From Planctomycetota bacterium (GTDB lineage Bacteria; Planctomycetota; SZUA-567; H5-PLA8), in contig JAKLKQ010000008.1 in NCBI GenBank assembly GCA_023150555.1, positions 86,778 through 150,777 on the forward strand: DNA of 64,000 bases, read 5' to 3'. Below the pieces are notes generated by a model. It had not been told where the DNA came from and made no database searches. It was given only the letters and a program-made list of their open reading frames with translations. Of this stretch, positions 1 to 64,000 are shown piece after piece. The position numbers and the translations under genes were made by a program. The number at the start of each line of letters is the position of its first letter. The first letter of the stretch is position 1.

Positions 1-71
1 CAGCGGACCTGAATTTCCGGGCCCTCAACGGCGGATGGCAAATGGCCCGCCTCATCGCCCGGAGATACCTG

Positions 72-578
72 TCAGCCCGTGACCGCCTCTTCCAGTTTGT
101 CCAGGGTCTGCGTGAGGCCTTCCTTCATGCCCATCTTCAGGACCGTCTCGAGGGCTTCGGCGGTGGCGTAGGTGGTCTTGGTCGTCACCGTCGTCTTCCC
201 GTCGCGCTCGGTCATCGTCAGCACGGTGTGCGAGCTGGGCATGTTGGGAATGGCCTGGCCCGATTCGTCGCAAAAGATGTCCGTGTACTCGAAGGAGTCT
301 TCGGGGCGGATGTTCGCGTAATTGAACTTGCCCCAACTGGTCATCCCGAACCATTCGCCCTGGTTCTTGTCCACGCACTTCATGCCGTAGTGCCAGCTGC
401 CGCCGTCCTTGAATTCCAGGTGCTTGATGATGGTTTCCCAGCCGCGCGGCCCCCACCACTTCAGCAGCATCTCGCGCGTGGAGTAGGCCTTCCAGACCTT
501 GGCCTTGGGCGCGGCGAAGGTGCGTTCGACGATCAGCGTTTTTTTATCCTTCTCCACCGTGAATTTTGTCTGGCTCAT
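72..578 (-). CDS. SRPBCC (AHSA1/START-like) domain protein
   Basis: Protein of 168 residues with the AHSA1-type SRPBCC helix-grip fold: an early FAAPKAKVWKAYS stretch, then a KWWGPRGWE motif near residue 45, which is typical of the family. These domains form a hydrophobic ligand pocket; the ligand cannot be told from sequence. The start at 578 is chosen because its ATG overlaps the stop of the upstream ArsR gene (ATGA, 575-578), a strong sign of translational coupling. A farther upstream start would overlap that regulator by about 57 nt. ArsR plus SRPBCC pairs are a common two-gene layout in which the regulator controls its own operon. No signal peptide or membrane segment is seen, so it should be cytoplasmic. 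Confidence 0.88.
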   Translation of the reverse strand: MSQTKFTVEKDKKTLIVERTFAAPKAKVWKAYSTREMLLKWWGPRGWETIIKHLEFKDGGSWHYGMKCVDKNQGEWFGMTSWGKFNYANIRPEDSFEYTDIFCDESGQAIPNMPSSHTVLTMTERDGKTTVTTKTTYATAEALETVLKMGMKEGLTQTLDKLEEAVTG

Positions 579-907
579 GACGTCGCGTCCTCCCTGAGGA
601 TGGCTTCCAGTTTGTCGAACCGTTCCGCCCACATCCGGGCGTAGCGTTCGATGTGTTTGCGGGCCACGTTCACCGTCTTCGGCACGATCAGGACGACCTG
701 CTCCTTGCCCCGGCGGCGCTTGGTGACGAGGTTGGCCTTCTCCAGCACCTTGATGTGTTTCGAGATCGCGCCGAAGGTCAACTCGAAGTGCGCCGCGATC
801 TCCCCGATGCTCATCTCCGCCTTGGCCACGCGCGCCAGGATCGCCCGCCGCGTGTGATCGGAGAGCGCCCCGAAGAGCAGGTCCAGCTGCAGATTTGATT
901 CTACCAT
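575..907 (-). CDS. ArsR-family winged-helix transcriptional repressor
   Basis: Protein of 110 residues, the usual size for ArsR regulators. The winged helix runs from about residue 15 to 90, with the recognition helix around FGAISKHIKVLEKANLV followed by a basic wing (KRRRGKEQ). The classic metal-binding ELCVCDL motif is absent, so a metal-responsive role is unlikely; the effector may instead relate to the SRPBCC protein encoded directly downstream with a 4-nt overlap. A perfect 9-bp inverted repeat covers its own start codon (898-917), which suggests autorepression. Family assignment is firm; effector and targets are unknown. Confidence 0.9.
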   Translation of the reverse strand: MVESNLQLDLLFGALSDHTRRAILARVAKAEMSIGEIAAHFELTFGAISKHIKVLEKANLVTKRRRGKEQVVLIVPKTVNVARKHIERYARMWAERFDKLEAILREDATS

Positions 908-917
908 TTGGTAGAAT
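898..917. promoter_or_regulatory. Operator-like palindrome over the ArsR start codon
   Basis: The arms ATTCTACCA (898-906) and TGGTAGAAT (909-917) are perfect inverted repeats separated by 2 bp. The site covers the ATG of the ArsR gene (905-907) and the ribosome-binding region. Its size and symmetry fit a dimeric ArsR repressor, so binding here would block transcription or initiation of the ArsR/SRPBCC operon. The palindrome is seen directly; the protein-DNA pairing is inferred. Confidence 0.7.
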
Positions 918-1010
918 GTAGTCCGGGCGCGCCGGATGTCAACAAGGATTTGCCGTGGCGTGCGAAAACGCAGCCTGAGGCCGGGCGAGCTTTGGCGAGA
1001 GGGGAAATAT

Positions 1011-1088
<78 letters not shown>

Positions 1089-1200
1089 GCCTTGATGCTT
1101 CGGGCGATCGGCGGAGCCGCTAGGGGTCCCGCCGGAAGGGCAACAAACTAGCGTACGAAGGGCTTTTCGTCCAGTAACCGTGCGGGCCAATCCGGAAGGC

Positions 1201-1929
1201 TCAGGCCGGCTCGAACTCCTTCTCGATCAGCTCGGTCAGGTCCCAGAAGTTGTGGATCACGAAGGCCGGGGGCGTGGAACCCGGGCGCTCGTGGTACTTG
1301 CCCGAGCGGCGGTTGAGCACCGTCACCCAGCCGGCGCCGTTGGCGGGGTCGATGTCGCGGTCCGGGCGGTCGCCGATGTGCATGCAGCGGTCGCACGGCA
1401 CGTCCTGGCTCTGCGCGGCGCGCTGGAAGAACTTGGGGTTGCCCTTGCTCATGCCCAGCTGGTCGCTGATGAAGATCGCGCGCTTCTCGATGAAGGGCAG
1501 GATGCGCAGGCGCACCAGCTTCTCGGCCTGCTTCACCGTGTAGCCCTGCGAGACGACGCCCATCACGAAGCCCCGCTTGTGCAGGTCCTTCAGGCACGCG
1601 ACCACGTCCTCGTACGGGACCAGGCTGTGCACCACCGTGTCGTGGTACGCCGCCACGCCCGTCGCGACCAGGATCGCCGGGTTCAGCCCGTTGAGCACCT
1701 CCGCCGGCAGCCGCTGCAGCAGCCGGTCGAAGTGGTGCTCGTCGTTCGACGTGAACTCCTGGATCACCTCGTTGAGTTCGTTCGTGGCGGTCTCGAGATC
1801 GATCTTCATGCCCATCTCGATCATGGCCTTCAGCGAGTTCGCGCGCGCCAGGCGCACGAAGTCGCTGGTCGAATAGAGCGTGTCGTCGATGTCGAAGGTG
1901 ATCAGGCCCAGCGGTCGCTTCTTGGCCAT
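1201..1929 (-). CDS. HAD-superfamily (subfamily IA) hydrolase
   Basis: Protein of 242 residues. Motif I is FDIDDTLY near residue 12, with the nucleophile and acid/base Asp spaced as in HAD phosphatases. Motif II is around GVVSQGYT and motif III/IV around HIGDRPDRDI. The N-terminal half (ARANSLKAMIEMG...NELNEVIQEF) resembles the archaeal-type group of subfamily IA hydrolases. It probably dephosphorylates a small metabolite; the substrate is unknown. The ATG at 1929 is preferred over the one at 1947 because a GGGGAGG Shine-Dalgarno sits just upstream of it, inside the longer reading. Confidence 0.88.
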   Translation of the reverse strand: MAKKRPLGLITFDIDDTLYSTSDFVRLARANSLKAMIEMGMKIDLETATNELNEVIQEFTSNDEHHFDRLLQRLPAEVLNGLNPAILVATGVAAYHDTVVHSLVPYEDVVACLKDLHKRGFVMGVVSQGYTVKQAEKLVRLRILPFIEKRAIFISDQLGMSKGNPKFFQRAAQSQDVPCDRCMHIGDRPDRDIDPANGAGWVTVLNRRSGKYHERPGSTPPAFVIHNFWDLTELIEKEFEPA

Positions 1930-2044
1930 CCACGGCCTCCCCGGCATACGGTACGGTGCCCGGGGACCCTTTTACCGGATGGAAGCCCTTCGGGCACGCC
2001 AATTCCGGAGGGCTGAGCGCGGCGCGGGCGCCTTCTCGCGGGCA

Positions 2045-2080
2045 CAAAAAAGGCGCGCGGCTCAGGGAAGCCGCGCGCCT
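2045..2080 (-). terminator. Rho-independent terminator after the EF-hand gene
   Basis: On the minus strand the hairpin arms AGGCGCGCGGCT and AGCCGCGCGCCT (2051-2080 on the plus strand) are followed by a run of T (plus-strand A tract at 2046-2051). It lies about 30 bp past the stop of the EF-hand protein gene and is correctly oriented to end that transcript. Confidence 0.88.
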
Positions 2081-2108
2081 GGGGCAGGGCCGGATCGGAA
2101 GGGAAAGA

Positions 2109-2741
2109 TCAGAAGCTGCGGCCGCGGCTCTTCTTCGCGCCGGGGCTGCCCGGACCGGTGCCGGCGCCGTCGTTCACCTTTGGGTTGCCGTGCGGCGGGG
2201 GATCTTCGCCGTTGCCGACGCCGTTGTTGCCGTGCGGGCGCTCGCTGCCTTCGCCCTTGCAGCCGCAGTGCTTCTCGCGGAACTCCTTCAGCGCTTCCTT
2301 GGCGGTGGCCTTCTCGGCATCGTCCAGCTGCCCGTCGCCGTTGGCGTCGAACTTCTCCAGGATCCGTTCGTGGCGTTCGCCGCGGCGTTCCTGCATCGCG
2401 GCCTTGGCGGCCTCGCGCTCGGCCTCGTTCAGCTGGCCGTCGCCGTCGGTGTCGAAGTGCTTCAGCATGCGCTCGCGCAGCTCGTCGCGGCAGCCTTCGC
2501 CCTGGTGGTTCTGGCGGTGCTTCTGGAGGGCTTCCTTCGCGGCGGCCTTCTCGGCGTCGTTCAGCTGGCCGTCGCCGTCGGCGTCGAACTTCTCCAGGAT
2601 CTTCTCGCGCAGTTGCGGATGCGGCTTGCGGCAGTGCGGTCCCTTGCCTTCGCCGTTGCCTGCGCCCTCGGCGCGCGCAGCGGTCGCCGTTAGCGCCAGC
2701 CCCAGCACCACCGTCATCGTCCAGCTCGTTGCGTGCGTCAT
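2109..2741 (-). CDS. Secreted EF-hand calcium-binding protein with three EF loops
   Basis: Protein of 210 residues with an N-terminal signal peptide (hydrophobic TMTVVLGLALTATAARA). Three near-identical EF-hand loops follow, each of the form FDxDGDGQLNxAE, at roughly residues 49-61, 84-96 and 121-133. The Asp, Asp, Asp and Glu ligand positions are all kept, so calcium binding is likely. They are separated by Ala/Lys/Glu-rich helices. A Gly/Pro/Asn-rich low-complexity tail follows. The start is placed at 2741, where AAGGAG sits upstream of the ATG. The gene is monocistronic with its own terminator. Its role outside the cytoplasm is unknown. Confidence 0.88.
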   Translation of the reverse strand: MTHATSWTMTVVLGLALTATAARAEGAGNGEGKGPHCRKPHPQLREKILEKFDADGDGQLNDAEKAAAKEALQKHRQNHQGEGCRDELRERMLKHFDTDGDGQLNEAEREAAKAAMQERRGERHERILEKFDANGDGQLDDAEKATAKEALKEFREKHCGCKGEGSERPHGNNGVGNGEDPPPHGNPKVNDGAGTGPGSPGAKKSRGRSF

Positions 2742-2875
2742 GGTCTTGCTCCTTTCGTCTTCGTTCCCGGCCCTTCCCATGGTGGAGTGCGTATCAAGGC
2801 CCGGGCCACGTTTCGGAATAGCACTAACATTTTGAAGTGAAAGGAGTTGCGAGATTGCGCCGGTGCCGGAATCGT

Positions 2876-2890
2876 GTGGGGAAACCCCAC
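2876..2890. other. Short perfect hairpin in the divergent intergenic region
   Basis: GTGGGG-AAA-CCCCAC is a perfect 6-bp stem with a 3-nt loop, in the 214-bp gap between the divergent EF-hand and YkgJ-type genes. A second weak hairpin (GGGTG...CACCC) lies around 2916-2938, just before the YkgJ start. There is no following T-run, so it is not a terminator. It could be a leader structure for the downstream plus-strand operon; no riboswitch family is recognised. Confidence 0.35.
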
Positions 2891-2955
2891 GTTGTGGGAA
2901 TCGCCCTCAGGAGGGGTGCCTTGTATCGACACCCGGCTGCTTTTAAGCTTTCGGG

Positions 2956-3384
2956 ATGCACACGTGCCCCGAGGCCGCACACCAGGAACTGCGCGCGCTG
3001 TACGAACGGCTCGACGCCGAACTCGCGCCTTTCCGCCGCCGCTGCGACGCGACGGGGCGCTGCTGCAACTTCGCCGCGACCGATCACATGCTCTTTGTGA
3101 CGAAGCTCGAGGCCGCCGAGATGGCCCGCGCCGGCGCCGAACCCGATGCCGCGCAGGCCGCCGCCGGGCGCTGCCCCTACCTGCGCGGGACGCAGTGCGG
3201 CATCCGCGAACACCGCGCGCTGGGCTGCCGCATCTACTACTGCGACCGCACGCACGAAGAAGACCGCAACGCGCTGTACGAACGGTTCCTGAAGGAGGTC
3301 CGCGCCGTCGAAGCGCGCCACGGCATCGAAGCGAACTACGGGCCGGTGACGAAGGCCTACGTCCCGGCGGAGCCCCACGCATGA
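2956..3384 (+). CDS. YkgJ-family cysteine-cluster protein
   Basis: Protein of 142 residues in the YkgJ (zinc/iron-chelating domain) family. The Cys pattern includes C-x5-CC near residue 31 (CDATGRCC), CPY near 73, CGI, and a late C-x4-C pair (GCRIYYC). Members are thought to bind a metal or Fe-S centre; the function is not established. It is the first gene of a tight plus-strand operon, and its TGA overlaps the ATG of ubiX by 4 nt (3381-3384). This suggests a role connected with quinone or flavin chemistry, but that is inference from context only. Confidence 0.85.
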   Translation: MHTCPEAAHQELRALYERLDAELAPFRRRCDATGRCCNFAATDHMLFVTKLEAAEMARAGAEPDAAQAAAGRCPYLRGTQCGIREHRALGCRIYYCDRTHEEDRNALYERFLKEVRAVEARHGIEANYGPVTKAYVPAEPHA

Positions 3385-4025
3385 GTTCGAAGCGCATCGG
3401 CCTGGCCATCACCGGCGCCAGCGGCTCGGTCTACGGCCTGCGCGTGCTGGAGGAACTCCTGCGCGCGCCCGGCGTGGAGATTCATCTCACGATCAGCGCC
3501 GCCGCGCGCAAGGTGCTCGCCGTCGAACACGGCATCGGGGTCGATCTCGAGCGCTTCGACGCGCGCGCGCTGGGCGTGAAGCCGACCAAGCGCCTGGTCT
3601 ACCACCACCACGAGGACGTCTCCGCGCCGCCGGCCAGCGGCAGCTTCCGGCTCGCGGCGCTGGCGATCGTGCCGTGCAGCATGGGCTGCGCGGGGCGGAT
3701 CGCCCACGGGATCTCGGGGGACCTCGTCGAACGCGCCGCCGACGTGATGCTGAAGGAACGCCGCCCGCTGGTGCTGGTCCCGCGCGAGACGCCGCTTTCG
3801 GCGATCCACCTCGAAAACCTGGCCGCGCTGGCGCGCCACGGCGCCACGGTGCTGCCCGCCGCGCCGGGCTTCTACGGCAAGCCGGAGTCCGTCGAGGACC
3901 TGATCGATTTCATCGTCGCGCGTGTGCTCGATCACCTCGATGTTCCGCACCAGCTGGGCCCGCGCTGGGGCGAGCGGAAAGCGGGGAAGGGAAGTGAGAA
4001 GCCCAAGAAGGGGCGCGGGACGTAA
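3381..4025 (+). CDS. ubiX: UbiX-like flavin prenyltransferase
   Basis: Protein of 214 residues. The N-terminal AITGASGSVYGLRVLEEL is the flavin-binding signature of UbiX/Pad1. The conserved VPCSMGCAGRIAHGISGDLVERAADVMLKERRPLVLVPRETP region (about residues 95-140) carries the usual SxxT/SM and PRETP elements. UbiX joins dimethylallyl phosphate to FMN to make the prenylated FMN needed by UbiD-type decarboxylases. In futalosine-type menaquinone synthesis the UbiX, UbiA and UbiD-like partners are called MqnM, MqnP and MqnL. A UbiA-like gene follows with a 1-nt overlap (TAATG) and mqnA is nearby; no UbiD gene is in the window. The C-terminal Lys-rich tail is variable. Confidence 0.93.
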   Translation: MSSKRIGLAITGASGSVYGLRVLEELLRAPGVEIHLTISAAARKVLAVEHGIGVDLERFDARALGVKPTKRLVYHHHEDVSAPPASGSFRLAALAIVPCSMGCAGRIAHGISGDLVERAADVMLKERRPLVLVPRETPLSAIHLENLAALARHGATVLPAAPGFYGKPESVEDLIDFIVARVLDHLDVPHQLGPRWGERKAGKGSEKPKKGRGT

Positions 4026-4936
4026 TGGGCGCCGCGCCGCCGCTGAAGCGCCTCTGGATCCTCCTCGACGCGATCAAGATCGCCCACAGCGTCTTCGCGC
4101 TGCCCTTCGCGCTCGTCGCGATGCTCGTCGCCGCCGGCGGCTGGCCCGACGCGAAGACCTTCGGCCTGATCCTCGTCTGCATGGTCGCCGCGCGCAGCGC
4201 CGCGATGGCCTTCAACCGCCTCGCCGACCGCCGCTTCGACGCCGCCAACCCGCGCACCGCTTCGCGTCCGACCGTCAGCGGTCCGGTGGGCCCCGGCTTT
4301 CTGGCCGGCTTCGTCGCTGCGAGCGTGGGGATTTTCTGGGCCGCGACGTGGTTCCTGAACGCCGTCTGCTTCGCCCTGGCGCTGCCGGTGCTGGCGATCC
4401 TGCTCGGCTACAGTTACGCAAAGCGTTTCACCAGCCTCTGCCACTTCTGGCTGGGGTTCTCGCTGGGCCTCGCGCCGCTTGGCGCGCACCTGGCGGTGCG
4501 GGGCGACCTGCTGCCGCTCGCGGGCCTGGGCGTGCGCTGGGGGCTGCCGTTCGAGGCCTTCCCGCTGCTGCTGGGCGCCGCGGTGCTCTGCTGGGTCAGC
4601 GGCTTCGACCTGATCTATGCCTGCCAGGACGTCGAAGTCGACCGCGCCGACGCGCGGCTGCACAGCATGCCGAAGCGCCTGGGCGTGGCCGGCGCGCTGA
4701 AGCTCAGCTCGTGGCTGCACGTGCTGGCCGCCGCGCTGCTGTTGGGCGTGGGCTACTACGCGTCGATGGGCGCGTGGTACTACGGCGCGTGGGCGGTGAC
4801 GGCCGCGCTGCTGGTGTACGAACACTGGATCGTACGCCCCGACGACCTCTCGCGCGTCAACGTCGCCTTCTTCACGCTCAACGGCATCGTGGGCCTGGTG
4901 CTCTTCGCGGCGGTGCTGGTGGAGCGCGCGCTTTGA
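4025..4936 (+). CDS. mqnP: UbiA-family prenyltransferase, probably for menaquinone (MqnP-like)
   Basis: Integral membrane protein of 303 residues with about eight to nine hydrophobic segments. The first Asp-rich motif is NRLADRRFDAANPRT (near residue 60) and the second is YACQDVEVDRADARLHS (near residue 200), as expected for Mg-dependent transfer of a polyprenyl chain to an aromatic acid. It resembles the UbiA-other group often found in organisms using futalosine. The window supports that reading: ubiX lies immediately upstream and mqnA about 1.6 kb downstream. The exact acceptor cannot be read from sequence, so 4-hydroxybenzoate prenyltransferase remains an alternative. Confidence 0.85.
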   Translation: MGAAPPLKRLWILLDAIKIAHSVFALPFALVAMLVAAGGWPDAKTFGLILVCMVAARSAAMAFNRLADRRFDAANPRTASRPTVSGPVGPGFLAGFVAASVGIFWAATWFLNAVCFALALPVLAILLGYSYAKRFTSLCHFWLGFSLGLAPLGAHLAVRGDLLPLAGLGVRWGLPFEAFPLLLGAAVLCWVSGFDLIYACQDVEVDRADARLHSMPKRLGVAGALKLSSWLHVLAAALLLGVGYYASMGAWYYGAWAVTAALLVYEHWIVRPDDLSRVNVAFFTLNGIVGLVLFAAVLVERAL

Positions 4937-6135
4937 GCGACGCGGTTTGCGCGAACGACCCTCCGAAAACATCCGCGCTCCTGCGGCGCATCGCCGCCGT
5001 CTTCTACGCCGCCGCCGTCGCGCTGGCGCTTCCGCTCTGGCTCTTCTTCGTCTGGTACGCGGCGACGTGGACGGCGCGCCTGGGCCTGGCCGCGCTGCTG
5101 GGGCTGACCGTCTGCGGCTTCTGCGCGCTCTGGGCCGGGCGCCCGAAGCATTGGTGCTCGCGGCGCGGGCGGCGGGCGCTTTACGTGGGGCTCGCGGCGA
5201 GCTTCCTCGCGTTGGGGGCCATCGTGGCGCTTGCGCCGAGCGGGCGGGCCGGCGGCGAGACGCTGCTCGCCGAACACGTCTTCCTGAAGGAATTTCCAAG
5301 CGCCTTCCCGCGCTTCGCGGCCGCCAACATCGTCCCCGAGGCCGATCAGGTCTGCTGGGGCGTGGCCCTGGCGCGCTGGTTCGACGCGCTGCTCGGCGGA
5401 CCGAAGGCCGCGCGCCTGCGCGCGAACACCCTGGCTGCCTACTGCGAACTCGCGGGCGACGCGGAGTTGCGTGGGTTGGGTTCGGCGATGGACTTCTGCT
5501 ACGCGCCGCTGCTGGGCGGCGATCCGGACACGGGGCATTACGTCGCGCTGGTGCCGCGCGATCGCAAGGGTCGCGAAAAGGTTCTGTGCCTGGTCTTCCT
5601 GCACGGCAGCGGCGGGAACTTCGCGGCGTATTGGAAGGTCCTCGCGCCGCTTGCCCGCGAGGAAGGCGTGGCGCTGCTCTTTCCCTCCTTCGGCATGGGC
5701 AACTGGCAGCGCGACGGCAGCGCCGCGTCGGTGCTGGCCGCGCTGGACGACGCGACGCAGCGCTTTCGTTTAGATCCGGAGAACTGTTTTGTCGCGGGGC
5801 TGAGCAACGGCGGGCGCGGCGTCACGCGCGCCGTGGCGCTGGCGCCGGAGCGCTTCCGCGGCGTGGTGCTGATTTCGGCGGTGCTCGAGGAAGGTACTAT
5901 CGCCGAAGGCCTGAGCCAGGGCGGCTGGAAGGGCACCCGCGTTCTGCTGCTGCACGGCCAGGACGACGAGCGCGTGCCGTGGGATTACACCTTTCAACGC
6001 ATGCGCCAGCTCATGGACGGCGGCGCCAGGATGCTGGCGGTTCCGTTTCCAGGTCAGGACCACTTCCTGATGTTCGCGATGCGCGAGAATATGGCGGACA
6101 CGATCGCGAAGTGGATGAAGGAGCACACTAAGTAG
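4933..6135 (+). CDS. Membrane-anchored alpha/beta-hydrolase (esterase-like)
   Basis: Protein of 400 residues. Three hydrophobic segments occupy the first 95 residues. An alpha/beta-hydrolase domain follows, with the oxyanion region FLHGSGGN, the nucleophile elbow AGLSNGG (Ser), the acid in HGQDDERVPW and the His in GQDHFLMF, giving a full Ser-Asp-His triad. The start is a TTG at 4933 whose last bases overlap the UbiA stop (TTGA). It is chosen because GGTGGAG lies upstream and no ATG is available in frame before the membrane segments. Its place between mqnP and mqnA suggests co-expression with menaquinone genes, but no pathway step needs an esterase of this kind, so the substrate is unknown. 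Confidence 0.8.
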   Translation: MSDAVCANDPPKTSALLRRIAAVFYAAAVALALPLWLFFVWYAATWTARLGLAALLGLTVCGFCALWAGRPKHWCSRRGRRALYVGLAASFLALGAIVALAPSGRAGGETLLAEHVFLKEFPSAFPRFAAANIVPEADQVCWGVALARWFDALLGGPKAARLRANTLAAYCELAGDAELRGLGSAMDFCYAPLLGGDPDTGHYVALVPRDRKGREKVLCLVFLHGSGGNFAAYWKVLAPLAREEGVALLFPSFGMGNWQRDGSAASVLAALDDATQRFRLDPENCFVAGLSNGGRGVTRAVALAPERFRGVVLISAVLEEGTIAEGLSQGGWKGTRVLLLHGQDDERVPWDYTFQRMRQLMDGGARMLAVPFPGQDHFLMFAMRENMADTIAKWMKEHTK

Positions 6136-6146
6136 GGAGAACTCGG

Positions 6147-6464
6147 ATGCACGAAGATGACGAAAAGTGGGTTTCCGCTCAACAACCTCCCAGGGTGGCT
6201 TTTCCTTTTCCGGTGGGCGCGGAATTGGAAGCGCTTGAAGAGATCGTGCTTTTGATCCCTAAGGCGGTGGTGGGACCGAATGAGAATATAGGCGAATTCA
6301 TAAAGGCAAATGGAGAGGCTGAAATAGCGCTTCGGGAAGATTTGGATGCTTGGTTGGTAAAGTTACAGAAGGGCCATCGACTCGTCTTAGGCCGATCTTG
6401 CCAGGTTATGATTTTGGCCAAGGACGATAGGCCGCGGCAGGTAAGAATTAGGTTACCTGGATAA
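6147..6464 (+). CDS. Small hypothetical protein, lower GC than neighbours
   Basis: Protein of 105 residues, not recognised. It starts with an acidic tail (MHEDDEKW), has a GAELEALEEIVLLIP helix and ends with short beta-like stretches. There is no Cys, signal peptide or membrane segment. AGGGAG sits upstream of the ATG, and the gene follows the esterase by only 11 nt, so it is likely translated from the same message. Codon use is clearly different from the surrounding genes, with many A/T third positions (aaa, gaa, ttt, gat), hinting at a recently acquired gene within the menaquinone operon. Confidence 0.6.
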   Translation: MHEDDEKWVSAQQPPRVAFPFPVGAELEALEEIVLLIPKAVVGPNENIGEFIKANGEAEIALREDLDAWLVKLQKGHRLVLGRSCQVMILAKDDRPRQVRIRLPG

Positions 6465-6531
6465 TACAGTTGCGTTGTAAACCCGCGCCTGCGCTGTCCG
6501 GCGCGCCTGCGGAGTGATAGATATTCCTGCC

Positions 6532-7329
6532 ATGAGCAAGCTCGTCCGCATCGGCAGCGTCCCGTACCTGAACTCCAAGGCCCTGATCTGGGGCCTGGAG
6601 GAAAGGGAAAAGTCCGGCGCCTACACGCTGGAACTCCAGCCGCCCAGCCTGCTGGCTAAGCGCCTGGCCGCCGGGGAACTCGACGTCGCGCTGGTCAGCA
6701 GCGTCGAGTTCTTCCGCCACGATACGTACCGCATCGTGCCGGGCATCGGCGTCTGCGGCGACCGCGAGATGTGGTCGATCCGCCTCTTTCACCGCGGGCC
6801 GTTGAAGAAGATCCGACGCGTGGCGCTGGATCCCGCCAGCGAGACCACCAACACGCTGGTGCGCGTGGTGCTGGCCGAACGCCACGGCCTGAACGTCGAG
6901 TATGTACGGCTCGCGCCGGGCGAAGACGGCGCGAAGCGCGGCGACCTCGACGGCCACGTGCGCATCGGCGACCCGTGCCTGACCTTCCGCGAACCCGGCT
7001 TCGAGCCGCTCGATTTGATGGCCGAATGGCGCGCGCACACGGGCCTGCCGTTCGTCTTCGCGGCGTGGCTGGTGCGAGGCGGCGTGGAGTTGGGCCCGGT
7101 GAAGCAGCGCCTCGCGCAGGCGCGCCGCGACGGGCTCGCGCATATCGACGAAATCGCCAAGCTGCACCACGAAGAGGTCGGCCTCTCGCTCGAACGCGCG
7201 CGCGCCTACGTCGGCGGGATCATCCACTACGACCTGGGCGACGCCGAGTGCGCTGGCCTGCGCCGCTTCGGCGAGGAACTCGCCAAGCTGGGCCTGATCA
7301 AGCAGGCGCGCGAGCTGGTTTTCGTGTAG
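6532..7329 (+). CDS. mqnA: Chorismate dehydratase MqnA (futalosine menaquinone pathway)
   Basis: Protein of 265 residues from the chosen ATG. It opens with IGSVPYLNSKALI, the MqnA/MqnD periplasmic-binding-like signature, and contains GELDVALVSSVEFF near residue 55, where the family shows its substrate-binding SS pair. MqnA removes water from chorismate to give 3-[(1-carboxyvinyl)oxy]benzoate, the first committed step of futalosine-dependent menaquinone synthesis. An in-frame GTG lies at 6514, but the ATG at 6532 aligns with the family start; neither has a strong Shine-Dalgarno. MqnB, MqnC, MqnD and MqnE genes are not in the window. Confidence 0.92.
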   Translation: MSKLVRIGSVPYLNSKALIWGLEEREKSGAYTLELQPPSLLAKRLAAGELDVALVSSVEFFRHDTYRIVPGIGVCGDREMWSIRLFHRGPLKKIRRVALDPASETTNTLVRVVLAERHGLNVEYVRLAPGEDGAKRGDLDGHVRIGDPCLTFREPGFEPLDLMAEWRAHTGLPFVFAAWLVRGGVELGPVKQRLAQARRDGLAHIDEIAKLHHEEVGLSLERARAYVGGIIHYDLGDAECAGLRRFGEELAKLGLIKQARELVFV

Positions 7330-7439
7330 GGAGTCTTGCGGGGTCCGGTATCCGGAAAGACTATTTTGGCACTGCCCGGCGTTTGTTATTCGTGAATTGG
7401 AAAGTCGCCTTGACCCTTCGACCTTCTGAATCGCCGGAG

Positions 7440-7895
7440 ATGCGCAAATTTGGCACGGCTATGGGTGTTCTGGTCGCTGCGCTCTACCTTATCGGCTCTG
7501 GCTTCTTTAACACCCCGCTCCCGCTTATCCTGCTTCTCGGAATCGTGGGCCTGATCTTGCTCTACCGCATGGGCCGGGCGCTCTTCGCGGGCAAGGGAAT
7601 TCCGCTCAGCGAGTGGTTTGCGACGTTCCTCGCTGGCGCCGCCACCGCCACCTTCTCGGCGATGCTGATCCCCGAAGGCGACGAGGCGCCCATCGAACGC
7701 ACCAAACTCACCGTCATCATCGTGGCGCTCTCGTTCGTCTCGGCCTTCGCCGGCAGCGCGTTCGCGTGGTATCACGTGTCGACGGTCGACGAGCAGGACC
7801 CGCGCCGCCGCTGGCGGGTCCTCTTTGCGGGCTGGGTGCTTGCGGTAGGATCGTGGGTCGGCCTGTTCGCGTACTACGCCGCGAAGGCCAAGTAA
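7440..7895 (+). CDS. Small hypothetical membrane protein
   Basis: Protein of 151 residues, not recognised. There are about four hydrophobic segments: GVLVAALYLIGSGFF, LPLILLLGIVGLILLY, a central LTVIIVALSFVSAFAGSAFAWY and a final VLFAGWVLAVGSWVGLFAYY. The loop between the last two carries an acidic/basic stretch (DEQDPRRRWR). The start at ATG 7440 is tentative: GGAG lies almost on top of it, and an upstream non-ATG start in the same frame is possible. The gene follows mqnA by 110 bp and precedes the DUF4416 gene by 29 bp on the same strand. Confidence 0.65.
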   Translation: MRKFGTAMGVLVAALYLIGSGFFNTPLPLILLLGIVGLILLYRMGRALFAGKGIPLSEWFATFLAGAATATFSAMLIPEGDEAPIERTKLTVIIVALSFVSAFAGSAFAWYHVSTVDEQDPRRRWRVLFAGWVLAVGSWVGLFAYYAAKAK

Positions 7896-7924
7896 GAAGC
7901 TCTCGGTTCCCGCAGAGGTAAACA

Positions 7925-8452
7925 ATGGCCGCGCCGCATGCGCCCGTGATGGTCACGCCACTGGTCGCGCTGCTCTACGGCAGCGAGGCGCAATACGCCG
8001 CCGCGCGCGAGGCCCTCGAAGGCCGCTTCGGGGCAGTGGAACTCGAGAGCCCCGCGTTTCCGTTCACGAGCACCGACTATTATGCTGCGCAGATGGGCGA
8101 ATCCATCACCCGCCGATTCCTCACCTTCGCGCGCCTGGCCGACGCGTCGGAACTCGCCGCGTGGAAGCTCTTCTCGAACGAACTCGAAGGAAAGCTCGCC
8201 GCGCGCTTCGCCGGCGGGCCGCCGCGCCCGGTCAACGTCGATCCGGGCTACGTCACCGGCGCGAAGCTGGTGCTGGCCAGCACCAAGGACTTCGCGCACC
8301 GCATCTACCTGCGCGATGGGATCTTCGCCGAGATCACCCTGCGCTTCCGCGACGGCGCCTGGCAGGCGCACGAGTTCACTTTCCCGGATTTTCGCGCCGA
8401 GACCTATCACTCCTTTCTTAAACAGGCACGGGACAAGCACTTAGCCAAATAG
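7925..8452 (+). CDS. DUF4416 family protein
   Basis: Protein of 175 residues matching the DUF4416 pattern: an N-terminal LVALLYGSEAQY strand, LESPAFPFTSTDYYAAQMG, LFSNELE, and the strongest block VDPGYVTGAKLVLASTKDFAHRIYL (residues about 103-127, quoted only in part), then a C-terminal FPDFRAETYHSF. The biochemical role of this family is unknown. It is soluble and has no signal peptide. AGAGGT lies upstream of the ATG. It sits at the end of the run of plus-strand genes that begins with the YkgJ protein. Confidence 0.82.
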   Translation: MAAPHAPVMVTPLVALLYGSEAQYAAAREALEGRFGAVELESPAFPFTSTDYYAAQMGESITRRFLTFARLADASELAAWKLFSNELEGKLAARFAGGPPRPVNVDPGYVTGAKLVLASTKDFAHRIYLRDGIFAEITLRFRDGAWQAHEFTFPDFRAETYHSFLKQARDKHLAK

Positions 8453-8578
8453 CGGCTTTTCGTACGTATGCGTAAATTCTGTCGAATCGCGCTCCGGCCT
8501 GGACCGTCTTACGTGCAGCGGAGCGCTCCGGTGCGTTCCGCCTCCTTCATATAGATCGACGGGACGGAGGCGACGGCC

Positions 8579-9523
8579 ATGGGCATGCGGTGGGCGGTCG
8601 GCGGGTTGGTGGCGGCGCTGGGTCTGGCGGTGGCCGTGGGCGGCTGGGGCTGGCAGGAACAATCCGCGCGCGTGGCCGCCGAGCAGAAGGTCGCCGCGGC
8701 GCGGGACGCAGCGCGCGCGCAGGCCGGGGAACTGGAAGCGGCCCGCGCCGAGATCAAGGCGGCGGCCGAGAAGCTTTCGGCCGCGAGCGAAGACTTCGAA
8801 GCGATGCGCCGCAGTTGGGGCCTGGAACGCGGGCGCCTCTCGATCCGCGGGGACCTGCTGACGGTCGAGAACGGCGAGCTGAGCGACCAGGTCAAGGAAC
8901 TCAACGACCGGCTTCAGGCCGCGGGGCTGGCCACGCAGAACCTGGATGCTTCGCTGAACGCCGAGCAGGAACGCCGCCGGCAGCTCGAGGCCACCCTGGC
9001 CGCCGAACGCGACGCCGCCGAGGAGACCGCCGGGGCGCTGCGCGAGCGCGAAGCCGAGGCGCTGCAGCGCGCCGAGGCCAAGGCCCGCGACCTGAAGCGG
9101 GCGCAGAGCGAGGCCAAGGCTGCGCAGGAGCGCCTCGACCAGGCCGCCAACGCCGCGAAGGCGCTGCAGCAGCAGAACAACGCGCTGGCGCAGGACGTGC
9201 AGGACGCCAACGCGGGACTCAACGCCGCCAACGCGGGCCTCGCGCAAGCCAACGCGAACCTCGCCGAGTTTAACGCAGACTGGAGCCGCGCGCTCGCGCA
9301 GATGAACGCGCTCGAACGCCTGAACCGGCGTCTGGATCACGACCTGCGCGCCGCGCGCGCGGAGATCGAACGCCTGCGCACCGAGCTGGCCAAGTACACG
9401 CCGCGCCCGCAGCCCCAACCCCAGCCGCGCCCGCCGCACGGCGGCCCCGGCCACCAGCGCCCCGGCTACGACCTGGAGCTGGACGGCGCCACCGGCCGCG
9501 CGGTGGTCAGCAACGGGAGGTAG
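8579..9523 (+). CDS. Membrane-anchored long coiled-coil protein
   Basis: Protein of 314 residues. An uncleaved N-terminal membrane anchor (about residues 5-24, VGGLVAALGLAVAVGGWGW) is followed by roughly 240 residues of almost unbroken Ala/Glu/Arg/Gln heptads, so a long coiled coil. There is an internal NAGLNAAN/NAGLAQAN repeat around residues 205-225. The tail is Pro/Arg/Gln-rich (PRPQPQPQPRPP). The layout suggests a periplasmic spacer or a structural protein; no enzymatic motif is seen. A GGAGG Shine-Dalgarno lies 8 nt before the ATG. The Ala-rich composition makes similarity searches unreliable here. Confidence 0.75.
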   Translation: MGMRWAVGGLVAALGLAVAVGGWGWQEQSARVAAEQKVAAARDAARAQAGELEAARAEIKAAAEKLSAASEDFEAMRRSWGLERGRLSIRGDLLTVENGELSDQVKELNDRLQAAGLATQNLDASLNAEQERRRQLEATLAAERDAAEETAGALREREAEALQRAEAKARDLKRAQSEAKAAQERLDQAANAAKALQQQNNALAQDVQDANAGLNAANAGLAQANANLAEFNADWSRALAQMNALERLNRRLDHDLRAARAEIERLRTELAKYTPRPQPQPQPRPPHGGPGHQRPGYDLELDGATGRAVVSNGR

Positions 9524-9560
9524 AACGGGGCGCTTCCGTTCTGCGGAACGACCCCAACAC

Positions 9561-9598
9561 AGAGGGCGCAGAGAACTAAGAGGTCACAGAGAACCATC
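9561..9598. repeat. CACAGAG-type short repeat tract
   Basis: Three spaced cAGAG units (acacagag, gcagagaac, tcacagagaacc) occur just after the coiled-coil gene. They resemble one arm of the inverted CACAGAG repeat at 26478-26617. Immediately downstream, GCGGCC-GAA-GGCCGC (9623-9637) is a perfect hairpin with no T-run. This looks like a remnant of the same repeat family. Confidence 0.5.
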
Positions 9599-9733
9599 TA
9601 TGGGTGGCCCGCCCCGCAGGGGGCGGCCGAAGGCCGCAAGAAGCACCTGCCATTTACATACGCAAAGCGGTAGTCGAGACTCGGTTCATCTGTCCTTCTT
9701 CATGGGTGCTGCAATTCGAGCGTCGCGGTGCCA

Positions 9734-10075
9734 TTTCCTTTTGCTGTTCTTCAGTTTTTTTGGGTCTTGCCGTTTGCAGTTTTCCGTTTCCGTTACTCGC
9801 CCTCGCCGCTCACCCTGGCGTTCGCCGTTCACGTAGACCTTATTTGCACGCCGCGCAGCACGTGGCGCAATGTAACACATCCACGATGTGCACCGATTCT
9901 GTAAGTCCTTATTGCAGGTCGCGAATGCACCGATGTGCAATAAGGACTTACGCGAACGCACAATGTATCGGTTATCGAATGTTCTGCATAACACCCATTG
10001 TGCATGGGTTCAAAGTAGCGAAATTTCGCGACCGACAAAAAGTGTCAGTCGCGAAATCTCGCGACTTCGTTTTCA
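9734..10075. repeat. Dispersed structured intergenic element, copy 1
   Basis: About 340 bp that match 37189-37520 in three blocks. Block 1 (9734-9792) is pyrimidine-rich, containing CCTTTTGCTGTT and CAGTTTTTTTGG. Block 2 has a stem TGCACGCCG (9845-9853) / CGATGTGCA (9884-9892) around a 30-nt loop ending GTAACACATCCA, then 8 nt, then GTAAGTCCTTATT (9901-9913). Block 3 (10017-10068) has two palindromes of the GCGAAATTTCGCGA type. The element fills the gap between two convergent genes and ends about 20-30 bp from the stop of the anti-sigma gene. No protein is encoded and no known RNA or IS family is recognised. Confidence 0.8.
9901..9951. repeat. Perfect 16-bp inverted repeat within element copy 1
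   Basis: GTAAGTCCTTATTGCA (9901-9916) is the exact reverse complement of 9936-9951, with a 19-nt loop. The second arm continues to CGCG (9954). Only copy 1 has the full second arm; in copy 2 just GACTTAC remains (about 37512-37518). With no T-run it is unlikely to be a simple terminator. Confidence 0.8.
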
Positions 10076-10093
10076 AGTGGTTCTGCGTCGATC

Positions 10094-11032
10094 TTAAACG
10101 GCGGGAATTTGCTTCGCGGCGGCGCCGGTCTGCGGCGGAACGCCCTGCGCGTCGGGGGTCGCGCCGCTGGGGTTGGGCACGATCTCCATGTTGGGCTCGT
10201 TCTCGAGGTACGAGTCAAAGGCTTGCGCGGACCAGACTTCCATGCGGCCCTTGAGCTTGAGCAGGACCAGCTTGCTGCCCTTGCGGCCCAGGTACGGCGT
10301 GGCGAAGTCCTTGGGCAGCCGGATCTCGCCGCCGACGACCGTCGCCGTGATCGCGCGCTGCATCATTGCTTCGAGCTGCTTCTGGTCGACGCCCTTGCTC
10401 TGCTTCATCGCGTCGATCTCGTCGGCCGTGTACGCGACGATGCAAGTTTCGTACGCGCGGCTGTTTACGTTTGGGACGAGGTAGAGTTTCTCGGCCTGCG
10501 TGGCCTGCGCGACGTCGAAGGCGTTCTCGCCCAGCACCGTCTCCCAGCGCTCGGGCGCGTCGCGGCGTTCGTCTTTTAGCGCTTTCATCCGCAGCGCCAT
10601 AAGTTCTTCCGCCGTAAGGTCTTTGCCCTTCGGCAGGATCACGAAGCGCGCCACGCCGACGGCGACGAGCACCACCGCGGCGGCCGCCGCCACGTAGCGC
10701 ATCCCTGGTCCGCGCTTTTCTTCGCGACGGCGCGTGCCGAAGTTGCCGGAGACCACGCGGCGCGAGCTGGGGCGCTTGGCGCGCTGCGTCTCGCCGGCGG
10801 GCGCGGCTTTCGCCGTCGCGATTCTCTCGCGGAGCTTCGCGTTAAAGTTTTCACTGACCTGTACTTGGGGAATCGCGCGGGCGGCCTCCAGGGCCCCGCG
10901 GAGGGCCTCGAGTTCGGCGCGGCATGCGGCGCAGCCTTCGGCGTGCGCGCGGACCGCATCGGCACGCGCGGCCTCGAGCTCGCCCTGGATCAGGGCGACG
11001 AGGTCTTCGCGGAGCGGGTCGGTGCAGTCCAT
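10094..11032 (-). CDS. Transmembrane anti-sigma factor with zinc-finger (HxxxCxxC) domain
   Basis: Protein of 312 residues. The cytoplasmic N-terminus carries the anti-sigma zinc motif HAEGCAAC (H-x3-C-x2-C, near residue 30). A single membrane segment (VAAAAAVVLVAVGVARFVIL) lies near residues 112-133. The external part of about 180 residues is unrecognised. It lies 18 bp downstream of an ECF sigma factor gene, on the same strand, and should hold that sigma factor inactive at the membrane until a signal reaches the outer domain. The gene ends within a few tens of bases of the dispersed element, which would therefore lie in the 3' part of its message. Confidence 0.87.
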   Translation of the reverse strand: MDCTDPLREDLVALIQGELEAARADAVRAHAEGCAACRAELEALRGALEAARAIPQVQVSENFNAKLRERIATAKAAPAGETQRAKRPSSRRVVSGNFGTRRREEKRGPGMRYVAAAAAVVLVAVGVARFVILPKGKDLTAEELMALRMKALKDERRDAPERWETVLGENAFDVAQATQAEKLYLVPNVNSRAYETCIVAYTADEIDAMKQSKGVDQKQLEAMMQRAITATVVGGEIRLPKDFATPYLGRKGSKLVLLKLKGRMEVWSAQAFDSYLENEPNMEIVPNPSGATPDAQGVPPQTGAAAKQIPAV

Positions 11033-11050
11033 CGTTCTCTTCTCTCTCGG

Positions 11051-11668
11051 TCAGGCCTTCTCGGCCGCCTCGTCCAGCGTCTGCCAGGGCCCAGTGGTGT
11101 CCTTCAGCAGGCGCGCCAGGGACTTCCTCAGGCGCTGCACCGCGTGGAACATGCGGCTCTTGACGGTGCCGACGGGGATCTCCAGGGTCTCGCTTATCTC
11201 CTGGTACCGCATCCCTTTAACTTCGCTGAGGATGAACACGATCTTGTGTTCTTCCGGCAGCTCGTCAATCGCCTCCACCACCGCGTCCGCCAGTTCGTCC
11301 TTCTTCACCGTCGCGCCGGGGTCTTCGGCCTTCACTTGCAGCGCCACGCCCAGCGACTTGCCTTCGTCCGTCTCCGCGTCCAGCGAGCGGTTCTTGCGTT
11401 CCGACTTCGTCCGGCGCAAGTGGTCGATCCAGCAGTTGCGCGCGATGCGGTAGAGGTACGTCGTGAACTTGGCCTGGGGCGTATACTCTTCCTTGTGCAG
11501 GTACAGTTTCAGGAAGACGTCCTGGGCCAAGTCCTCCGCCAGCGCGTGCTCCCAGACCAGCCGGTGGAAGAAGTTCACGAGGCCCTGCCGGTGCCGCTCG
11601 ACCAGGACCTCGAAAGCCCCCTCATCGCCGGCCGCAAGGGCCGCCATCAGCTCGGGGTCGCTCTTCAT
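11051..11668 (-). CDS. ECF-type RNA polymerase sigma factor
   Basis: Protein of 205 residues. Region 2 covers about residues 20-90, with the -10 recognition segment AEDLAQDVFLKLY...TTYLYRIARNCWIDHLRR. Region 4 covers about residues 130-190, with ELPEEHKIVFILSEVKGMRYQEISE and the helix-turn-helix IPVGTVKSRMFHAVQRLR. There is no region 3, as expected for ECF sigmas. It is transcribed with the zinc-finger anti-sigma downstream. Targets are unknown. Confidence 0.93.
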   Translation of the reverse strand: MKSDPELMAALAAGDEGAFEVLVERHRQGLVNFFHRLVWEHALAEDLAQDVFLKLYLHKEEYTPQAKFTTYLYRIARNCWIDHLRRTKSERKNRSLDAETDEGKSLGVALQVKAEDPGATVKKDELADAVVEAIDELPEEHKIVFILSEVKGMRYQEISETLEIPVGTVKSRMFHAVQRLRKSLARLLKDTTGPWQTLDEAAEKA

Positions 11669-11982
11669 GAGCCCATCCCACCCCGTGCTGCAGCCATATC
11701 AACGCAGGCCGCCGCGCCGGGGTTCATGAAAAGCGATTTTTCTAAGTGCATACATCCACCTAAGTTACAAGGGCGCCGGGCCGTAGCCTCTCAAAGTGCA
11801 GTAACGCGGGCAAGCGCCTTTTCCGGCGTCCTTTTTCGGACGAACGCCGGGCTCTCCTTGGGCCGAAGGCTATCCGATTTCACGCCGCGCGGGGTTCGGC
11901 GCCGGCACTCCCTTTTCCTTGCGTGCCGCGCGTAAGTCCTTAATCTCAGGGGAGTCTACGCCCTTTCAACCGGGAGCTTCGC
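11669..11982. other. Divergent intergenic region with a GTAAGTCCT motif
   Basis: A 314-bp gap between the divergent sigma-factor and sucD genes. It should hold both promoters. CGCGTAAGTCCT occurs at 11929-11940, about 45 bp before the sucD start, and is identical to 12 bp found on the opposite strand at 9943-9954 and 48843-48854. No open frame with a credible start is seen. Confidence 0.55.
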
Positions 11983-12918
11983 ATGGCCATTCTCGTCGAT
12001 TCCGCAACGCGCGTCATCTGCCAGGGCATCACCGGCAGCGCCGGCGCGACGCACACCCGCGGCTGCTACGCCTACGGCACGCGCATGGTTGGCGGCGTGA
12101 CGCCCGGCAAGGGCGGGACCTTCTTCGAGATCGAAGCCGCGCCGACCGGCGGCGGCTACGACGGCAAGGGCCCCATCAAGGAAGCCAAGCTGCCCATCTT
12201 TAACACCGTCGCCGAAGCCGTGAAGGCGACCGACGCCAACGCGACAATGATCTTCGTGCCGCCGCCCTTCGCCGCCGATGCCATCATGGAGGCCGCGGAA
12301 GCCGGCATCCGCCTGGTGATCTGCGTCACCGAGGGCATTCCCGTCGTCGACATGACCAAGGTCAAGCGCGCGCTGCAGCGCTACCCCAAGGTGCGGCTGG
12401 TCGGCCCGAACTGCCCGGGGCTGATCACGCCCGAGGCCTGCAAGATCGGCATCATGCCCGGCTACATCCACAAGGCCGGCGACATCGGGATCCTTTCGCG
12501 CAGCGGCACGCTGACCTACGAGGCCGTCTGGCAGGTGACGCAGGCGGGCTTCGGCCAGTCGAGCTGCGTCGGCATCGGCGGCGATCCCGTGAAGGGCACC
12601 GACTTCATCGACGTGCTGGAACTCTTCGAGCGCGACCCCGAGACCAAGGGCGTGGTGATGATCGGGGAGATCGGCGGCTCGGCCGAGGAAGAGGCCGCCG
12701 CGTGGATCAAGAAGAACATGTCCAAGCCCGTCGCAGCCTTCATCGCCGGCCGCACCGCGCCTCCGGGCCGCCGCATGGGCCACGCCGGCGCGATCGTGTC
12801 GGGCAAGAGCGGCACGGCGGAGAGCAAGGTCGAGGCGCTGCGCGCGGCCGGCATCGCCGTCTGCGATTCGCCCGCCGAGATCGGCGCGACGCTGCTGAAG
12901 GCGATGAAGCGCCTGTAA
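11983..12918 (+). CDS. sucD: Succinate-CoA ligase (ADP/GDP-forming) alpha subunit
   Basis: Protein of 311 residues with the family layout: a CoA-binding Rossmann domain opening with [17 protein letters not shown] and VTPGKGG, a [12 protein letters not shown] motif, and the phospho-His segment [13 protein letters not shown] near residue 265. The enzyme interconverts succinyl-CoA and succinate with nucleotide phosphorylation. GGGAGC lies upstream of the ATG. The beta subunit gene (sucC), usually immediately upstream, is not here or anywhere in the window, so the partner must be encoded elsewhere. A small zinc-ribbon gene follows by 13 bp. Confidence 0.95.
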
Positions 12919-12931
12919 TCGGGGACCGAGC

Positions 12932-13207
12932 ATGCCTGGCGACACCGGACCGGTAAAACGCTGCCTTCGCTGCGGCACCGCCATCCGCAAGCGGGTGGTC
13001 TGCCCCAGCTGCGGCTACGAGGTCCTGCCCGACAGCCAGGGTCCCTCTCCCGGCGTCACCAGCACGCAGGGTCCGATGAAGATGTGCGCGATCTGCATGG
13101 AGTCCGTGCCCGAGCACGAACTGATGGCCTTCGCCGGCCAGGAAGTCTGCCCGGACTGCTTCGAGTCCGTCAGCGGCGAAGAAGCGCCCCTAGAAGCCGG
13201 CCAGTAG
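12932..13207 (+). CDS. Small double zinc-ribbon protein
   Basis: Protein of 91 residues with two Cys-rich ribbons: CLRCGTA...CPSCGYE (residues about 11-28) and CAICMES...CPDCFES (about 52-75). All eight Cys are in CxxC pairs, so two structural zinc ions are likely. There are no membrane segments. It is probably co-transcribed with sucD. Function unknown; no link to succinate metabolism is visible. Confidence 0.7.
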   Translation: MPGDTGPVKRCLRCGTAIRKRVVCPSCGYEVLPDSQGPSPGVTSTQGPMKMCAICMESVPEHELMAFAGQEVCPDCFESVSGEEAPLEAGQ

Positions 13208-13267
13208 CGACGCGGCCGCGCTTCATCCTTCCATTCATCGATTGAACTCGGAAATCTTTCGGCGGGA

Positions 13268-14719
13268 TTAGAACTCGTCCTCGAACGGGACCTGGGTGGC
13301 CGTACGGGAGAGCTTCGCCTGTCCGGCAAAGCGCGCCCGCTGGTCGTCGGCGAGGGCCCGCAGGTCGGGCTCCTGCGCGCCGTGCTCGTTCAGAAACGCG
13401 TTCCAGGCCTGCGCGCCCGCCGCGGGATCGCGCAGGAAGGCCGCTTCGCGTCCCTTCAGCGCCTGGTAGTCGGCGAGGGCCCTGGCGCGTGCGTCCAGAG
13501 GCGACGATGCCGCGGGCGCGGCCGGCGCGGCTTGGCGCAGGTGAGGCTCCGGCTGCGGGGCGGCGGCGAGCCTGCCGCTCAAGAGCGCGTAGGCGCCCAG
13601 GCAGGCCAGGCCCAGCAGCAGAACGGCCGTCGCGGCGGCGCTGAAGATCCCGAAGTTGCGGAAGAAGCGGTCCCAGTCGGCGTGCGACGCGGCATTCCAG
13701 AAACGCGGGGCCGAAGCGCGGGGTTTGGCGGCGGGCCCGGGTTTCGCGGCGTGCGGAGCCAACGCGGCGAGCGGGTGCGGCTTGGCCTCTGCGTTTCCGG
13801 GCTTCTCGCTGCTGTAGTCCTGCAGCGAGACGAGGTGCTCGAGGCGACGCGCGACGTCCTTGGGGTCGGCCAGGCGGTCGTCGGGGCACTTCTTCAGCAG
13901 GTGCATGGTGAGCTTCTCGTACGTCTCGCTGAATTCCGGACGCAGCGCGCGCAGCGGCTGGGGCTCCTCGTAGAGGTGCTTGGCCATGACGGCGGCGGGC
14001 ACGCCCTTCTCGAAGGGCGGGTGGCCGGCGGCCATGACGTACATCGTCACGCCCAGGGCGTAGAAGTCGCTGCGCGGGTCGTTGCAGTTGCCGCGGATCA
14101 TCTCGGGGGCCATGAAATGCGGCGTCCCGATGGTGTGCTCGTCCAGGTGCTTGGCGAAGCAGGCGGCCTCGCACTTGGCCAGGCCCAGGCCGACCAGGCG
14201 CACGCGCCCGTCGGGCTCGACCATCACGTTCCGAGGCTTGAGGTTTCGGTGCACGATGCCCTTCTGCTGCAGCGCGGCCAGGGCGCGCGCGATCTGCAGG
14301 GCGATGGCGGCGGCGCGGCGTTCGCTGAAGGTGCCGCGCTCCGAGAGCATGTCCTGCAGCGTGCGGCCGCCGATGTACTCCAGCGCCGCGTAGTGGAAAC
14401 CGTCGGAGGTGCCGGTGTCGTAGAGCACCGGGAGATTGGGATGCACGACCTGCGCGAGCACGTAGGTGCTGCGGTTGAAGCGTTCCAGCGTCACCTCGCG
14501 CGGCGGCGGCCACTCGGGCAGCAGCTTCAGCGCGACGGTGCGGCCCATGCGTTCCTGGCGCGCCTTGTAGAGGGTGCAGACGGAACCTTCGTTGAGCATC
14601 TCCACCAGCGTGTAGCCGGCCACGCGCGGGAGCTCGAGCTTCGGCGTGGAACCGGTGGTGCTCTGAAGGCCGCTGGCGGAAGACATATCGGCTCTCTGGG
14701 CCAGGGGGAGCGGCGTCAT
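13268..14719 (-). CDS. Membrane-anchored Ser/Thr kinase fold, predicted pseudokinase
   Basis: Protein of 483 residues. A bacterial Ser/Thr kinase fold spans about residues 35-295, with the ATP-binding Lys kept in VALKLL (Lys65), GTPHFMAPE and SDFYALG intact. However the catalytic loop reads HRNLKPRN, so the HRD Asp is Asn159; the DFG motif reads GLG (Gly177); the alphaC Glu position is Ser84; and the Gly-rich loop is degenerate (NEGSVCTLY). I checked these codons on the DNA (aac and ggc). A membrane segment (about 357-381) leads to a 100-residue tail. Ordinary phosphotransfer is therefore unlikely and a scaffold or ligand-sensor role is more probable. An internal ATG 11 codons in is an alternative start. 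Confidence 0.88.
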   Translation of the reverse strand: MTPLPLAQRADMSSASGLQSTTGSTPKLELPRVAGYTLVEMLNEGSVCTLYKARQERMGRTVALKLLPEWPPPREVTLERFNRSTYVLAQVVHPNLPVLYDTGTSDGFHYAALEYIGGRTLQDMLSERGTFSERRAAAIALQIARALAALQQKGIVHRNLKPRNVMVEPDGRVRLVGLGLAKCEAACFAKHLDEHTIGTPHFMAPEMIRGNCNDPRSDFYALGVTMYVMAAGHPPFEKGVPAAVMAKHLYEEPQPLRALRPEFSETYEKLTMHLLKKCPDDRLADPKDVARRLEHLVSLQDYSSEKPGNAEAKPHPLAALAPHAAKPGPAAKPRASAPRFWNAASHADWDRFFRNFGIFSAAATAVLLLGLACLGAYALLSGRLAAAPQPEPHLRQAAPAAPAASSPLDARARALADYQALKGREAAFLRDPAAGAQAWNAFLNEHGAQEPDLRALADDQRARFAGQAKLSRTATQVPFEDEF

Positions 14720-15005
14720 GGGCGCGGCCCCCCGGTTACTAGACGTTTAAGTCTAGCATGCTGGGATGCGTGCGGGCAATACCCTGGGATGGATAACTTT
14801 AGGTAGCTCAAGGGCTTGTGGCTGCACATGTGCACGATCCGCACTCCTTCCGGCTCCTCGTCAGCGCGGAAGGCATAGGTGCAAACCTCATGCCGCCTGT
14901 TTCGGGCCCTTTTGTAGGCCCAGGCTACATTGCACGCTGTGAACGTCCGCCCTTCCAACGCGGCATATGTAGTTCAGGGCACCATGTGCTTCCTGGGGCG
15001 CAGCG
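14720..15005. other. Intergenic region, no recognised feature
   Basis: A 286-bp gap upstream of the pseudokinase gene and downstream of the VIT/VWA gene, both on the minus strand. It must contain the pseudokinase promoter. No credible gene, terminator or repeat was found. Confidence 0.5.
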
Positions 15006-18000
15006 TTACTTCACCTCCACCTTGTTCAGGAAGCGCACTTCCTCTTCGTTGGGCACCAGGCAGAAGGGCAGGATCGCCGGCGCCGTCACGATGCCGTCCT
15101 GCGGCACGAAGACGACCACCACGCCGCGGCTGACGCCCATCGGGCCGGCGTTGTAGTACTTCACGCCCACATGGTAGACGCCCGGCGCGGCCTTGGCGGT
15201 GCGGATGACCTCGGGCCCCAGGCCCTGCGTCTGGTCGCTGTAGAGTTCCAGGCCGCCCGCGTTTTTCGTGTGGCTGTAGAAGCACTCCTCGCCGGACGGA
15301 TCGACGACGTGCAGGTCCACGTCGTTGGCGTCGGTCTCCCAGGCCACCGTCACGCGCAGCGCGTCAGTGCGTTCGAGATCGAGCTTCAGTTTCGCGGCGA
15401 ACTGGATGGCCGGGTTGACCGGCGAGCGATCGCTTTCCTTCGGCTGCGTGGCCCACCACGCGTCGCGCCACGCGCGGCAGACGTAGCCCAGTTCCTCATT
15501 CAGCACGCGCTTCACGTCGCCGTAGCGGCTGTTGAACTCGACCTTCAGCGCGGCTTCATAGGCCTTCGCGGCGTCCTCGTGCTTGCCGGCCAGCCACAGG
15601 CTCAAGGCCAAGCCGCGGTGGATGTTGGGATGGTCGCCGCGCTGTTTCAGGGCCGCGCGGAAGAGGTCCACGGCATAGCCGTACTCCTTCGCCACCAGCA
15701 TCAGCCAACCGGCGCGATCCAGCAGCGCGGCGTCGGACGGCGCGAGCTCGGCGATGGAGCTGAACGCGCGCAGGGCTGTCTTGGGGTCGCCCAGGTTCGT
15801 GGCGCTCTTGCCCAGGAACTCGAAGACCTGCGCATTCTCGGGGTCGAAGGGCAGCCACTGGAAGGCCAGCGCCTGCAGCGCGTCCCAGCGTTCGCTCTGA
15901 ACCAGCGCCTCGGCGTAAGCGTTGCGGCGGGCGCGGTCGCGCGGCGCAGCGTCGACCAGTTTCTGCAGTTCTTCCAGCTTCGTGGCCGGCGGCGGCTCGG
16001 CGCGCTTGGTCCACTCGGGCGCGACGGGCTTCGGCTCCGCGCGTGCCGGTGCCTGTTGCAGTTCGTTGGGGCGGTTGGCGGGCGCCGGGGCCGGCGCGTC
16101 GCCGCCGGTGATGGCGAGGCTGGAATTCTGTTCCGCGAGCGCGCGTTGCTGGTCTTCCCCGCGCCGGAGTTCGCCTTCCTGGCTGCGGATTGCCGCGTCC
16201 CGTGTCTCAAGAGCGCGGGCCATGCGTTCGCGGCCTTCGCCGGCCTCGCCAGCGACGGTCAGCCTCGCCGCCGGAACTGCGGCGAAGGGATTGCCCGAAC
16301 CCATCGGCACGTGGCCATCCACGTTTTGCTCATCGCGGGTCGCCGAGAGTTCTTCCGTCTGAAGTTCCAGGGCCGCGTCGAGCAGCTTGCCGCCCGCTTC
16401 GTCTGGCTTGCCGTCCTTGCCTTCCTCACCGCGCTCGGCCTTCTTGGCGGGCGCGGCGGGCTTGGCGGGTTCGGGCGCCGGCTTCAGGGCCAGGTCAGCG
16501 GCGGTGCGGTGTTTCCACTCGATGCCCGAAGCGCCGACGACCATCACGTCGCGCAGGGCCTTGCGGTCCAAACCGAAGCGGTCGTAATCGGCTTCGCTCT
16601 CGAGCACCAGCAGCGCGGTGGCGCCGCAGAGCACGCGGTTCGCGACGCTGGTCTCGACGATCTGCTTGCGCAGGTCGCCCATTCGTTTGGCGTCTTTGGC
16701 GATCTGTTCGTCCTGCGTCTGCTTCTCGAGGTGCGCCAGTTTCGCGGCGACGGCCTCGCGTTGCAGCAGCGGCGCGAAACCGGGGGCTTCGGCGGGAGCG
16801 GCCTTCAGTGGCGTGTCGGACTTCTTCGAGCCTTCGTGCAGGACCGCGCCGGGGGCGCTCGCAACGCCGTCCTTCAGTTCGCTGAAGACGACCAGTTCGT
16901 CGCCGGGCTGCACGTCGCGGAAGGTCTTGGGGTAGATCCACTTCGCGCCCTCGTCGTAGAACTCGAACGACTGGCCCACCGGGCGCTGCAGGGCGTCCAT
17001 GGCCTCGCGGACGTTGGCTTCCATCGATTCGCCCAGGTTCACAGTGACGACGCGGCCGCGGGTCTTCGCGGTGATCGCCTCGAGCATCTTCGCGTCCTGC
17101 TTGGGGCCCAGGACCAGCGCGTGCAGCGTGTCGTTCTCGGGCCAGTCGCCCAACTTGGCCAGGATCTCGGCGGGCTCGCGCTTGCCCCACGTGGCGATGC
17201 CGTCGCCGACGAGCACGAAGCGCTGCGCCTTCTTCTCCGCGCGCGCGTTCTCGCCGATGTGCTTCAGCGCCTTGGCGAGGTCCGTCGCGCCCAGCGCGTG
17301 GCGTGCGGCGAGCCGGCCAGCTCTGCTCTGCAACGCTTTTTCCCGCAGTTGGGCGATGGACATCGGACCCAAGAAATTTTCGACATCGATATCGAACACG
17401 TACTCCGAAAGCGTCTGCTCGTTGAACTTGTCGTTCCAGAGCAATCCTTCCAATGCTTCAAAGGCTTCGTTTCGCCGCTTCTCGGTGTCCGCGTTGCTGG
17501 CGCTGGTGTCGATGTAGAAGACCCAGTCCATCTTCTCGGGCTTGGCGGCGGGCTTCGCGGCGGGGCGGTAGGCGAGCATCTGGTAGCTGCCGCTCTTCAC
17601 CGCGCGCACTTCGGGTGTGTTCTGAGCGGCCTCGAAGTCGACCACGAAGTCCTCCTCGGGCTTGAAGGAGCCGGACTTCCGGACCAGGCGCGTGCCGGCC
17701 TTGGTCTCGCTGGCGCTGAAGTCCTTTGACTGGTTGCGCGCGGCGCGTTCGCCGGGCCATTCGGCGAGGAGCACATCCATCGAGAAGTCCTTGATCTCGG
17801 GCATGCCGGCCAGCGGGATCGTCAGCGTGCGCTTGCCGGCCTTCGCGGGCAGGACCTGCGAGTAACTCAGCACCAGCCGCGTGGTGCCCTTCGCCGGAAT
17901 CGGGAAGACTTTCGCGCTGAAGCGGTTGCCCTGGTCCTGCTCGAGCAGCGCGGGGTCGCGCATGGTGTGCAGGATCTCGCGGTAGACGCTGCGGGCGCGC

Positions 18001-18338
18001 TGGCGCTCGACGACCTCGCCTTCCATCAGCTTGCCGTCGACTTCCTTGGCGAAGCGGCTGACCGTCGCGCCCGGCGGGAGCAGGTAAAGGAAGCGCCCCT
18101 CCATCTGGCGGTCCTGCGGATTGCGGAAGACCATCTCCATCTCGACCAGCGCCAGGGGCCCGTGCACGGCCGCGCGCAGGTCGAAGCGTTCGATTTCCAA
18201 CGCTTGGCCGTCGGGGTTGCTCAGCGAGACCGGGCACGGCGCCTGCGGCGCGTCTCCGCTGCCGGCCGATACGCCCCCAAAGAACACGCAAGCCAATACG
18301 AAACAGGCACTTACGATGGCGAGAAGGACGCGGTGCAT
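15006..18338 (-). CDS. Large secreted VIT/VWA/TPR/DUF2135 protein
   Basis: Protein of 1110 residues. A signal peptide (about 1-25) precedes a VIT domain (about 41-165, with GRFLYLLPPGATVSRF and the Y-x-E-I-L segment), then a von Willebrand A domain (about 270-440) whose metal motif DTSAS follows DxSxS. A Pro/Ala/Glu-rich linker is next, then tetratricopeptide-like helices (about 790-940). A C-terminal DUF2135 domain (about 985-1090) includes DVDLHVVDPSGEECFYSH. VIT plus VWA proteins act in extracellular adhesion or assembly; the TPR part suggests protein binding. It is encoded upstream of a pseudokinase on the same strand, with a 286-bp gap. It is probably periplasmic or surface-exposed; the exact role is unknown. 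Confidence 0.85.
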   Translation of the reverse strand: MHRVLLAIVSACFVLACVFFGGVSAGSGDAPQAPCPVSLSNPDGQALEIERFDLRAAVHGPLALVEMEMVFRNPQDRQMEGRFLYLLPPGATVSRFAKEVDGKLMEGEVVERQRARSVYREILHTMRDPALLEQDQGNRFSAKVFPIPAKGTTRLVLSYSQVLPAKAGKRTLTIPLAGMPEIKDFSMDVLLAEWPGERAARNQSKDFSASETKAGTRLVRKSGSFKPEEDFVVDFEAAQNTPEVRAVKSGSYQMLAYRPAAKPAAKPEKMDWVFYIDTSASNADTEKRRNEAFEALEGLLWNDKFNEQTLSEYVFDIDVENFLGPMSIAQLREKALQSRAGRLAARHALGATDLAKALKHIGENARAEKKAQRFVLVGDGIATWGKREPAEILAKLGDWPENDTLHALVLGPKQDAKMLEAITAKTRGRVVTVNLGESMEANVREAMDALQRPVGQSFEFYDEGAKWIYPKTFRDVQPGDELVVFSELKDGVASAPGAVLHEGSKKSDTPLKAAPAEAPGFAPLLQREAVAAKLAHLEKQTQDEQIAKDAKRMGDLRKQIVETSVANRVLCGATALLVLESEADYDRFGLDRKALRDVMVVGASGIEWKHRTAADLALKPAPEPAKPAAPAKKAERGEEGKDGKPDEAGGKLLDAALELQTEELSATRDEQNVDGHVPMGSGNPFAAVPAARLTVAGEAGEGRERMARALETRDAAIRSQEGELRRGEDQQRALAEQNSSLAITGGDAPAPAPANRPNELQQAPARAEPKPVAPEWTKRAEPPPATKLEELQKLVDAAPRDRARRNAYAEALVQSERWDALQALAFQWLPFDPENAQVFEFLGKSATNLGDPKTALRAFSSIAELAPSDAALLDRAGWLMLVAKEYGYAVDLFRAALKQRGDHPNIHRGLALSLWLAGKHEDAAKAYEAALKVEFNSRYGDVKRVLNEELGYVCRAWRDAWWATQPKESDRSPVNPAIQFAAKLKLDLERTDALRVTVAWETDANDVDLHVVDPSGEECFYSHTKNAGGLELYSDQTQGLGPEVIRTAKAAPGVYHVGVKYYNAGPMGVSRGVVVVFVPQDGIVTAPAILPFCLVPNEEEVRFLNKVEVK

Positions 18339-18528
18339 AGGGCACCTCCAGGGGAACGCGGTTGCACCCTTAGACGGGCCAGCCGCGGACGTGTTTCGAG
18401 GTTTCCGGTGCGAATGTACGGTGCCCGGAAAATCGCTGCACCACGTGTTGCACCTCGCGCGTATATCCTTTATTCATGGTCGCCTAGGCGTACTGAATCA
18501 GACCTGACAGCCGCGGGGGTGGGAGCGG

Positions 18529-20148
18529 ATGCCGATCGAAGTCGTTTGTTCGTGCGGCCGGACCATGAAGGTCCCCGATAAGTTCGCCGGCAAGAAGGGC
18601 AAGTGTCCGGGCTGCGGCACGATGCTGCGCATTCCCGGCCAGAAAGTTTCTTCCGCACCCGCCGCGCCCGCAAAGCCCGTCGCGCCGCCGCCCGCGCCCA
18701 CCGCCTCACCTGCCGTCGGCGATTTGGTGATTCCCGACAATTTGGAGTTGGACCTGGAGCCCGCTGGGTCTGCGCCGCCGATCATCGACGACGACTTGAC
18801 GCTCGACCTGCCCGGCGAACCCGCCGCCGCGCCCACCGCGCCGGCGCTTGATATTCCGGAGCTTGCGCCGGTCACGCCCGCGCCCGCCGCGCTGCCGCGG
18901 GCCTCGGCGCCGGAACTCGAACTCGCCGACGACGGCGCGCCCGCCGCACCAGGCGGCATGGACCTGGCGGTGGCGGAGGACGCGGTGCCCGCGATGGCGC
19001 CGCCGCCTGCGGCCGCGCCGCGCGGGATCGAATGCCCGCAGTGCCGCGCGCCGATGGCGCCGGGCGAAGCCTTCTGCGGCGGGTGCGGGGCTCGGGTCGG
19101 CGGTGGCGCGCCCGCGGCGGACGACGGGCTGGCGCTGAGCGCCCACGCGCCGGCAGGGCCTGCGGGGCCCGCCGCCGAACCGACCGGTCCGCCGCCCGAG
19201 CGAAAACTCAAGGCTTCGACCTTCCGTCCGTCGGGCCTGTGGTTCGGGTATCTGGTGAAGCTGGGCATCATCGCGGCGGTCGTCGCCGGCCTGTATTTCG
19301 GCGGGATGTACGGTTTCGAGACCTACAACCGCATGACCTTCGACTCGCACATGGCCAGCGCGACGGAACTGATGAAAATGGGGAACCTCAGCGCAGCGGA
19401 GACGGAACTGGGCGAGGCCCGGGCGCTCTTCCCCAAGGACGACGAACTGGCCAAGGCCTACGCGCAGCTCGAAGAGGCGAAGAAGAAGGCCAGCCCGGGC
19501 AAGGGCGCCGACGACCCGGTCGCCAAGGCCGCAAAGAGCATCGTCGGCAGCGGCCTCAAGAAGAGCGTGCCGGGCAAGACCCCGGCCGCGGGCAAGACCG
19601 TCGCCGGCGCCAAGACGCCCGAAGAAGGCAAGACCGTCGCGGCCAAGACCGAGGCCGCCAAGGACGAACCCGCGCGCCCCACCAATGACCTCGACGCGCG
19701 CAAGACCTTTGGCGCGCTGAAGCTCTCGATGCAGGCGCCCAAGGACTGGACCGTGCAGGCCCAGGGCGCCGCGCCCACCGGCTCGCTGACGCTCACGGGC
19801 CCCGAGACCGAGGGCGTGGTGCCGGTGATCGAGGTCCGGCTGCTCGAGGTCCCCGGCGGCATCCGCGAGTTCACGGAGAACGTCAAGAAGGAGTGGGAGG
19901 CGAAGGGCCTTACCCTCACGGGGCAGAAGGCCTACCGCTTCAACGACAGCCGCAACCTGACGCTGCTCGAGTTCGAAGGCCTGGTGCAGGGCAAGAAGGG
20001 GCCCGAGACCGGCAAGTCGATGCAGTGGGTCTTCAACATCGGCGGCAAGAAGTGCGGCGTCGTCGGCTTCACGCTCCCCGATTCGGTCTACGACCTGTGG
20101 CGCCAGCCCATGGAACTGAGCGTGCGCACGCTCAAGACCCTGAAGTAG
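18529..20148 (+). CDS. Zinc-ribbon membrane protein, planctomycete-style
   Basis: Protein of 539 residues. The N-terminus carries a zinc ribbon CSCGRTM...CPGCGTML (residues about 7-33). A long Pro/Ala-rich acidic linker follows, then a second ribbon CPQCRAP...CGGCGAR (about 167-189) and one membrane segment near residues 240-262. Beyond the membrane are a short helical, TPR-like stretch, a Lys/Ala/Gly-rich linker and a C-terminal domain of about 140 residues containing SLTLTGPETEGVVP. The two ribbons probably lie in the cytoplasm and the C-terminal domain outside. Proteins opening with this ribbon are frequent in Planctomycetota. Function unknown. Confidence 0.8.
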   Translation: MPIEVVCSCGRTMKVPDKFAGKKGKCPGCGTMLRIPGQKVSSAPAAPAKPVAPPPAPTASPAVGDLVIPDNLELDLEPAGSAPPIIDDDLTLDLPGEPAAAPTAPALDIPELAPVTPAPAALPRASAPELELADDGAPAAPGGMDLAVAEDAVPAMAPPPAAAPRGIECPQCRAPMAPGEAFCGGCGARVGGGAPAADDGLALSAHAPAGPAGPAAEPTGPPPERKLKASTFRPSGLWFGYLVKLGIIAAVVAGLYFGGMYGFETYNRMTFDSHMASATELMKMGNLSAAETELGEARALFPKDDELAKAYAQLEEAKKKASPGKGADDPVAKAAKSIVGSGLKKSVPGKTPAAGKTVAGAKTPEEGKTVAAKTEAAKDEPARPTNDLDARKTFGALKLSMQAPKDWTVQAQGAAPTGSLTLTGPETEGVVPVIEVRLLEVPGGIREFTENVKKEWEAKGLTLTGQKAYRFNDSRNLTLLEFEGLVQGKKGPETGKSMQWVFNIGGKKCGVVGFTLPDSVYDLWRQPMELSVRTLKTLK

Positions 20149-20183
20149 ATTTCACCGGAAAGCGAAAAGAGAAAGCGGGCGAC

Positions 20184-22619
20184 TCAGCGGTCGCGCAGCG
20201 AGCGCAGGTCCACGGGCGTGTGCGAGACCAGCGCCGCGGAGGGCTCGGCGCTCGGATGGATCGTGGGCTCGCCCAGCACCGCGTTCAGGTCCACGCGGTC
20301 TTCGGTCAGGCGCAGGCCGTTGACGACGACCAGGATCGAACTGGCGGCGGCGGCCGCGGCGGCCACGCCGATGTCCAGCCGGTCCAGCGCCGCCAGCGGG
20401 ATCATCACCGCGTTGAACGAGAAGGCCCAGACGAGGTTCCAGCGGATCAGCCGCAGGGCTTCGTGGCACAGCAGCAGCGCGCGGGCCACGCCGCGCGGAT
20501 CGTCGCCGACCAGCACGATCGCGCCGGCCTCGACGGACAGGTCGGTGCCCGTGCCCAGCGCCAGGCCCACGTCGGCGGCGGCCATGGCGGGCGCGTCGTT
20601 GACGCCGTCGCCGACCATGGCGACGCGGTGGCCTTTGCGCTTGAGCGAGAGCGTGAACTCGATCTTTTCCTCGGTGTCCATCCCTGCGTGAATCTCGTCG
20701 GGCTCCAGCCCGCAGCGCTCGCCCACGGCCTTCGCCGCGCCGGGATGGTCGCCGGAGAGCAGGTGCACGTCCAGGCCCAGGTCGCGGAGGTCGTCCAGGG
20801 CCTCGGGGGCGGTGGCGCGGACTTCGTCGCTGAGCGCGATCGCGCCTAGCAGGCGCCCGCTGGCGTCGGCGAGGAACGTCGTCGTCGCGCCGGCGGCCTC
20901 GGCCTTCGCGATGGCCGTGCCCAGTTCGCCGCGAATGGCGACCTCGTGGTCTTCCATCAGCGAGCGCGAGCCCAGCAGGTAGTCCCGGCCCCCGATGCGC
21001 CCGCGCAGGCCGCGCCCGGGCAGCGCTTCGAAGTCCTCGACCTTCCGCAGCACCACGGTGCTCTTCTTGGCCTCGACGATCACGCTCTTGGCCAGCGGGT
21101 GCTCGCTGCAGGCTTCCAGCGAGCCGGCGAGGTTCATCAGGTCTTCGCGGCTGATGCCTTCGGCGGTCAGCACGGCGCGGGTGCGGTAGGTGCCGGTGGT
21201 CAGGATGCCGGTCTTGTCGAAGAGCACGTCGGTGACGCGCCCGGCGGCCTCGATGGCCTGGCCGCCCTTGATCAGGATGCCGCGCCGCGCGCCCAGCCCG
21301 GTGGCGACCAGCACCACCGCCGGGGAGGCCAGCCCCAGCGCGCAGGGGCAGGCGGCGACCAGCACCGCGATCGTGGGGCGCAGCGCCGAAGGCAGGGTGC
21401 TTTCGTGCGTGAGGAAATCGAACCAGCCGCTGGCCAGGGTCTTCAGCGTCTCGGCGGAGAGGTAATGCTTCGCCGCGTACGGGCCCAGGTACCAGACGAA
21501 GAAGGTCCCGATGGCCAGCAGGATCACGATGGGCACGAAGACGGCCGAGATGCGGTCGGCCAGCAGCTGCACCGGCGCCTTCTGCGTCTGCGCGTCGGCG
21601 ACCAGGCGGCTGATCTGGGCCAGGGTGGAGGAATCGCCCACGCCGGTGGCGCGGATCTTCAGCGTACCGCCGCCGTTGACGCTGGCGACGATGACGCGGT
21701 CGCCTTTCACCTTGGGCTCGGGGCGACCTTCGCCGGTCAGCAGGGCTTCGTTGACCTGGCTGCTGCCGTCCACCACGATGCCGTCGACGGGGATCTTCTC
21801 GCCGGCCTTCACGACCACCGTGTCGCCGACGGCCACCACGCCGGCGGGGATCACCTGCTCGCGCCCGTCGCGCAGCACCCGCGCTTCGGCGGGCATCATC
21901 TGCATCAGGTTGCCGTAGAGCTTCGTGCCCGACTCTCTCGCGCGCGATTCCAGGTAGCGCCCCAGCGTCACGACGGTCAGGATCGCGCACGAGGCCAGGA
22001 ACAGCGGGTACCACTTGCCAAGCGCCGGATCGCCGGAGACCGCGCCGATGAAGGACAGCACGCCCTGCGCGTAGGCCGCCGTCGCGCCGATCGCCACCAG
22101 GCTGTCCATGTTGAACGAGAAACGCCGCAGCGCGCGGAAGAAGCCCATGTAGTACGCCCAGCCCACCGTGATCTGCACCGGCGTGGCGAGCAGGAACATC
22201 CACAGCGCGCGGTTCTTGCTGTCGCCGCCCATGCAGCGGTCGACGACGAACAACAGCGCCGTCAGCACCGCGCCGGTGACCAGCCGCGCTTTCAGCGACG
22301 AGGCGTCGTCCTGCGCCGCCTGCCCGGCTTCGCGCGTGCGCGGGTCGCCGCCCACGCCGGCGGGCGTGGCTTCGTAGCCGACGGCCGCGAGCGCCTGCAC
22401 CAGATGATGCGGCTGGACGTTCGCGCTGTGCCGGACGGTGGCCATGCGCGTGAGCAGATTCGTGGAAGCGGCGGTGACGCCGGGCATCGAGCGCAGCGCC
22501 TTCTCGATGCGCGTCACGCACGTGCCGCTGTGCATGCCGCCGACGACCAGCACCGTGATGCATTCCTTGCGGTCGGAAGAGCTCGAACGGCGGCTGGACA
22601 GGGCAACGCGGGTGCTCAT
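20184..22619 (-). CDS. copA: P1B-type heavy-metal (copper/silver class) ATPase with degenerate HMA domain
   Basis: Protein of 811 residues. The membrane motif CPC (ACPCALGLASP, near residue 424) marks Cu(+)/Ag(+) pumps. DKTG with the phosphorylated Asp is near 467, the nucleotide-binding SEHPLA motif is present, as are TGE and GDGVNDAP. It should export copper from the cytoplasm. The N-terminal metal-binding domain normally has MxCxxC; here it reads MHSGTC (residues 29-34), so the first Cys is Ser and copper binding by that domain is doubtful. No chaperone or copper regulator is next to it; the gene stands alone, convergent with the zinc-ribbon protein gene. Confidence 0.9.
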   Translation of the reverse strand: MSTRVALSSRRSSSSDRKECITVLVVGGMHSGTCVTRIEKALRSMPGVTAASTNLLTRMATVRHSANVQPHHLVQALAAVGYEATPAGVGGDPRTREAGQAAQDDASSLKARLVTGAVLTALLFVVDRCMGGDSKNRALWMFLLATPVQITVGWAYYMGFFRALRRFSFNMDSLVAIGATAAYAQGVLSFIGAVSGDPALGKWYPLFLASCAILTVVTLGRYLESRARESGTKLYGNLMQMMPAEARVLRDGREQVIPAGVVAVGDTVVVKAGEKIPVDGIVVDGSSQVNEALLTGEGRPEPKVKGDRVIVASVNGGGTLKIRATGVGDSSTLAQISRLVADAQTQKAPVQLLADRISAVFVPIVILLAIGTFFVWYLGPYAAKHYLSAETLKTLASGWFDFLTHESTLPSALRPTIAVLVAACPCALGLASPAVVLVATGLGARRGILIKGGQAIEAAGRVTDVLFDKTGILTTGTYRTRAVLTAEGISREDLMNLAGSLEACSEHPLAKSVIVEAKKSTVVLRKVEDFEALPGRGLRGRIGGRDYLLGSRSLMEDHEVAIRGELGTAIAKAEAAGATTTFLADASGRLLGAIALSDEVRATAPEALDDLRDLGLDVHLLSGDHPGAAKAVGERCGLEPDEIHAGMDTEEKIEFTLSLKRKGHRVAMVGDGVNDAPAMAAADVGLALGTGTDLSVEAGAIVLVGDDPRGVARALLLCHEALRLIRWNLVWAFSFNAVMIPLAALDRLDIGVAAAAAAASSILVVVNGLRLTEDRVDLNAVLGEPTIHPSAEPSAALVSHTPVDLRSLRDR

Positions 22620-22850
22620 GCGGCCGGTTTTCCTAAACCCAATAGGGACAAGGGGTGCGCATATGTTATTATCGGCGGAAAGACCGCTTTAGGTCAACCC
22701 TGTAAGAAAGATTTTTGGTGTTTCCCGACCGCCGGGCCGAAAAAGCCTACGGGCGGCCGGACGGGAGCCCGGGAAGTGGCCTTGCCAGGGGGCGCGGGAT
22801 TCCCCACGATGTAGGTGGTCTTCCCAAGAGAAAGGTGCGTTGCTTCGGAC

Positions 22851-24332
22851 ATGGACCACGAACCCCAGCAACCTCCGATGATCCCGGCCGTATTGCGTGC
22901 GGAGTTGATGGCCGCCGTCGGCCCCGGCAACGTGAAGGTCGCCGCCGAGGAACTGCACGTCTACGAGTGCGACGGGCTGACCATCGACACCGCCGTCCCC
23001 GGGGCGGTCGTCTTCGTGCATTCCACCGAGCAGGTCGTGAAGGTGGTCAAGGCCTGTGCGGCGGCGCAGCAGCCCTTCGTCGCGCGCGGCGCGGGGACGG
23101 GCTTGAGCGGCGGTGCGGTGGCGCTGAACAACGCCGTCGTGATCGAACTCGCGCGCATGAACCGCATCCTGGAACTGGATCTCGAGAACCGCGTCGCGCT
23201 GGTCGAACCCGGGGTCGTGAACCTGCGCCTGAGCGAGGCCTGCCGTTCGGAAGGCTTGCACTACGCGCCCGATCCCAGCAGCCAGGGCAGCTGCACCATC
23301 GGCGGCAACGTCGCCGAGAACAGCGGCGGGCCCCACACGCTCAAGCTGGGCGTCACCGTCAACCACGTGCTGGGCCTGGAAGTCGTCCTGCCCGACGGGC
23401 GCGTCGTGAACCTGGGCGGCCCGCTGCCCGGCCTGCCGGGCTACGACCTGACGGGCCTCTTCGTCGGCAGCGAAGGGACCTTCGGCATCGCGACGAAGGT
23501 GTGGGTCAAGCTCACGCCCAATCCCGAGGCCGTCAAGACGCTGCTGGCCGTCTTCCCCAGCATCGACGCCGCCAGCCGCGCCGTCAGCGCGATCATTGCG
23601 CGCGGCATCGTGCCCGCGGCGCTGGAACTGATCGACCAGCAGGTGATCCGCGCCGTCGAGGAATGGCTGCACCTCGGCTTCCCCACCGAAGCCGGCGCGG
23701 TGCTGTTGATCGAACTCGACGGCCTGCGCGACGGGCTGGATCTGCTCGCCGGGCGCGTGATGGACGCCTGCCGTTCCAGCGATTGCCTGGACGTGCGCGC
23801 GGCGAAGGACGATGCCGAACGGCTGCTCCTGTGGAAGGCCCGCAAGCAGGCCTTCGGCGCGGTCGGGCGCCTGAGCCCCAGCTACTACGTGCAGGACGGC
23901 GTGATCCCGCGCTCGAAGCTGCCCGAAGTCCTGGCCAAGATCCAGGCCGCCGGGCGCAAGCACGGCCTGACCACCGCCAACGTCTTCCACGCCGGCGATG
24001 GCAACCTGCATCCGCTGATCCTCTTCGACGAACGCAAGCCGGAGGAAGTCGAGCGCGCGCTGAAGTGCAACGACGAGGTCCTGGCCGCGGTCGTCGAGGC
24101 CGGCGGGATGCTCAGCGGCGAGCACGGCATCGGCATGGAAAAGCTCAAGTTCATGCCGCAGGTCTTCAGCGAGGACGACCTGGAGGGCATGCGGCGCGTG
24201 CGCGAGGCCTTCGATCCGAACTACCTCGCCAACCCCGGCAAGGCCATCCCCGCGCGGCGCTGCTGGGAAGTGAAGGGCCACAAGCCGCCGGAAGCCGAAG
24301 CGGCCGCGCTGCCCCCGATGAGGAAGGCCTGA
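22851..24332 (+). CDS. glcD: Glycolate oxidase subunit GlcD (FAD-binding)
   Basis: Protein of 493 residues from the ATG at 22851. An FAD-binding type-4 (PCMH) domain fills the first half: RGAGTGLSGGAV and SQGSCTIGGNVAENSGGPHTLKLG. The FAD-oxidase C-terminal domain ends with HAGDGNLHPLI and LSGEHGIGMEKLKFM. This is the catalytic flavoprotein that oxidises glycolate (or another 2-hydroxy acid) to glyoxylate with GlcE and GlcF. Related D-lactate dehydrogenases look alike, so D-lactate is an alternative substrate. GlcE begins 3 bp after its stop. The first 12 residues of a longer GTG reading from 22815 were left out for lack of conserved sequence. Confidence 0.9.
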   Translation: MDHEPQQPPMIPAVLRAELMAAVGPGNVKVAAEELHVYECDGLTIDTAVPGAVVFVHSTEQVVKVVKACAAAQQPFVARGAGTGLSGGAVALNNAVVIELARMNRILELDLENRVALVEPGVVNLRLSEACRSEGLHYAPDPSSQGSCTIGGNVAENSGGPHTLKLGVTVNHVLGLEVVLPDGRVVNLGGPLPGLPGYDLTGLFVGSEGTFGIATKVWVKLTPNPEAVKTLLAVFPSIDAASRAVSAIIARGIVPAALELIDQQVIRAVEEWLHLGFPTEAGAVLLIELDGLRDGLDLLAGRVMDACRSSDCLDVRAAKDDAERLLLWKARKQAFGAVGRLSPSYYVQDGVIPRSKLPEVLAKIQAAGRKHGLTTANVFHAGDGNLHPLILFDERKPEEVERALKCNDEVLAAVVEAGGMLSGEHGIGMEKLKFMPQVFSEDDLEGMRRVREAFDPNYLANPGKAIPARRCWEVKGHKPPEAEAAALPPMRKA

Positions 24333-24334
24333 CG

Positions 24335-25657
24335 ATGGCGCTGCCCGAGAACTTCCTCGCCGACGTCGCGCGCATCTGCGGCGCCGCGCACCTGGTCGCC
24401 GGGGACGAGGTCCGACCCATCGGCGGCGCGGGATACCGCCCCGCGGCCTCCTGTGCGCCCGGCAGCGCCGACGAGATTGCCGAGATCGTCCGCGCCGACG
24501 ACGAGTACGCCGTACCGATTCTGCCTTTCGGCGGCGGCACGGCCTTCGACTACGGCGAAGCGCCGCCCGCCGAAGCTCTGGCGCTCAGTATGCGCCGCCT
24601 CGATAAACTTGTCGCGTACGAGCCCGCCGACCTTGTCGTCACCGCGCAGGCGGGCATGACCTTCGGCGAGCTGCAGGCGGCGCTCTTCGAGCACGGCCAG
24701 TGGCTGCCGCTCGACGCGCCGCCCGAAGCCACGCTCGGCGGATTGCTCGCGACCGACCGCAGCGGCCCGCGCCGGCTGGGTTACGGCACGCTGCGCGACA
24801 TGCTGCTGGGCCTGACCGTCGTCAACGGCGACGGCATCGCGCGCAAGAGCGGCGGGCGCGTGGTGAAGAACGTCACCGGCTATGCGCTCGAGAAGCTGCA
24901 CCTCGGGGCGCTCGGCACGCTGGGCGTCATCACCGAGTGCACCTTCAAGCTGCGCCCGCGCCCCGAGACCCACAGCGTGCAGGAACTCGAAGCGCCCGAC
25001 TTCGCCGGCGGCTTCGCGCTCTGCCGCGATTTGGCGAAGCGCCTGCCCTTCGCCGCCGCCAGCGCGGGCTTTCCCGGCAAGCCCTTCCGCGCGCAGTTCG
25101 CCGTCGAGGCCAGCCCGCCGGACCAGGCGCGCGTACTCCGCGAGCTGCAGGAGGCCGTCGAGAAGGCCGGCGCCGGCTTCGCGGTGAAGGAACTCGAGGC
25201 CGAGGGCATCGAGGCCGACCTGGCGCCGGCGCGCCCGCGGCGCCTGCAGGCCGTGACGCTCACCGACGGGCGCACCGTCGAGCCCGAACTGGCCGCGCGG
25301 CTGGCGTGGCCGGCGCGCGCACAGGACTTCCCCGCGCAGATGCAGAAGCTGGACGTGTGGGCGGGCGAACGCGGCTTCGGGCTGCTGATGGCCTTCTTCG
25401 ATTTCCCGACGCGCGCCGTCGCGGAACTCTACTTCAAGCTGGATGATGGCGCGGCCGCGCCGGACCTTGGCGCGGTGCTCGACGCGTTGCGCTCTGAGGG
25501 CGCGGCGGCGACCGTTGTCTGGCAGGCGCCGCGGTTGCCGCGCGAACGCTCGGCCTTCGGCCCCCCGCGCGAAGAGTGGGACCTGATGCGAACCCTCAAG
25601 CTGGCGCTCGATCCGCGCGGCCTTCTCAACCCCGGCCGCTTCGTGGGAGGCTTTTAG
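24335..25657 (+). CDS. glcE: Glycolate oxidase subunit GlcE-like
   Basis: Protein of 440 residues, longer than the usual 350 or so. It has an FAD-binding PCMH domain (LPFGGGTAFDYGE, VVTAQAGMTFGELQ, PEATLGGLLATD, SGGRVVKNVTGYALEKLHLGALGTLGVITE in part) but a divergent C-terminus ending LDPRGLLNPGRFVGGF. It fits the second FAD-type subunit of glycolate oxidase and follows glcD with 2 intergenic bases. The C-terminal part is the likely subunit interface. glcF is not adjacent: a TPR gene and a repeat intervene. Confidence 0.87.
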   Translation: MALPENFLADVARICGAAHLVAGDEVRPIGGAGYRPAASCAPGSADEIAEIVRADDEYAVPILPFGGGTAFDYGEAPPAEALALSMRRLDKLVAYEPADLVVTAQAGMTFGELQAALFEHGQWLPLDAPPEATLGGLLATDRSGPRRLGYGTLRDMLLGLTVVNGDGIARKSGGRVVKNVTGYALEKLHLGALGTLGVITECTFKLRPRPETHSVQELEAPDFAGGFALCRDLAKRLPFAAASAGFPGKPFRAQFAVEASPPDQARVLRELQEAVEKAGAGFAVKELEAEGIEADLAPARPRRLQAVTLTDGRTVEPELAARLAWPARAQDFPAQMQKLDVWAGERGFGLLMAFFDFPTRAVAELYFKLDDGAAAPDLGAVLDALRSEGAAATVVWQAPRLPRERSAFGPPREEWDLMRTLKLALDPRGLLNPGRFVGGF

Positions 25658-25659
25658 GG

Positions 25660-26466
25660 TTGCAGGCGCCGCCGCCCGATGCGCCGCCCGCGCCGCCGCC
25701 GAACGGGGAATACCCCGACTACGGAGAGTACGGCGACTACGGCGATCCCGGCTGGTATGGGCTTCCGTATTGGTTCTACTACCTCTACCTCGCGCTCTGG
25801 ATCTGGATGCTCGCCGACAGCATCAAGCGTTACGGCTACAGCTACTGGCCGTTCATCATCTTCTTCCTGCAGCCGCTGGGCGGGGTCGTTTACTTCGTCC
25901 TGCACGCGAAGGTGCTCTTCCGCGGCGGGCTCTTTGGCCCCAGCGTCGGTTCGCGGATCAAGAAGGCCGAGGCCGCGATGCGCATCGCGCCCACCGAGGC
26001 CGCGCGCGCCGAGCTGGCCGAGCTCTACTTCGAGGCCAAGCGCTTCGACGACGCCGAGGCGCTCTTCCAGAAGGTCGTCGCCGACGATCCGGAGAGCGTC
26101 GAGGCGCGCTACTACATCGGCGTCTGCCGCCTGCTGCGCGACGATCCGGCGGGCGCACTCGAGCCGCTGCAGTTCGTCTACGAGAAGGACAAGAAGCTGC
26201 GCTTCGGCAAGGCGTGGCTCGCCTACGCCGACTGCCTGGGTCGGCTGGGTCGGCGCGACGAGGCCATCGAGGAGCACCGCAAACTCGCGCGGCACTACCC
26301 GCGCCCGCTGACCGAGTACGCCTACGCGAAAATCCTCGCCGACGCCGGCGAGAAGGCGAAGGCCCGCGAGGCGCTCGAGGAGATGCTCGCGACCTCCGAC
26401 CAAGCCCCGCGCGAGGACCGGACGTGGCTGGGGAAGGGGCGGAGTCTGCTGCGCGAACTTTCTTAA
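25660..26466 (+). CDS. TPR membrane protein with PLD-N-like N-terminal segment
   Basis: Protein of 268 residues. An acidic Pro/Tyr/Gly-rich leader (EYPDYGEYGDYGD) precedes two hydrophobic segments (about residues 40-80, YLALWIWMLADSIKR and FFLQPLGGVVYFVLH) that resemble PLD-N two-helix membrane domains. About 170 residues of tetratricopeptide-like repeats follow (LAELYFEAKRFDDAEALFQKVV, LLRDDPAGALEPLQFVYEKD). The start is a TTG at 25660 because GGAGG lies 9 nt upstream and the frame leaves no better ATG; it begins 2 bp after the glcE stop. Its position in the glycolate operon suggests a linked role, perhaps in complex assembly, but that is inference. Confidence 0.72.
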   Translation: MQAPPPDAPPAPPPNGEYPDYGEYGDYGDPGWYGLPYWFYYLYLALWIWMLADSIKRYGYSYWPFIIFFLQPLGGVVYFVLHAKVLFRGGLFGPSVGSRIKKAEAAMRIAPTEAARAELAELYFEAKRFDDAEALFQKVVADDPESVEARYYIGVCRLLRDDPAGALEPLQFVYEKDKKLRFGKAWLAYADCLGRLGRRDEAIEEHRKLARHYPRPLTEYAYAKILADAGEKAKAREALEEMLATSDQAPREDRTWLGKGRSLLRELS

Positions 26467-26477
26467 CCACAACAACA

Positions 26478-26617
26478 TTCACCACAGAGATCACAGAGGA
26501 CACAGAGAACGGAAAATCCAGGTTGGAATCTTCGGCAGCATCCGGAAGGACCGGAGAACGCTCGCAGACAGACCCATAGATCTCTTCCTTTGTGTTCTCC
26601 GTGAGCTCTGTGGTGAA
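26478..26617. repeat. Inverted CACAGAG-type repeat element
   Basis: The left arm, starting TTCACCACAGAG (26478-26506), and the right arm (26589-26617) are inverted over about 29 nt with three or so mismatches, enclosing about 80 nt. The element separates the TPR gene from glcF. A shorter relative lies at 9561-9598. The layout looks like a non-autonomous repeat. It carries no gene, and the glcF start lies 29 bp beyond it. Confidence 0.65.
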
Positions 26618-26645
26618 ATTTTTTGTTCGTAGTACGCTGGTCGCC

Positions 26646-27959
26646 ATGTCCGAACAGGCTGTTCTACAAGGTGAAACCGGCGCGGCTGCGCCGCCGCGAT
26701 TTGAGTTTCCGGCGGAGACGTCGGAGCTGCTGCGCAGCTGCGTGCACTGCGGCCTGTGCCTGGGCGCGTGCCCGACCTACCGCGAGAACGGCGACGAGAA
26801 CGACTCGCCGCGCGGCCGCCTGTACCTGATGAAGGGCCTGGCGTACGGCAAGATCGAGCCCGCGCCCGCCGTGCAGCGGCACCTCGACCTGTGCCTCGAC
26901 TGCCGCGCCTGCGAGACCGCCTGCCCGTCGGGCGTGCACTACGGCCGCATCCTCGAGACCACCCGCGAGTACCTCAACGAGGCCGCGCCGCCGCCGTGGC
27001 ACGTGAAGCTCCTGCGCAAGTTCGTCTTCGAGCAACTCTTCGCGCGCCCGGTGCTGCTCTCGACGCTGACGACGCTGATGCGCTTTCAGCAGACCAGTGG
27101 CCTGCGGCGCTTCCTGCATTCGGTTGGCGTGATGAAGCTGCTGCCGCCGCGCCTGCGCTTGATGGAAGCGATGCAGCCGCCGCTCGAGGAGGCGCCCTTC
27201 CGTTCGAACGCGCCGGCGGTCTTCCCAGCCGACGGCGATGCGCCGCGCATGAAGGTGGCGCTATTCAGCGGCTGCGTGATGGACCTGATGCTGGGCGAGA
27301 TCCACCGCGCGACGGTGAAGGTCCTGCAGGCGTACGGCATCGAGGTCCACACCGTGCACGCGCAGCACTGCTGCGGCGCACTGATGTTCCACGCCGGCGA
27401 GGCGAATACCGGGCGGATGCTGGCGAAGCGCAACATCGAGGCCTTCGGAGGCCTGGGCGTCGACTGGATCGTGAACAACTCCGCCGGCTGCGGCGCGGTG
27501 CTGAAGGAGTACGGCGAGTGGCTGCCGGGCGACGAGCGCGCGCACGCCTTTGCGAAGAAGAACAAGGACGTCTCGGAAATCCTTGCCGGGCTCGAGCCCG
27601 TGCGCCCCTACAAGCGCATCAGCGCGACGGTCTGCTACGACGCGCCGTGCCACCTGCTGCATGCGCAGAAGATCAGCGCGCAGCCCGTCGAGCTGATCAA
27701 GCGCATCCCGGGCGTGGCGTGGATCGAACTGCCCGACGCCAACTTCTGCTGCGGCGCCGCCGGCGTCTACAACCTCACGCAGCCGGCCATGTCGCGCGCG
27801 GTGCTGCGACGCAAGGTCGAGGCCATCCGCTCCACCGGCGCCGAGATCGTGCTGACCGGCAACCCCGGCTGCCTCTTGCAGATCCGCCAGGGCTGCAAGG
27901 AGGCGGGGCTTTCGTGCGAGGTCCTGCATCCGATGGAACTGCTCGCGCGGGCCCTGTGA
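26646..27959 (+). CDS. glcF: Glycolate oxidase iron-sulfur subunit GlcF
   Basis: Protein of 437 residues. Two 4Fe-4S ferredoxin motifs lie near the N-terminus: C-x2-C-x2-C-x3-CP from Cys32 (CVHCGLCLGACP) and a second CLDCRACETACP near residue 83. Two C-terminal CCG domains follow, with HAQHCCGAL and DANFCCGAAG, typical of heterodisulfide-reductase-like subunits that pass electrons to quinone. It works with GlcD/GlcE, sending electrons from glycolate to the menaquinone pool. The gene overlaps the next one by 4 nt (GTGA). No strong Shine-Dalgarno is seen. Confidence 0.92.
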   Translation: MSEQAVLQGETGAAAPPRFEFPAETSELLRSCVHCGLCLGACPTYRENGDENDSPRGRLYLMKGLAYGKIEPAPAVQRHLDLCLDCRACETACPSGVHYGRILETTREYLNEAAPPPWHVKLLRKFVFEQLFARPVLLSTLTTLMRFQQTSGLRRFLHSVGVMKLLPPRLRLMEAMQPPLEEAPFRSNAPAVFPADGDAPRMKVALFSGCVMDLMLGEIHRATVKVLQAYGIEVHTVHAQHCCGALMFHAGEANTGRMLAKRNIEAFGGLGVDWIVNNSAGCGAVLKEYGEWLPGDERAHAFAKKNKDVSEILAGLEPVRPYKRISATVCYDAPCHLLHAQKISAQPVELIKRIPGVAWIELPDANFCCGAAGVYNLTQPAMSRAVLRRKVEAIRSTGAEIVLTGNPGCLLQIRQGCKEAGLSCEVLHPMELLARAL

Positions 27960-28939
27960 GCGTGCGCTTCCTCACGCTGACCCTCCATCCGGCCGTCGAC
28001 CGCGTCTTCGCGGCCGCGCGCGTGACCCCCGGCGCGATCCACGAGGCCGCGCTGCTGCGCGAAGTCCCCGCGGGCAAGGGCGTCAACACGGCGCGCTCGC
28101 TGCGCGGCATTCTCGCGAAGAAAAGCGCGCGGATCGACGCGGCGGTCTGGTGCGGGGCGGGGGAGCGCGCCTTCTTCGTCCGCGCGTTGAAGGCCGAGAA
28201 AATCGCCGCGCGGGTGCTGCCGCGTCCGGTGAAGACGCGCCTCTGCGTGACGGTGCTCGAAGATGGCGGCCGCGAGACGCACTTCAAGGGCGCGATGCCC
28301 AAGCCTTCGCGAGCCGAATGCGCCGCGCTGCTGAAGGGCCTCGCGCACGCGTTGCGCGGGGCTGGCGGGGTGATCGCCGTGTGCGGGTCGGCGCCGCCGG
28401 GCACACCGCCGCGCGTGCTGAGCGAAGTCCTGAACCGGCTTCGCGCGGCGAAGGCCACGCTGTTGGTCGATGCCAACGGCCCGCTGCTTTCGGCGGCGGG
28501 CCGGGCGGGCGTGGACGGCTTGAAGGGCAACGCGCGCGAGATCGCCGCGTGGCTGGGCCTGCGCGGTTCGTTCTCGCCGCGGAATTCGAAACACCGCGCG
28601 CGGCTGCTTGCGCGGCTCGGCGACTCAAGCGGGAAAGGCCCCCGGAGCGTGCTCGTGACGCTGGGCGCAACGGGCGCGTTCCTGGCCACGCGCGAAGGCT
28701 GTTGGCTGGCGCGCGCGCCGAAAGTCGCGAAGAAGCTCGTGCGCAGCAGCGTCGGCTGCGGCGACGCTGCGACCGCCGGCTGGATGCTGGCTTGCGCCGA
28801 GGCCCGAGCGCCGGCGCAGGCGTTGTGCCGCGCGGTGGCGGCGGGCTCGGCCAAGGTCTACAGCGCGGACCCCGGAGATACAAAAGGGGACCGCTTCGGC
28901 GAATGCCTTGGCGCGATCTGCGCCGTGAGGTTAGACTAG
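27956..28939 (+). CDS. PfkB-family sugar kinase (1-phosphofructokinase/LacC-like)
   Basis: Protein of 327 residues. The N-terminus (TLTLHPAVDRVFAA, GAIHEAALLREVPAGKGVNTAR) matches the FruK/LacC group, with the GGKG-like PAGKG element and a DAN motif in LLVDANGP. The catalytic Asp lies in VGCGDAATAG near the C-terminus; the usual GAGD/GSGD reads GCGD. Likely a phosphosugar kinase, acting on fructose-1-phosphate or tagatose-6-phosphate type substrates. The start is a GTG overlapping the glcF stop (27956-27959), so it is translationally coupled to glycolate oxidase. This suggests a function around glycolate or glycerate carbon, but the substrate is not deduced. Confidence 0.8.
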   Translation: MSVRFLTLTLHPAVDRVFAAARVTPGAIHEAALLREVPAGKGVNTARSLRGILAKKSARIDAAVWCGAGERAFFVRALKAEKIAARVLPRPVKTRLCVTVLEDGGRETHFKGAMPKPSRAECAALLKGLAHALRGAGGVIAVCGSAPPGTPPRVLSEVLNRLRAAKATLLVDANGPLLSAAGRAGVDGLKGNAREIAAWLGLRGSFSPRNSKHRARLLARLGDSSGKGPRSVLVTLGATGAFLATREGCWLARAPKVAKKLVRSSVGCGDAATAGWMLACAEARAPAQALCRAVAAGSAKVYSADPGDTKGDRFGECLGAICAVRLD

Positions 28940-28993
28940 ATCGCTTTCGTGCACGGTTCGTCTCCGCACGCGAGCGCAGAAAGGCCTCCCTCC

Positions 28994-29878
28994 ATGTCCG
29001 AAAATCCCGTCACCGTGAAGACCATCGTGGATGCGCTGCGTTCCGCCGGCGTCGAACCCGGCGACACGCTGATGGTGCACAGCTCGCTGAAGAGCTTCGG
29101 CACGGTCGAGAACGGCCCCGAGACGGTCATCGACGCGGTGCTGGAAGCCGCGGGCCCGCAGGGCCACGTGGTGATGCCCACGCTGACGGCTTCGTACGCG
29201 GAGAAGACCGGCGGCCCGGTGGGGATCCCGTTCAACCCGGCCACGACGCCGTCGCGCGTGGGGCTGATCACCGACCGCTTCTGGCGCCGCGCGGGCGCCG
29301 TGCGCAGCGCGCACCCGACGCACAGCGTCACCTGCATCGGCCCGAAGGCGGCGGCGTGGATGGCCGGCCACGACAAGATGAGCACCTTCGGCATCGAAGG
29401 TCCGTACGCGAAGTACGTGAAGTCCGAAGGCTGCGGCCCGTGTAAAATCGTCTTCCTGGGCGTCGAGATGGTCTGCAACACGACGCTGCACGCCATCGAG
29501 GACTGGCTCGCGTTTCCGTACATGGCCACGTCGGTGGCGCTGGTCGAGAACCCCGACGGTTCCGTGCGCCGCCAGGAAGTGACCATGGCGCCGCTGGGCC
29601 ACCGCGGGTTCTATAAGGTCACCGACCGCCACCACCAGCTGATGGAAACGTCCGGCTTGGTGCGCCACGCCCGGGCGGGCTCGGCGGAGATTAGGGTGCT
29701 CCCCGCGCTGGGGTGCATCGGCGAGACCCTGCGCCTGGAACTGGAGCGCCCCGGCATCCTCTTGTGCGAACGTCCCGATTGTGAATTCTGTACTGAAGGT
29801 AGGGCCCGGATCGTGTCGATACAGCCGGAGGTCCGCGCGCGCGCGAAGCAAATTCGCGACCGCGGTCTGAGTGCTTGA
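28994..29878 (+). CDS. AAC(3)-family N-acetyltransferase
   Basis: Protein of 294 residues of the aminoglycoside 3-N-acetyltransferase fold: LMVHSSLKSFG, HVVMPTLTASY, SAHPTHSVTCIG with the conserved HPTHS, and GCDxxxNTTLH-like VEMVCNTTLHAIE. The family includes resistance enzymes but also many relatives (YokD, FrbF) that acetylate other amines. The chosen ATG lies after an unlikely 15-codon extension. It has its own leader downstream of the PfkB kinase and no resistance gene neighbours. A small-molecule or sugar-amine acetyltransferase is as likely as drug modification. Confidence 0.8.
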   Translation: MSENPVTVKTIVDALRSAGVEPGDTLMVHSSLKSFGTVENGPETVIDAVLEAAGPQGHVVMPTLTASYAEKTGGPVGIPFNPATTPSRVGLITDRFWRRAGAVRSAHPTHSVTCIGPKAAAWMAGHDKMSTFGIEGPYAKYVKSEGCGPCKIVFLGVEMVCNTTLHAIEDWLAFPYMATSVALVENPDGSVRRQEVTMAPLGHRGFYKVTDRHHQLMETSGLVRHARAGSAEIRVLPALGCIGETLRLELERPGILLCERPDCEFCTEGRARIVSIQPEVRARAKQIRDRGLSA

Positions 29879-29996
29879 GGCAAGAACAGATCCGGGCGGT
29901 TCGGCCAGCGTGACCTTCCGCCCATCCAGGTAAAGGTGGCAGCGCTCGACTCCTCGGGGATCGGGGACGGCTGCCAGGCAGAGGGGAGGCTGCGTC

Positions 29997-30782
29997 ATGT
30001 TTTCAGCGAAATGGGCAGGAAAGGTAGTGCTCGCGAGCGGCGTGCTCGCGTTGATGGCGGGCTGCGGCGACAAGGACCGGATGGCCCGCGCGATTCAGTC
30101 GAAGGACGAAATGATCCGTCGGCAGAACGAAGAGCTGGCGGAGCGCAAGCAGCGCGAAGATACGCTGCTGACAGCAAACGAAGGCCTGCGCGACCAGAAC
30201 ACGAAGATGGCTGAGAACAGCCGCGCCCAGACCCAGCAGTTGGCTGCGACCAACAGCGCGCTGAACGACCTGCGCAGCCAGATGGCCTCGCTGCAGGGCA
30301 AGCTGGAGACCTCCCAAAAGGGCGAAGTGACCGTCCAAGACTCCGGTTACGGCAAGGAGCCCGGCGCGATCACCATCCGCGTGGCGAACTCGGTGCTCTT
30401 CGACAGCGGCCAGGCGACGCTGAAGCCCCAGGCCTACGAGACGCTCGACAAGGTCGCCGCCGAACTGAACGGCAAGTTCAACGCGAACTACATCCGCGTC
30501 GAAGGCCACACCGACCGCACCCCGATCGTGCGCAACAAGGACAAGTACGCCGACAACATGCAGCTCAGCCAGGCCCGCGCCAAGGCCGTCTTCGACTACC
30601 TGACGGGCAAGGGCAAGGTCAGCTCGGGCCGCATGTACACCGCCGGCTTCAGCTACAACCAGCCGGTCGTTTCGCCCGAGAAGACCAAGGCCGACCAGGC
30701 CAAGAACCGCCGCGTGGACATCGTCATCCTGCCCACGAACGTCAAGGTCGTGAAGGAACACCTGGCCGCCAACGGCCGCTAA
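29997..30782 (+). CDS. OmpA-family lipoprotein with coiled coil
   Basis: Protein of 261 residues. A lipoprotein signal ends in LMAGC (lipobox, Cys about residue 23). A coiled-coil stretch (about 30-105) connects to an OmpA/MotB C-terminal peptidoglycan-binding domain (about 120-250) containing VRVEGHTDRTPI-like VEGHTDRTPI and RRVDIVILP. It should tie the outer membrane or periplasm to peptidoglycan, similar to Pal. GGGGAGG lies before the ATG. It is a single gene with its own terminator. Confidence 0.87.
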   Translation: MFSAKWAGKVVLASGVLALMAGCGDKDRMARAIQSKDEMIRRQNEELAERKQREDTLLTANEGLRDQNTKMAENSRAQTQQLAATNSALNDLRSQMASLQGKLETSQKGEVTVQDSGYGKEPGAITIRVANSVLFDSGQATLKPQAYETLDKVAAELNGKFNANYIRVEGHTDRTPIVRNKDKYADNMQLSQARAKAVFDYLTGKGKVSSGRMYTAGFSYNQPVVSPEKTKADQAKNRRVDIVILPTNVKVVKEHLAANGR

Positions 30783-30812
30783 GCCGCCTCCTTTAATAGC
30801 CATCGCAGGACG

Positions 30813-30840
30813 GGGCCCCGGAAACGGGGCCCTTTCTTTT
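30813..30840 (+). terminator. Rho-independent terminator after the OmpA lipoprotein gene
   Basis: GGGCCCC (30813-30819) pairs with GGGGCCC (30826-30832) around GGAAAC, followed by TTTCTTTT (30833-30840). It sits 30 bp past the lipoprotein stop on the coding strand. Confidence 0.88.
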
Positions 30841-30844
30841 GGCC

Positions 30845-31124
30845 CTAGCAGTCCGTTGAAAAAGGGCCCGGCCGCGCAGCCTTGGATTGTGATTCAGACC
30901 AAGGCGCGCGCAGTCGAGGCGTATCGAGAAGATACGCCGCAGCGATGCGCAACGCAGGGCCGGGTCGCAAGACAAGGCTGCGCAGAGGGTTGCGAGTCTT
31001 TTCGTCCGGAACTTCGTTCCGCTACGCTCGCCGTAGTTTCCAGCTACGGCTCCGCTTCGCGGGCCTCGTTCAGGTCGAAAATCCCTCGCAACGTGGCCTG
31101 GCCCCTTTTTCAACGGGCTGCTAG
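30845..31124. mobile_element. MITE-like non-autonomous element with 19-29 bp terminal inverted repeats
   Basis: A 280-bp sequence bounded by CTAGCAGTCCGTTGAAAAA (30845-30863) and its inverted counterpart ending at 31124, whose reverse complement begins CTAGCAGCCCGTTGAAAAA. The arms agree over about 29 bp with two or three mismatches. No transposase is encoded. The interior has a second palindromic stretch (GGCGTATCGAGAAGATACGCC, about 30918-30938, written here as its 21-bp span only in outline). It begins 5 bp after the OmpA terminator, and its right end contains the stop codon of the next minus-strand gene. I recognise the form as a MITE-like repeat; the family is not named. Confidence 0.82.
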
Positions 31125-32638
31125 GCGGTCGGGGTCTTCGCCTCGGCCGCGGGCCGGACGTCCGCAGGCAGGGATGGCGCAGAGGGCTTCGGCTGGGGCG
31201 CCTGTGCCTGGAACCGGGACTCACGGGCGGCGAAGTACCTGCGGTCGCTCCACAGGCTTGCGACAAGCGCCAGCAACAGGCCCATCGCGACCCAGGTGTC
31301 CACAAGCCCAAAGACGCCCCAGGCGGTCTCCTCGCGGCGGCGCTCCCAGACGCGTATACGCTGCTGAACATCGGTCGAGTAGATGCGGCGGCCGTTGGCG
31401 GTGAACTGGATCTCTTCGTCGCTGGAAATCGTTAGGTCGGTGCCGAGCGAGTCCAGGATCTCGCCGGTTTGCGCGGACTTGACCAACGCCTCCCAATTTG
31501 AATTTCCCGTGCTTACGAAGCGCTCCATGTCCGGGTCCACCGCGCCTCCGAAGTTGGCCAAGGTGGCGGCGCTGGGCAGGCGGTCGCCCGTGGCCAGATC
31601 CCAGAAGCTCAGCTCCGTAAACGATCCGTCGGGCTTTCTTGCGCACATGGTCAGACGGTTCGCATTGGCGGCGAGATCGATGTAGACGGCGTTGTGCGGG
31701 CTGGTAGCCAGGCGGCACTTCGCTTCGAGCGTATCCGCGTCGAGGATCTCGATGTCGTCGTTCGGGCCGGCGACGACCCAGACCTTGGCCGGTTCGCGGT
31801 CAAAGGGCACATGCATGCCTTTGGCGGGCTGATACATGGAGTTGCCCAGAAACTTGGGCGTGGACCGGATGGCGCGGGTCGCCGCGTCCACGATCGCGCC
31901 GGGCTTGCCGTCTGGGCCTCGCACGCCGATGCAGGTGCCCTTCGCGGACACCTGCACACCGAGCATGCCCAGGGGTATGGGTTCGGCCTTGACCGTGAGT
32001 TCGGCCAATGGCGCGCCGGCGGCCAGCGGCTGAATCCCGAGCGTGCCGTCCCCGAACAGGACCAGGACCTCGTCCCGTCCAGGCAGGAACCATAGGTTGG
32101 TGGCCGGGCGGTCCTTGTAGCTGAAGGTGGATTGGCATTCCCCCGTATTCGCACAGATGACACGCAATGCGTTCTTCTCGAGCGTCACCAGGCGGCCGCC
32201 GTCCAGGAAGAAGACGTCCAACAGGTAGTCCTCGACCCCCTGCAACTGCGCCAACTCACGTTGCGCGGGGACATCCCACACCGCCGCGCGGCGGCTCTGC
32301 GTCTGGAACACGGCCCGGGTCCTGTCCGGTTCGAACCAATAGCTGTAGAGGGACGTGTCGCCTTTTCCCGTGAGCATCGGCCTGGCCGCGTCGAGGTCCC
32401 AAACTTGAAAGAGCGTGCCGCCGTAGGCGTACGCGACCAGGCCGTCGCCATGGGAACTGGAGCCGGACCAATCCTGGCCCTCAAGTGTTTCTGGAACCTG
32501 TGCTTCGCGGACGAGCACCCAGGGCTTCCAGTGGTACCAAGTCGTCCAGGCCGCGCCGCTGAAGACGGCCAGCAGGACCAGCGATCGCAGCGAGATTCGG
32601 GGCCAGCGAAACCGCCGGCGTTTCGTCTGCTCTTCCAT
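31121..32638 (-). CDS. Membrane-anchored WD40/beta-propeller-like protein
   Basis: Protein of 505 residues. A basic N-terminus (KRRRFRW) and one membrane helix (SLRSLVLLAVFSGAAW) at about 15-35 are followed by a domain with repeating WDL/WDV units (FQVWDLDAA, AAVWDVPAQ, LSFWDLATG, IRVWERR), i.e. a WD40-type propeller. A second membrane segment near the C-terminus (about 445-465) precedes a Pro/Ala-rich tail. Proteins of this kind with an SLRS-type anchor are frequent in Planctomycetota. The stop codon (31121-31123) lies inside the terminal repeat of the MITE-like element, so the last residues may be element-derived. Function unknown. Confidence 0.75.
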   Translation of the reverse strand: MEEQTKRRRFRWPRISLRSLVLLAVFSGAAWTTWYHWKPWVLVREAQVPETLEGQDWSGSSSHGDGLVAYAYGGTLFQVWDLDAARPMLTGKGDTSLYSYWFEPDRTRAVFQTQSRRAAVWDVPAQRELAQLQGVEDYLLDVFFLDGGRLVTLEKNALRVICANTGECQSTFSYKDRPATNLWFLPGRDEVLVLFGDGTLGIQPLAAGAPLAELTVKAEPIPLGMLGVQVSAKGTCIGVRGPDGKPGAIVDAATRAIRSTPKFLGNSMYQPAKGMHVPFDREPAKVWVVAGPNDDIEILDADTLEAKCRLATSPHNAVYIDLAANANRLTMCARKPDGSFTELSFWDLATGDRLPSAATLANFGGAVDPDMERFVSTGNSNWEALVKSAQTGEILDSLGTDLTISSDEEIQFTANGRRIYSTDVQQRIRVWERRREETAWGVFGLVDTWVAMGLLLALVASLWSDRRYFAARESRFQAQAPQPKPSAPSLPADVRPAAEAKTPTA

Positions 32639-32845
32639 AAGGTTTCACCCCGAGCTTGCGGTTGTTACACCTTGGACGGGGGCCCGGCGGAGATGTGACC
32701 GGATTCCAGACCGCTTCCTTTCTGTTTTTAGCCTTCACCCTTTACTCTTCACGCTTCAGCGGTCCCCGCTTTCCCTTTGCGCCGCCCGCGCATCCGGCTA
32801 GCATGCTTCCTTTCACCAATCAACCCTGGGCGGGGTATCCATCGG

Positions 32846-33898
32846 ATGGGCAAGGCCACCGGCATCGTTTTCACCATTCTGCTGGCCGCGGTGCTCTTCT
32901 GGCTGCTCAGCAGCCGCCCCGCCGTGGCGCCCACGCCGGAAGACGCCGGCAAGACGCCCGCGCAGGGCACGGCGCCCAAGAAGGACTTCAAGGTCGCGCT
33001 CGTCACCAAGGGCGAGGTCAACGACGGCGGCTGGTTCCAGAACGCCTACAACGGCCTGCAGCGCATCGGGAAGGACCTGGGCGCCGAGGTCAAGAACTCG
33101 GTCCGCAAGGACGACAAGAGCGCCTTCGAACAGTTCGCGACGTACGGCGCCGAGGGCCAGGACCTGGTGATCGGGCACGCCAGCGAGTGGTTCGACCCGA
33201 AGCTGGTCGAGCAGATGTCGAAGTTCCCCCAAACGCAGGTCTTTATCTCCGGCAGCGAGAAGCCCGCCGAGGGCAACGTCTGCGGCATCCGCTTCGTGCT
33301 CGAGGACGCCTGCTACGTGCTGGGCTTCGTGGCGGGCTCGATGAGCAAGTCCGGCGTGCTGGGCTGCGTGGGGCCGGTGAAGCTGTCGGTGATCGAGAGC
33401 ACCTTCCACGCCTTCGAGGCCGGGGCCAGGCGCGCCCGCAAGGACGTCGTCGTGCGCGTCGTCTGGACGGACTCGTGGGACGACGTCGCCCGCGCCAAGG
33501 AACAGACCCTGGCGCTGATCGCCGAGAAGGCCGATTTCATCTTCCACAACGCCAACAACGGCGCGCCCGGCGTCTTCCAGGCCGTGCACGAACACAAGGA
33601 CCAGGGCGTGCTCGCCTTCGGCGCCAACGACGACCAGGCCGCCATGGACCCCGAAGTGGTCCTGGCCAGCGCGGTGCTGGACATCCCCGCCGTCTTCGTG
33701 AAGTTCGCCCGGGAAGTGCGCGACGGCACCTTCGACAAGCAGACGAAGACCGCCGGCATGCCCGAAGGCACCGTGCGGGTGGCCTACAATCCGGCCATCG
33801 AGAAGCGCATCCCCGCCGACGTGCGGGAGAAGGCCGACCGGCTGGCCGAAGAGATCGCCGCCGGCACCGTCAAGGCCGACCGGCTGCAGGCGAAATAG
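32846..33898 (+). CDS. BMP-family (Med/PnrA-like) substrate-binding protein
   Basis: Protein of 350 residues with an N-terminal membrane anchor (about residues 5-24, IVFTILLAAVLFWLL) rather than a lipobox. The BMP domain starts with FKVALVTKGEVNDGGWFQNAYNGL and continues through LEDACYVLGFVAGSMSKSGVLGCVGP. The BMP family binds nucleosides or related ligands for ABC transporters, or senses them; no transporter genes lie nearby. The start at 32846 is selected because the anchor begins directly after it. The next gene, encoding a PilZ protein, starts 16 bp later. Confidence 0.85.
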   Translation: MGKATGIVFTILLAAVLFWLLSSRPAVAPTPEDAGKTPAQGTAPKKDFKVALVTKGEVNDGGWFQNAYNGLQRIGKDLGAEVKNSVRKDDKSAFEQFATYGAEGQDLVIGHASEWFDPKLVEQMSKFPQTQVFISGSEKPAEGNVCGIRFVLEDACYVLGFVAGSMSKSGVLGCVGPVKLSVIESTFHAFEAGARRARKDVVVRVVWTDSWDDVARAKEQTLALIAEKADFIFHNANNGAPGVFQAVHEHKDQGVLAFGANDDQAAMDPEVVLASAVLDIPAVFVKFAREVRDGTFDKQTKTAGMPEGTVRVAYNPAIEKRIPADVREKADRLAEEIAAGTVKADRLQAK

Positions 33899-33914
33899 GA
33901 GCGCGACGCGGCTA

Positions 33915-34634
33915 ATGTCTTCGCTGCTGAACTTCGTCACCGTGATCTGCCAGGGCTCGGACGACGAGCGCGTGCCCCAGCCCAGCGCCTCGGGCAGCGG
34001 CCGCCACGACCTGCACGTCGTCGACGTGATGAGCGCCGGCGAGATCGGCCCCGCCGTGGCCAAGGCGAAGCAGGCGGTGCTGCTGCTGTACGGGCTGAAG
34101 GAGGACGCCGCGCAGGCCCTGCGCGCGCTGCGCGCCGACAAGGCCCACGCCAACCTGCCCGCCTTCGTCGCGGTGCCCGGCACGGAGATCGACGAACGGC
34201 TGCTGAAGCACGCCGAAGAACTGAAGTTCGACCTGCTGCCGCTGCCCATGCCCGCCGCGCCGTTCTGGGCCATGCTGCGCGAGGCCGGGCGCCGCCACAA
34301 AGCCGGCGTCGCGTTGCCGCGCGTCAACCGCCGACGGCACTACCGCGCGCGGCTGTCGGTGCAGGCGTTCTGCCTGATCGAGTCCCAGACCGTGGACATC
34401 GGCGCCGGCGGCATCCACATCCAGAGCAACCACGCGTACGCAGTGGGCGAGTCCACCTACATCGACGTGCCGGCCCTGCGCGAGACGCTCGGCGGGCCCG
34501 TCGAAGTGAAGGTGGTGAAGGTCGAGGCGCTGAAGGGCGGGGGCTTCAAGTACGGCATCCGCGCCCAGTTCGTGAACCTCGCGCCCCAGATCGCCGAACG
34601 CCTCGCCCGCGCGCTCTCCGTCCTCGAGCGCTGA
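33915..34634 (+). CDS. PilZ-domain protein with receiver-like N-terminal half
   Basis: Protein of 239 residues. The C-terminal 110 residues form a PilZ c-di-GMP-binding domain: the RxxxR element in RRRHYRARLSV (about 138-148) and a D-x-G-A-G-G element (DIGAGGIHI, about 155) where the family usually shows DxSxxG. The first 125 residues resemble a response-regulator fold without its phospho-Asp. It probably responds to c-di-GMP; the output is unknown. It is co-transcribed with the BMP gene, 16 bp upstream. No diguanylate cyclase is in the window. Confidence 0.75.
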   Translation: MSSLLNFVTVICQGSDDERVPQPSASGSGRHDLHVVDVMSAGEIGPAVAKAKQAVLLLYGLKEDAAQALRALRADKAHANLPAFVAVPGTEIDERLLKHAEELKFDLLPLPMPAAPFWAMLREAGRRHKAGVALPRVNRRRHYRARLSVQAFCLIESQTVDIGAGGIHIQSNHAYAVGESTYIDVPALRETLGGPVEVKVVKVEALKGGGFKYGIRAQFVNLAPQIAERLARALSVLER

Positions 34635-34719
34635 GTTTTCGCTTTGCCTCGAAGGCCACCAAGCACACGAAGAACGGATTTCCGTCAACGTTTCGCCTTG
34701 CAATACGCGCCAGCGCGTG

Positions 34720-34960
34720 GCGCGGGTTGCCAACCCGCGCATAGGTGGCGCAAAACCGCGCACATATGCTGTCTCCCGTAATGCAAAGCGGCAGCCGCGA
34801 AAAATGCACGCCTGAAAGGCGCGCTGAATGTAGCCGGGGGCAACGCCCCTGGAATAGGGCCGGTTAGAGTCGTAGGCCTCAACGGGCCGAATTAATCCGC
34901 CCTTTCAGGGCTCAAATTCGCGTAGACCGGAATCCAGTGGCGCCGCCCGCCTCTGGCGGG
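34720..34960. repeat. Cluster of palindromic intergenic repeats
   Basis: A non-coding 376-bp gap (34635-35011) holds several palindromes: GCGCGGGTT/AACCCGCGC (34720-34740, 3-nt loop), CGCCTGAAAGGCG-type (around 34809-34822), the 23-bp sequence at 34832-34854 with a GGGGC/GCCCC stem, and CGCCCTTTCAGGGC-type (around 34901-34916). The 23-mer matches 63874-63896 with four mismatches, so two copies of a repeat unit lie in the window. The form resembles REP-like palindromes; no transposase is near. Confidence 0.6.
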
Positions 34961-35051
34961 CTCTGCCCCTGGCCGCATCTACCTCGCCCTTCGGGCGGAA
35001 AAGCGCTCTGGCTACTCGCTCTTTTCCTTGCCTTCGTCCGCAGCGGCCAGT

Positions 35052-35360
35052 TCATTCGCCTTCTCGGCGCTCGCCTTCACCCGCTTCGAGTTGGGACCGC
35101 GTCGGCCCGAGCCAGAGATAGAGGATCCGGAAGGCGGCAAGCACCGCGGCGAGGACCAGGACAACGTTTCGCTCCCTGATCGCATGGAGGAAAGCGGGGA
35201 GGGCGATGCACGCGAGGCCAAGGAGGACGAAGAGCAGAAGCCCGTCCCGACCGTCGCGGTTATCCGCCGGGATGCCGTTCCTCCTTCCCCGGAGCGCAGG
35301 CTTCCTCCGGCGAATCCAGTCGAGCGCGCCGGCCCGCAAGATACTCCGCAAAACTTCCAA
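35052..35360 (-). pseudogene. Out-of-frame membrane segment downstream of the preceding gene
   Basis: A 102-codon open frame starting from a TTG inside the previous gene (overlap about 100 nt). It encodes two clear hydrophobic segments (LLLFVLLGLACIALPAFL and VVLVLAAVLAAFRILYLWLG) but has no ATG and no Shine-Dalgarno. Just after LYLWLGP, codon use looks coding-like in the third frame instead (ending KASAEKANELAAADEGKEKSE at 35012). The simplest reading is one original C-terminal region broken by one or two frameshifts, real or from assembly. A true overlapping small gene is the alternative. Confidence 0.35.
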
Positions 35361-35931
35361 CCCAATAGGTAAAGACGGCCACCATCACCATATTCCAGAA
35401 GAAGCGCATGGGGAAGAAGTGGGAAGCGCCGGCGATGGCCCCTTCGCCATGGTAGCTGGAAACCCAATAGGGCAGCGGGAAGCCCATGCTGGTGCCGCCG
35501 GATTCGAAGGGCATGACCGGATCGCCCGCCTGTCGGGTAAGGAGCAGGTTGAAGCCCAGGAGGATGGATGCAGCCAGGAACATGACGAACACGGCCGGAA
35601 GACCGAAGCGGCGCCGGAGGTCGTTCTTGAACATTTCGCTGAGCGCGCCGCAGAGGAAAAGCGCAAGAGCAGCGAAGCAGAGGTCGAACGCGAGCTTCAG
35701 CATGAAGGCGGCTGGCGATGCCGTCCGGTCAGTGCGGTAGAAGATGGCAGGAAACCCGTACCCTGAAGCCTCGGAGATATTCTGCACCCAGGACGCGGGG
35801 GTCATTTGCTGCGTTACCTGCGTATGCTCAGTCAAATTATTCTGTAAAAGTGCCACGCAAATGAGAAAGAGGACCAGCCATGTGCGGGCCTTCAGACGCC
35901 GCCTCGCCGGTTCTAGATGGTGTTCCGTCAT
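35260..35931 (-). CDS. Hypothetical membrane protein, possibly frameshifted at its end
   Basis: Protein of 223 residues, not recognised. Four or so hydrophobic segments are visible: TWLVLFLICVALL, LAFDLCFAALALFLCGAL, LPAVFVMFLAASILLGFNLLL and MVMVAVFTYWVGSFAEYL. The last 30 residues turn basic and polar (RRARLDSPEEACAPGKEE), while the next frame continues with further membrane segments, hinting that the original protein was longer. The ATG overlaps the stop of the upstream gene (ATGA, 35928-35931), so they form an operon. AT-rich codons are commoner than in the rest of the window. Confidence 0.6.
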   Translation of the reverse strand: MTEHHLEPARRRLKARTWLVLFLICVALLQNNLTEHTQVTQQMTPASWVQNISEASGYGFPAIFYRTDRTASPAAFMLKLAFDLCFAALALFLCGALSEMFKNDLRRRFGLPAVFVMFLAASILLGFNLLLTRQAGDPVMPFESGGTSMGFPLPYWVSSYHGEGAIAGASHFFPMRFFWNMVMVAVFTYWVGSFAEYLAGRRARLDSPEEACAPGKEERHPGG

Positions 35932-37091
35932 CTTGAGCCCTGTGCTTGCATGGTGGCTCTGGCATGGAGTTTTCGGGGGGAACCATACGCCTGCTCGCGC
36001 TTGCCTTCGCCTTCATCCGGCGCGTCTTCGGCCTTCTCTTTTTCCCTTTCCTTCTCCTTCGCGGCGTTTACCTGCGCCCATTGCAGGGCGCCGGCGGCCT
36101 GTTCCGCTTCGAGTTCCGTGAGCGGCGTGCGGGCGAAGGAGCGCAGCAGGTCCTGCGCTTCGTCCGTGCCGATCCGCGCCAGGACGACGATCGCAACTTG
36201 GCGCTGGAACTCGAAGAGTTCGCGCAGCGCGCGGGCTCGCGCGGCCAGGCGCGTGCGGGTCTCGCCGGGTTCCATCTCCACCGCCGTACGGACGATTTCC
36301 CAATAGGCGGCCAGGCCGAAGCCGTCAACGCTGCGCAGCGCCTGCGCCACGTCGTGGTCTTCGCGGAGGTCGTCGAGGTTCTTGCGGATCAATGCGCCCG
36401 CGCGCCCCGTCGCGGGAAGGAAGGTTTGCCGGATGTAGGCCACGGTATCGGCCTTGTTCTCTTCGCGCGTGAGGTGGCCGACCAGCAGCCAGCAGGCCTC
36501 CGGCGGACGCCCGGCGATCCAGCTCCAGACGTCGGCTTGCGGCATCCTGGCCAAGCCGGTTTGGGTGCGGAGCAGCGTCTCCACCTCCGCATATTTGCTG
36601 TCCAAGTCGGCCTTCTTCTTTTCCGCATCGGCGGTCAGGCCCGGCAGCGCATTAACGCTCCGGTTGAACTCAGCCTCAAGCGCCTGGGCATCGGCGGACG
36701 CCGCGGCGTTCTTGCCGCGGACTGCCTTTAAGCGTGTATTCATCGACTTGATGCTGTACTGCGCCTCGGCCAGCGCGCGATGCGCGGCCTCGTAGGTCAG
36801 GCTCGCTCCTTCGATCCCATCGGACAGCTTGTGGAGGTCTTCGTGGAGCTTCTTGATTTCCACGCCATGGAGCATCGGAAAATTCGCCGAGCTCAGGCTG
36901 ATCCCAATGGGACCGAAGAATTCCTTCCGGCACAAGCGGGCGTCCAGCCGTTCGAAAACGTCGCTTTCGCGCGTGGCCGCCCGCACACTCGGCGCGCCCG
37001 CCGCCGCGGCGAGGAGTATGAGGGCCACCACGCTGAAGATGCCAGGCGCGGCGTTGCCTGCGCGGGTACGTGTGGGGGCCGTGGTCGCCAT
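35928..37091 (-). CDS. Secreted or anchored helical protein of unknown family
   Basis: Protein of 387 residues. The N-terminal hydrophobic stretch (IFSVVALILLAAAAGAPSVRA) looks like a signal peptide. A coiled-coil region (about 75-165, with LHEDLHKLSDGIEGASLTYEAA) and a mainly helical domain follow (about 165-330, containing RTALRELFEFQRQVAIVVLARIGTDEAQDLLRSFA-like segments, quoted in part). The tail is Lys/Glu-rich. I do not recognise it. The gene is followed in operon by a membrane protein with a 4-nt overlap. Upstream lies copy 2 of the dispersed element, which ends the upstream transcript region. Confidence 0.65.
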   Translation of the reverse strand: MATTAPTRTRAGNAAPGIFSVVALILLAAAAGAPSVRAATRESDVFERLDARLCRKEFFGPIGISLSSANFPMLHGVEIKKLHEDLHKLSDGIEGASLTYEAAHRALAEAQYSIKSMNTRLKAVRGKNAAASADAQALEAEFNRSVNALPGLTADAEKKKADLDSKYAEVETLLRTQTGLARMPQADVWSWIAGRPPEACWLLVGHLTREENKADTVAYIRQTFLPATGRAGALIRKNLDDLREDHDVAQALRSVDGFGLAAYWEIVRTAVEMEPGETRTRLAARARALRELFEFQRQVAIVVLARIGTDEAQDLLRSFARTPLTELEAEQAAGALQWAQVNAAKEKEREKEKAEDAPDEGEGKREQAYGSPRKLHARATMQAQGSR

Positions 37092-37188
37092 CCTTTTATT
37101 TTACCCCATTCCGGGTTGGCGAGCGATAGGGCGGGGCGCACGTGGCGGGTTGGCGATCCGCTGTTGCACGCGCGGTTTCACGGCCGTT

Positions 37189-37520
37189 TTTCCTTTTGCT
37201 GTTTTTCAGTTTTTTTGGTTCTTGCCGTTTTCCGATTGCCGTTTTCCGAACCTCGCCGCCAACCCTTTTGCCCGGATACCGGTCCCCGGAAATACGCAAT
37301 GCGTATATTGCACCTGGGGCAGCACGTCGAGCAACGTAACACATCCACCAGGTGCAGATTTCACGTAAGTCCTTATTCGCCGTAAAACGCACCATGTTAG
37401 AAGCGAAATTAAATCGATACAAATCGCCATGTGCACTCCAGCACGTCGCGCAGCACGTTGCGCAGCACGTTGCGGCTCGCGAAATTTCGCGACCAACTCG
37501 CGAAATCTCGCGACTTACGC
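37189..37520. repeat. Dispersed structured intergenic element, copy 2
   Basis: About 330 bp matching 9734-10075 in the same order. Block 1 (37189-37248) repeats CCTTTTGCTGTT and CAGTTTTTTTGG. Block 2 has the stem TGCACCTGG (37309-37317) / CCAGGTGCA (37348-37356), perfect over 9 bp, around a 30-nt loop ending GTAACACATCCA; after 8 nt comes GTAAGTCCTTATT (37365-37377). Block 3 (37477-37516) has GCGAAATTTCGCGA and a near-copy. A triple gcagcacgt repeat (37439-37471) lies just before block 3. It fills the gap between two minus-strand genes and stops about 30 bp from the FecR gene stop. Confidence 0.8.
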
Positions 37521-37549
37521 ACGATGCGCGGCACCAAGTGCAAATTTCG

Positions 37550-38572
37550 TCAGGGACTGATTTCGTCGACCGGGGTCAGTTCCGGTATGGAGGGCGTGAA
37601 ATCGAACGGTGGCGTGTCCAGAATCAGCGGCGGCGGTACCTGCACGCCGGGGAGCTCGGGGAATTCCTGGTCGCCGCCCACCAGCCCCGGCAGGTTCGTC
37701 TCCGGCGCCGGCAGCTCGAAGTCGTCGCGGTGCTTGGCTTTGCCGCCGACGAAGATGGGAACTTCGTCGGTCAGTGCCAGCAGGCCCGCCTCGAGGTAGC
37801 GCTCGGGGTACTCTTCTTTCTCGTGCCGCCACGTGCAGAAGTGCGCCACGTCGCCGGGCTCGAGAAGGTCGAAGGTCTTTTCCTGCAAGGCGTTGCCGAT
37901 CCCGCGCGCCGTCACGTGCCCCGAGACCAACGTCCCGACGGTGCAGCCTTGGTCCTCGGCGCTCGTCGCCTTGCGGTGCCGCACCACCAGCCCCGAGGCT
38001 TCGGGGAACTCGAAGCGCGCTGCCGGCGTCTGCACCGTGAAGCTGCCGCGCGCGGCGAAGCGCGACGCGCGCACGCGCACGATGCCCTGGTAGAGCATCA
38101 GGCCGGTGCGGATCTGGCGTCCCGCGATCTGGCGCTCGCCAATGCGCAGGCGCGCGTCCCGGCCGACCACGACCAGGGTGCCGTCGCTGAAGCGCAGCTG
38201 CGCGATGGTGTCGGGCCCGGTGACGACGGTGTCCTGGGGGAACACGACGGCGCCGGCGGAGACCTTCTCGGTCGAACTCGCGCCGCGGCGTTGGACCTCG
38301 ACGGCCTGCGTCTTGATCCAGTCGAAGTCCTTCGTGCGGTCGCCGTCCTTGGACTCGTCGATGTGCACGTACTGCAGCAGCGCCTCGGTGTGCGCGAAGG
38401 CCGCTTCGGGTTTGCGTTCGTCGGGCGCGGGACCCTGGTTGCCCTGCGTCGGCGGCGTCGTCCCCGGCTGGCCGGGCGTTTCCTGAGCCAACACCGATCC
38501 GAACGCGAGGAGCGCCACCATCAGTCCGCTCGCGTACGAGTGCCGCGATTTTCTGTTTTTTGCGACACGCAT
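37550..38572 (-). CDS. FecR-domain secreted protein
   Basis: Protein of 340 residues from the ATG at 38572. A signal peptide (SYASGLMVALLAFGSVLAQ) is followed by a FecR-type beta-rich domain (about 95-260), seen in VEVQRRGASSTEKVSAGAVVFPQDTVVTG and GTLVVVGRDARLRIGE. A Pro-rich C-terminal tail follows. FecR domains outside TonB systems usually lie in the periplasm and bind other proteins or ligands. No sigma factor or receptor gene is adjacent. The upstream 33 codons of the longer reading have no conserved sequence and were dropped. Confidence 0.78.
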   Translation of the reverse strand: MRVAKNRKSRHSYASGLMVALLAFGSVLAQETPGQPGTTPPTQGNQGPAPDERKPEAAFAHTEALLQYVHIDESKDGDRTKDFDWIKTQAVEVQRRGASSTEKVSAGAVVFPQDTVVTGPDTIAQLRFSDGTLVVVGRDARLRIGERQIAGRQIRTGLMLYQGIVRVRASRFAARGSFTVQTPAARFEFPEASGLVVRHRKATSAEDQGCTVGTLVSGHVTARGIGNALQEKTFDLLEPGDVAHFCTWRHEKEEYPERYLEAGLLALTDEVPIFVGGKAKHRDDFELPAPETNLPGLVGGDQEFPELPGVQVPPPLILDTPPFDFTPSIPELTPVDEISP

Positions 38573-38863
38573 GGTTTCTGATCCAACACACTGGCGAATG
38601 CTGCGGCGCCTTTCGGGCTCTACCACTTCGGTCAGATTGATGGGGCAACCGAAGTGCCAAAAGTTGCACATGTGCTAACTCCTAATACACACGTAACTGG
38701 CCTTAGAAGCCAGCTTAAAATACCGGCGGGCCAGAGAATTTGTGGGCACCTCGTGCGTGAATCTGCGTAGACCCTGTTGCAAGTTGGAAGCCGGAAGGTA
38801 ACATCTTTCGTTCCAATGAGTTACGGGCGCTTCGGAGCGTCTGGTGCACCTTGAGGAATTGAC
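38573..38863. other. Divergent intergenic region, no recognised feature
   Basis: A 291-bp gap between the divergent FecR and FmdB genes. It must hold both promoters. A short stem around GGGCGCTTCGGAGCGTC (38826-38842) lies just before FmdB. No gene or repeat is recognised. Confidence 0.45.
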
Positions 38864-39220
38864 ATGCCGACCTACGTGTACCAATGCACAGCGTGCGGGC
38901 ACGAGTACGAGCGCTTCGAGTCCATCACGGCCAAGCCCAACAAGACGTGTCCAAAGTGCCACAAGAAGAAGGGCGAGCGCCAGATCTCGGGCGGCGCGGG
39001 CGTCATCTTCAAGGGTTCGGGCTTCTATACGACGGACTATCGCAAGTCGTCCTACAAGGAGTCGGCCAAGATGGACTCCGCGTCGTCCTCGTCTTCCTCG
39101 AGCGGCTCAAGCGAGTCGAAGCCTTCCGGAGGCGAGGCGAAGTCTTCGACCGGCGAAGCGAAGTCGGGCGGCGAGACGAAGAGCAAGTCTTCGGACAAGG
39201 GCAAAGGCAAGAGCAAGTAG
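38864..39220 (+). CDS. FmdB-family zinc-ribbon protein
   Basis: Protein of 118 residues. The first 35 residues form the FmdB zinc ribbon: MPTYVYQCTACGHEYERFES and then CPKCHKK, with two CxxC pairs. The segment GAGVIFKGSGFYTTDYR is the family's second conserved element. The C-terminal 55 residues are a Ser/Lys/Gly/Glu low-complexity tail. Some members regulate formamidase, but most have unknown roles. GAGGAA precedes the ATG. It is a single gene, convergent with the MauE-like gene. Confidence 0.87.
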   Translation: MPTYVYQCTACGHEYERFESITAKPNKTCPKCHKKKGERQISGGAGVIFKGSGFYTTDYRKSSYKESAKMDSASSSSSSSGSSESKPSGGEAKSSTGEAKSGGETKSKSSDKGKGKSK

Positions 39221-39235
39221 CCCCGCGACCGCGCG

Positions 39236-39673
39236 TCAGGCCGCGGGCGCGCGTGCGGCGCGGCGCGGCGCCAGCCACGCAATAGCTATGGCCGCCGCCA
39301 GGCAGGCGGCTTCAAGGCCGAGCGTCTGCAGGCCCAGCGACTCGCCGGTGCCCTCGCCGAAGCAACCGCACGAGATGTCCAGGCCGCGCGCCAGGGCCTG
39401 CCCCACGCCTATCGCGAAGGCCGCCATCAACGCCGCCACGATCCACGCCGCCGGCCGCGTCCACAGCCCCAGCACCAACAGCGCGCCGGCGACGAGTTCG
39501 ACCCACGGCAGCGTCACGGCCAGGATCTGGTTGAGCTGTGCGGGCAGAAGCCGGTAATTGGCGATGTTCCGGGCGAAGGTCTCCTGCACGTCCAGCTTGC
39601 TCCAGCCGGCGTAGACCATCGCGCCGCCCAGCGCCAGGCGCAGAAGCCAGTCGAGCACGCTGCGCCCGCTCAT
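39236..39673 (-). CDS. MauE/DoxX-type redox-associated membrane protein
   Basis: Protein of 145 residues with four hydrophobic segments. It contains the family's GGAMVYAGWSKLDVQETFARNI opening (quoted in part) and the loop DISCGCFGEG, whose C-x-C resembles the Cys motif of MauE-like proteins thought to work with thiol partners. The ATG overlaps the rhodanese stop (39670-39673, ATGA). With the rhodanese and DUF1573 genes it forms a three-gene operon probably concerned with thiol or sulfur chemistry at the membrane; this is inference. Confidence 0.82.
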   Translation of the reverse strand: MSGRSVLDWLLRLALGGAMVYAGWSKLDVQETFARNIANYRLLPAQLNQILAVTLPWVELVAGALLVLGLWTRPAAWIVAALMAAFAIGVGQALARGLDISCGCFGEGTGESLGLQTLGLEAACLAAAIAIAWLAPRRAARAPAA

Positions 39674-40200
39674 TTCGGCGGCCCCTGGATCCCTAGGCCG
39701 CTGTCCTTGTAGGCCGGCCAGCCGCCGTCGAAGACCTTCACGGTCGCGTAGCCGAACTGCATGAGCTGCATGGCGATGTCGTCGCCCCGCGGGCACTTGT
39801 CCGAGTCGCAGACTATTACCAGCAGGCGCGCGGCGTCGAAGAGCGGCTTTTTCTGGCGCAGGTCTTCGACCAGCGTCTCGGGCGTCATGCGCACGGCGCC
39901 GACCGGGGCGCCCTCGGCGAGCAACTCGTCGCTGCGCGCGTCGATCATCAGGATGCCCTGGGGGTTGGTGCGGAGTTCTTCCATCAGCTCGATGCCGAGG
40001 ATGCGCGGGCCGGGTTCGGGCAGCGCGCCGGGGCCCTTGGGGTCGAGGAGGGGCATGGGCTTCGAGGAGAGCGCGTTGGTCGCCAGGCCCAGCGCGCAGG
40101 CCACCGCGACGATGCCCAGGGCGCGCGCGAGGTCCGCTTTCCACTCGGAAGCCGTTGCAGGCTTGGGCGTCGAAGCAGGGGGCGAGGCGGCGTCGGACAT
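39670..40200 (-). CDS. Membrane-anchored rhodanese-domain protein
   Basis: Protein of 176 residues from the ATG at 40200. One membrane helix (ALGIVAVACALGLATNAL) at about residues 27-45 precedes a rhodanese domain (about 65-170). The ILMIDARSDELLAEG element marks the Asp-Ala-Arg strand. VIVCDSDKCPRG holds the active-site Cys loop, with Cys in the expected place. It may carry persulfide sulfur or simply interact with the neighbouring redox proteins. It lies 13 bp downstream of the DUF1573 gene and overlaps the MauE-like gene by 4 nt. Confidence 0.86.
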   Translation of the reverse strand: MSDAASPPASTPKPATASEWKADLARALGIVAVACALGLATNALSSKPMPLLDPKGPGALPEPGPRILGIELMEELRTNPQGILMIDARSDELLAEGAPVGAVRMTPETLVEDLRQKKPLFDAARLLVIVCDSDKCPRGDDIAMQLMQFGYATVKVFDGGWPAYKDSGLGIQGPPK

Positions 40201-40213
40201 GGCGGCCGGGCGG

Positions 40214-41317
40214 TCAGCGCTCGTCCTGTGGCGTGGCATTGATCGGGGGCATGATGGTGTAGGGGACGCTCAGCGGAGACTCGCCTTCCAGCTCCAGCAG
40301 GAAGGCCCCCTGCAGAGGCTTGTCCTTGGGCAGCGGGCTCTTGAAGTGGAACTCGAGCTTGATCTTGTCGCCTTCGGGCTTGGCGCTCCAGTCGAAGGGG
40401 CGCTTGAGCGAATCCCTGACGTTGAGGACCTTCAGGGGGCCGGGCTGCTTGCGGCTGAGCGTGGTGGCCAGGGGCGGCAGGCTGCCGTCGGGCATCTGGG
40501 CGTAGACGAAGGCCTTGGGCATGGCGACGACGGTGCCCAGGACCTCGGTCATCAGGGTGGCGGAGACGACGCGGGCGCCCGGCAGGTCGGTGACCATGCC
40601 GACCTGCTCGGTGAGCGTCCCGTGTTCGGTGCCGCCCTTGCAGGTGACCTCGACGTAGTACTTGGAGTTGTTGCTCCCTGGCATGGGCTTCGCGTTGAAG
40701 GTGAATTCCGGGCGCGAGCAGCTGAAGCCCTTGAGGACGAACGGCTTGCCGTCCGGCTGGCGGACGGTGAAGAAGCGTTTGGCTTCCTGGCCGGGCTCGA
40801 GGGTACCGAAGGAGAGGGCCTTCGGTTCGATCCAGAGCACGTGGTGAAGCTTGGCTTTGACCATGGCCTGGAGCTTGGGCGAACCGGGCTCGTCGGTCTC
40901 CAGCAGGATGCCGACTTCCTCGCTCAGCTTGTCCTTCCCCGCGCGGTAGATGGCTTTCAGCTCCGCGTGCTCGCCGGGCTTGATGATCTGAGTGTCCATC
41001 CTGGGCTTCACGCAGCCGCAGCTGGGCTTGATCGTGATAATGCGGATGGTGCGGTCGCCGGGATTCTTGACGGTGAAGCTGAGGTCGTTGTGCGAACCGG
41101 GCTCGACGTTGTCGCGTTCCCAGACTGGCGGTTCCAGCACCAGGCGGGACTGCGGGCCTTCGGGCAACGGTGGCCGGTCGAAGGCGCCCGCGCCGTGCGC
41201 GGCTTCGGGCGGCCCGGCATCGACCGGAGCCTCCTTGGTGCCGCGGCCCCACAGGGCGTAGGCCGCGGCAAATCCGAGCACTACGGCGAGGGCCAGCCAG
41301 CGCAGCGAGTCGTTCAT
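40214..41317 (-). CDS. DUF1573-domain anchored protein
   Basis: Protein of 367 residues with an N-terminal membrane anchor (LRWLALAVVLGFAAAYALWG). It contains DUF1573-type beta-sandwich modules, the first with the diagnostic KPSCGCVKP at about residues 95-103. A second module contains FVLKGFSCSRPEFTF. DUF1573 proteins are typically extracytoplasmic and very common in Planctomycetota; their role is unknown. The ATG at 41317 is preferred to upstream starts, which add 30 unconserved residues. It is the first gene of the DUF1573/rhodanese/MauE operon. Confidence 0.86.
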   Translation of the reverse strand: MNDSLRWLALAVVLGFAAAYALWGRGTKEAPVDAGPPEAAHGAGAFDRPPLPEGPQSRLVLEPPVWERDNVEPGSHNDLSFTVKNPGDRTIRIITIKPSCGCVKPRMDTQIIKPGEHAELKAIYRAGKDKLSEEVGILLETDEPGSPKLQAMVKAKLHHVLWIEPKALSFGTLEPGQEAKRFFTVRQPDGKPFVLKGFSCSRPEFTFNAKPMPGSNNSKYYVEVTCKGGTEHGTLTEQVGMVTDLPGARVVSATLMTEVLGTVVAMPKAFVYAQMPDGSLPPLATTLSRKQPGPLKVLNVRDSLKRPFDWSAKPEGDKIKLEFHFKSPLPKDKPLQGAFLLELEGESPLSVPYTIMPPINATPQDER

Positions 41318-41415
41318 GGCGGATTCGATCTTACCACCGCTGGCGGAGGGGCTCAATGCGCGCGCCATGGGCAGGAGACGCCGGCAGGTCGCGGTCCTTA
41401 GGCCCAATCGCGCGA

Positions 41416-41446
41416 CAATAAAAAGGGGCGCGCCGTGGCGCGCCCC
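41416..41446 (-). terminator. Rho-independent terminator after the secreted cyclophilin
   Basis: On the minus strand GGGGCGCGCC pairs with GGCGCGCCCC around 2 nt (plus-strand 41425-41446), followed by TTTTTATT (plus-strand 41417-41424). It lies just past the stop of the secreted cyclophilin gene. Confidence 0.87.
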
Positions 41447-41474
41447 CGTGGGAACACCTGGGAAGCGGGTCCGG

Positions 41475-42152
41475 CTATTCCTTGCGCTTCACCGACTTCA
41501 GGACCGGCGGTTCGACGGGGGTGGAGGGTTCGCCCGTCATGGGATTGGGCTGCACCTTGACGGCCTTGATCTTGTCGACGACCTCGGTGCCCTTGATCAC
41601 CTTTCCGAAGGCGCAGTACTGCATCTGGTCCAGGCTGCGGTTGTTCCGGACGTTGATGTAGAACTGCGAAGTCGCGCTGTCCAGGTCGTTGGTGCGGGCC
41701 ATGGCGATGGCGTAGATCTCGTTCCGCACGCCGTTGCCGGACTCGTTCTTGATCGGCGCCTTCGGCTTCTTTTCCTTGCCGTCGGTGCCCATGCCGCCGC
41801 CCTGGATCATGAATCCGTTGATGATGCGGTGGAAGATCGTCCCGTCGTAGAACTTGTCGTCCACGTAGCCCAGGAAGTTCTTGACCGTGACGGGCGCCTT
41901 GTCCTCGTACAGCTCGACCTCGAAGCTGCCTTCGCTGGTCTCGAAGACCACGACGGGGTGCTTGGCCTCTTCCTTCGCCTCGCCTTCCTTGGGCGCTTCG
42001 CCCGTCTTCTCGGCGCCCTCGGCCTTCTCGGTCTTTTCTTCCTTCGGCGTTTCGGCGGTCTTGGCCTCCTCGCCTTCCTCGGCGGCGGCGCGGAAAGCCG
42101 GGGCCAGCAGCAGGCCCGCGAACAGCAGCACGGCAAGCGTTACACGCATCAC
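41475..42152 (-). CDS. Secreted cyclophilin-type peptidyl-prolyl isomerase
   Basis: Protein of 225 residues. A signal peptide (VTLAVLLFAGLLLAPAFRA) precedes about 40 residues of Lys/Glu-rich linker and a cyclophilin domain (about 65-220): FHRIINGFMIQGGG, the SQFYINV element and YCAFGKVIKG. The catalytic Arg lies in FHRI. It should speed proline isomerisation in proteins outside the cytoplasm. The second start, 1 codon later, is equally plausible. It lies 58 bp downstream of a cytoplasmic cyclophilin gene and shares its domain, so a tandem duplication with later export is likely. Confidence 0.92.
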   Translation of the reverse strand: MMRVTLAVLLFAGLLLAPAFRAAAEEGEEAKTAETPKEEKTEKAEGAEKTGEAPKEGEAKEEAKHPVVVFETSEGSFEVELYEDKAPVTVKNFLGYVDDKFYDGTIFHRIINGFMIQGGGMGTDGKEKKPKAPIKNESGNGVRNEIYAIAMARTNDLDSATSQFYINVRNNRSLDQMQYCAFGKVIKGTEVVDKIKAVKVQPNPMTGEPSTPVEPPVLKSVKRKE

Positions 42153-42210
42153 GGCGGGACTCCTTCGCAGTAGGGGTGGTCCGGCGGGGGCCGGCGGCGC
42201 CTGTGGGCCC

Positions 42211-42699
42211 TTAGGCCTTCACCTTGGCGCTGGTAATGGAGACGGGCTCGACGGGCTGTGCTTCACTCAGCCGGCCGGGTTTCTTGACCGGCACCTTCTT
42301 GATCTTGTCGATGACGTCCTGGCCTTGGGTGACCTTGCCGAAAGCGCAGTACTGGCCCTGGTCCAGGAAGTCGTTGTCTACGACGTTGATGTAGAACTGC
42401 GCGGTGGCGCTGTTCAGGTCGCTGGTGCGGGCCATGGCCAGGCCGTACTTGCAGTTCTTGGGGCCCTTGCCGGACTCGTTCTTGATGGGGGAGCGCGTCG
42501 CCTTCTGCTTGCCGCTGAGGTCGAAGCCGCCGCCCTGGATCATGAAGCCGTCGATGACGCGGTGGAAGATGGTGCCGTCGTAGTGCCCGTCCTTGACGTA
42601 CTGGACGAAGTTCTCGACCGTGACCGGGACCTTGTCCTGGTACAACTCGGCCTCGAAGGTGCCCTGCGAGGTCTCGAAGACGACGACGGGATTGGCCAT
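42211..42699 (-). CDS. Cytoplasmic cyclophilin-type peptidyl-prolyl isomerase
   Basis: Protein of 162 residues without a signal peptide. It holds a full cyclophilin fold: FETSQGTFEAELYQDKVP, FHRVIDGFMIQGGGFD with the catalytic Arg, ATAQFYINVVDN and YCAFGKVTQG. Clearly paralogous to the secreted copy just downstream. Good Shine-Dalgarno (AAAGGAGG) before the ATG. Likely a general protein-folding helper. Confidence 0.94.
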   Translation of the reverse strand: MANPVVVFETSQGTFEAELYQDKVPVTVENFVQYVKDGHYDGTIFHRVIDGFMIQGGGFDLSGKQKATRSPIKNESGKGPKNCKYGLAMARTSDLNSATAQFYINVVDNDFLDQGQYCAFGKVTQGQDVIDKIKKVPVKKPGRLSEAQPVEPVSITSAKVKA

Positions 42700-42788
42700 G
42701 ACGAATCCTCCTTTACGCTGCGGTTTCTTCCGGATGTCTCGTTTGGTGGTTTCCGACGATACCCGCGCCCGGGCGGCTGTCTACCTAC

Positions 42789-43673
42789 TTACGCGCCCAC
42801 CGGCAGCCGGCTGAAAAACTCTGCCACGCCCTTCACGCCGGGGCGGAAGCGGAAGAGTCCGCCCGCGCCGGGGCCTTCGGCGCTTTCCTGGCCTTCCTTG
42901 CCCAGTGCGGTGGTGACGTACATCGTGTCGTAGGCCGGCCCGCCGAAGACGACGCTGCTGACCTTGCGGCAGGGGAAGGGCACGCGGCGGACCTCGCGGC
43001 CTTCGGGGTCGTAGCGGACCAGGGCGTTGCCGTCCCAGCGCGCCGACCAGACGAAGCCTTCGGCGTCGACGGTCAGGCCGTCGGGGACGCCCTCGCCGGG
43101 GGTCTCGGGCACCTTCACCCAGACGCGGCGGTTGGCGATCGCGCTGCGCTTCCGGTCGTAGTCGAAGACGTAGATCTCGCGCTTGGGGCTGTCGGTGTAG
43201 TACAGGCGCGTGCGATCGGGCGAGAAGCCCAGGCCGTTGCTGCATCCGACGCCGGTGACGAGCCGTTCGAAGCCGCCGTCGAGATCGAAGCGGTAGAGCG
43301 CGCCCAGGCGCCCGCCGCTGCCGACGGTTCCGGCGAAGACGCGGCCTTCGGGGTCGGCGATCACGTCGTTGAAGCGGTTAAGTTCCTCGCCGGGCAGGTG
43401 CTCGCGCAGGACCTTTTCCCTGCCCTGGCCGGCCCAGCGCCGCACGGCGCCGCGGGCCTGGAAGAGCAGCAGGCTGCCGTCGGCCTGGATGGTGAAGCCG
43501 CCGGTGACCTCGCCTTCGTAGCAGATCTCGTGGTGCTCGCCGCCGGGCCCGCAGCGGTGTACGCGCCCGCGCGGGATGTCGGCCCAGTACATCTTGGATT
43601 CGGCCGCGTGCCAGAGCGGGTTCTCGCCGGTCAGGCAGCGCGTGGGGACGAGCAGTTCGGGGGCTTCGGGCAT
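42789..43673 (-). CDS. SMP-30/gluconolactonase-family protein
   Basis: Protein of 294 residues of the SMP-30/lactonase six-bladed propeller family: GENPLWHAAESKMYWADI (the metal Glu in the GEGP-like GENP), NRFNDVIADPEGRVFAGT with the metal Asn, and SNGLGFSPDRTRLYYTDS with the catalytic Asp. VPDGLTVDAEGFVWSARW provides the last Asp. It probably hydrolyses a sugar lactone with a divalent metal. It lies 10 bp downstream of the polyprenyl synthase, most likely in the same transcript, though no functional link is clear. Confidence 0.9.
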   Translation of the reverse strand: MPEAPELLVPTRCLTGENPLWHAAESKMYWADIPRGRVHRCGPGGEHHEICYEGEVTGGFTIQADGSLLLFQARGAVRRWAGQGREKVLREHLPGEELNRFNDVIADPEGRVFAGTVGSGGRLGALYRFDLDGGFERLVTGVGCSNGLGFSPDRTRLYYTDSPKREIYVFDYDRKRSAIANRRVWVKVPETPGEGVPDGLTVDAEGFVWSARWDGNALVRYDPEGREVRRVPFPCRKVSSVVFGGPAYDTMYVTTALGKEGQESAEGPGAGGLFRFRPGVKGVAEFFSRLPVGA

Positions 43674-43683
43674 CCCTGACCCT

Positions 43684-44706
43684 CTACGAACTGCGCACCA
43701 GGACGTAGTCGGGGATGGACAGCAGGGTCTCGCGGGCCTGGCTGGGCGGCAGGAAGTCGAGCACGTCGCGGGCGCGCTTGATCTCGTCGCGGGCGATCTT
43801 CATCGCGTAGTCGATCGACCCGGCGCGCTCCAGGTAGGGGCGCAGGGCCTCGCGGGTCAGGTCCTTGCCGCCGGGCTTGAAGAGCCGCACCAGCTCCTGG
43901 CGCTGCGGCGAGCCGGCGTTGGCGAAGAGGTGGATCACCGGCAGGGTGGGCTCGCCGTTCTTCAGGTCGCTGCCCAGGGACTTGCCGACGGTGGTCTCGT
44001 AGCCGACCAGGTCCAGGCAGTCGTCGACGATCTGGAAGGCGCGGCCCAGGCGCAGGCCGTACTCGTACATTTTGCGCCCGTCGGTCTGCGAGGCCCCCGC
44101 CAGCAGCGCGCCCAGTTCGGCTGCGGCGCCGAAGAGTTCCGCGGTCTTCTTCTCGATCAGGTCGAAGTAGGCCTTCTCGTCCATCTCGATGTCGAAGCGC
44201 GAAGCGATCTGAAGCAGCTCGCCCTCGCAGATCAGCCGCGCCGTCCGAGCCAGCATGCGGAAGGCGCGGGCGTCGGGGAGCTTGCCTAGGTTCTCGAAGG
44301 CGCGCGAGAAGAGGATGTCGCCGGTCATCACCGCCGACTTGTTGCCCCACTCGGCGTTCAGCGTCGGGACGCTGCGGCGCGTCTGGGCCTCGTCGAGGAT
44401 GTCGTCGTGGCAGAGTGTCGCGAGGTGGATCATCTCCACCGTCGCGGCGACCTCGCAGGCCAGCGGCGCCTCGCCGCCGAAGGCCCGCGCCGAAAGGTGC
44501 AGCACGGCCATGCGCAGGCGCTTGCCCTTGAAGCGTTCGATGTGGCGCGCCAGCGTGTTGATGTAGCTGTACTGGCTGCTGAGGTACGCCGAGAGGATCT
44601 CCTCGGAGCGCGCCAGATCCCCCAGGATGGGGGCCACCAGCTGTGCCAGGACCGCCGCGCGTTCTTCCGAACTGCGCGGGAGCCCATCCAGATCCGGTAC
44701 GCCCAT
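43684..44706 (-). CDS. Polyprenyl diphosphate synthase
   Basis: Protein of 340 residues. The first Asp-rich motif is CHDDILDEAQTRR and the second is QIVDDCLDLVG, both DDxxD, with GNKSAVMTGDILFSRAFE between them. The length and the small residues before the first motif suggest a long-chain product (hepta- to nonaprenyl). It probably supplies the side chain for menaquinone through the UbiA-like enzyme at 4025. The ATG at 44706 is preferred over the TTG 12 codons upstream because GAAGGG lies at the proper distance. Confidence 0.9.
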   Translation of the reverse strand: MGVPDLDGLPRSSEERAAVLAQLVAPILGDLARSEEILSAYLSSQYSYINTLARHIERFKGKRLRMAVLHLSARAFGGEAPLACEVAATVEMIHLATLCHDDILDEAQTRRSVPTLNAEWGNKSAVMTGDILFSRAFENLGKLPDARAFRMLARTARLICEGELLQIASRFDIEMDEKAYFDLIEKKTAELFGAAAELGALLAGASQTDGRKMYEYGLRLGRAFQIVDDCLDLVGYETTVGKSLGSDLKNGEPTLPVIHLFANAGSPQRQELVRLFKPGGKDLTREALRPYLERAGSIDYAMKIARDEIKRARDVLDFLPPSQARETLLSIPDYVLVRSS

Positions 44707-44838
44707 CGTATACCCTTCGGTCAGAAAATCGGAATCGCTCAAAGGTAACCCAACGGAGTCGCATTATAGGTGGCGCTCGCTCCGCTACAAGCCCGGCGCC
44801 GGGGTCGAAACAAATCGTTCCTGCGCCTGAATACCAAG

Positions 44839-44868
44839 CTGCCAAGGGAAGGCGATAGCGGGTATAAT
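44839..44868 (+). promoter_or_regulatory. Sigma-70-like promoter of the NfeD operon
   Basis: A perfect TATAAT (44863-44868) with CTGCCA (44839-44844) 18 bp upstream, 38 bp before the start of the NfeD serine-protease-like gene. The -35 match to TTGACA is four of six. Confidence 0.45.
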
Positions 44869-44905
44869 CCAACGTGTTTGGGCAACGGCAGTTCCGGGAG
44901 ATAAG

Positions 44906-46678
44906 ATGACCTACCTCACAAACCCAAGGCCTTTCCTAATGCACGCTGTGCTTGCCGGCACAGTCGTCCTGGTTTGCCATGCCCTGGCCGTGGCCGAGGA
45001 CGCCGCCAAGACGCCCCAACCGCCGGTCCAGCCCCAGCCCAAGCCCCAGCCGCTGCCGACCATTGAGGACATCTCCGGGCAGGCCGCCTCCGGCCAGTCG
45101 GCGCTGGTGCCCGCCGTGCCGCCCGCCCCGCAGCCGGGCGCTGCGAACATGAAAGGCATCCAGGTCCCCGCCAACGCCAAGATCATGGTGGTTCCGGTCA
45201 ACGATGAGGATTCCACGCGCTACGGGATGATCGACCAGTGGCAGGCCAGCTTCGTGAAGAAGCGCCTGGGCGAGGCCAAGGCCGACGGTTTCGACCTGGT
45301 CGTCCTGGACATCGACACCAACGGCGGTTTCGTGGACTCCTGCGACCAGATCAACCAGGCCATCGCCGACAGCGGCCTGCCTGTGGTCGCCTTCGTGCGC
45401 GACAAGGCCTTCTCCGGCGGCGCGATCATCTCGTTGGGCTGCCGCGCCGTGGTGATGCGGACCGGGAGCTTCGTAGGCGGAGCCCAGGCCGTTGACCTGC
45501 TGGGCGACATGGACGCCGACCAGCGTGCCAAGGCGGTGAGTTGGATGGTCAAGATGGCCCAAGCCCTGAGCGAGAAGAACGGATACAGCCCCGGCCTGGC
45601 CCGCGGCATGGTCGACCGCGACTGCGTGATCGTCGAGACCGACGATCCCAGCCACCGCTTCATGACGCAGCAGGAACTCGACGACTGGAAGGCCCAACCA
45701 GCCCGGCGCGGTCCCGCTCCAAACCTGATCCGTTCCATAAAACCCGAAGGCGAGGTCCTGAGCATGACGGCCAACGAGGCCTTCGCCTTCGGTTTCGCCA
45801 GCCTGGTCGTCAACGACCGCGACGATATGTACACGTCGCTGGGCGTGACCTCACCGCAGGTGACCGTGGCGAGCGTGACCGGCACCGAACGCGTGGCGCG
45901 CTTCCTTGGACATCCGGTGCTCATGGTGGTGCTGGTGATCGTGGCCCTGATCGGCCTCGTCTGGGAACTGAAGGCGCCGGGCGTGGGGGTGGGCCTCGGG
46001 ATCTTCCTCCTCTCGATCGGCCTGCTGCTGTGGATTGCGTTCATCGTCGACCGGGCCGGGGCGGCGGAACTGATCCTTTTCGCGCTGGGCATGATCCTGC
46101 TGGGCGTGGAACTCTTCGTGCTGCCGGGCTTTGGCGTGGCGGGGATCGCGGGGATCGGCTGCGTGCTGCTCTCGATCGTCCTCGCCTTCATCCCCGAAGG
46201 GGCGCTGGGCGGCGCCTTCTCGAGCGACGAGAACGCCAACCCCTTCGACGCTCAGGTCCTCTCCGACAGCCTGATGTACGCGTCCCTGGCGCTCTTTGCC
46301 GTCATCGGAGCGATCGTGACCGTGGTCCTGACCGGCTTCAAGCTGCCGGGGCTTTCCCGGCTCGCGCTGGGCCGCCAGATCGGCGATCTGGCCGCCGCGG
46401 GCGCGGGCGGCCCCGTCGTGGAAGTATCCTCGGGCGCCACGGGAACCGCCATCCAGCCGGTGATCCCCATCGAGCGCGCCCCGCCGCCGCCGCCCAGGGC
46501 TCTGGCCGAGCTGGTCGGGCAGGAAGCCGTGGTGGAGAATGCCCTCATGCCTATGGGCAAGGTGCGCCTGGCCGGCGAGACCTACGCGGCACAGGCCGAG
46601 AGCGGTTCGATTGACGCGGGCGTTCGGGTTAAGATCATCGGGGTGCGCCCCACCGGGCTGGTGGTGCGCGAAATCTGA
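44906..46678 (+). CDS. NfeD-family membrane protein with ClpP-like N-terminal domain
   Basis: Protein of 590 residues. A signal peptide is followed by a Pro-rich linker and a ClpP-class serine-protease-like domain (about 85-300): VLDIDTNGGFVDSCDQI and the nucleophile region FVRDKAFSGGAIISLGC. Four or five membrane segments occupy about 325-490, and the C-terminal OB-fold NfeD domain (about 530-590) ends RPTGLVVREI. Long NfeD proteins work with stomatin-type proteins in membrane quality control. GGGAG precedes the ATG. A short NfeD gene follows by 33 bp. No stomatin gene is in the window. Confidence 0.88.
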   Translation: MTYLTNPRPFLMHAVLAGTVVLVCHALAVAEDAAKTPQPPVQPQPKPQPLPTIEDISGQAASGQSALVPAVPPAPQPGAANMKGIQVPANAKIMVVPVNDEDSTRYGMIDQWQASFVKKRLGEAKADGFDLVVLDIDTNGGFVDSCDQINQAIADSGLPVVAFVRDKAFSGGAIISLGCRAVVMRTGSFVGGAQAVDLLGDMDADQRAKAVSWMVKMAQALSEKNGYSPGLARGMVDRDCVIVETDDPSHRFMTQQELDDWKAQPARRGPAPNLIRSIKPEGEVLSMTANEAFAFGFASLVVNDRDDMYTSLGVTSPQVTVASVTGTERVARFLGHPVLMVVLVIVALIGLVWELKAPGVGVGLGIFLLSIGLLLWIAFIVDRAGAAELILFALGMILLGVELFVLPGFGVAGIAGIGCVLLSIVLAFIPEGALGGAFSSDENANPFDAQVLSDSLMYASLALFAVIGAIVTVVLTGFKLPGLSRLALGRQIGDLAAAGAGGPVVEVSSGATGTAIQPVIPIERAPPPPPRALAELVGQEAVVENALMPMGKVRLAGETYAAQAESGSIDAGVRVKIIGVRPTGLVVREI

Positions 46679-46711
46679 ACCGTCCCGAAGGGCCCTGGAG
46701 GTAAAGGGAGC

Positions 46712-47209
46712 ATGGATCCGCTGGTCTGGGCGGTGGTGTGCTGCTTCGCCATGGTGGTCGCCGTCGTCGTCGAGATGCTCACGCCCAGCTTCGGGCTGCT
46801 GACGGTCCTCGCGGTCGGCCTGTCCTTCGCCAGCATCTACTTCGGCTTCCAGAGCAGCCAGCCGGCCGGCTTCTGGATGGTCGCCGCCAATATCGCGCTG
46901 CTCCCGGCGGCCTTCGTCCTGGCCATGCACTTCATGAAGCACAGCCCGCTCCTGCACCGCAAGGACATCCAGGCCAGCGTACCCACGGCCGAATCGATTC
47001 CCAACAGCGCCGCGCCGCCCGTGCCCGAACTCGCCACCCTGATCGGGCAGGAAGGCAAGGCCATCACGCCGTTGCGCCCTGCGGGCAAAGCGGCGTTCGG
47101 CGACTACCGCGTGGACGTCGTGACCGAGGGGAAGTTCGTGGATTCCGGCGCGGTCGTGAAGGTGCTGCGCTTGCGCGGCGGCATCGTGGTCGTCGAACCG
47201 GTGGCGTAG
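46712..47209 (+). CDS. Short NfeD-like membrane protein
   Basis: Protein of 165 residues: two or three hydrophobic segments (VVCCFAMVVAVVVEML, LLTVLAVGLSFASIYFGF, MVAANIALLPAAFVLAMHF) and an OB-fold NfeD domain (about 105-165) with LIGQEGKAITPLRPAGKAAF. It lacks the protease domain of its upstream neighbour. The two are probably co-transcribed and may form a mixed complex. Confidence 0.83.
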   Translation: MDPLVWAVVCCFAMVVAVVVEMLTPSFGLLTVLAVGLSFASIYFGFQSSQPAGFWMVAANIALLPAAFVLAMHFMKHSPLLHRKDIQASVPTAESIPNSAAPPVPELATLIGQEGKAITPLRPAGKAAFGDYRVDVVTEGKFVDSGAVVKVLRLRGGIVVVEPVA

Positions 47210-47262
47210 GCGGCGGGTATTTTTTCAGGATCGGGCGGCACGCGTCCTTCGGCAGGCTCGGA

Positions 47263-48639
47263 TCAACGGCCCAAGCTGCGGCGCAGCGCCTGGACTTCGC
47301 TTCGCAGGTCTTCTTCGCGCTTCATCTGCTCGGTAACTTTACGCACGGCGTGCAGAACCGTGCTGTGGTCGCGGTTGCCGAAGTAGCGCCCGATCTCGGC
47401 AAGGCTTTGGGAGGTCAGGTGCTTGGCGAGGTACATCGCGACGTGGCGGCTGCGCACCAGCGCGGCGTGGCGCTTGGGCGAACGGACCTCGTCGATGCTC
47501 TGGCCGAAGCGCTGCGCGACGACCTCCAGCACTTCGTCGAGCGCCAGCGGGCCTTCGCGCAGGTAGCCCAGTTCGCGCAGGGCAACCTTGGCCAGCTCGG
47601 TGTCGGGGCTGCGGCCTTCGGCGGCGGAGAGCGCGCCCAGCTTGCACACCGTGCCTTCCAGCTCGCGCACGCTGCGTTCGACGCGCATGGCAAGCAGTTC
47701 GACGACGCTGCCGCTCAGCTCCATGCCGCGCTGCCGGGCCTTGGCGCGCAGCTGCTCGACGCGAGTCTCGAACTCCGGCGGCGCCAGGCGCGCGACCAGG
47801 CCGGACTGCAGGCGCGCCTTCAGGCGCTCGTCCAGGCGCGGAAGTTCGCGGGGGTGCACGTTGCAGGTGAAGACCAGTTGGCGGCCGAGGTTCAGCAGGG
47901 CGTCGAAGGTGTGCAGGAACTCGTCCTGGGTCTTCTCCTTGCCGCTGAGGAACTGCAGGTCGTCGATCAGCAGGGCGTGGCAGCGCCGGATCTCGGCGCG
48001 GAACTGCTCCAGGCTGCGGTTGCGCACGGCCTGCACGTACAGGTTCGCAAACTCTTCGCAGGAAAGGGTTTTCACCTTCTGGTGCGGGGCGCGGTCCTGA
48101 AGCGCATGGGCTAACCCTTGCAGCAGATGGGTCTTACCGAGGCCATGGTCGCCGTGCAAAACGAGCGGGTTGTAGATCGCGGCGGGGGTCTCGGCGACGG
48201 CCTGGCAGGCACTGTGAGCCAGACGGTTGCAGGTGCCGACCACGAAGCTGTCCAGCCTGTAAGCGGTGCCGGAGCGCGAGGCGCTGGGCCGCGTGGAGGC
48301 GGCCGAAGGCCCGGCGGGGGTGGCCAGGCGAATCTTCTGGTCGATGATCTCGCCGATGGGGCTGGCGGCGCGGGCGCCGGCCTCGGATTCGGAAGCAGCG
48401 CCGACCTCGATGATCTCGGTGTCGGGCAGCACGGCGTGTGCGGCGGCAAAGAGTTCGTCGCGGTAGTGGCTTTCGATCCAATGCTTTACGTAACGGTTGG
48501 GGGCGAGCAGGCGGAGCTTGCGGTTGCGCCAGTCAACGAGTTGAAGGTGCTGGAACCAGGTGTCGAAGCTTTCCTTGGCGATCGTCGTCTGCAACCGTTC
48601 GCGCAGAATATTCCAGGTTGCAAGTTCGACTTTCGACAC
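47263..48639 (-). CDS. dnaA: Chromosomal replication initiator DnaA
   Basis: Protein of 458 residues with all four DnaA domains: an N-terminal interaction domain (about 1-75), a variable linker, the AAA+ domain with Walker A GDHGLGKTH and Walker B LLIDDLQFL, and a DNA-binding domain ending with the signature GNRDHSTVLHA. It binds DnaA boxes and opens the origin. The start codon is GTG (48637-48639), preceded by GGGGGGC. dnaN, recF and gyrase genes, often next to dnaA, are absent; upstream is nadC. Only one near-match to a DnaA box was found upstream, so an origin here is unproven. Confidence 0.96.
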   Translation of the reverse strand: MSKVELATWNILRERLQTTIAKESFDTWFQHLQLVDWRNRKLRLLAPNRYVKHWIESHYRDELFAAAHAVLPDTEIIEVGAASESEAGARAASPIGEIIDQKIRLATPAGPSAASTRPSASRSGTAYRLDSFVVGTCNRLAHSACQAVAETPAAIYNPLVLHGDHGLGKTHLLQGLAHALQDRAPHQKVKTLSCEEFANLYVQAVRNRSLEQFRAEIRRCHALLIDDLQFLSGKEKTQDEFLHTFDALLNLGRQLVFTCNVHPRELPRLDERLKARLQSGLVARLAPPEFETRVEQLRAKARQRGMELSGSVVELLAMRVERSVRELEGTVCKLGALSAAEGRSPDTELAKVALRELGYLREGPLALDEVLEVVAQRFGQSIDEVRSPKRHAALVRSRHVAMYLAKHLTSQSLAEIGRYFGNRDHSTVLHAVRKVTEQMKREEDLRSEVQALRRSLGR

Positions 48640-48975
48640 AACGCCCCCCCGAGGCGAGAAACGCGGTCAGCGCTTCTTGCCCGGCTCATTGCCAGATGTT
48701 GATACAATCGGACGCTAGATGGAAATGCCCCCGCCGTCTGCGCCCCTTCGTTGTGAATGATGAGCGGATTCTAAGTACGGGGGGTACCTTGTCAAGACGG
48801 ATTTGAATTTCACGAAAAAATTCTGTTAGCGGTGCTGTTTCTAGGACTTACGCGTCGCAACTTTTCGCTTCGTTTGCGCGTGCGTGCGCGAACTTTTCGC
48901 AACGCGTTGCGGTCTCTTTGCAAGGTGGCATCGATTCGTCAGTTACAAACGGTGGCACGAGAACGCTCGCGCGTG
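48640..48975. other. dnaA upstream region
   Basis: A 336-bp gap between the dnaA start and the nadC stop, both on the minus strand, AT-richer than its surroundings around 48770-48840. One minus-strand sequence at 48752-48760, TCATTCACA, matches TTWTNCACA with one mismatch; no cluster of boxes is seen. The nadC-proximal part carries a fragment of the dispersed-element motif (48843-48911). The dnaA promoter must lie here. Confidence 0.5.
48843..48911. repeat. Fragment related to the dispersed element
   Basis: Read on the minus strand, CGCGTAAGTCCT (48843-48854 reversed) is the same 12-mer as at 9943-9954 and 11929-11940. Nearby are CGCAACTTTTCGC-type direct repeats and the perfect 14-bp palindrome CGCAACGCGTTGCG (48898-48911). 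The loop and stem of the full element are not present. It lies just past the nadC stop, the same 3'-side position as copies 1 and 2. Confidence 0.5.
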
Positions 48976-50034
48976 TCACGCCGTCGCGTCGCCGGAAATT
49001 TTTTTTAACTCGAGCGAAAGATCCAGCGCGCGCACAGAGTGCGTCAGCGCGCCGATGGAAATCCGGTCGACGCCGCTCGCCGCGACGGATTTCACGTTCT
49101 CGAGCGTCACGCCGCCGCTGGCTTCCAGTAAAGGCCGAGCGCCACGGTCTTTGTACCAGCGCTGGCACCAGCCCACCGCCTCCGTAAGCCCCGCCGCGTC
49201 GAAATTATCGAGCAGAATGTAGTCCGGCGCGCTCTCGCGGCAGACTTTCGCGAGCGCGCGAAGGTCCGTGACTTCGATCATCACCGGAATCTTGCCTTGG
49301 AAGCGTGCCTTTGCCACATTGGCCGCCATCGCCGGACCTCCGGCGCCCCAGAGTGCCAAATGGTTGTCCTTGATCAGCACCATATCGTGCAGCGCGAGCC
49401 GGTGGTTGACGCCGCCGCCGCACTTCACCGCGTATTTTTCCAGATCGCGCCACAACGGCGTCGTCTTGCGCGTGTCCACGATCTTGGCCGAGGTACCTTG
49501 CACCGCTTCGACATACTTCGCGGTCGCTGTCGCGACTCCGGACAGGTGGCAGAGCAGGTTCAGCGCCACGCGTTCGCCGGCCAGCAGTGCGCGCGCGTTG
49601 CCGCGGACCTCCGCGACCGCGTCGCCCGGCGCCACGCGCGTGCCGTCTTTCTTGACGGCCTTCACGCGGATCGCCGAGCCTTCCTTTTTCGCCGCGAGGT
49701 CGCCGACCTGCTGCCAGGAAGTCTGGCCCTGCTGCGCGGCCTCGCTGGCTTCTTGAACTTCCCAGGCCCTGTTCTGAGCGGCGGCCGAAACGAGTTCCTC
49801 GGCCATCTGGAAGACCAGCGTCAAGAGATTGACGCCGCATACGACGCCCGGTGCCTTCGCGAGCACAACCCCTTCCACCTCAAGGTCTTCGGGAATCAAT
49901 GCCGTGCTGGTGACGTCGCCCTGTTCGGGCGTGCCCAGGTCTTCGAGCAGCGCCATGCGCAGCCGGTCGAAGAGCGCCGGTGGCTGCTGGCTCTGTGCCG
50001 GATCGGGCGGCTTGGGAGTGGGGTTCGACGCCAT
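48976..50034 (-). CDS. nadC: Nicotinate-nucleotide diphosphorylase (carboxylating), with an insertion
   Basis: Protein of 352 residues; typical NadC proteins have about 280-290. The core is well conserved: EDLGTPEQGDVTS, LNLLCHLSGVATATAKYVEAV, DTRKTTP, KYAVKCGGGVNHR, DMVLIKDNH and LEASGGVTLENV. It turns quinolinate and PRPP into nicotinate mononucleotide for NAD synthesis. The extra length comes from a Pro-rich N-terminal extension and an insertion of about 45 residues (around 80-130, Gln/Ala/Lys-rich, e.g. EVQEASEAAQQGQTSWQQV) in the N-terminal domain. nadA and nadB are not nearby. Confidence 0.93.
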   Translation of the reverse strand: MASNPTPKPPDPAQSQQPPALFDRLRMALLEDLGTPEQGDVTSTALIPEDLEVEGVVLAKAPGVVCGVNLLTLVFQMAEELVSAAAQNRAWEVQEASEAAQQGQTSWQQVGDLAAKKEGSAIRVKAVKKDGTRVAPGDAVAEVRGNARALLAGERVALNLLCHLSGVATATAKYVEAVQGTSAKIVDTRKTTPLWRDLEKYAVKCGGGVNHRLALHDMVLIKDNHLALWGAGGPAMAANVAKARFQGKIPVMIEVTDLRALAKVCRESAPDYILLDNFDAAGLTEAVGWCQRWYKDRGARPLLEASGGVTLENVKSVAASGVDRISIGALTHSVRALDLSLELKKISGDATA

Positions 50035-50164
50035 GATGTGCGGATTCCAGGCCTGCTGACCTCGTGCGGCGACGGCAAATAAATTAGCCTGTTGGCTACC
50101 TGTAGTCTACGAACCTTAGCCTGGCGCGCCTCCCTATATATAAGGAGGCGCCGGAGAGTCCTGC

Positions 50165-51763
50165 GTGCACGAAGAGCAGAAACCAGCCCTGCCGGGAGCC
50201 CCGGTCCGTCTGGGTGGAGGAGTGTGGCTCCTGATGGGGCTGGCCGGGCTGGGTCTGGTCGGGTGCTTCTACCAACTCGCCGGCCTGAGCGCCCGCTTTG
50301 TCTATGGCCAGGGCCATGCCGACCGCCCCATCCTGGAGTTCCTGGCCTGGATGGGCGGAGCGTTTGCAGCCTATGCGGCCGCGTTGTGGGTGATCCTGCG
50401 GGTCGAACGCTTCGCCGGTGTGCGGGCCTTCGGCTGGCCGGGCGCGGCGTGGGTGGTCGCGGCGGGCTTCGCGGCGCGGCTGGCGCTGCTCTACAGCAGC
50501 CCGATCCAGGAGATCGACTACGCGCGGTACCTGTGGGACGGCGCCAGCGTCGTGCACGGCGTCAGCCCCTTCGAGTTCGCACCCGACGAGATCTCGCCGG
50601 GAGAAAACGATGTTGCCTACAGCGAGCGCCAGCTTGCCGATCTCGAGACGCTCCGCGCGCTGCGCACGGAAAGCGCAGACGCCGAACGCACGCAGGCGCG
50701 CATTCATCACCGTGAGGTGCGCACGATCTATCCGCCGCTGGCGCAGGGCGTCTTCGCCCTGTCGTACCTTGTTAAGCCGTGGAGCTTGACCGCACTGCGG
50801 GCGATCTTCCTGCTTTTCGAACTGGCCGCGACTTTGCTGCTCCTGGACACCCTGCGCCGCCTGGGACACTCGGCGATGCGGGCACTGGTCTACGCCTGGT
50901 CGCCGCTGGCCATCAAGGAGCTGGCCAACAGTCCGCACCTGGACTGCATCGCCGTCTTCTGCATCGCCTTGGCGGCCTGGGCGTGGGTGGCCGGGCACGG
51001 CAAGACCGTCTTCGTGGCGCTGGGCCTGGGCGTGCTGGCCAAGACCTGGCCGGCGGTGCTGGTGCCCGCGGCCTTGGTGGCGATTGCGCGGCACACCGGG
51101 TTCGCGCAGGCCTTCTGGGGCCTGATCTTCTTCCTGTTTACCGTGAGTCTCGGCTACGCGCCGTTCGTGGCGTGGTCGGGCGAACGGGTCTTCGAAGGCC
51201 ACGTCGCGTTCGCGACGGGATGGGCCATCAACGGCAGCCTCTTTCCGCTATCGCGCTGGCTGGCCGGGCTCGCGGTGGGCGGGGAGACGCAGTGGACGGT
51301 GGGTGCAGTCGCAATGCCCGCGGCGGAGCTGCTGGCGCGAGGCGTTTGCGCCGGGATAGGCGTCGCGGTCGTGCTGGCGACGGCCCTATGGCCGGAACGC
51401 GAGCCGAGTCCGAGGAGCCTGCTCGGGCGCTGGCTGGCGGTCACCGCGGCGCTCTTTCTGCTCGCGCCCACGGGCAATCCCTGGTACGCGACGTGGCTGC
51501 TGCCGCTTATGTGCGTCTATCCGCTGCGCGGGCTGGTGCTGCTGACAGGCCTGCTGCCGTTGCACTACCTGCACTTCTTCTTCGACTACCAGGACCACTG
51601 CTACACGCCGGAGCAGGCCAGTAGCGAATTCACGATGGTCCAGTGGATCGAGTATCTTCCGGTCTACCTGGTGCTGATGCTGGATTGGGTGGCGTGGCGA
51701 CGGGCGCGGGCGAAGGACGCATCGGGCGGTGTCACCCGCGGCGGCCCCATACGTGCTGCGTGA
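50165..51763 (+). CDS. GT87/PMT-like polytopic membrane protein
   Basis: Protein of 532 residues with around ten to eleven hydrophobic segments. The N-terminal loop IDYARYLWDGASVVHGVSPF and the later YPPLAQGVFAL resemble GT87 mannosyltransferases and related C-type glycosyltransferases that use polyprenyl-phosphate sugars, with the Asp in the first loop as a possible catalytic residue. It probably adds sugars to a lipid or protein at the outer face of the membrane. The GTG start has GGAGAG at good distance. It overlaps the minus-strand membrane gene by 32 nt at its 3' end. Confidence 0.75.
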   Translation: MHEEQKPALPGAPVRLGGGVWLLMGLAGLGLVGCFYQLAGLSARFVYGQGHADRPILEFLAWMGGAFAAYAAALWVILRVERFAGVRAFGWPGAAWVVAAGFAARLALLYSSPIQEIDYARYLWDGASVVHGVSPFEFAPDEISPGENDVAYSERQLADLETLRALRTESADAERTQARIHHREVRTIYPPLAQGVFALSYLVKPWSLTALRAIFLLFELAATLLLLDTLRRLGHSAMRALVYAWSPLAIKELANSPHLDCIAVFCIALAAWAWVAGHGKTVFVALGLGVLAKTWPAVLVPAALVAIARHTGFAQAFWGLIFFLFTVSLGYAPFVAWSGERVFEGHVAFATGWAINGSLFPLSRWLAGLAVGGETQWTVGAVAMPAAELLARGVCAGIGVAVVLATALWPEREPSPRSLLGRWLAVTAALFLLAPTGNPWYATWLLPLMCVYPLRGLVLLTGLLPLHYLHFFFDYQDHCYTPEQASSEFTMVQWIEYLPVYLVLMLDWVAWRRARAKDASGGVTRGGPIRAA

Positions 51764-52157
51764 GGTAGAAGAACCAGCCCATCAGCGCGCCCAGCACCAG
51801 CACGATGCCCAGCAACTGCGCCAGATTGAAACGAATCTCCCAACGCACGTGGGTGGGGCGGCCCCAGAAATCCGCACCGCGCGGAACGCGCTTGTAGATC
51901 AGGCATACGATCAGCAGCGCCGCGAAGAAGACCGGCGCGAATTCCGGGTGCTTCAGCACCATCAACGACGGTCCCAGCGCCATCAGCAGCACGACGCCTT
52001 TCGCCCAGCCCGGTACGTCGCTGCCTTGCGGCGCTCGTCCGAGCTGCCGGTGCATGCTGTCCAGGACCACCGCCAGGATGAGCGCCAGCAACCCGAGAAT
52101 GCTCGCGATGCCCAGAATCGAGAGCAGGATCCAGGGGAGCTGCGCGCCAGTCTCCAT
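51732..52157 (-). CDS. Small hypothetical membrane protein
   Basis: Protein of 141 residues, not recognised. Four hydrophobic segments: WILLSILGIASILGLLALILAVVL, GVVLLMALGPSLMVL, PVFFAALLIVCLIY and LAQLLGIVLVLGALMGWFFYL. The last follows a basic loop (RVPRGADFWGRPTHVRWE). It starts 6 bp downstream of the GH78-like gene on the same strand, so a shared transcript is likely. Confidence 0.65.
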   Translation of the reverse strand: METGAQLPWILLSILGIASILGLLALILAVVLDSMHRQLGRAPQGSDVPGWAKGVVLLMALGPSLMVLKHPEFAPVFFAALLIVCLIYKRVPRGADFWGRPTHVRWEIRFNLAQLLGIVLVLGALMGWFFYLTQHVWGRRG

Positions 52158-52163
52158 ACGGCT

Positions 52164-54545
52164 TCAGCCGATGCGCTCGAGCCGGTAGCCGCCGGGGTTC
52201 TGCACCTCCACCGCGTAGCCGGCGGGCACCTCCAGGCGGTAGCGCAGCCGGCGCCCTGTGCGGGTCCAGCGCAAGCGGATCGCGCCGCCGGGGGTGGGCA
52301 GACTGCCCTCGCACCAGGCCAGGTCCTGAGGCGCGAAGCGCACGGTCACTTTTCGGTTCAGGATGTCGACGGTACCCAGGCCCAAGGCATCGCGGAAGAG
52401 CGCGTGGCAGAGGTGCCCGGCGAAGCCGTGGTTGCAGCTGGCGGTATCGCCCATGAACTCCCACAGCGTGCCGGTGCGCTCGGCCATGTAATGGTAGTAC
52501 CCCAGCGCTTCGCCCAGGAACTGCTTGCAGCGCCCGTACCGCGACAGCACCTCCAGGCGCAGGATATTCCCGATAAAAGCATTAGCGAAATGAATCTCCT
52601 TGTACCTCTTGGTCTTATGCCTTTCGGGTCCGAAAATGGAGCATAATACGCGCCACAGGCCGGGGTGCAGCCTCGGGGTGGCGACGCCGAAGAAGAAGGC
52701 GTAGTACTGGCAGACCTCCGTGCGATTGCGCGTGACCTTCAGGCGCTTGCCTTCTCGGGTTGCGTTGTCCACGAAGAATTGCCCGTCGAAGGACTGCCGG
52801 CGGATCACCCCGCGCAGGCGTTCGGCCTCCCGGACCCACGCGCGCCGCCCGTACAGGCGCCCCGCGGCCTCCAGGGCGCCCAGGTAGACCATGTTGGTGG
52901 GGTAGTTTACGTCCTGCAGGAACGTGTTCGCCTTGGACCACTCGACGAAGATCCAGCTCTCCAGCTTCTCCAGCAGGCCCGATTCGTTGCGGAAGCGTTC
53001 GAAGTACTTGAAGAGTTTCTCGACGCGGACCTTCAGTGCGTCCACCAGGGCGCGGTCGCCGGTGCGCGCGAAGTATTCCTCCAGCTCGACGACGAACCAG
53101 AGCGCCCAGTTGGGGATGAAGCGTCCGTCGCGCTGCTCGCCGGGGTAGCACATCGGCAGCATGCCGTCGGGGAGGGGCGCGAAGCGCTTGGGCAGCGCGT
53201 AGTTCTCCAGGAAGTTGCGCTCGACCTTCGCGTGCCCGCTCAGGGCCATCCCCGCGCGCGCGGTGAAGAAGCTGTCGCACAGCCAGCCGGCGCGTTCGCG
53301 GGAGGGGCAGTCCATCAGCACGTCGGTGGCGTTCTGGCGGTAGGTCTCGCGCGCAGCTTCGAAGACCAGGCTCACGCGCGGATCGCTGCACGCGAAACTT
53401 GCCTCGAAGACGTCCGGCGCGGCGTATTCGCGCAGATGCACGGCCTCGACCGTGCAGCTTCCGCGCACGCACATCGACTTCACGGTGCGCAGGGTGTAGG
53501 GCTCCTGGGACTCGAGATCGTAGATCCCCGGGGCCAGGTCGTACTGCACGGCGCTGCAGGCCCCCAGGCGGCGCCAGTTGACGTCGCCGTCCTGCACCAG
53601 CTCGTCGAAGGTGAAGATCACCCGCGCGGCGCGGTGGCAGGTCACGCGCGCGCCGATGAAGCCGGTGCGGTTGACGCCGAAGTCCCAGACCGCGAAGCGT
53701 CTCGCGGCCAGGCGCTTTGGCGTGACGCGGGCGGCCGGACCCTTCAGCTTGCGCAAGCTTCTGGTGGGCATGCCCTGCAGGTCGGTCGAGAGCACCTGCG
53801 CGAGCTCTTTCTCCGGATAGCCGTCCAGCAGCGGACCGATCTTGGTGACGGCGCGGTCCTTCCAGAGGTCCTTCACCTTCGCGCCGACGGAAAAGCTCCC
53901 TTCGCTGACGACCCGCCCCGGCGCGCGGCATTCGAAGGTCGGGAAGGGCACGCCGCGCGCGATCAGGCGTTTGGGGCGCTGCGTGGCCAGAGCTATTGCA
54001 CGGAAGGGCGCTTTCGGGTTTGTACGCCAGGCATCGTAACTCGGGCGCAGGCGGTAGAGTTCCACGAAGGGGCGCTGGAAGCTGTAGCGCTGCGCCTTCT
54101 GCACGCGCTCGGCGAGTATCTTCGCCTGGAAGCGCCTGCCTTGCCCGCCGGTGCTGGCCGCCACGCGCCCGTCCGTCTCGACCTCGGCCTGCAGGAAGGA
54201 CGGATGCCGGATGGTGTAGTACCCGCACGCGTAGTAGCCGCAGACCTCGACGGCGACGATGTTCGCGCCTGCGTTCAGGTGGCCGTCCAGCGGCCATTCG
54301 TCGACGCGGAAGAAGTCCTTCGGCCCGCGCGCGGGGCCGTGGCCCAGGTAGGCCCCGTTGACGTAGATGCGGTAATGGGTGGCGCCGGTGCAGCGCAGCA
54401 CGGCGTGGCGCGGCACCTGTGCCAGGTTGAAGACGGCGCGGAAGCCGGCGGTGACGTTGACCTCGCGCTCGCGTCCTCTCGGCCAGACGGGCTTGGCGGA
54501 GACGAAGCGCGGCGCAGCGGAGGCAGGCGGACGATCGGAAGGCAC
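52164..54545 (-). CDS. GH78-like (alpha-L-rhamnosidase-type) six-hairpin glycosidase
   Basis: Protein of 793 residues from a GTG at 54545 (AGGAGATCCCC upstream). The N-terminal beta-sandwich has YRIYVNGAYLGHGPARGPKDFF, typical of GH78 lead domains. The (alpha/alpha)6 catalytic region (about 415-700) includes DVLMDCPSRERAGWLCDSFF, close to the GH78 DCPxRxERxGWxGD signature but with Cys in place of Gly before Asp. FVEWSKANTFLQDVNYPTNMVYLGAL follows. A C-terminal beta-domain ends the protein. No signal peptide is seen, so it may act inside the cell or be exported another way. Likely substrate: rhamnosides, inferred from family only. Confidence 0.75.
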   Translation of the reverse strand: MPSDRPPASAAPRFVSAKPVWPRGREREVNVTAGFRAVFNLAQVPRHAVLRCTGATHYRIYVNGAYLGHGPARGPKDFFRVDEWPLDGHLNAGANIVAVEVCGYYACGYYTIRHPSFLQAEVETDGRVAASTGGQGRRFQAKILAERVQKAQRYSFQRPFVELYRLRPSYDAWRTNPKAPFRAIALATQRPKRLIARGVPFPTFECRAPGRVVSEGSFSVGAKVKDLWKDRAVTKIGPLLDGYPEKELAQVLSTDLQGMPTRSLRKLKGPAARVTPKRLAARRFAVWDFGVNRTGFIGARVTCHRAARVIFTFDELVQDGDVNWRRLGACSAVQYDLAPGIYDLESQEPYTLRTVKSMCVRGSCTVEAVHLREYAAPDVFEASFACSDPRVSLVFEAARETYRQNATDVLMDCPSRERAGWLCDSFFTARAGMALSGHAKVERNFLENYALPKRFAPLPDGMLPMCYPGEQRDGRFIPNWALWFVVELEEYFARTGDRALVDALKVRVEKLFKYFERFRNESGLLEKLESWIFVEWSKANTFLQDVNYPTNMVYLGALEAAGRLYGRRAWVREAERLRGVIRRQSFDGQFFVDNATREGKRLKVTRNRTEVCQYYAFFFGVATPRLHPGLWRVLCSIFGPERHKTKRYKEIHFANAFIGNILRLEVLSRYGRCKQFLGEALGYYHYMAERTGTLWEFMGDTASCNHGFAGHLCHALFRDALGLGTVDILNRKVTVRFAPQDLAWCEGSLPTPGGAIRLRWTRTGRRLRYRLEVPAGYAVEVQNPGGYRLERIG

Positions 54546-54631
54546 GGGGATCTCCTGGCGAGCTTGGATCGAAAGGGCGAGCGGGATTATCAGGCGAGAG
54601 TGCGGCGAAACGCAACGGCAGGAACGCGAAA

Positions 54632-55054
54632 CTACAGCGACAAACTCTTCAGGCGGTTCAAGGTGATCACGAAGGTCCTGAGGTCCGCGGATTCCTCGGT
54701 GATGGGGTAGGTCAGGTCCTGGCCTTGCACGCGGAGCGTGAGGATCTGCTCGTAGGCGCCGATGACCCCGAAGAGGACCAGAAGGCCGCCGGCGATGTAG
54801 CCCGCCCACACCGCCCCGGGATGCCGCCAATGCTCGGCGGCCGCGTAGACCAGCGCGCCGCCGGCCGCAACGAAGACCAGGGCCATGCGGCTGATGCGGC
54901 TGCCGGCCTCGGCCTTCTCGATCTCCTTCAGGCCGAAGCGCCCCACCACGGTGCCGTTGGGTGCCTTCTTGATGAGTTGCCCGTTTTCGATCGCGAGCCC
55001 CGATTTGTCGAGCGCGATGCGTTCGGGCGATTCGCCGAAGGCGGTCTCTTCCAT
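54632..55054 (-). CDS. Small hypothetical protein with a two-helix membrane segment
   Basis: Protein of 140 residues, not recognised. A soluble N-terminus (ALDKSGLAIENGQLIKKAPNG) precedes two membrane helices (MALVFVAAGGALVYAAA and AGYIAGGLLVLFGVIGAY) and a C-terminal beta-rich part (ILTLRVQGQDLTYPITEE). The arrangement resembles bacterial PH-like membrane proteins. GGGAGG precedes the ATG. It is separated from the GH78-like gene by 86 bp. Confidence 0.6.
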   Translation of the reverse strand: MEETAFGESPERIALDKSGLAIENGQLIKKAPNGTVVGRFGLKEIEKAEAGSRISRMALVFVAAGGALVYAAAEHWRHPGAVWAGYIAGGLLVLFGVIGAYEQILTLRVQGQDLTYPITEESADLRTFVITLNRLKSLSL

Positions 55055-55113
55055 GGGCTGGGGCCTCCCTTCTTTTCGGAGGCGTGAGCGTACCTGATTG
55101 CAGGAATGTGGAC

Positions 55114-55153
55114 AAAAGAAAACGGCGCCGGGCTTTCAATCCCGGCGCCGTTT
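55114..55153 (-). terminator. Rho-independent terminator of the pyruvate:ferredoxin oxidoreductase operon
   Basis: The arms ACGGCGCCGGG and CCCGGCGCCGT (plus-strand 55122-55151) form an 11-bp stem with an 8-nt loop. On the minus strand it is followed by TTTTCTTTT (plus-strand 55114-55122). It lies about 30 bp past the stop of the downstream gene of the two. Confidence 0.9.
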
Positions 55154-55179
55154 CAGCTCGTCCGTTCCAGCGGGTGTGC

Positions 55180-56787
55180 TTAACGAAGGCCGGCCAGTTC
55201 CTGGAGCGTGTGCCAGTTGCGCAGGCGGTCTTCCTGGCTGCGCAGCAGCGTGGGGCTGGGGCTGCCTTCCTTGTCGAAGTGCTTGGCGAAGCGCCCCTCG
55301 GTGCGGGCGAAGTAGACGAAGTCCATGGGTTCGCCGGTCTTGGGGTTATTGTACCAGTCGTCCTTCATGGCCGGGTTGCCGGCGAGGCTCATGCGCTTGG
55401 CGATGGTGTCGCCCTTGCGGGGATCGTACATGATCAGCGGGAAGGCGCGGGAGTCGACGGCCAGGCGGGCCTGGTGGCCGGCCATGTTGTCGGCGACGCC
55501 GTGCTCGGGCTGGCAGGTCGTAAAGACGTTGACCACGGCCGGGCCTTCGAACTCGTTGGCGGCGAAGATGGCCTTGTAGAAGTGGTTGATGTGCGCGCAG
55601 GTGGTCTGCGCGACCATGGTCTCGGGGTGCATCATGCAGATGGTGGCCAGTTCCTTGCGGCGCTCCTGCTTGCCGCCCAGGGCCTTGCCGTGGGCCGACA
55701 TCTTGGTCTCCTGGCCCGTGTAGGTGCTGGTGGAGGCCTGGCCGCCGGTGTTGCTGTAGACCTGCGTATCGAGGACCAGGACGTTGATGTTCATGCCGCT
55801 GGCGAGCATGCGGGAGAGCGACTGGAAGCCGATGTCGTTCATCGCGCCGTCGCCGCCGATGACCCAGATCTTCTTGCCGGACCAGCCCAGCTGGTCCCAG
55901 CGCGCGCGCACGCCCATGGCGTCGGCGGGGCCGTTCTCGAAGAGGCTGTTGGTCCAGGGCACCAGGTACGGGTTGTAGGGGTAGGTGCTGGTGTACACCG
56001 TGTTGCAGCCGGTGCTGGCGACCAGGCCGATGTTCTTGGCGCCGTGGGCGAAGCCCGTGGCGGCCAGCATCATGCGCAGCGCGGTGGCTTCGCCGCAGCC
56101 GGCGCAGGAACCCGCGCCGCCGACGTACAGCAGGCTGCGTTCGGCCAACATCATGTCGCTGACCAGGCGCTCGTTGATGTAGGTGGGCGAAGTCTCGGGC
56201 ATGCGGCGGTACACCTGGAAGTCCTTCGCGAAGGTCTTCATGTTTTCGTCGGTCTTCTTGATCATCTTCAGCGCCGCGTGGCTGCCGCAGACTTCGACGC
56301 ACTCGGCGCAGCCCTTGCACTTCGTGGGATCGATGAAGATGCCGAAGAGGCCCGGTTCCTTCTTCTGTTTCTCGTAGGTGGTGTAGTACTTCTGGGTCTT
56401 GGCGAAGGTGTTCTTGACGTGTTCCTTGTAGGCCGCGTCGTTGTGGTTGCCCAGTTCCTTCTCCAGGCCCGCGGCGTCGGTGATCTTGCCCAGGATGGCC
56501 GTATCGGGGCACTCGATCACGCACTCCATGCAGCCGACGCAGTTGGCCGGGATGAACTCGGGGATCTCCGGCGCGATGTAGCTGAAGTCGCGCAGGGCGC
56601 CGGTGCCGGCGGCGACCAGGCTGCGCGCGACGTCGCGGTCGGCCTCCAGGCCCTTCTCGGCGCTCCCGTCGTTGTAGGCGCCCATCACGCGCTCGTTGAA
56701 ATCGTCGAGGTCGATGGCGGGCTCGTCGATGTGGCTTGGCGCGGTGCTGTGTACGGGGACATCCGCGGCGGCTTGTTCGGGTGCCAT
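55180..56787 (-). CDS. Pyruvate:ferredoxin oxidoreductase, ferredoxin plus TPP domain subunit
   Basis: Protein of 535 residues from the ATG at 56787. Two 4Fe-4S motifs appear at Cys83/86/89/93 (CVGCMECVIECP) and Cys157/160/163/167 (CKGCAECVEVC). The thiamine-diphosphate domain follows with SCAGCGEATALR (a third cluster site), GGDGAMNDIG and VYSNTGGQAS. This equals the C-terminal half (domains V-VI) of single-chain PFOR. It pairs with the gene 44 bp upstream, which carries domains I-III. Together they convert pyruvate and CoA to acetyl-CoA and reduced ferredoxin; other 2-oxo acids are possible. Confidence 0.9.
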   Translation of the reverse strand: MAPEQAAADVPVHSTAPSHIDEPAIDLDDFNERVMGAYNDGSAEKGLEADRDVARSLVAAGTGALRDFSYIAPEIPEFIPANCVGCMECVIECPDTAILGKITDAAGLEKELGNHNDAAYKEHVKNTFAKTQKYYTTYEKQKKEPGLFGIFIDPTKCKGCAECVEVCGSHAALKMIKKTDENMKTFAKDFQVYRRMPETSPTYINERLVSDMMLAERSLLYVGGAGSCAGCGEATALRMMLAATGFAHGAKNIGLVASTGCNTVYTSTYPYNPYLVPWTNSLFENGPADAMGVRARWDQLGWSGKKIWVIGGDGAMNDIGFQSLSRMLASGMNINVLVLDTQVYSNTGGQASTSTYTGQETKMSAHGKALGGKQERRKELATICMMHPETMVAQTTCAHINHFYKAIFAANEFEGPAVVNVFTTCQPEHGVADNMAGHQARLAVDSRAFPLIMYDPRKGDTIAKRMSLAGNPAMKDDWYNNPKTGEPMDFVYFARTEGRFAKHFDKEGSPSPTLLRSQEDRLRNWHTLQELAGLR

Positions 56788-56831
56788 GGCTCGTGGTCTC
56801 CTGCTTCTGTGCGGGTCCTGTGAACCTTCGG

Positions 56832-58805
56832 TTACTGCGCGCCGCCGGCGGCGGCCATGGGCTTGCTCTCGGATTTCATCGCCTGCGCCGGGACTTCCTT
56901 GAACTCCAGGAAGCCGCGCTTGATGGCGGCCATGTTCTCGGCGACGACCTTCTCGCCGCGCTTGCCCCAGTACTTGCGCACGACCTTCTCGATGCCTTCG
57001 AAGATCTGTTCGTCGGTCAGCTTCAGGCGCTTCTGGTAGGGCGTGACCTTCATGAAGGTGCCGACCAGCACGACGCCCTGCATGCGCATCAGCAGGTCGG
57101 GGCTGCTGCAGACCTCGCGGGCGACCTTGACCATGTCGAGGTAGTACAGCTTGGCCTTCTTCTCGCGCAAGGTGCGCTTGGCGTAGTCGGGGATGCCCGA
57201 CCAGACTTCTTCGGGCGTGGCCTTGTCCGACTGCATGAAGACCGCGCCTCCGTCGGCCAGGCCCAGCAGCGGGTTGCCGCTGACCAGGGCATTGGTGTCG
57301 TTGAGCACCACCAGTTCGATCATCTCGAGCTCGCAGTGCGTGCGGACGTGGTCCTTGGCGATGGTCAGGTAGTAGGTCGTGGGCAGGCCCTTCTTCTCGG
57401 AGCCGTACTTCGGATAGGCCTGTACGTGCGCGCCGAAGACTTCGCCGGCGATCGTCGCGATGACTTTGTTGGTGGTCACCGAGCCGAAGCCGCCGACCGA
57501 GTGGCCGCGCATCGAGAAGGCCGCTTCCGGGCGCACGTCGGGGTCTTCGTCCATGTCCAGGGCCAGAGGGTGCTTGATGCCCAGGCAGAAGAACTGCTTG
57601 GGCTTGGCGGCCATCATGTTCTGCGTCACGGCCCAGAAGTGGCCGGGGCGCGCGTCGCGGCTGCCCAGCCCGGCGGCGCTGCTGAGGATCGGCGGGATGC
57701 GGTCGACCTTCGGCATGTTGAAGATGCCCGTCAACGCGTCGCTGAAGGCGGCCTTCAGGTCGCGCGTCAGCGGGTTGCTGGGAGCCAGCGGGTCGTCCAT
57801 GCGCTCGAGCACCGTGACGGCCTTGCAGTTCTTCAGCGCGGTGACCAGTTGCGCGCCGGGGAAGGGGCGGTAGCTCCAGACGTTGATCACGCCGACCTTG
57901 ACCTTCTTCTCCTCGCGGATCCAGTCGACCGTCGCCATGGCGGTCTCGGACATGCCGCCCATGGCGATCATGGCGTACTCGGCGTCCTCCATCTTGTAGC
58001 ATTCGATGAAGTCGTAGCGGCGGCCGGTTAGGCGGTAGAACTCGTCGAAGGCTTCTTGCAGGGCGTTGGGGACGCGCTGGTAGAAGTAGCGCTGCGCGAT
58101 CTTGCCCTTCATGTAGCTGTCCTGGTTCTGCACCACGCCCGACATGATGGGGTTGTCCGGGTCCATCAGGTTGCGCAGTTTCTTGTTCGGATCGCCGACG
58201 TACTGCTTCATGAACTCCTTCTCGGGCAGCACGACGTTCTCGACCGTGTGCGTGGTCAGGAAGCCGTCCTGCGCGTTCAGGAAGGGCGTCTCGCTGGCTT
58301 CCGCCGCGCGGCGCGCGATCAGCGCCAGGTCGCCGGACTCCTGCGCGTTCTTGGCGAAGAGCATGCCCCAGCCGGTGTCCGCGACCGCCATCATGTCGTC
58401 GTGGCCGGCGTGCACGTTCAGGCTGTGGCTGGTCAGCGCGCGCGAGCCGATGTGGAAGACCACGGGCAGGCGCTTGCCGCTGATCGTGTAGAGGACCTCC
58501 TTCATCAGCACCAGGCCCTGGCCGCTGGTGAAGTTCGTCACGCGCCCGCCGGCGACCGCGAAGCCTTCGCAGCTCGACGCGCTGCTGTGCTCGGACTCGG
58601 GCTCGATGAAGGCGAGCGTCTCGCCCCAGAGGTTCTTCCAGCCGTTCGAGACGGCCACCTGGAAGCCGCCGCCCATCGTCGTCGAACTGGTGATCGGGTA
58701 CGCGCAGGCGCCCTGGCTGATGTTGGTCTCGACCCACACCACCGTGCCCGCGCCGTCGGACGTCGTCGGGATGCCGGGGAAGGGGAATTTCTTGCTCTCG
58801 GCCAT
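56832..58805 (-). CDS. Pyruvate:ferredoxin oxidoreductase, alpha plus gamma domain subunit
   Basis: Protein of 657 residues. The N-terminal domain holds NISQGACAYPITSSTTMGG (the YPITPSS-type segment) and GFAVAGGRVTNFTSGQGLVLM; domain II has VGVINVWSYRPFPGAQLV; a gamma domain (about 415-620) contains RGHSVGGFGSVTTNKVIATIAGEVFG and TTYYLTIA. This equals domains I-III of single-chain PFOR, so the enzyme is split between the gamma and ferredoxin domains into two genes. The first gene of the operon; its promoter faces a LysR gene across a 207-bp gap containing a perfect palindrome. Confidence 0.91.
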   Translation of the reverse strand: MAESKKFPFPGIPTTSDGAGTVVWVETNISQGACAYPITSSTTMGGGFQVAVSNGWKNLWGETLAFIEPESEHSSASSCEGFAVAGGRVTNFTSGQGLVLMKEVLYTISGKRLPVVFHIGSRALTSHSLNVHAGHDDMMAVADTGWGMLFAKNAQESGDLALIARRAAEASETPFLNAQDGFLTTHTVENVVLPEKEFMKQYVGDPNKKLRNLMDPDNPIMSGVVQNQDSYMKGKIAQRYFYQRVPNALQEAFDEFYRLTGRRYDFIECYKMEDAEYAMIAMGGMSETAMATVDWIREEKKVKVGVINVWSYRPFPGAQLVTALKNCKAVTVLERMDDPLAPSNPLTRDLKAAFSDALTGIFNMPKVDRIPPILSSAAGLGSRDARPGHFWAVTQNMMAAKPKQFFCLGIKHPLALDMDEDPDVRPEAAFSMRGHSVGGFGSVTTNKVIATIAGEVFGAHVQAYPKYGSEKKGLPTTYYLTIAKDHVRTHCELEMIELVVLNDTNALVSGNPLLGLADGGAVFMQSDKATPEEVWSGIPDYAKRTLREKKAKLYYLDMVKVAREVCSSPDLLMRMQGVVLVGTFMKVTPYQKRLKLTDEQIFEGIEKVVRKYWGKRGEKVVAENMAAIKRGFLEFKEVPAQAMKSESKPMAAAGGAQ

Positions 58806-58906
58806 CTCTGTGCCCTCGCTTCGGTCGCCCTGCTTATGCGGATGCGCGCATGGCGCATGACATCGCGAGTCCTGCGCATTGATTCGATGATTTATTGCGC
58901 CGGCTC

Positions 58907-58930
58907 GGTGTGCCTAAGTCTAGGCACACC
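58907..58930. promoter_or_regulatory. Perfect 24-bp palindrome in the divergent PFOR/LysR promoter region
   Basis: GGTGTGCCTA (58907-58916) and TAGGCACACC (58921-58930) are exact inverted repeats with AGTC between. The centre contains a T-N11-A pattern (TGCC...GGCA), as in LysR-type binding boxes. It lies about 100 bp upstream of the PFOR start and 83 bp upstream of the LysR start, so one bound LysR dimer or tetramer could control both. The palindrome is seen; the assignment is inferred. Confidence 0.7.
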
Positions 58931-59012
58931 AATAGAGTAACTTGCCAGACCCACGGGTACAGTATATGGTTTGAATGAGAGCTATATTTTTTGCTTATGG
59001 GAGTGCAACATC

Positions 59013-59885
59013 ATGGATATCAACCAGTTACGGTACTTTATCGAGGTCTCGCAAGTCAAGAATTTCACCAAGGCGGCCCGAAATTGCCATATCGCCCAGC
59101 CTGCCCTCAGCCAGCAGATCCGTAAACTCGAGGCCCAGTTGGGCTTGAAGCTCCTCAAGCGCCTGCCGCGCGGCGCCGAACTGACCGCCGAAGGCGAGGT
59201 CTTTCTGCCCTTCGCCGAACGCGTGCTGGGGGCGCTCAACGAAGCCCGCGACGCCGCCGCCGATCTCCACGGCGCCGGCCGCGGCGTGGTGCGCATCGTC
59301 ACGCTGCCCAGCGCCTGCGTGTACGTGCTGCCGCCGAAGCTGGCCGCCTACCGCCGCGACCATCCGCGCGTGGACTTGGTGCTCGAGGAGACCGTCAGTG
59401 CGAAGATCGCGAACATGGTCCTGTCGGGCGCCTTCGATCTGGGCGTGACCCAGACGCAGGATCCCATTCCGCGCATGAAGCGCGCGCTGATCGAACAGGA
59501 AGAACTGGTCCTCGCGGTGCCCGACAAGCACCCGCTGGCCGGGAGCCAGGAAGTGCGCCTGAAGGAGGCCGCCGGCGAGACCTTCGTCGTGACGAAGAAG
59601 GACACCGAATTCCGGCTGCTCGCCGAGGACCTCTGCCGGCGCTCCGGCTTCGAGATGGGCAAGCCGTTCGAGGCCGACCATTTCGACTCGATCCAGGCCT
59701 ACTGCGCGGTGGGCATGGGCGTGGGCCTGATCCCGCGCACGGTGATCCTGAAGACGCTGGTGCCCGCGCCGCGCTACGTGCGCATCAGCCACCCCAAGGC
59801 CACGCGCAAATTGTGGCTGGTCTGGCCCGAGGCCGGCGTGAAAAATAAGGCCGCCGAGGCCCTGATTCCGTACCTGACGCAGTGA
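59013..59885 (+). CDS. LysR-family transcriptional regulator
   Basis: Protein of 290 residues. A winged HTH (about residues 1-60) begins MDINQLRYFIEVSQVKNFTKAARN and contains AQPALSQQIRKLEAQLG. An effector-binding domain follows (about 90-290). The ATG at 59013 is chosen with GGAG upstream and the standard LysR opening. Divergent from the pyruvate:ferredoxin oxidoreductase genes, so it is probably their regulator. The effector is unknown; only two Cys (around the SFGVY-like SACVYV and ALCRR sites) are present, so an OxyR-type redox switch is not clear. Confidence 0.92.
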   Translation: MDINQLRYFIEVSQVKNFTKAARNCHIAQPALSQQIRKLEAQLGLKLLKRLPRGAELTAEGEVFLPFAERVLGALNEARDAAADLHGAGRGVVRIVTLPSACVYVLPPKLAAYRRDHPRVDLVLEETVSAKIANMVLSGAFDLGVTQTQDPIPRMKRALIEQEELVLAVPDKHPLAGSQEVRLKEAAGETFVVTKKDTEFRLLAEDLCRRSGFEMGKPFEADHFDSIQAYCAVGMGVGLIPRTVILKTLVPAPRYVRISHPKATRKLWLVWPEAGVKNKAAEALIPYLTQ

Positions 59886-59950
59886 ATGAAATCCGCCGGG
59901 GCCTGGCTATACTCCTTTACCTGCATCGCGACATAGATTGAGGACGCTTC

Positions 59951-61714
59951 ATGCGCCAGCACGACATAGAACAGGAGGTCCGCCGCCGCGCGGAGGGGCT
60001 TCTCGAGCAGAACCATCTGCTCGTCGATTACTACCGCGTCCGCCGCCGCCTCGCGCTGCCGCTGCCAGTGCGCGCGATCTACCTGGCCGGAACGCCGATG
60101 CCCGGCAAGTTCGGCCGCGACAGCTACCCCTGGGCAACCTGGGCGACCTGGGCGCTGGAGGAACGCATCGGCTGCCTGGGCTGGTCCGCCGCGTGGAACG
60201 GCGACACCAAGGCGAAGGCCGCCGCCGCCGCGGACCTCGACGCGCTCGCCGAATGGCCCGCCTACCGCCAGTACGACAAGCCCGACCTGAGCCAGGGCCA
60301 CGCGTCGCGGACGCTCTGGAGTTCCTACGCGTATTGGGATTGGCTGCCCGCCGCGACGAAGACGAAGATCGAAGGCGCGTTCGAACGCATCGTCGACGAC
60401 GTCTGGCCGTTGAGCGAGAAGATCCACGGCGCCTTCGCCGACAAGGACGACATCCTCGCGGACGAGAAGGCCCACGGGCACCTGCACAACATCCCGCTGA
60501 TCGGCACCGCCGGCATGGCGCTGGCCGCCGCGGCGATCGATCATCCCAGGCGCGACGCCATCGACCGCCGCATGGAGGTTCTCTTTGGCGCGCTGCTGGA
60601 CTTGCGCGAACGCGGCCACAGCGAAGGCGTCGCCTACGACGGCTACCTGCTCGACTTCTTCGTCCACTGGCTCGAGACCCTGCCGCCCGAACGCCGTGCG
60701 CTGTGGCTCGACCACCCGCGCTTCGACGACTGCTTCCACGAGAGCTACCGCCTGGCCGCGCCCGGCGACCGAGTCGAGGTCCCCGAGATCGGCGACGTCG
60801 AGCCCGTCGAGATGCCCTTCCATCTCGACTTCCACGCCAAGACCTGCGCGCTGCGTCCCGATCCATTGCGCGCGTGGTTCCTGGACGGCTGCCGGCTCGA
60901 GCGCTTCCGCGCCGCAGGGCTGGCCGCGCTGCACGCGGTTGAGGCGCCGTCGCAGTTGAAGGCGCCGAAGCCCGGCGCGCTGGACGCGTACTACGCGTTG
61001 GCGCTGCGCACGGGTTGGGAGCGCGACGACGTCGCCGTCGTCGCGTCGTGCACCGCGTCGAAGATGGGGCACCTGCACGACGACAGCGGCTCGATCGTGA
61101 TCGGAACCGCCGGCACGTGGGTGCTCGCCGATCCGGGCTACCAGCAGTACCTCCAGACCAGCGAACGCCCCTTCACGCTCGGCACCGCCGCGCACAACGC
61201 GCCGGTGATCGACGGCCACGCGCAGTCGGCCAAGGCGGCGAAGCGCCTGGCGTTGCAGGACTGCGGCAACGGCCTGCTGCGGCTGCGCCTGGACCTGCGC
61301 GCCTGTTACCCTGCGGAGGTCAAGACGGCGAAGGTGCTGCGCACCGTCTGGCTGGCCGGCAAGGAATGGATCGTCGTCGCCGATGAATTCGAAGGCGAAC
61401 GATCTTCCGTCGCGTACCACTGGACGGGGCACCGCAGCGCGGCGTGGTGGGTCGACGAGAACTGGGCGCGCATCGTGCTGCCCACGGCCGAACTGCACTT
61501 CACCTCCCCGCAGGCGAAAATCGCCGACACCGACTTCGCGCGCCTGAAGGGCTCGCGCGGGCACATGACGCTGAAGGCCGAGGCCGACGCGAAGGCGCCG
61601 GTCGTCTGGTGGTGCTTCCGCGCCGGCGCTAGGCGCGACGGCGAAGGCGTCGAGCTGGCCGATGGCGGACGCGCGCTGAAGGTGGCGGGCCGAACCTTGC
61701 AGGCCGGGGATTGA
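59951..61714 (+). CDS. Heparinase II/III-like protein of a polysaccharide cluster
   Basis: Protein of 587 residues without a signal peptide. The N-terminal alpha-helical toroid (about 1-320) and C-terminal beta-sandwich (about 350-587) match heparinase II/III-type proteins; HLHDDSGSIVIGTAGTWVLADPGYQQYL (quoted in part) and AAHNAPVIDG are the family signature. Catalysis by such proteins in surface-polysaccharide clusters is often unproven. It is followed after 6 bp by a GT4 glycosyltransferase and then a Kdo-kinase-like gene, suggesting work on lipopolysaccharide or an exopolysaccharide inside the cell. Confidence 0.77.
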   Translation: MRQHDIEQEVRRRAEGLLEQNHLLVDYYRVRRRLALPLPVRAIYLAGTPMPGKFGRDSYPWATWATWALEERIGCLGWSAAWNGDTKAKAAAAADLDALAEWPAYRQYDKPDLSQGHASRTLWSSYAYWDWLPAATKTKIEGAFERIVDDVWPLSEKIHGAFADKDDILADEKAHGHLHNIPLIGTAGMALAAAAIDHPRRDAIDRRMEVLFGALLDLRERGHSEGVAYDGYLLDFFVHWLETLPPERRALWLDHPRFDDCFHESYRLAAPGDRVEVPEIGDVEPVEMPFHLDFHAKTCALRPDPLRAWFLDGCRLERFRAAGLAALHAVEAPSQLKAPKPGALDAYYALALRTGWERDDVAVVASCTASKMGHLHDDSGSIVIGTAGTWVLADPGYQQYLQTSERPFTLGTAAHNAPVIDGHAQSAKAAKRLALQDCGNGLLRLRLDLRACYPAEVKTAKVLRTVWLAGKEWIVVADEFEGERSSVAYHWTGHRSAAWWVDENWARIVLPTAELHFTSPQAKIADTDFARLKGSRGHMTLKAEADAKAPVVWWCFRAGARRDGEGVELADGGRALKVAGRTLQAGD

Positions 61715-61720
61715 TGTGCG

Positions 61721-62860
61721 ATGCCGCTCGGGATCCTGCAGCTCAACAGCGCGCGCAACTTTGTCGGCGAGGCCGCGCACACGTTGAACCTGACCGAGGC
61801 CCTGCGCCGCGACGGGCACCGCGTGGTGCTGGGCCTGCGCGCCAACCACGACACCTTTCATGTCGCGTACGACCGCAATCTCGATCCCGTCGGCTTCCGC
61901 ATGCCGCACCGCTGGTGGCCGCCGCAGGACCTGCCCGACCTGCGCCGGATCGCCGAGGTGGTGCGCAGGGAAAACGTGCAGATCATCCACGCGCACCGCG
62001 GCAAGGACCACTGGCAGGCCGTCGCCGCGGTGAAACTCTACCGCCTGCGCATCCCCGTCGTCCGCACGCGCCACGTCGTCACGCCGCTGCGCGCGCACGT
62101 CGGCAACCGCTGGCTGGCCAAGCGCACCGCGCGGATGATCGCCGTCTCGAAGGCCGTCGAGGACGACGTGCGCGCCTCGGGACTCTTTTCCGATGGCCGC
62201 CTGCTGCGCATTCCCGGCGGGATCAACCTGGAACGCTACGCGCGCAAGGGCAAGCGGGCCGAAGCGCGTGCCGCGCTGGGCCTGCCGGAAAGCGCGCCGG
62301 TCGCCGCCTGCGTGGCGCGCTTCGCGGCCGTGAAGGCGCACGACGTCCTGATCGACGCGTGGCGCATCGTCGCCGACGCGCTGCCCGATGCGCGGCTGGT
62401 GCTGGCCGGCCGCGGCAAAAAGCTGCGCGTGGCGGCGGAGGCGCAGATCGAGCGCCTGAAGCTGCAGGGCAACGTCACGATCCTGGGCCAGGTTCCGGAC
62501 GCGCAGATCCTCGAACTGCTCGAGGCCGCCGACGCGGGCGTGCTGAGTTCCATCGGCTCGGAAGGCTTCTCGCGCGCGGTGCTGGAGTACATGGCCATGG
62601 GCCTGCCGGTGGCGGCGACGAGCGTCGGCGCGGTTCCCGATCTGGTCGAACCGGGCGTCTCGGGCGTGCTGGCGCCGCCGGGCGAAGCGCGGGCGCTGGC
62701 CGAGGCCTTGCGATCGGTCCTTGCCGCGCCGCAGGAGCATCGCGAAGCCTGGGGCAAGGCCGGACGCGCGCGGGCCGAGGAGCGGCATGGCTACGCGCAG
62801 TGGGCCGCCGCGCACGCGAAACTCTACGGCGAGGTCCTGGCCGAGTACTCGAAGCTTTAG
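61721..62860 (+). CDS. GT4-family glycosyltransferase
   Basis: Protein of 379 residues with GT-B fold features: N-terminal GEAAHTLNLTEALRRDGHRVV and HAHRGKDHWQ, and a C-terminal domain with VARFAAVKAHDVLIDAWRIV, LVLAGRGKKLR and the EX7E motif in EGFSRAVLE. It moves a sugar from a nucleotide donor to a surface glycan. It follows the heparinase-like gene by 6 bp and is probably translated in operon with it. Donor and acceptor are unknown. Confidence 0.9.
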   Translation: MPLGILQLNSARNFVGEAAHTLNLTEALRRDGHRVVLGLRANHDTFHVAYDRNLDPVGFRMPHRWWPPQDLPDLRRIAEVVRRENVQIIHAHRGKDHWQAVAAVKLYRLRIPVVRTRHVVTPLRAHVGNRWLAKRTARMIAVSKAVEDDVRASGLFSDGRLLRIPGGINLERYARKGKRAEARAALGLPESAPVAACVARFAAVKAHDVLIDAWRIVADALPDARLVLAGRGKKLRVAAEAQIERLKLQGNVTILGQVPDAQILELLEAADAGVLSSIGSEGFSRAVLEYMAMGLPVAATSVGAVPDLVEPGVSGVLAPPGEARALAEALRSVLAAPQEHREAWGKAGRARAEERHGYAQWAAAHAKLYGEVLAEYSKL

Positions 62861-62941
62861 ACTTGCCGCGCGCCACGCATGTCGTATGCCATCCCTTTGT
62901 TCGAGCACCCCGGAAAGCGCCAAGCAGGGAATTCGCGCACC

Positions 62942-63802
62942 ATGACCGAAGCAACCCGCAGGGGCAAGACCGGCGTGCTCACGCGCCGGCCGTCCGGCCC
63001 GCCGGAATGGCACAGCGCGAAGCTGGACGACTACAAGATCCGCTGCCTGACCCCGTTCCGCCGCTTCCGCGGCACCGAGATCCCCTGGGACGACGCCAAG
63101 ACCCTGGCTATGACCACCGAGCAGGTGGTGAAGGCCAGCCGCAGCCGCAAGGTGGTCAAGCTGGCGGCCGGACAGTTCGGCGCGCCGCTGGAAGTCTACG
63201 TCAAGCGCTACAACTTCAAGTCGTGGTACGGGCCGTACCTGCGCGCGATGCGCAAGAGCCGCGCGCGCGAGGAATTCGACCTGGGCTGGAAGCTGATGGA
63301 GCTGGGCATCCGCACGCCCCGCCCGGTGTGGCTGGCCGAAGCGCGCGGAGCGCTTTCGCCGTTCAGCCTGATCGCGACGGAGGCGATTCCCGAATCGGAC
63401 AACGCGGTGGAGCGCTGGCGGCGCCTGGTGAACGAACAGGACCGCGCCGACCTGCTGGTCGCGACCGCGCATTTCCTGCTGATGATGCACGAGAAGTCCT
63501 TCTTTCACGACGACTGCAAGGCCACGCACGTGCTGGTGCTGCCGCACGCGCCGTCGTCGCCGGAGGAGTTCTTCATCATCGACCTGCTGGGTTGCAGCAT
63601 CCGCAAGCGCCTGACAAAGGCCCGCCGCGCCATGAACCTGTACCAGTTCCTGCGCACCTTCCACTCGCCGCAGAGAAAGCTTCCGTTCTCGGAGGAGCAC
63701 CGCCGCATCTTCCTGGAAGCTTACGGCGGCTCGGCGAAGGACGCGGAGAAGTGGGAGCGGCAGATCGAGCGCATCGGGAACGCCAAGGGCAAGGTGATCT
63801 GA
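62942..63802 (+). CDS. Kdo/WaaP-like lipopolysaccharide kinase
   Basis: Protein of 286 residues of the LPS-core kinase (RIO-like) group: VYVKRYNFKSWYG holds the ATP-binding Lys, FFHDDCKATHVLV the catalytic Asp with His upstream, and EFFIIDLLGC the metal-binding Asp in place of DFG. It likely phosphorylates a sugar of the lipid A/core. The ATG at 62942 is preferred over an upstream start for its closeness to conserved sequence. It ends a three-gene cluster with the heparinase-like and GT4 genes. Confidence 0.82.
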   Translation: MTEATRRGKTGVLTRRPSGPPEWHSAKLDDYKIRCLTPFRRFRGTEIPWDDAKTLAMTTEQVVKASRSRKVVKLAAGQFGAPLEVYVKRYNFKSWYGPYLRAMRKSRAREEFDLGWKLMELGIRTPRPVWLAEARGALSPFSLIATEAIPESDNAVERWRRLVNEQDRADLLVATAHFLLMMHEKSFFHDDCKATHVLVLPHAPSSPEEFFIIDLLGCSIRKRLTKARRAMNLYQFLRTFHSPQRKLPFSEEHRRIFLEAYGGSAKDAEKWERQIERIGNAKGKVI

Positions 63803-63839
63803 CGCCGCACGCGTTGCTCGGGCAATTCTTCGGACGTCC

Positions 63840-63998
63840 AATCCGTTCAGCGCCGAAGGCGCGACAAGACAATAGCCAGGGGCGAAGCCCCTGGAACCGG
63901 ATGCTTGCATGGCGGCCGCGGCACGGCGCACGCATAGCGTGCGCCGAATTCGTCCCGAAACGAATCTTTGAATTCGAAGGTTGTTTCGGGACGAATTC
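63840..63998. repeat. Palindromic repeat region at the window end
   Basis: Contains the 63874-63896 unit (AGCCAGGGGCGAAGCCCC and following) related to 34832-34854, a GGCGCACGC/GCGTGCGCC hairpin with a 3-nt loop (63934-63954 region), and a perfect 16-bp inverted repeat GAATTCGTCCCGAAAC (63946-63961) / GTTTCGGGACGAATTC (63983-63998) with 21 nt between. No gene is seen after the Kdo-kinase stop. The last element may continue beyond the window. Confidence 0.6.
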
Positions 63999-64000
63999 CC

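Follow-up and report, generated by a model that had tools for sequence, protein, structure and literature searches.

A predicted transmembrane Hanks-type pseudokinase with fixed loss of catalytic residues in a family of Planctomycetota

A family of the Planctomycetota encodes a predicted membrane-anchored, PknB-like protein that has lost the HRD Asp, the DFG Asp and the alphaC Glu, and comparison of its sequences shows that this loss of catalytic residues is fixed and under purifying selection. The protein is probably a transmembrane Hanks-type pseudokinase that acts as a non-phosphorylating scaffold or allosteric regulator. A non-catalytic membrane sensor or scaffold had been proposed in an earlier note on this DNA, and the proposal gains support from the fixation of the losses in the orthologs together with the retention of the fold, the transmembrane helix and purifying selection. 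The protein represents a new pseudokinase family; bacterial pseudokinases as a kind are already known.

The gene and its catalytic residues

The pseudokinase gene is a single open reading frame of the window, by which we mean the whole stretch of 64,000 nucleotides that was analysed (Table 1). Its conserved start is probably Met12 and not Met1 (14719), as three orthologs have their first available Met at the place of Met12 and the two others have an internal Met there. The Pfam scan matched kinase families and nothing beyond them, with PF00069 (Pkinase) covering residues 36-284 at 140 bits (E 1.2e-40, cut-off 31.7). Reading of the codons confirmed every residue named in the earlier note, that is, the substituted Asn159, Gly177 and Ser84 and the kept Lys65, APE and Asp218. 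The HRN motif is encoded by CAC (H157), CGA (R158) and AAC (N159), and the other kept sites are K161 (AAG), N164 (AAC), E206 of the APE motif (GAG) and D218 (GAC).

Table 1. Features of the pseudokinase gene and its neighbours in the window
Feature	Position	Strand	Remarks
Pseudokinase gene	13268..14719	-	483 aa; 472 aa if start is Met12 (14686)
Hanks-type kinase domain, ~residues 33-296	13832..14623	-	PknB-like fold (predicted), pLDDT mostly >90
Lys65, beta3 ATP lysine, AAG	14525..14527	-	Kept; invariant in 6 orthologs
Ser84, AGC, at alphaC Glu position	14468..14470	-	Ala in five orthologs
Asn159, AAC, in place of HRD catalytic Asp	14243..14245	-	Invariant in 6 orthologs
Gly177-Leu178-Gly179 (GGC CTG GGC) for DFG	14183..14191	-	Gly177 (14189-14191) invariant in 6 orthologs
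Single transmembrane helix (predicted), ~residues 356-376	13592..13654	-	Mean hydropathy 2.24 over 19 aa
C-terminal helical domain (407-474) and tail ending acidic-Phe	13271..13501	-	Group-specific
Secreted-type VIT / VWA / TPR protein, 1110 aa	15006..18338	-	Candidate partner; neighbourhood kept in several relatives
Small zinc-ribbon protein	12932..13207	+	Place kept in G001 and G003
Succinyl-CoA ligase alpha-like protein	11983..12918	+	Place kept in G001 and G003

In a protein search of 41 genomes, one clear ortholog per genome turned up in all but one of the six other family members (G001, G002, G003, G005 and G006), with 48-63% identity across the aligned portion; the remaining kinases reached at most 40%. 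Repeating the search with the G005 domain likewise returned a single match per genome (E 1e-60 or better), with no match in G004 or in the two genomes from another family of that order; G004 is 79% complete and split into 1320 contigs, so its missing ortholog carries little weight. G002 corresponds to a Planctomycetota MAG that is public as JAPLOD010000717.1. Alignment with close relatives, a check suggested in the earlier note, revealed all three losses in the five orthologs: HRN, G(L/M)G and Ser or Ala at position 84 are common to all six sequences, from which we infer that the losses are old and fixed. Thus none of the residues expected of an active Ser/Thr kinase (HRD Asp, DFG Asp and alphaC Glu) is present in any of them. 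If a pseudokinase is defined by the loss of at least one of the ATP Lys, HRD Asp and DFG Asp, two of these three are lost throughout the group.

We compared the orthologs with 103 active-type kinases picked by their HxD and DxG motifs. Position 84 is Glu in 98% of this set, and Asp occupies positions 159 and 177 in 103/103, which follows from the motif-based choice of the set. The ortholog group has further lost most of the glycines of the glycine loop, at positions 43 (Gly in 85% of the set) and 48 (92%; one of the six orthologs keeps it), and the activation-loop Thr191 (78%).

Lys65, Lys161, Asn164, Glu206 and Asp218 are invariant in all six orthologs, and the first three may leave room for nucleotide binding and for residual or unusual chemistry. 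The protein could on this account be a catalytically unusual enzyme performing another ATP-dependent transfer or a weak phosphotransfer, as the invariance of these three and of Asp218 would favour; pseudokinases with other chemistries do exist, SelO being an AMPylase and SidJ a glutamylase (PMC12599244). However, SelO and SidJ retain a DFG-type Asp (PMC12599244, table), whereas no compensating acidic residue was seen at position 84 or at or beside position 177 in the six sequences, and the glycine loop is degraded, which makes such an enzyme unlikely.

HRN kinases in the phylum

The DNA pattern for HRN-(I/L/V/M)-K-P-x-N was present in 26 of 392 Planctomycetota genomes, the six ortholog genomes included, which is a minimum for HRN kinases, as the pattern needs exact flanking residues and not all matches were alignable. 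The DFG Asp is kept in most of the 21 other HRN domains that were aligned to the kinase set, including some that have lost the alphaC Glu. The idea that only the six orthologs pair HRN with a missing DFG Asp was rejected, because DFG is also replaced in the HRN kinases L113 (GFG), L134 (GWR), L139 (EWG) and L133 (AWG), all four of which keep the alphaC Glu. Of all HRN kinases detected in the 392 genomes, the six orthologs alone combine the losses of HRD Asp, DFG Asp and alphaC Glu.

The other HRN kinases (L113-L124 and L131-L142) come from various other Planctomycetota families and in many cases have D-x-G intact, and it seems that HRN evolved on several occasions in the phylum. The occurrence of HRN with an intact D-x-G suggests that HRN alone may be tolerated, and an ordinary active kinase tolerating both HRN and GLG might be envisaged, but with both Asp residues and the alphaC Glu missing in all orthologs this is very improbable. 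Canonical phosphotransfer is very unlikely in a kinase that lacks the HRD and DFG Asp.

Phylogeny and selection

In a tree inferred from 140 kinases, the six orthologs formed one clade (SH-aLRT 100) on a long stem of ~1.0 changes per site; the tree was a quick one, not bootstrapped, and its paralogs were sampled by best hits. Nearest to this clade were L038, L020 and L043 (SH-aLRT 94), with intact HRD and DLG motifs. The dN/dS (NG86) of the kinase domain was ~0.14 (G005/G001) and ~0.21 (G003/G006) and that of the linker and C-terminus 0.38-0.64 in the same two genome pairs, all of these being rough values owing to codon bias in GC-rich genomes. On these ratios the kinase domain is under purifying selection, and its identity across the family genomes is about that of an active paralog.

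Alteration of several catalytic sites is also what a decaying gene would display, that is, a kinase paralog drifting after loss of function. The low dN/dS of the domain, the open frame in six genomes and the invariance of N159 and G177 speak against drift, and gene decay, of which we give only the slightest chance, was rejected on the ground of purifying selection. A sequencing or assembly error, conceivable as the window comes from a 183-contig draft genome, was rejected as next to impossible because five other assemblies carry these changes too. Their retention in these related genomes argues for a real, selected pseudokinase family.

Predicted fold and membrane topology

Structure prediction, which the earlier note had also called for, returned a PknB-like domain, a single transmembrane helix and a helical C-terminal domain, and this model together with the Pkinase match bears out the otherwise well-kept kinase fold described there. 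The AlphaFold2 model was built on a 25-row alignment consisting mostly of canonical kinases from viral_contigs, which were added for depth only; for this reason its active-site geometry was given no weight. An earlier run with two sequences (pLDDT 42) was not used. Mean pLDDT of the model was 81, exceeding 90 across most of residues 31-300, and PknB was the best Foldseek match among solved structures (TM 0.90, normalised by target). The profile match above cut-off and the predicted bilobal fold place the protein among Hanks-type (PknB-like) kinases.

The hydrophobic stretch at residues 356-376 falls inside a predicted helix (344-383). The C-terminal domain was restricted to the six orthologs within the family, one marginal match aside. 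A profile search of viral_contigs yielded no relatives.

Relation to known kinases and pseudokinases

PknB of Mycobacterium tuberculosis and the PASTA kinases are among the closest known systems, PknB being the best match by profile as well as by fold among solved structures. Their layout, in which a single transmembrane helix joins a cytoplasmic kinase to a C-terminal portion on the far side of the membrane, is also the one predicted for the pseudokinase. However, PknB is active, whereas the pseudokinase is without the HRD Asp, DFG Asp and alphaC Glu; unlike in PASTA kinases its C-terminus is predicted to be helical, and it scored 217.5 bits against the PASTA kinase model NF033483, below the cut-off of 450.

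Seven bacterial pseudokinase families, ActPs1-3, GLW, CP1, DYD and DLHK, were described in a 2025 review, in which some bacterial kinomes consist of up to 67% pseudokinases (PMC12599244). The assertion in the earlier note that such proteins are rarely described in bacteria is therefore only partly right, as several more degraded domains also occur in this genome. The seven families are likewise Hanks-type with degraded motifs, several having a C-terminal transmembrane region; the ATP Lys is missing from most of them, and the HRD Asp is retained in DLHK (PMC12599244). According to these published descriptions the beta3 Lys is lost or replaced in ActPs1, ActPs3, GLW, DYD and DLHK, which sets them apart from the present family with its Lys65. 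CP1 differs in having a COG3899 ATPase domain and no transmembrane region, in contrast to the kinase-only Pfam matches and predicted transmembrane helix found here. Retention of the Lys with loss of both the HRD and DFG Asp is a family trait of none of the seven, CP1 being variable (PMC12599244). The pseudokinase domain of MviN and EssB/YukC also belong to membrane proteins in which a pseudokinase domain works through protein contacts, but their architectures are different and both are without the ATP Lys (PMC12599244, table). The review makes no mention of Planctomycetota (PMC12599244), and in our literature search, with partial coverage of journals, nothing specific on Planctomycetota kinomes or pseudokinases was found.

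Planctomycetota kinase sets can be very large, and no functional survey of them was found in the literature covered. A pseudokinase that is fixed as a single-copy gene throughout a family, and that retains the ATP Lys but has neither of the two Asp residues nor the alphaC Glu, offers a clean test case. Among eukaryotic pseudokinases, DFG is replaced by GLR in STRAD-alpha and HRD by HRN in HER3, and both proteins are allosteric partners of active kinases, although they are only distant relatives of the protein described here. This raises the question whether dead kinases serve as allosteric partners in bacterial kinase networks as they do in eukaryotes.

The genome of the window (G000) has ~80 kinase domains, of which ~7 besides this pseudokinase have degraded motifs, the census having been made from stretches of the genome so that the counts are approximate. 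Domains with degraded HRD and/or DFG are the first domains of L088 and L096, and L106, L107, L108, L109 and L111. L107 has HGR with GVG, the alignment of such divergent domains being uncertain.

Gene neighbourhood and proposed role

In G000 and G003 the gene immediately upstream of the pseudokinase gene, in the same orientation, encodes a protein with VIT, VWA and TPR matches and an N-terminus that is signal-like by eye. One gene separates the two in G001 and G005 (thioredoxin-like in G005). In G006 they share a strand but lie ~20 kb apart, and in G002 they are on different contigs. The gap between them in the window is 286 bases, and a joint transcript is therefore not to be assumed.

In the mechanism that we propose, the cytoplasmic kinase domain would be unable to transfer phosphate canonically and would retain its PknB-like shape, perhaps with Mg-independent nucleotide binding through Lys65. 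It may then have a scaffold or allosteric role, possibly on one of the ~70 active-type kinases of the same cell, and the small helical C-terminal domain would lie on the opposite side of the membrane. The VIT/VWA/TPR neighbour is, by gene position alone, the most obvious candidate partner. A further and rather doubtful suggestion is that this Planctomycetota-specific transmembrane pseudokinase couples the cytoplasmic kinase network to the secreted-type VIT/VWA/TPR protein without catalysis, as an allosteric partner.

The succinyl-CoA ligase alpha-like neighbour is probably functionally unrelated to the pseudokinase. Farther away on the minus strand (10094-11668), an ECF-type sigma factor is followed by a zf-HC2 protein, the two being likely a sigma/anti-sigma pair. 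A heavy-metal P-type ATPase is encoded at 20184-22619 on the minus strand, and its homolog is also found near the pseudokinase gene in G005.
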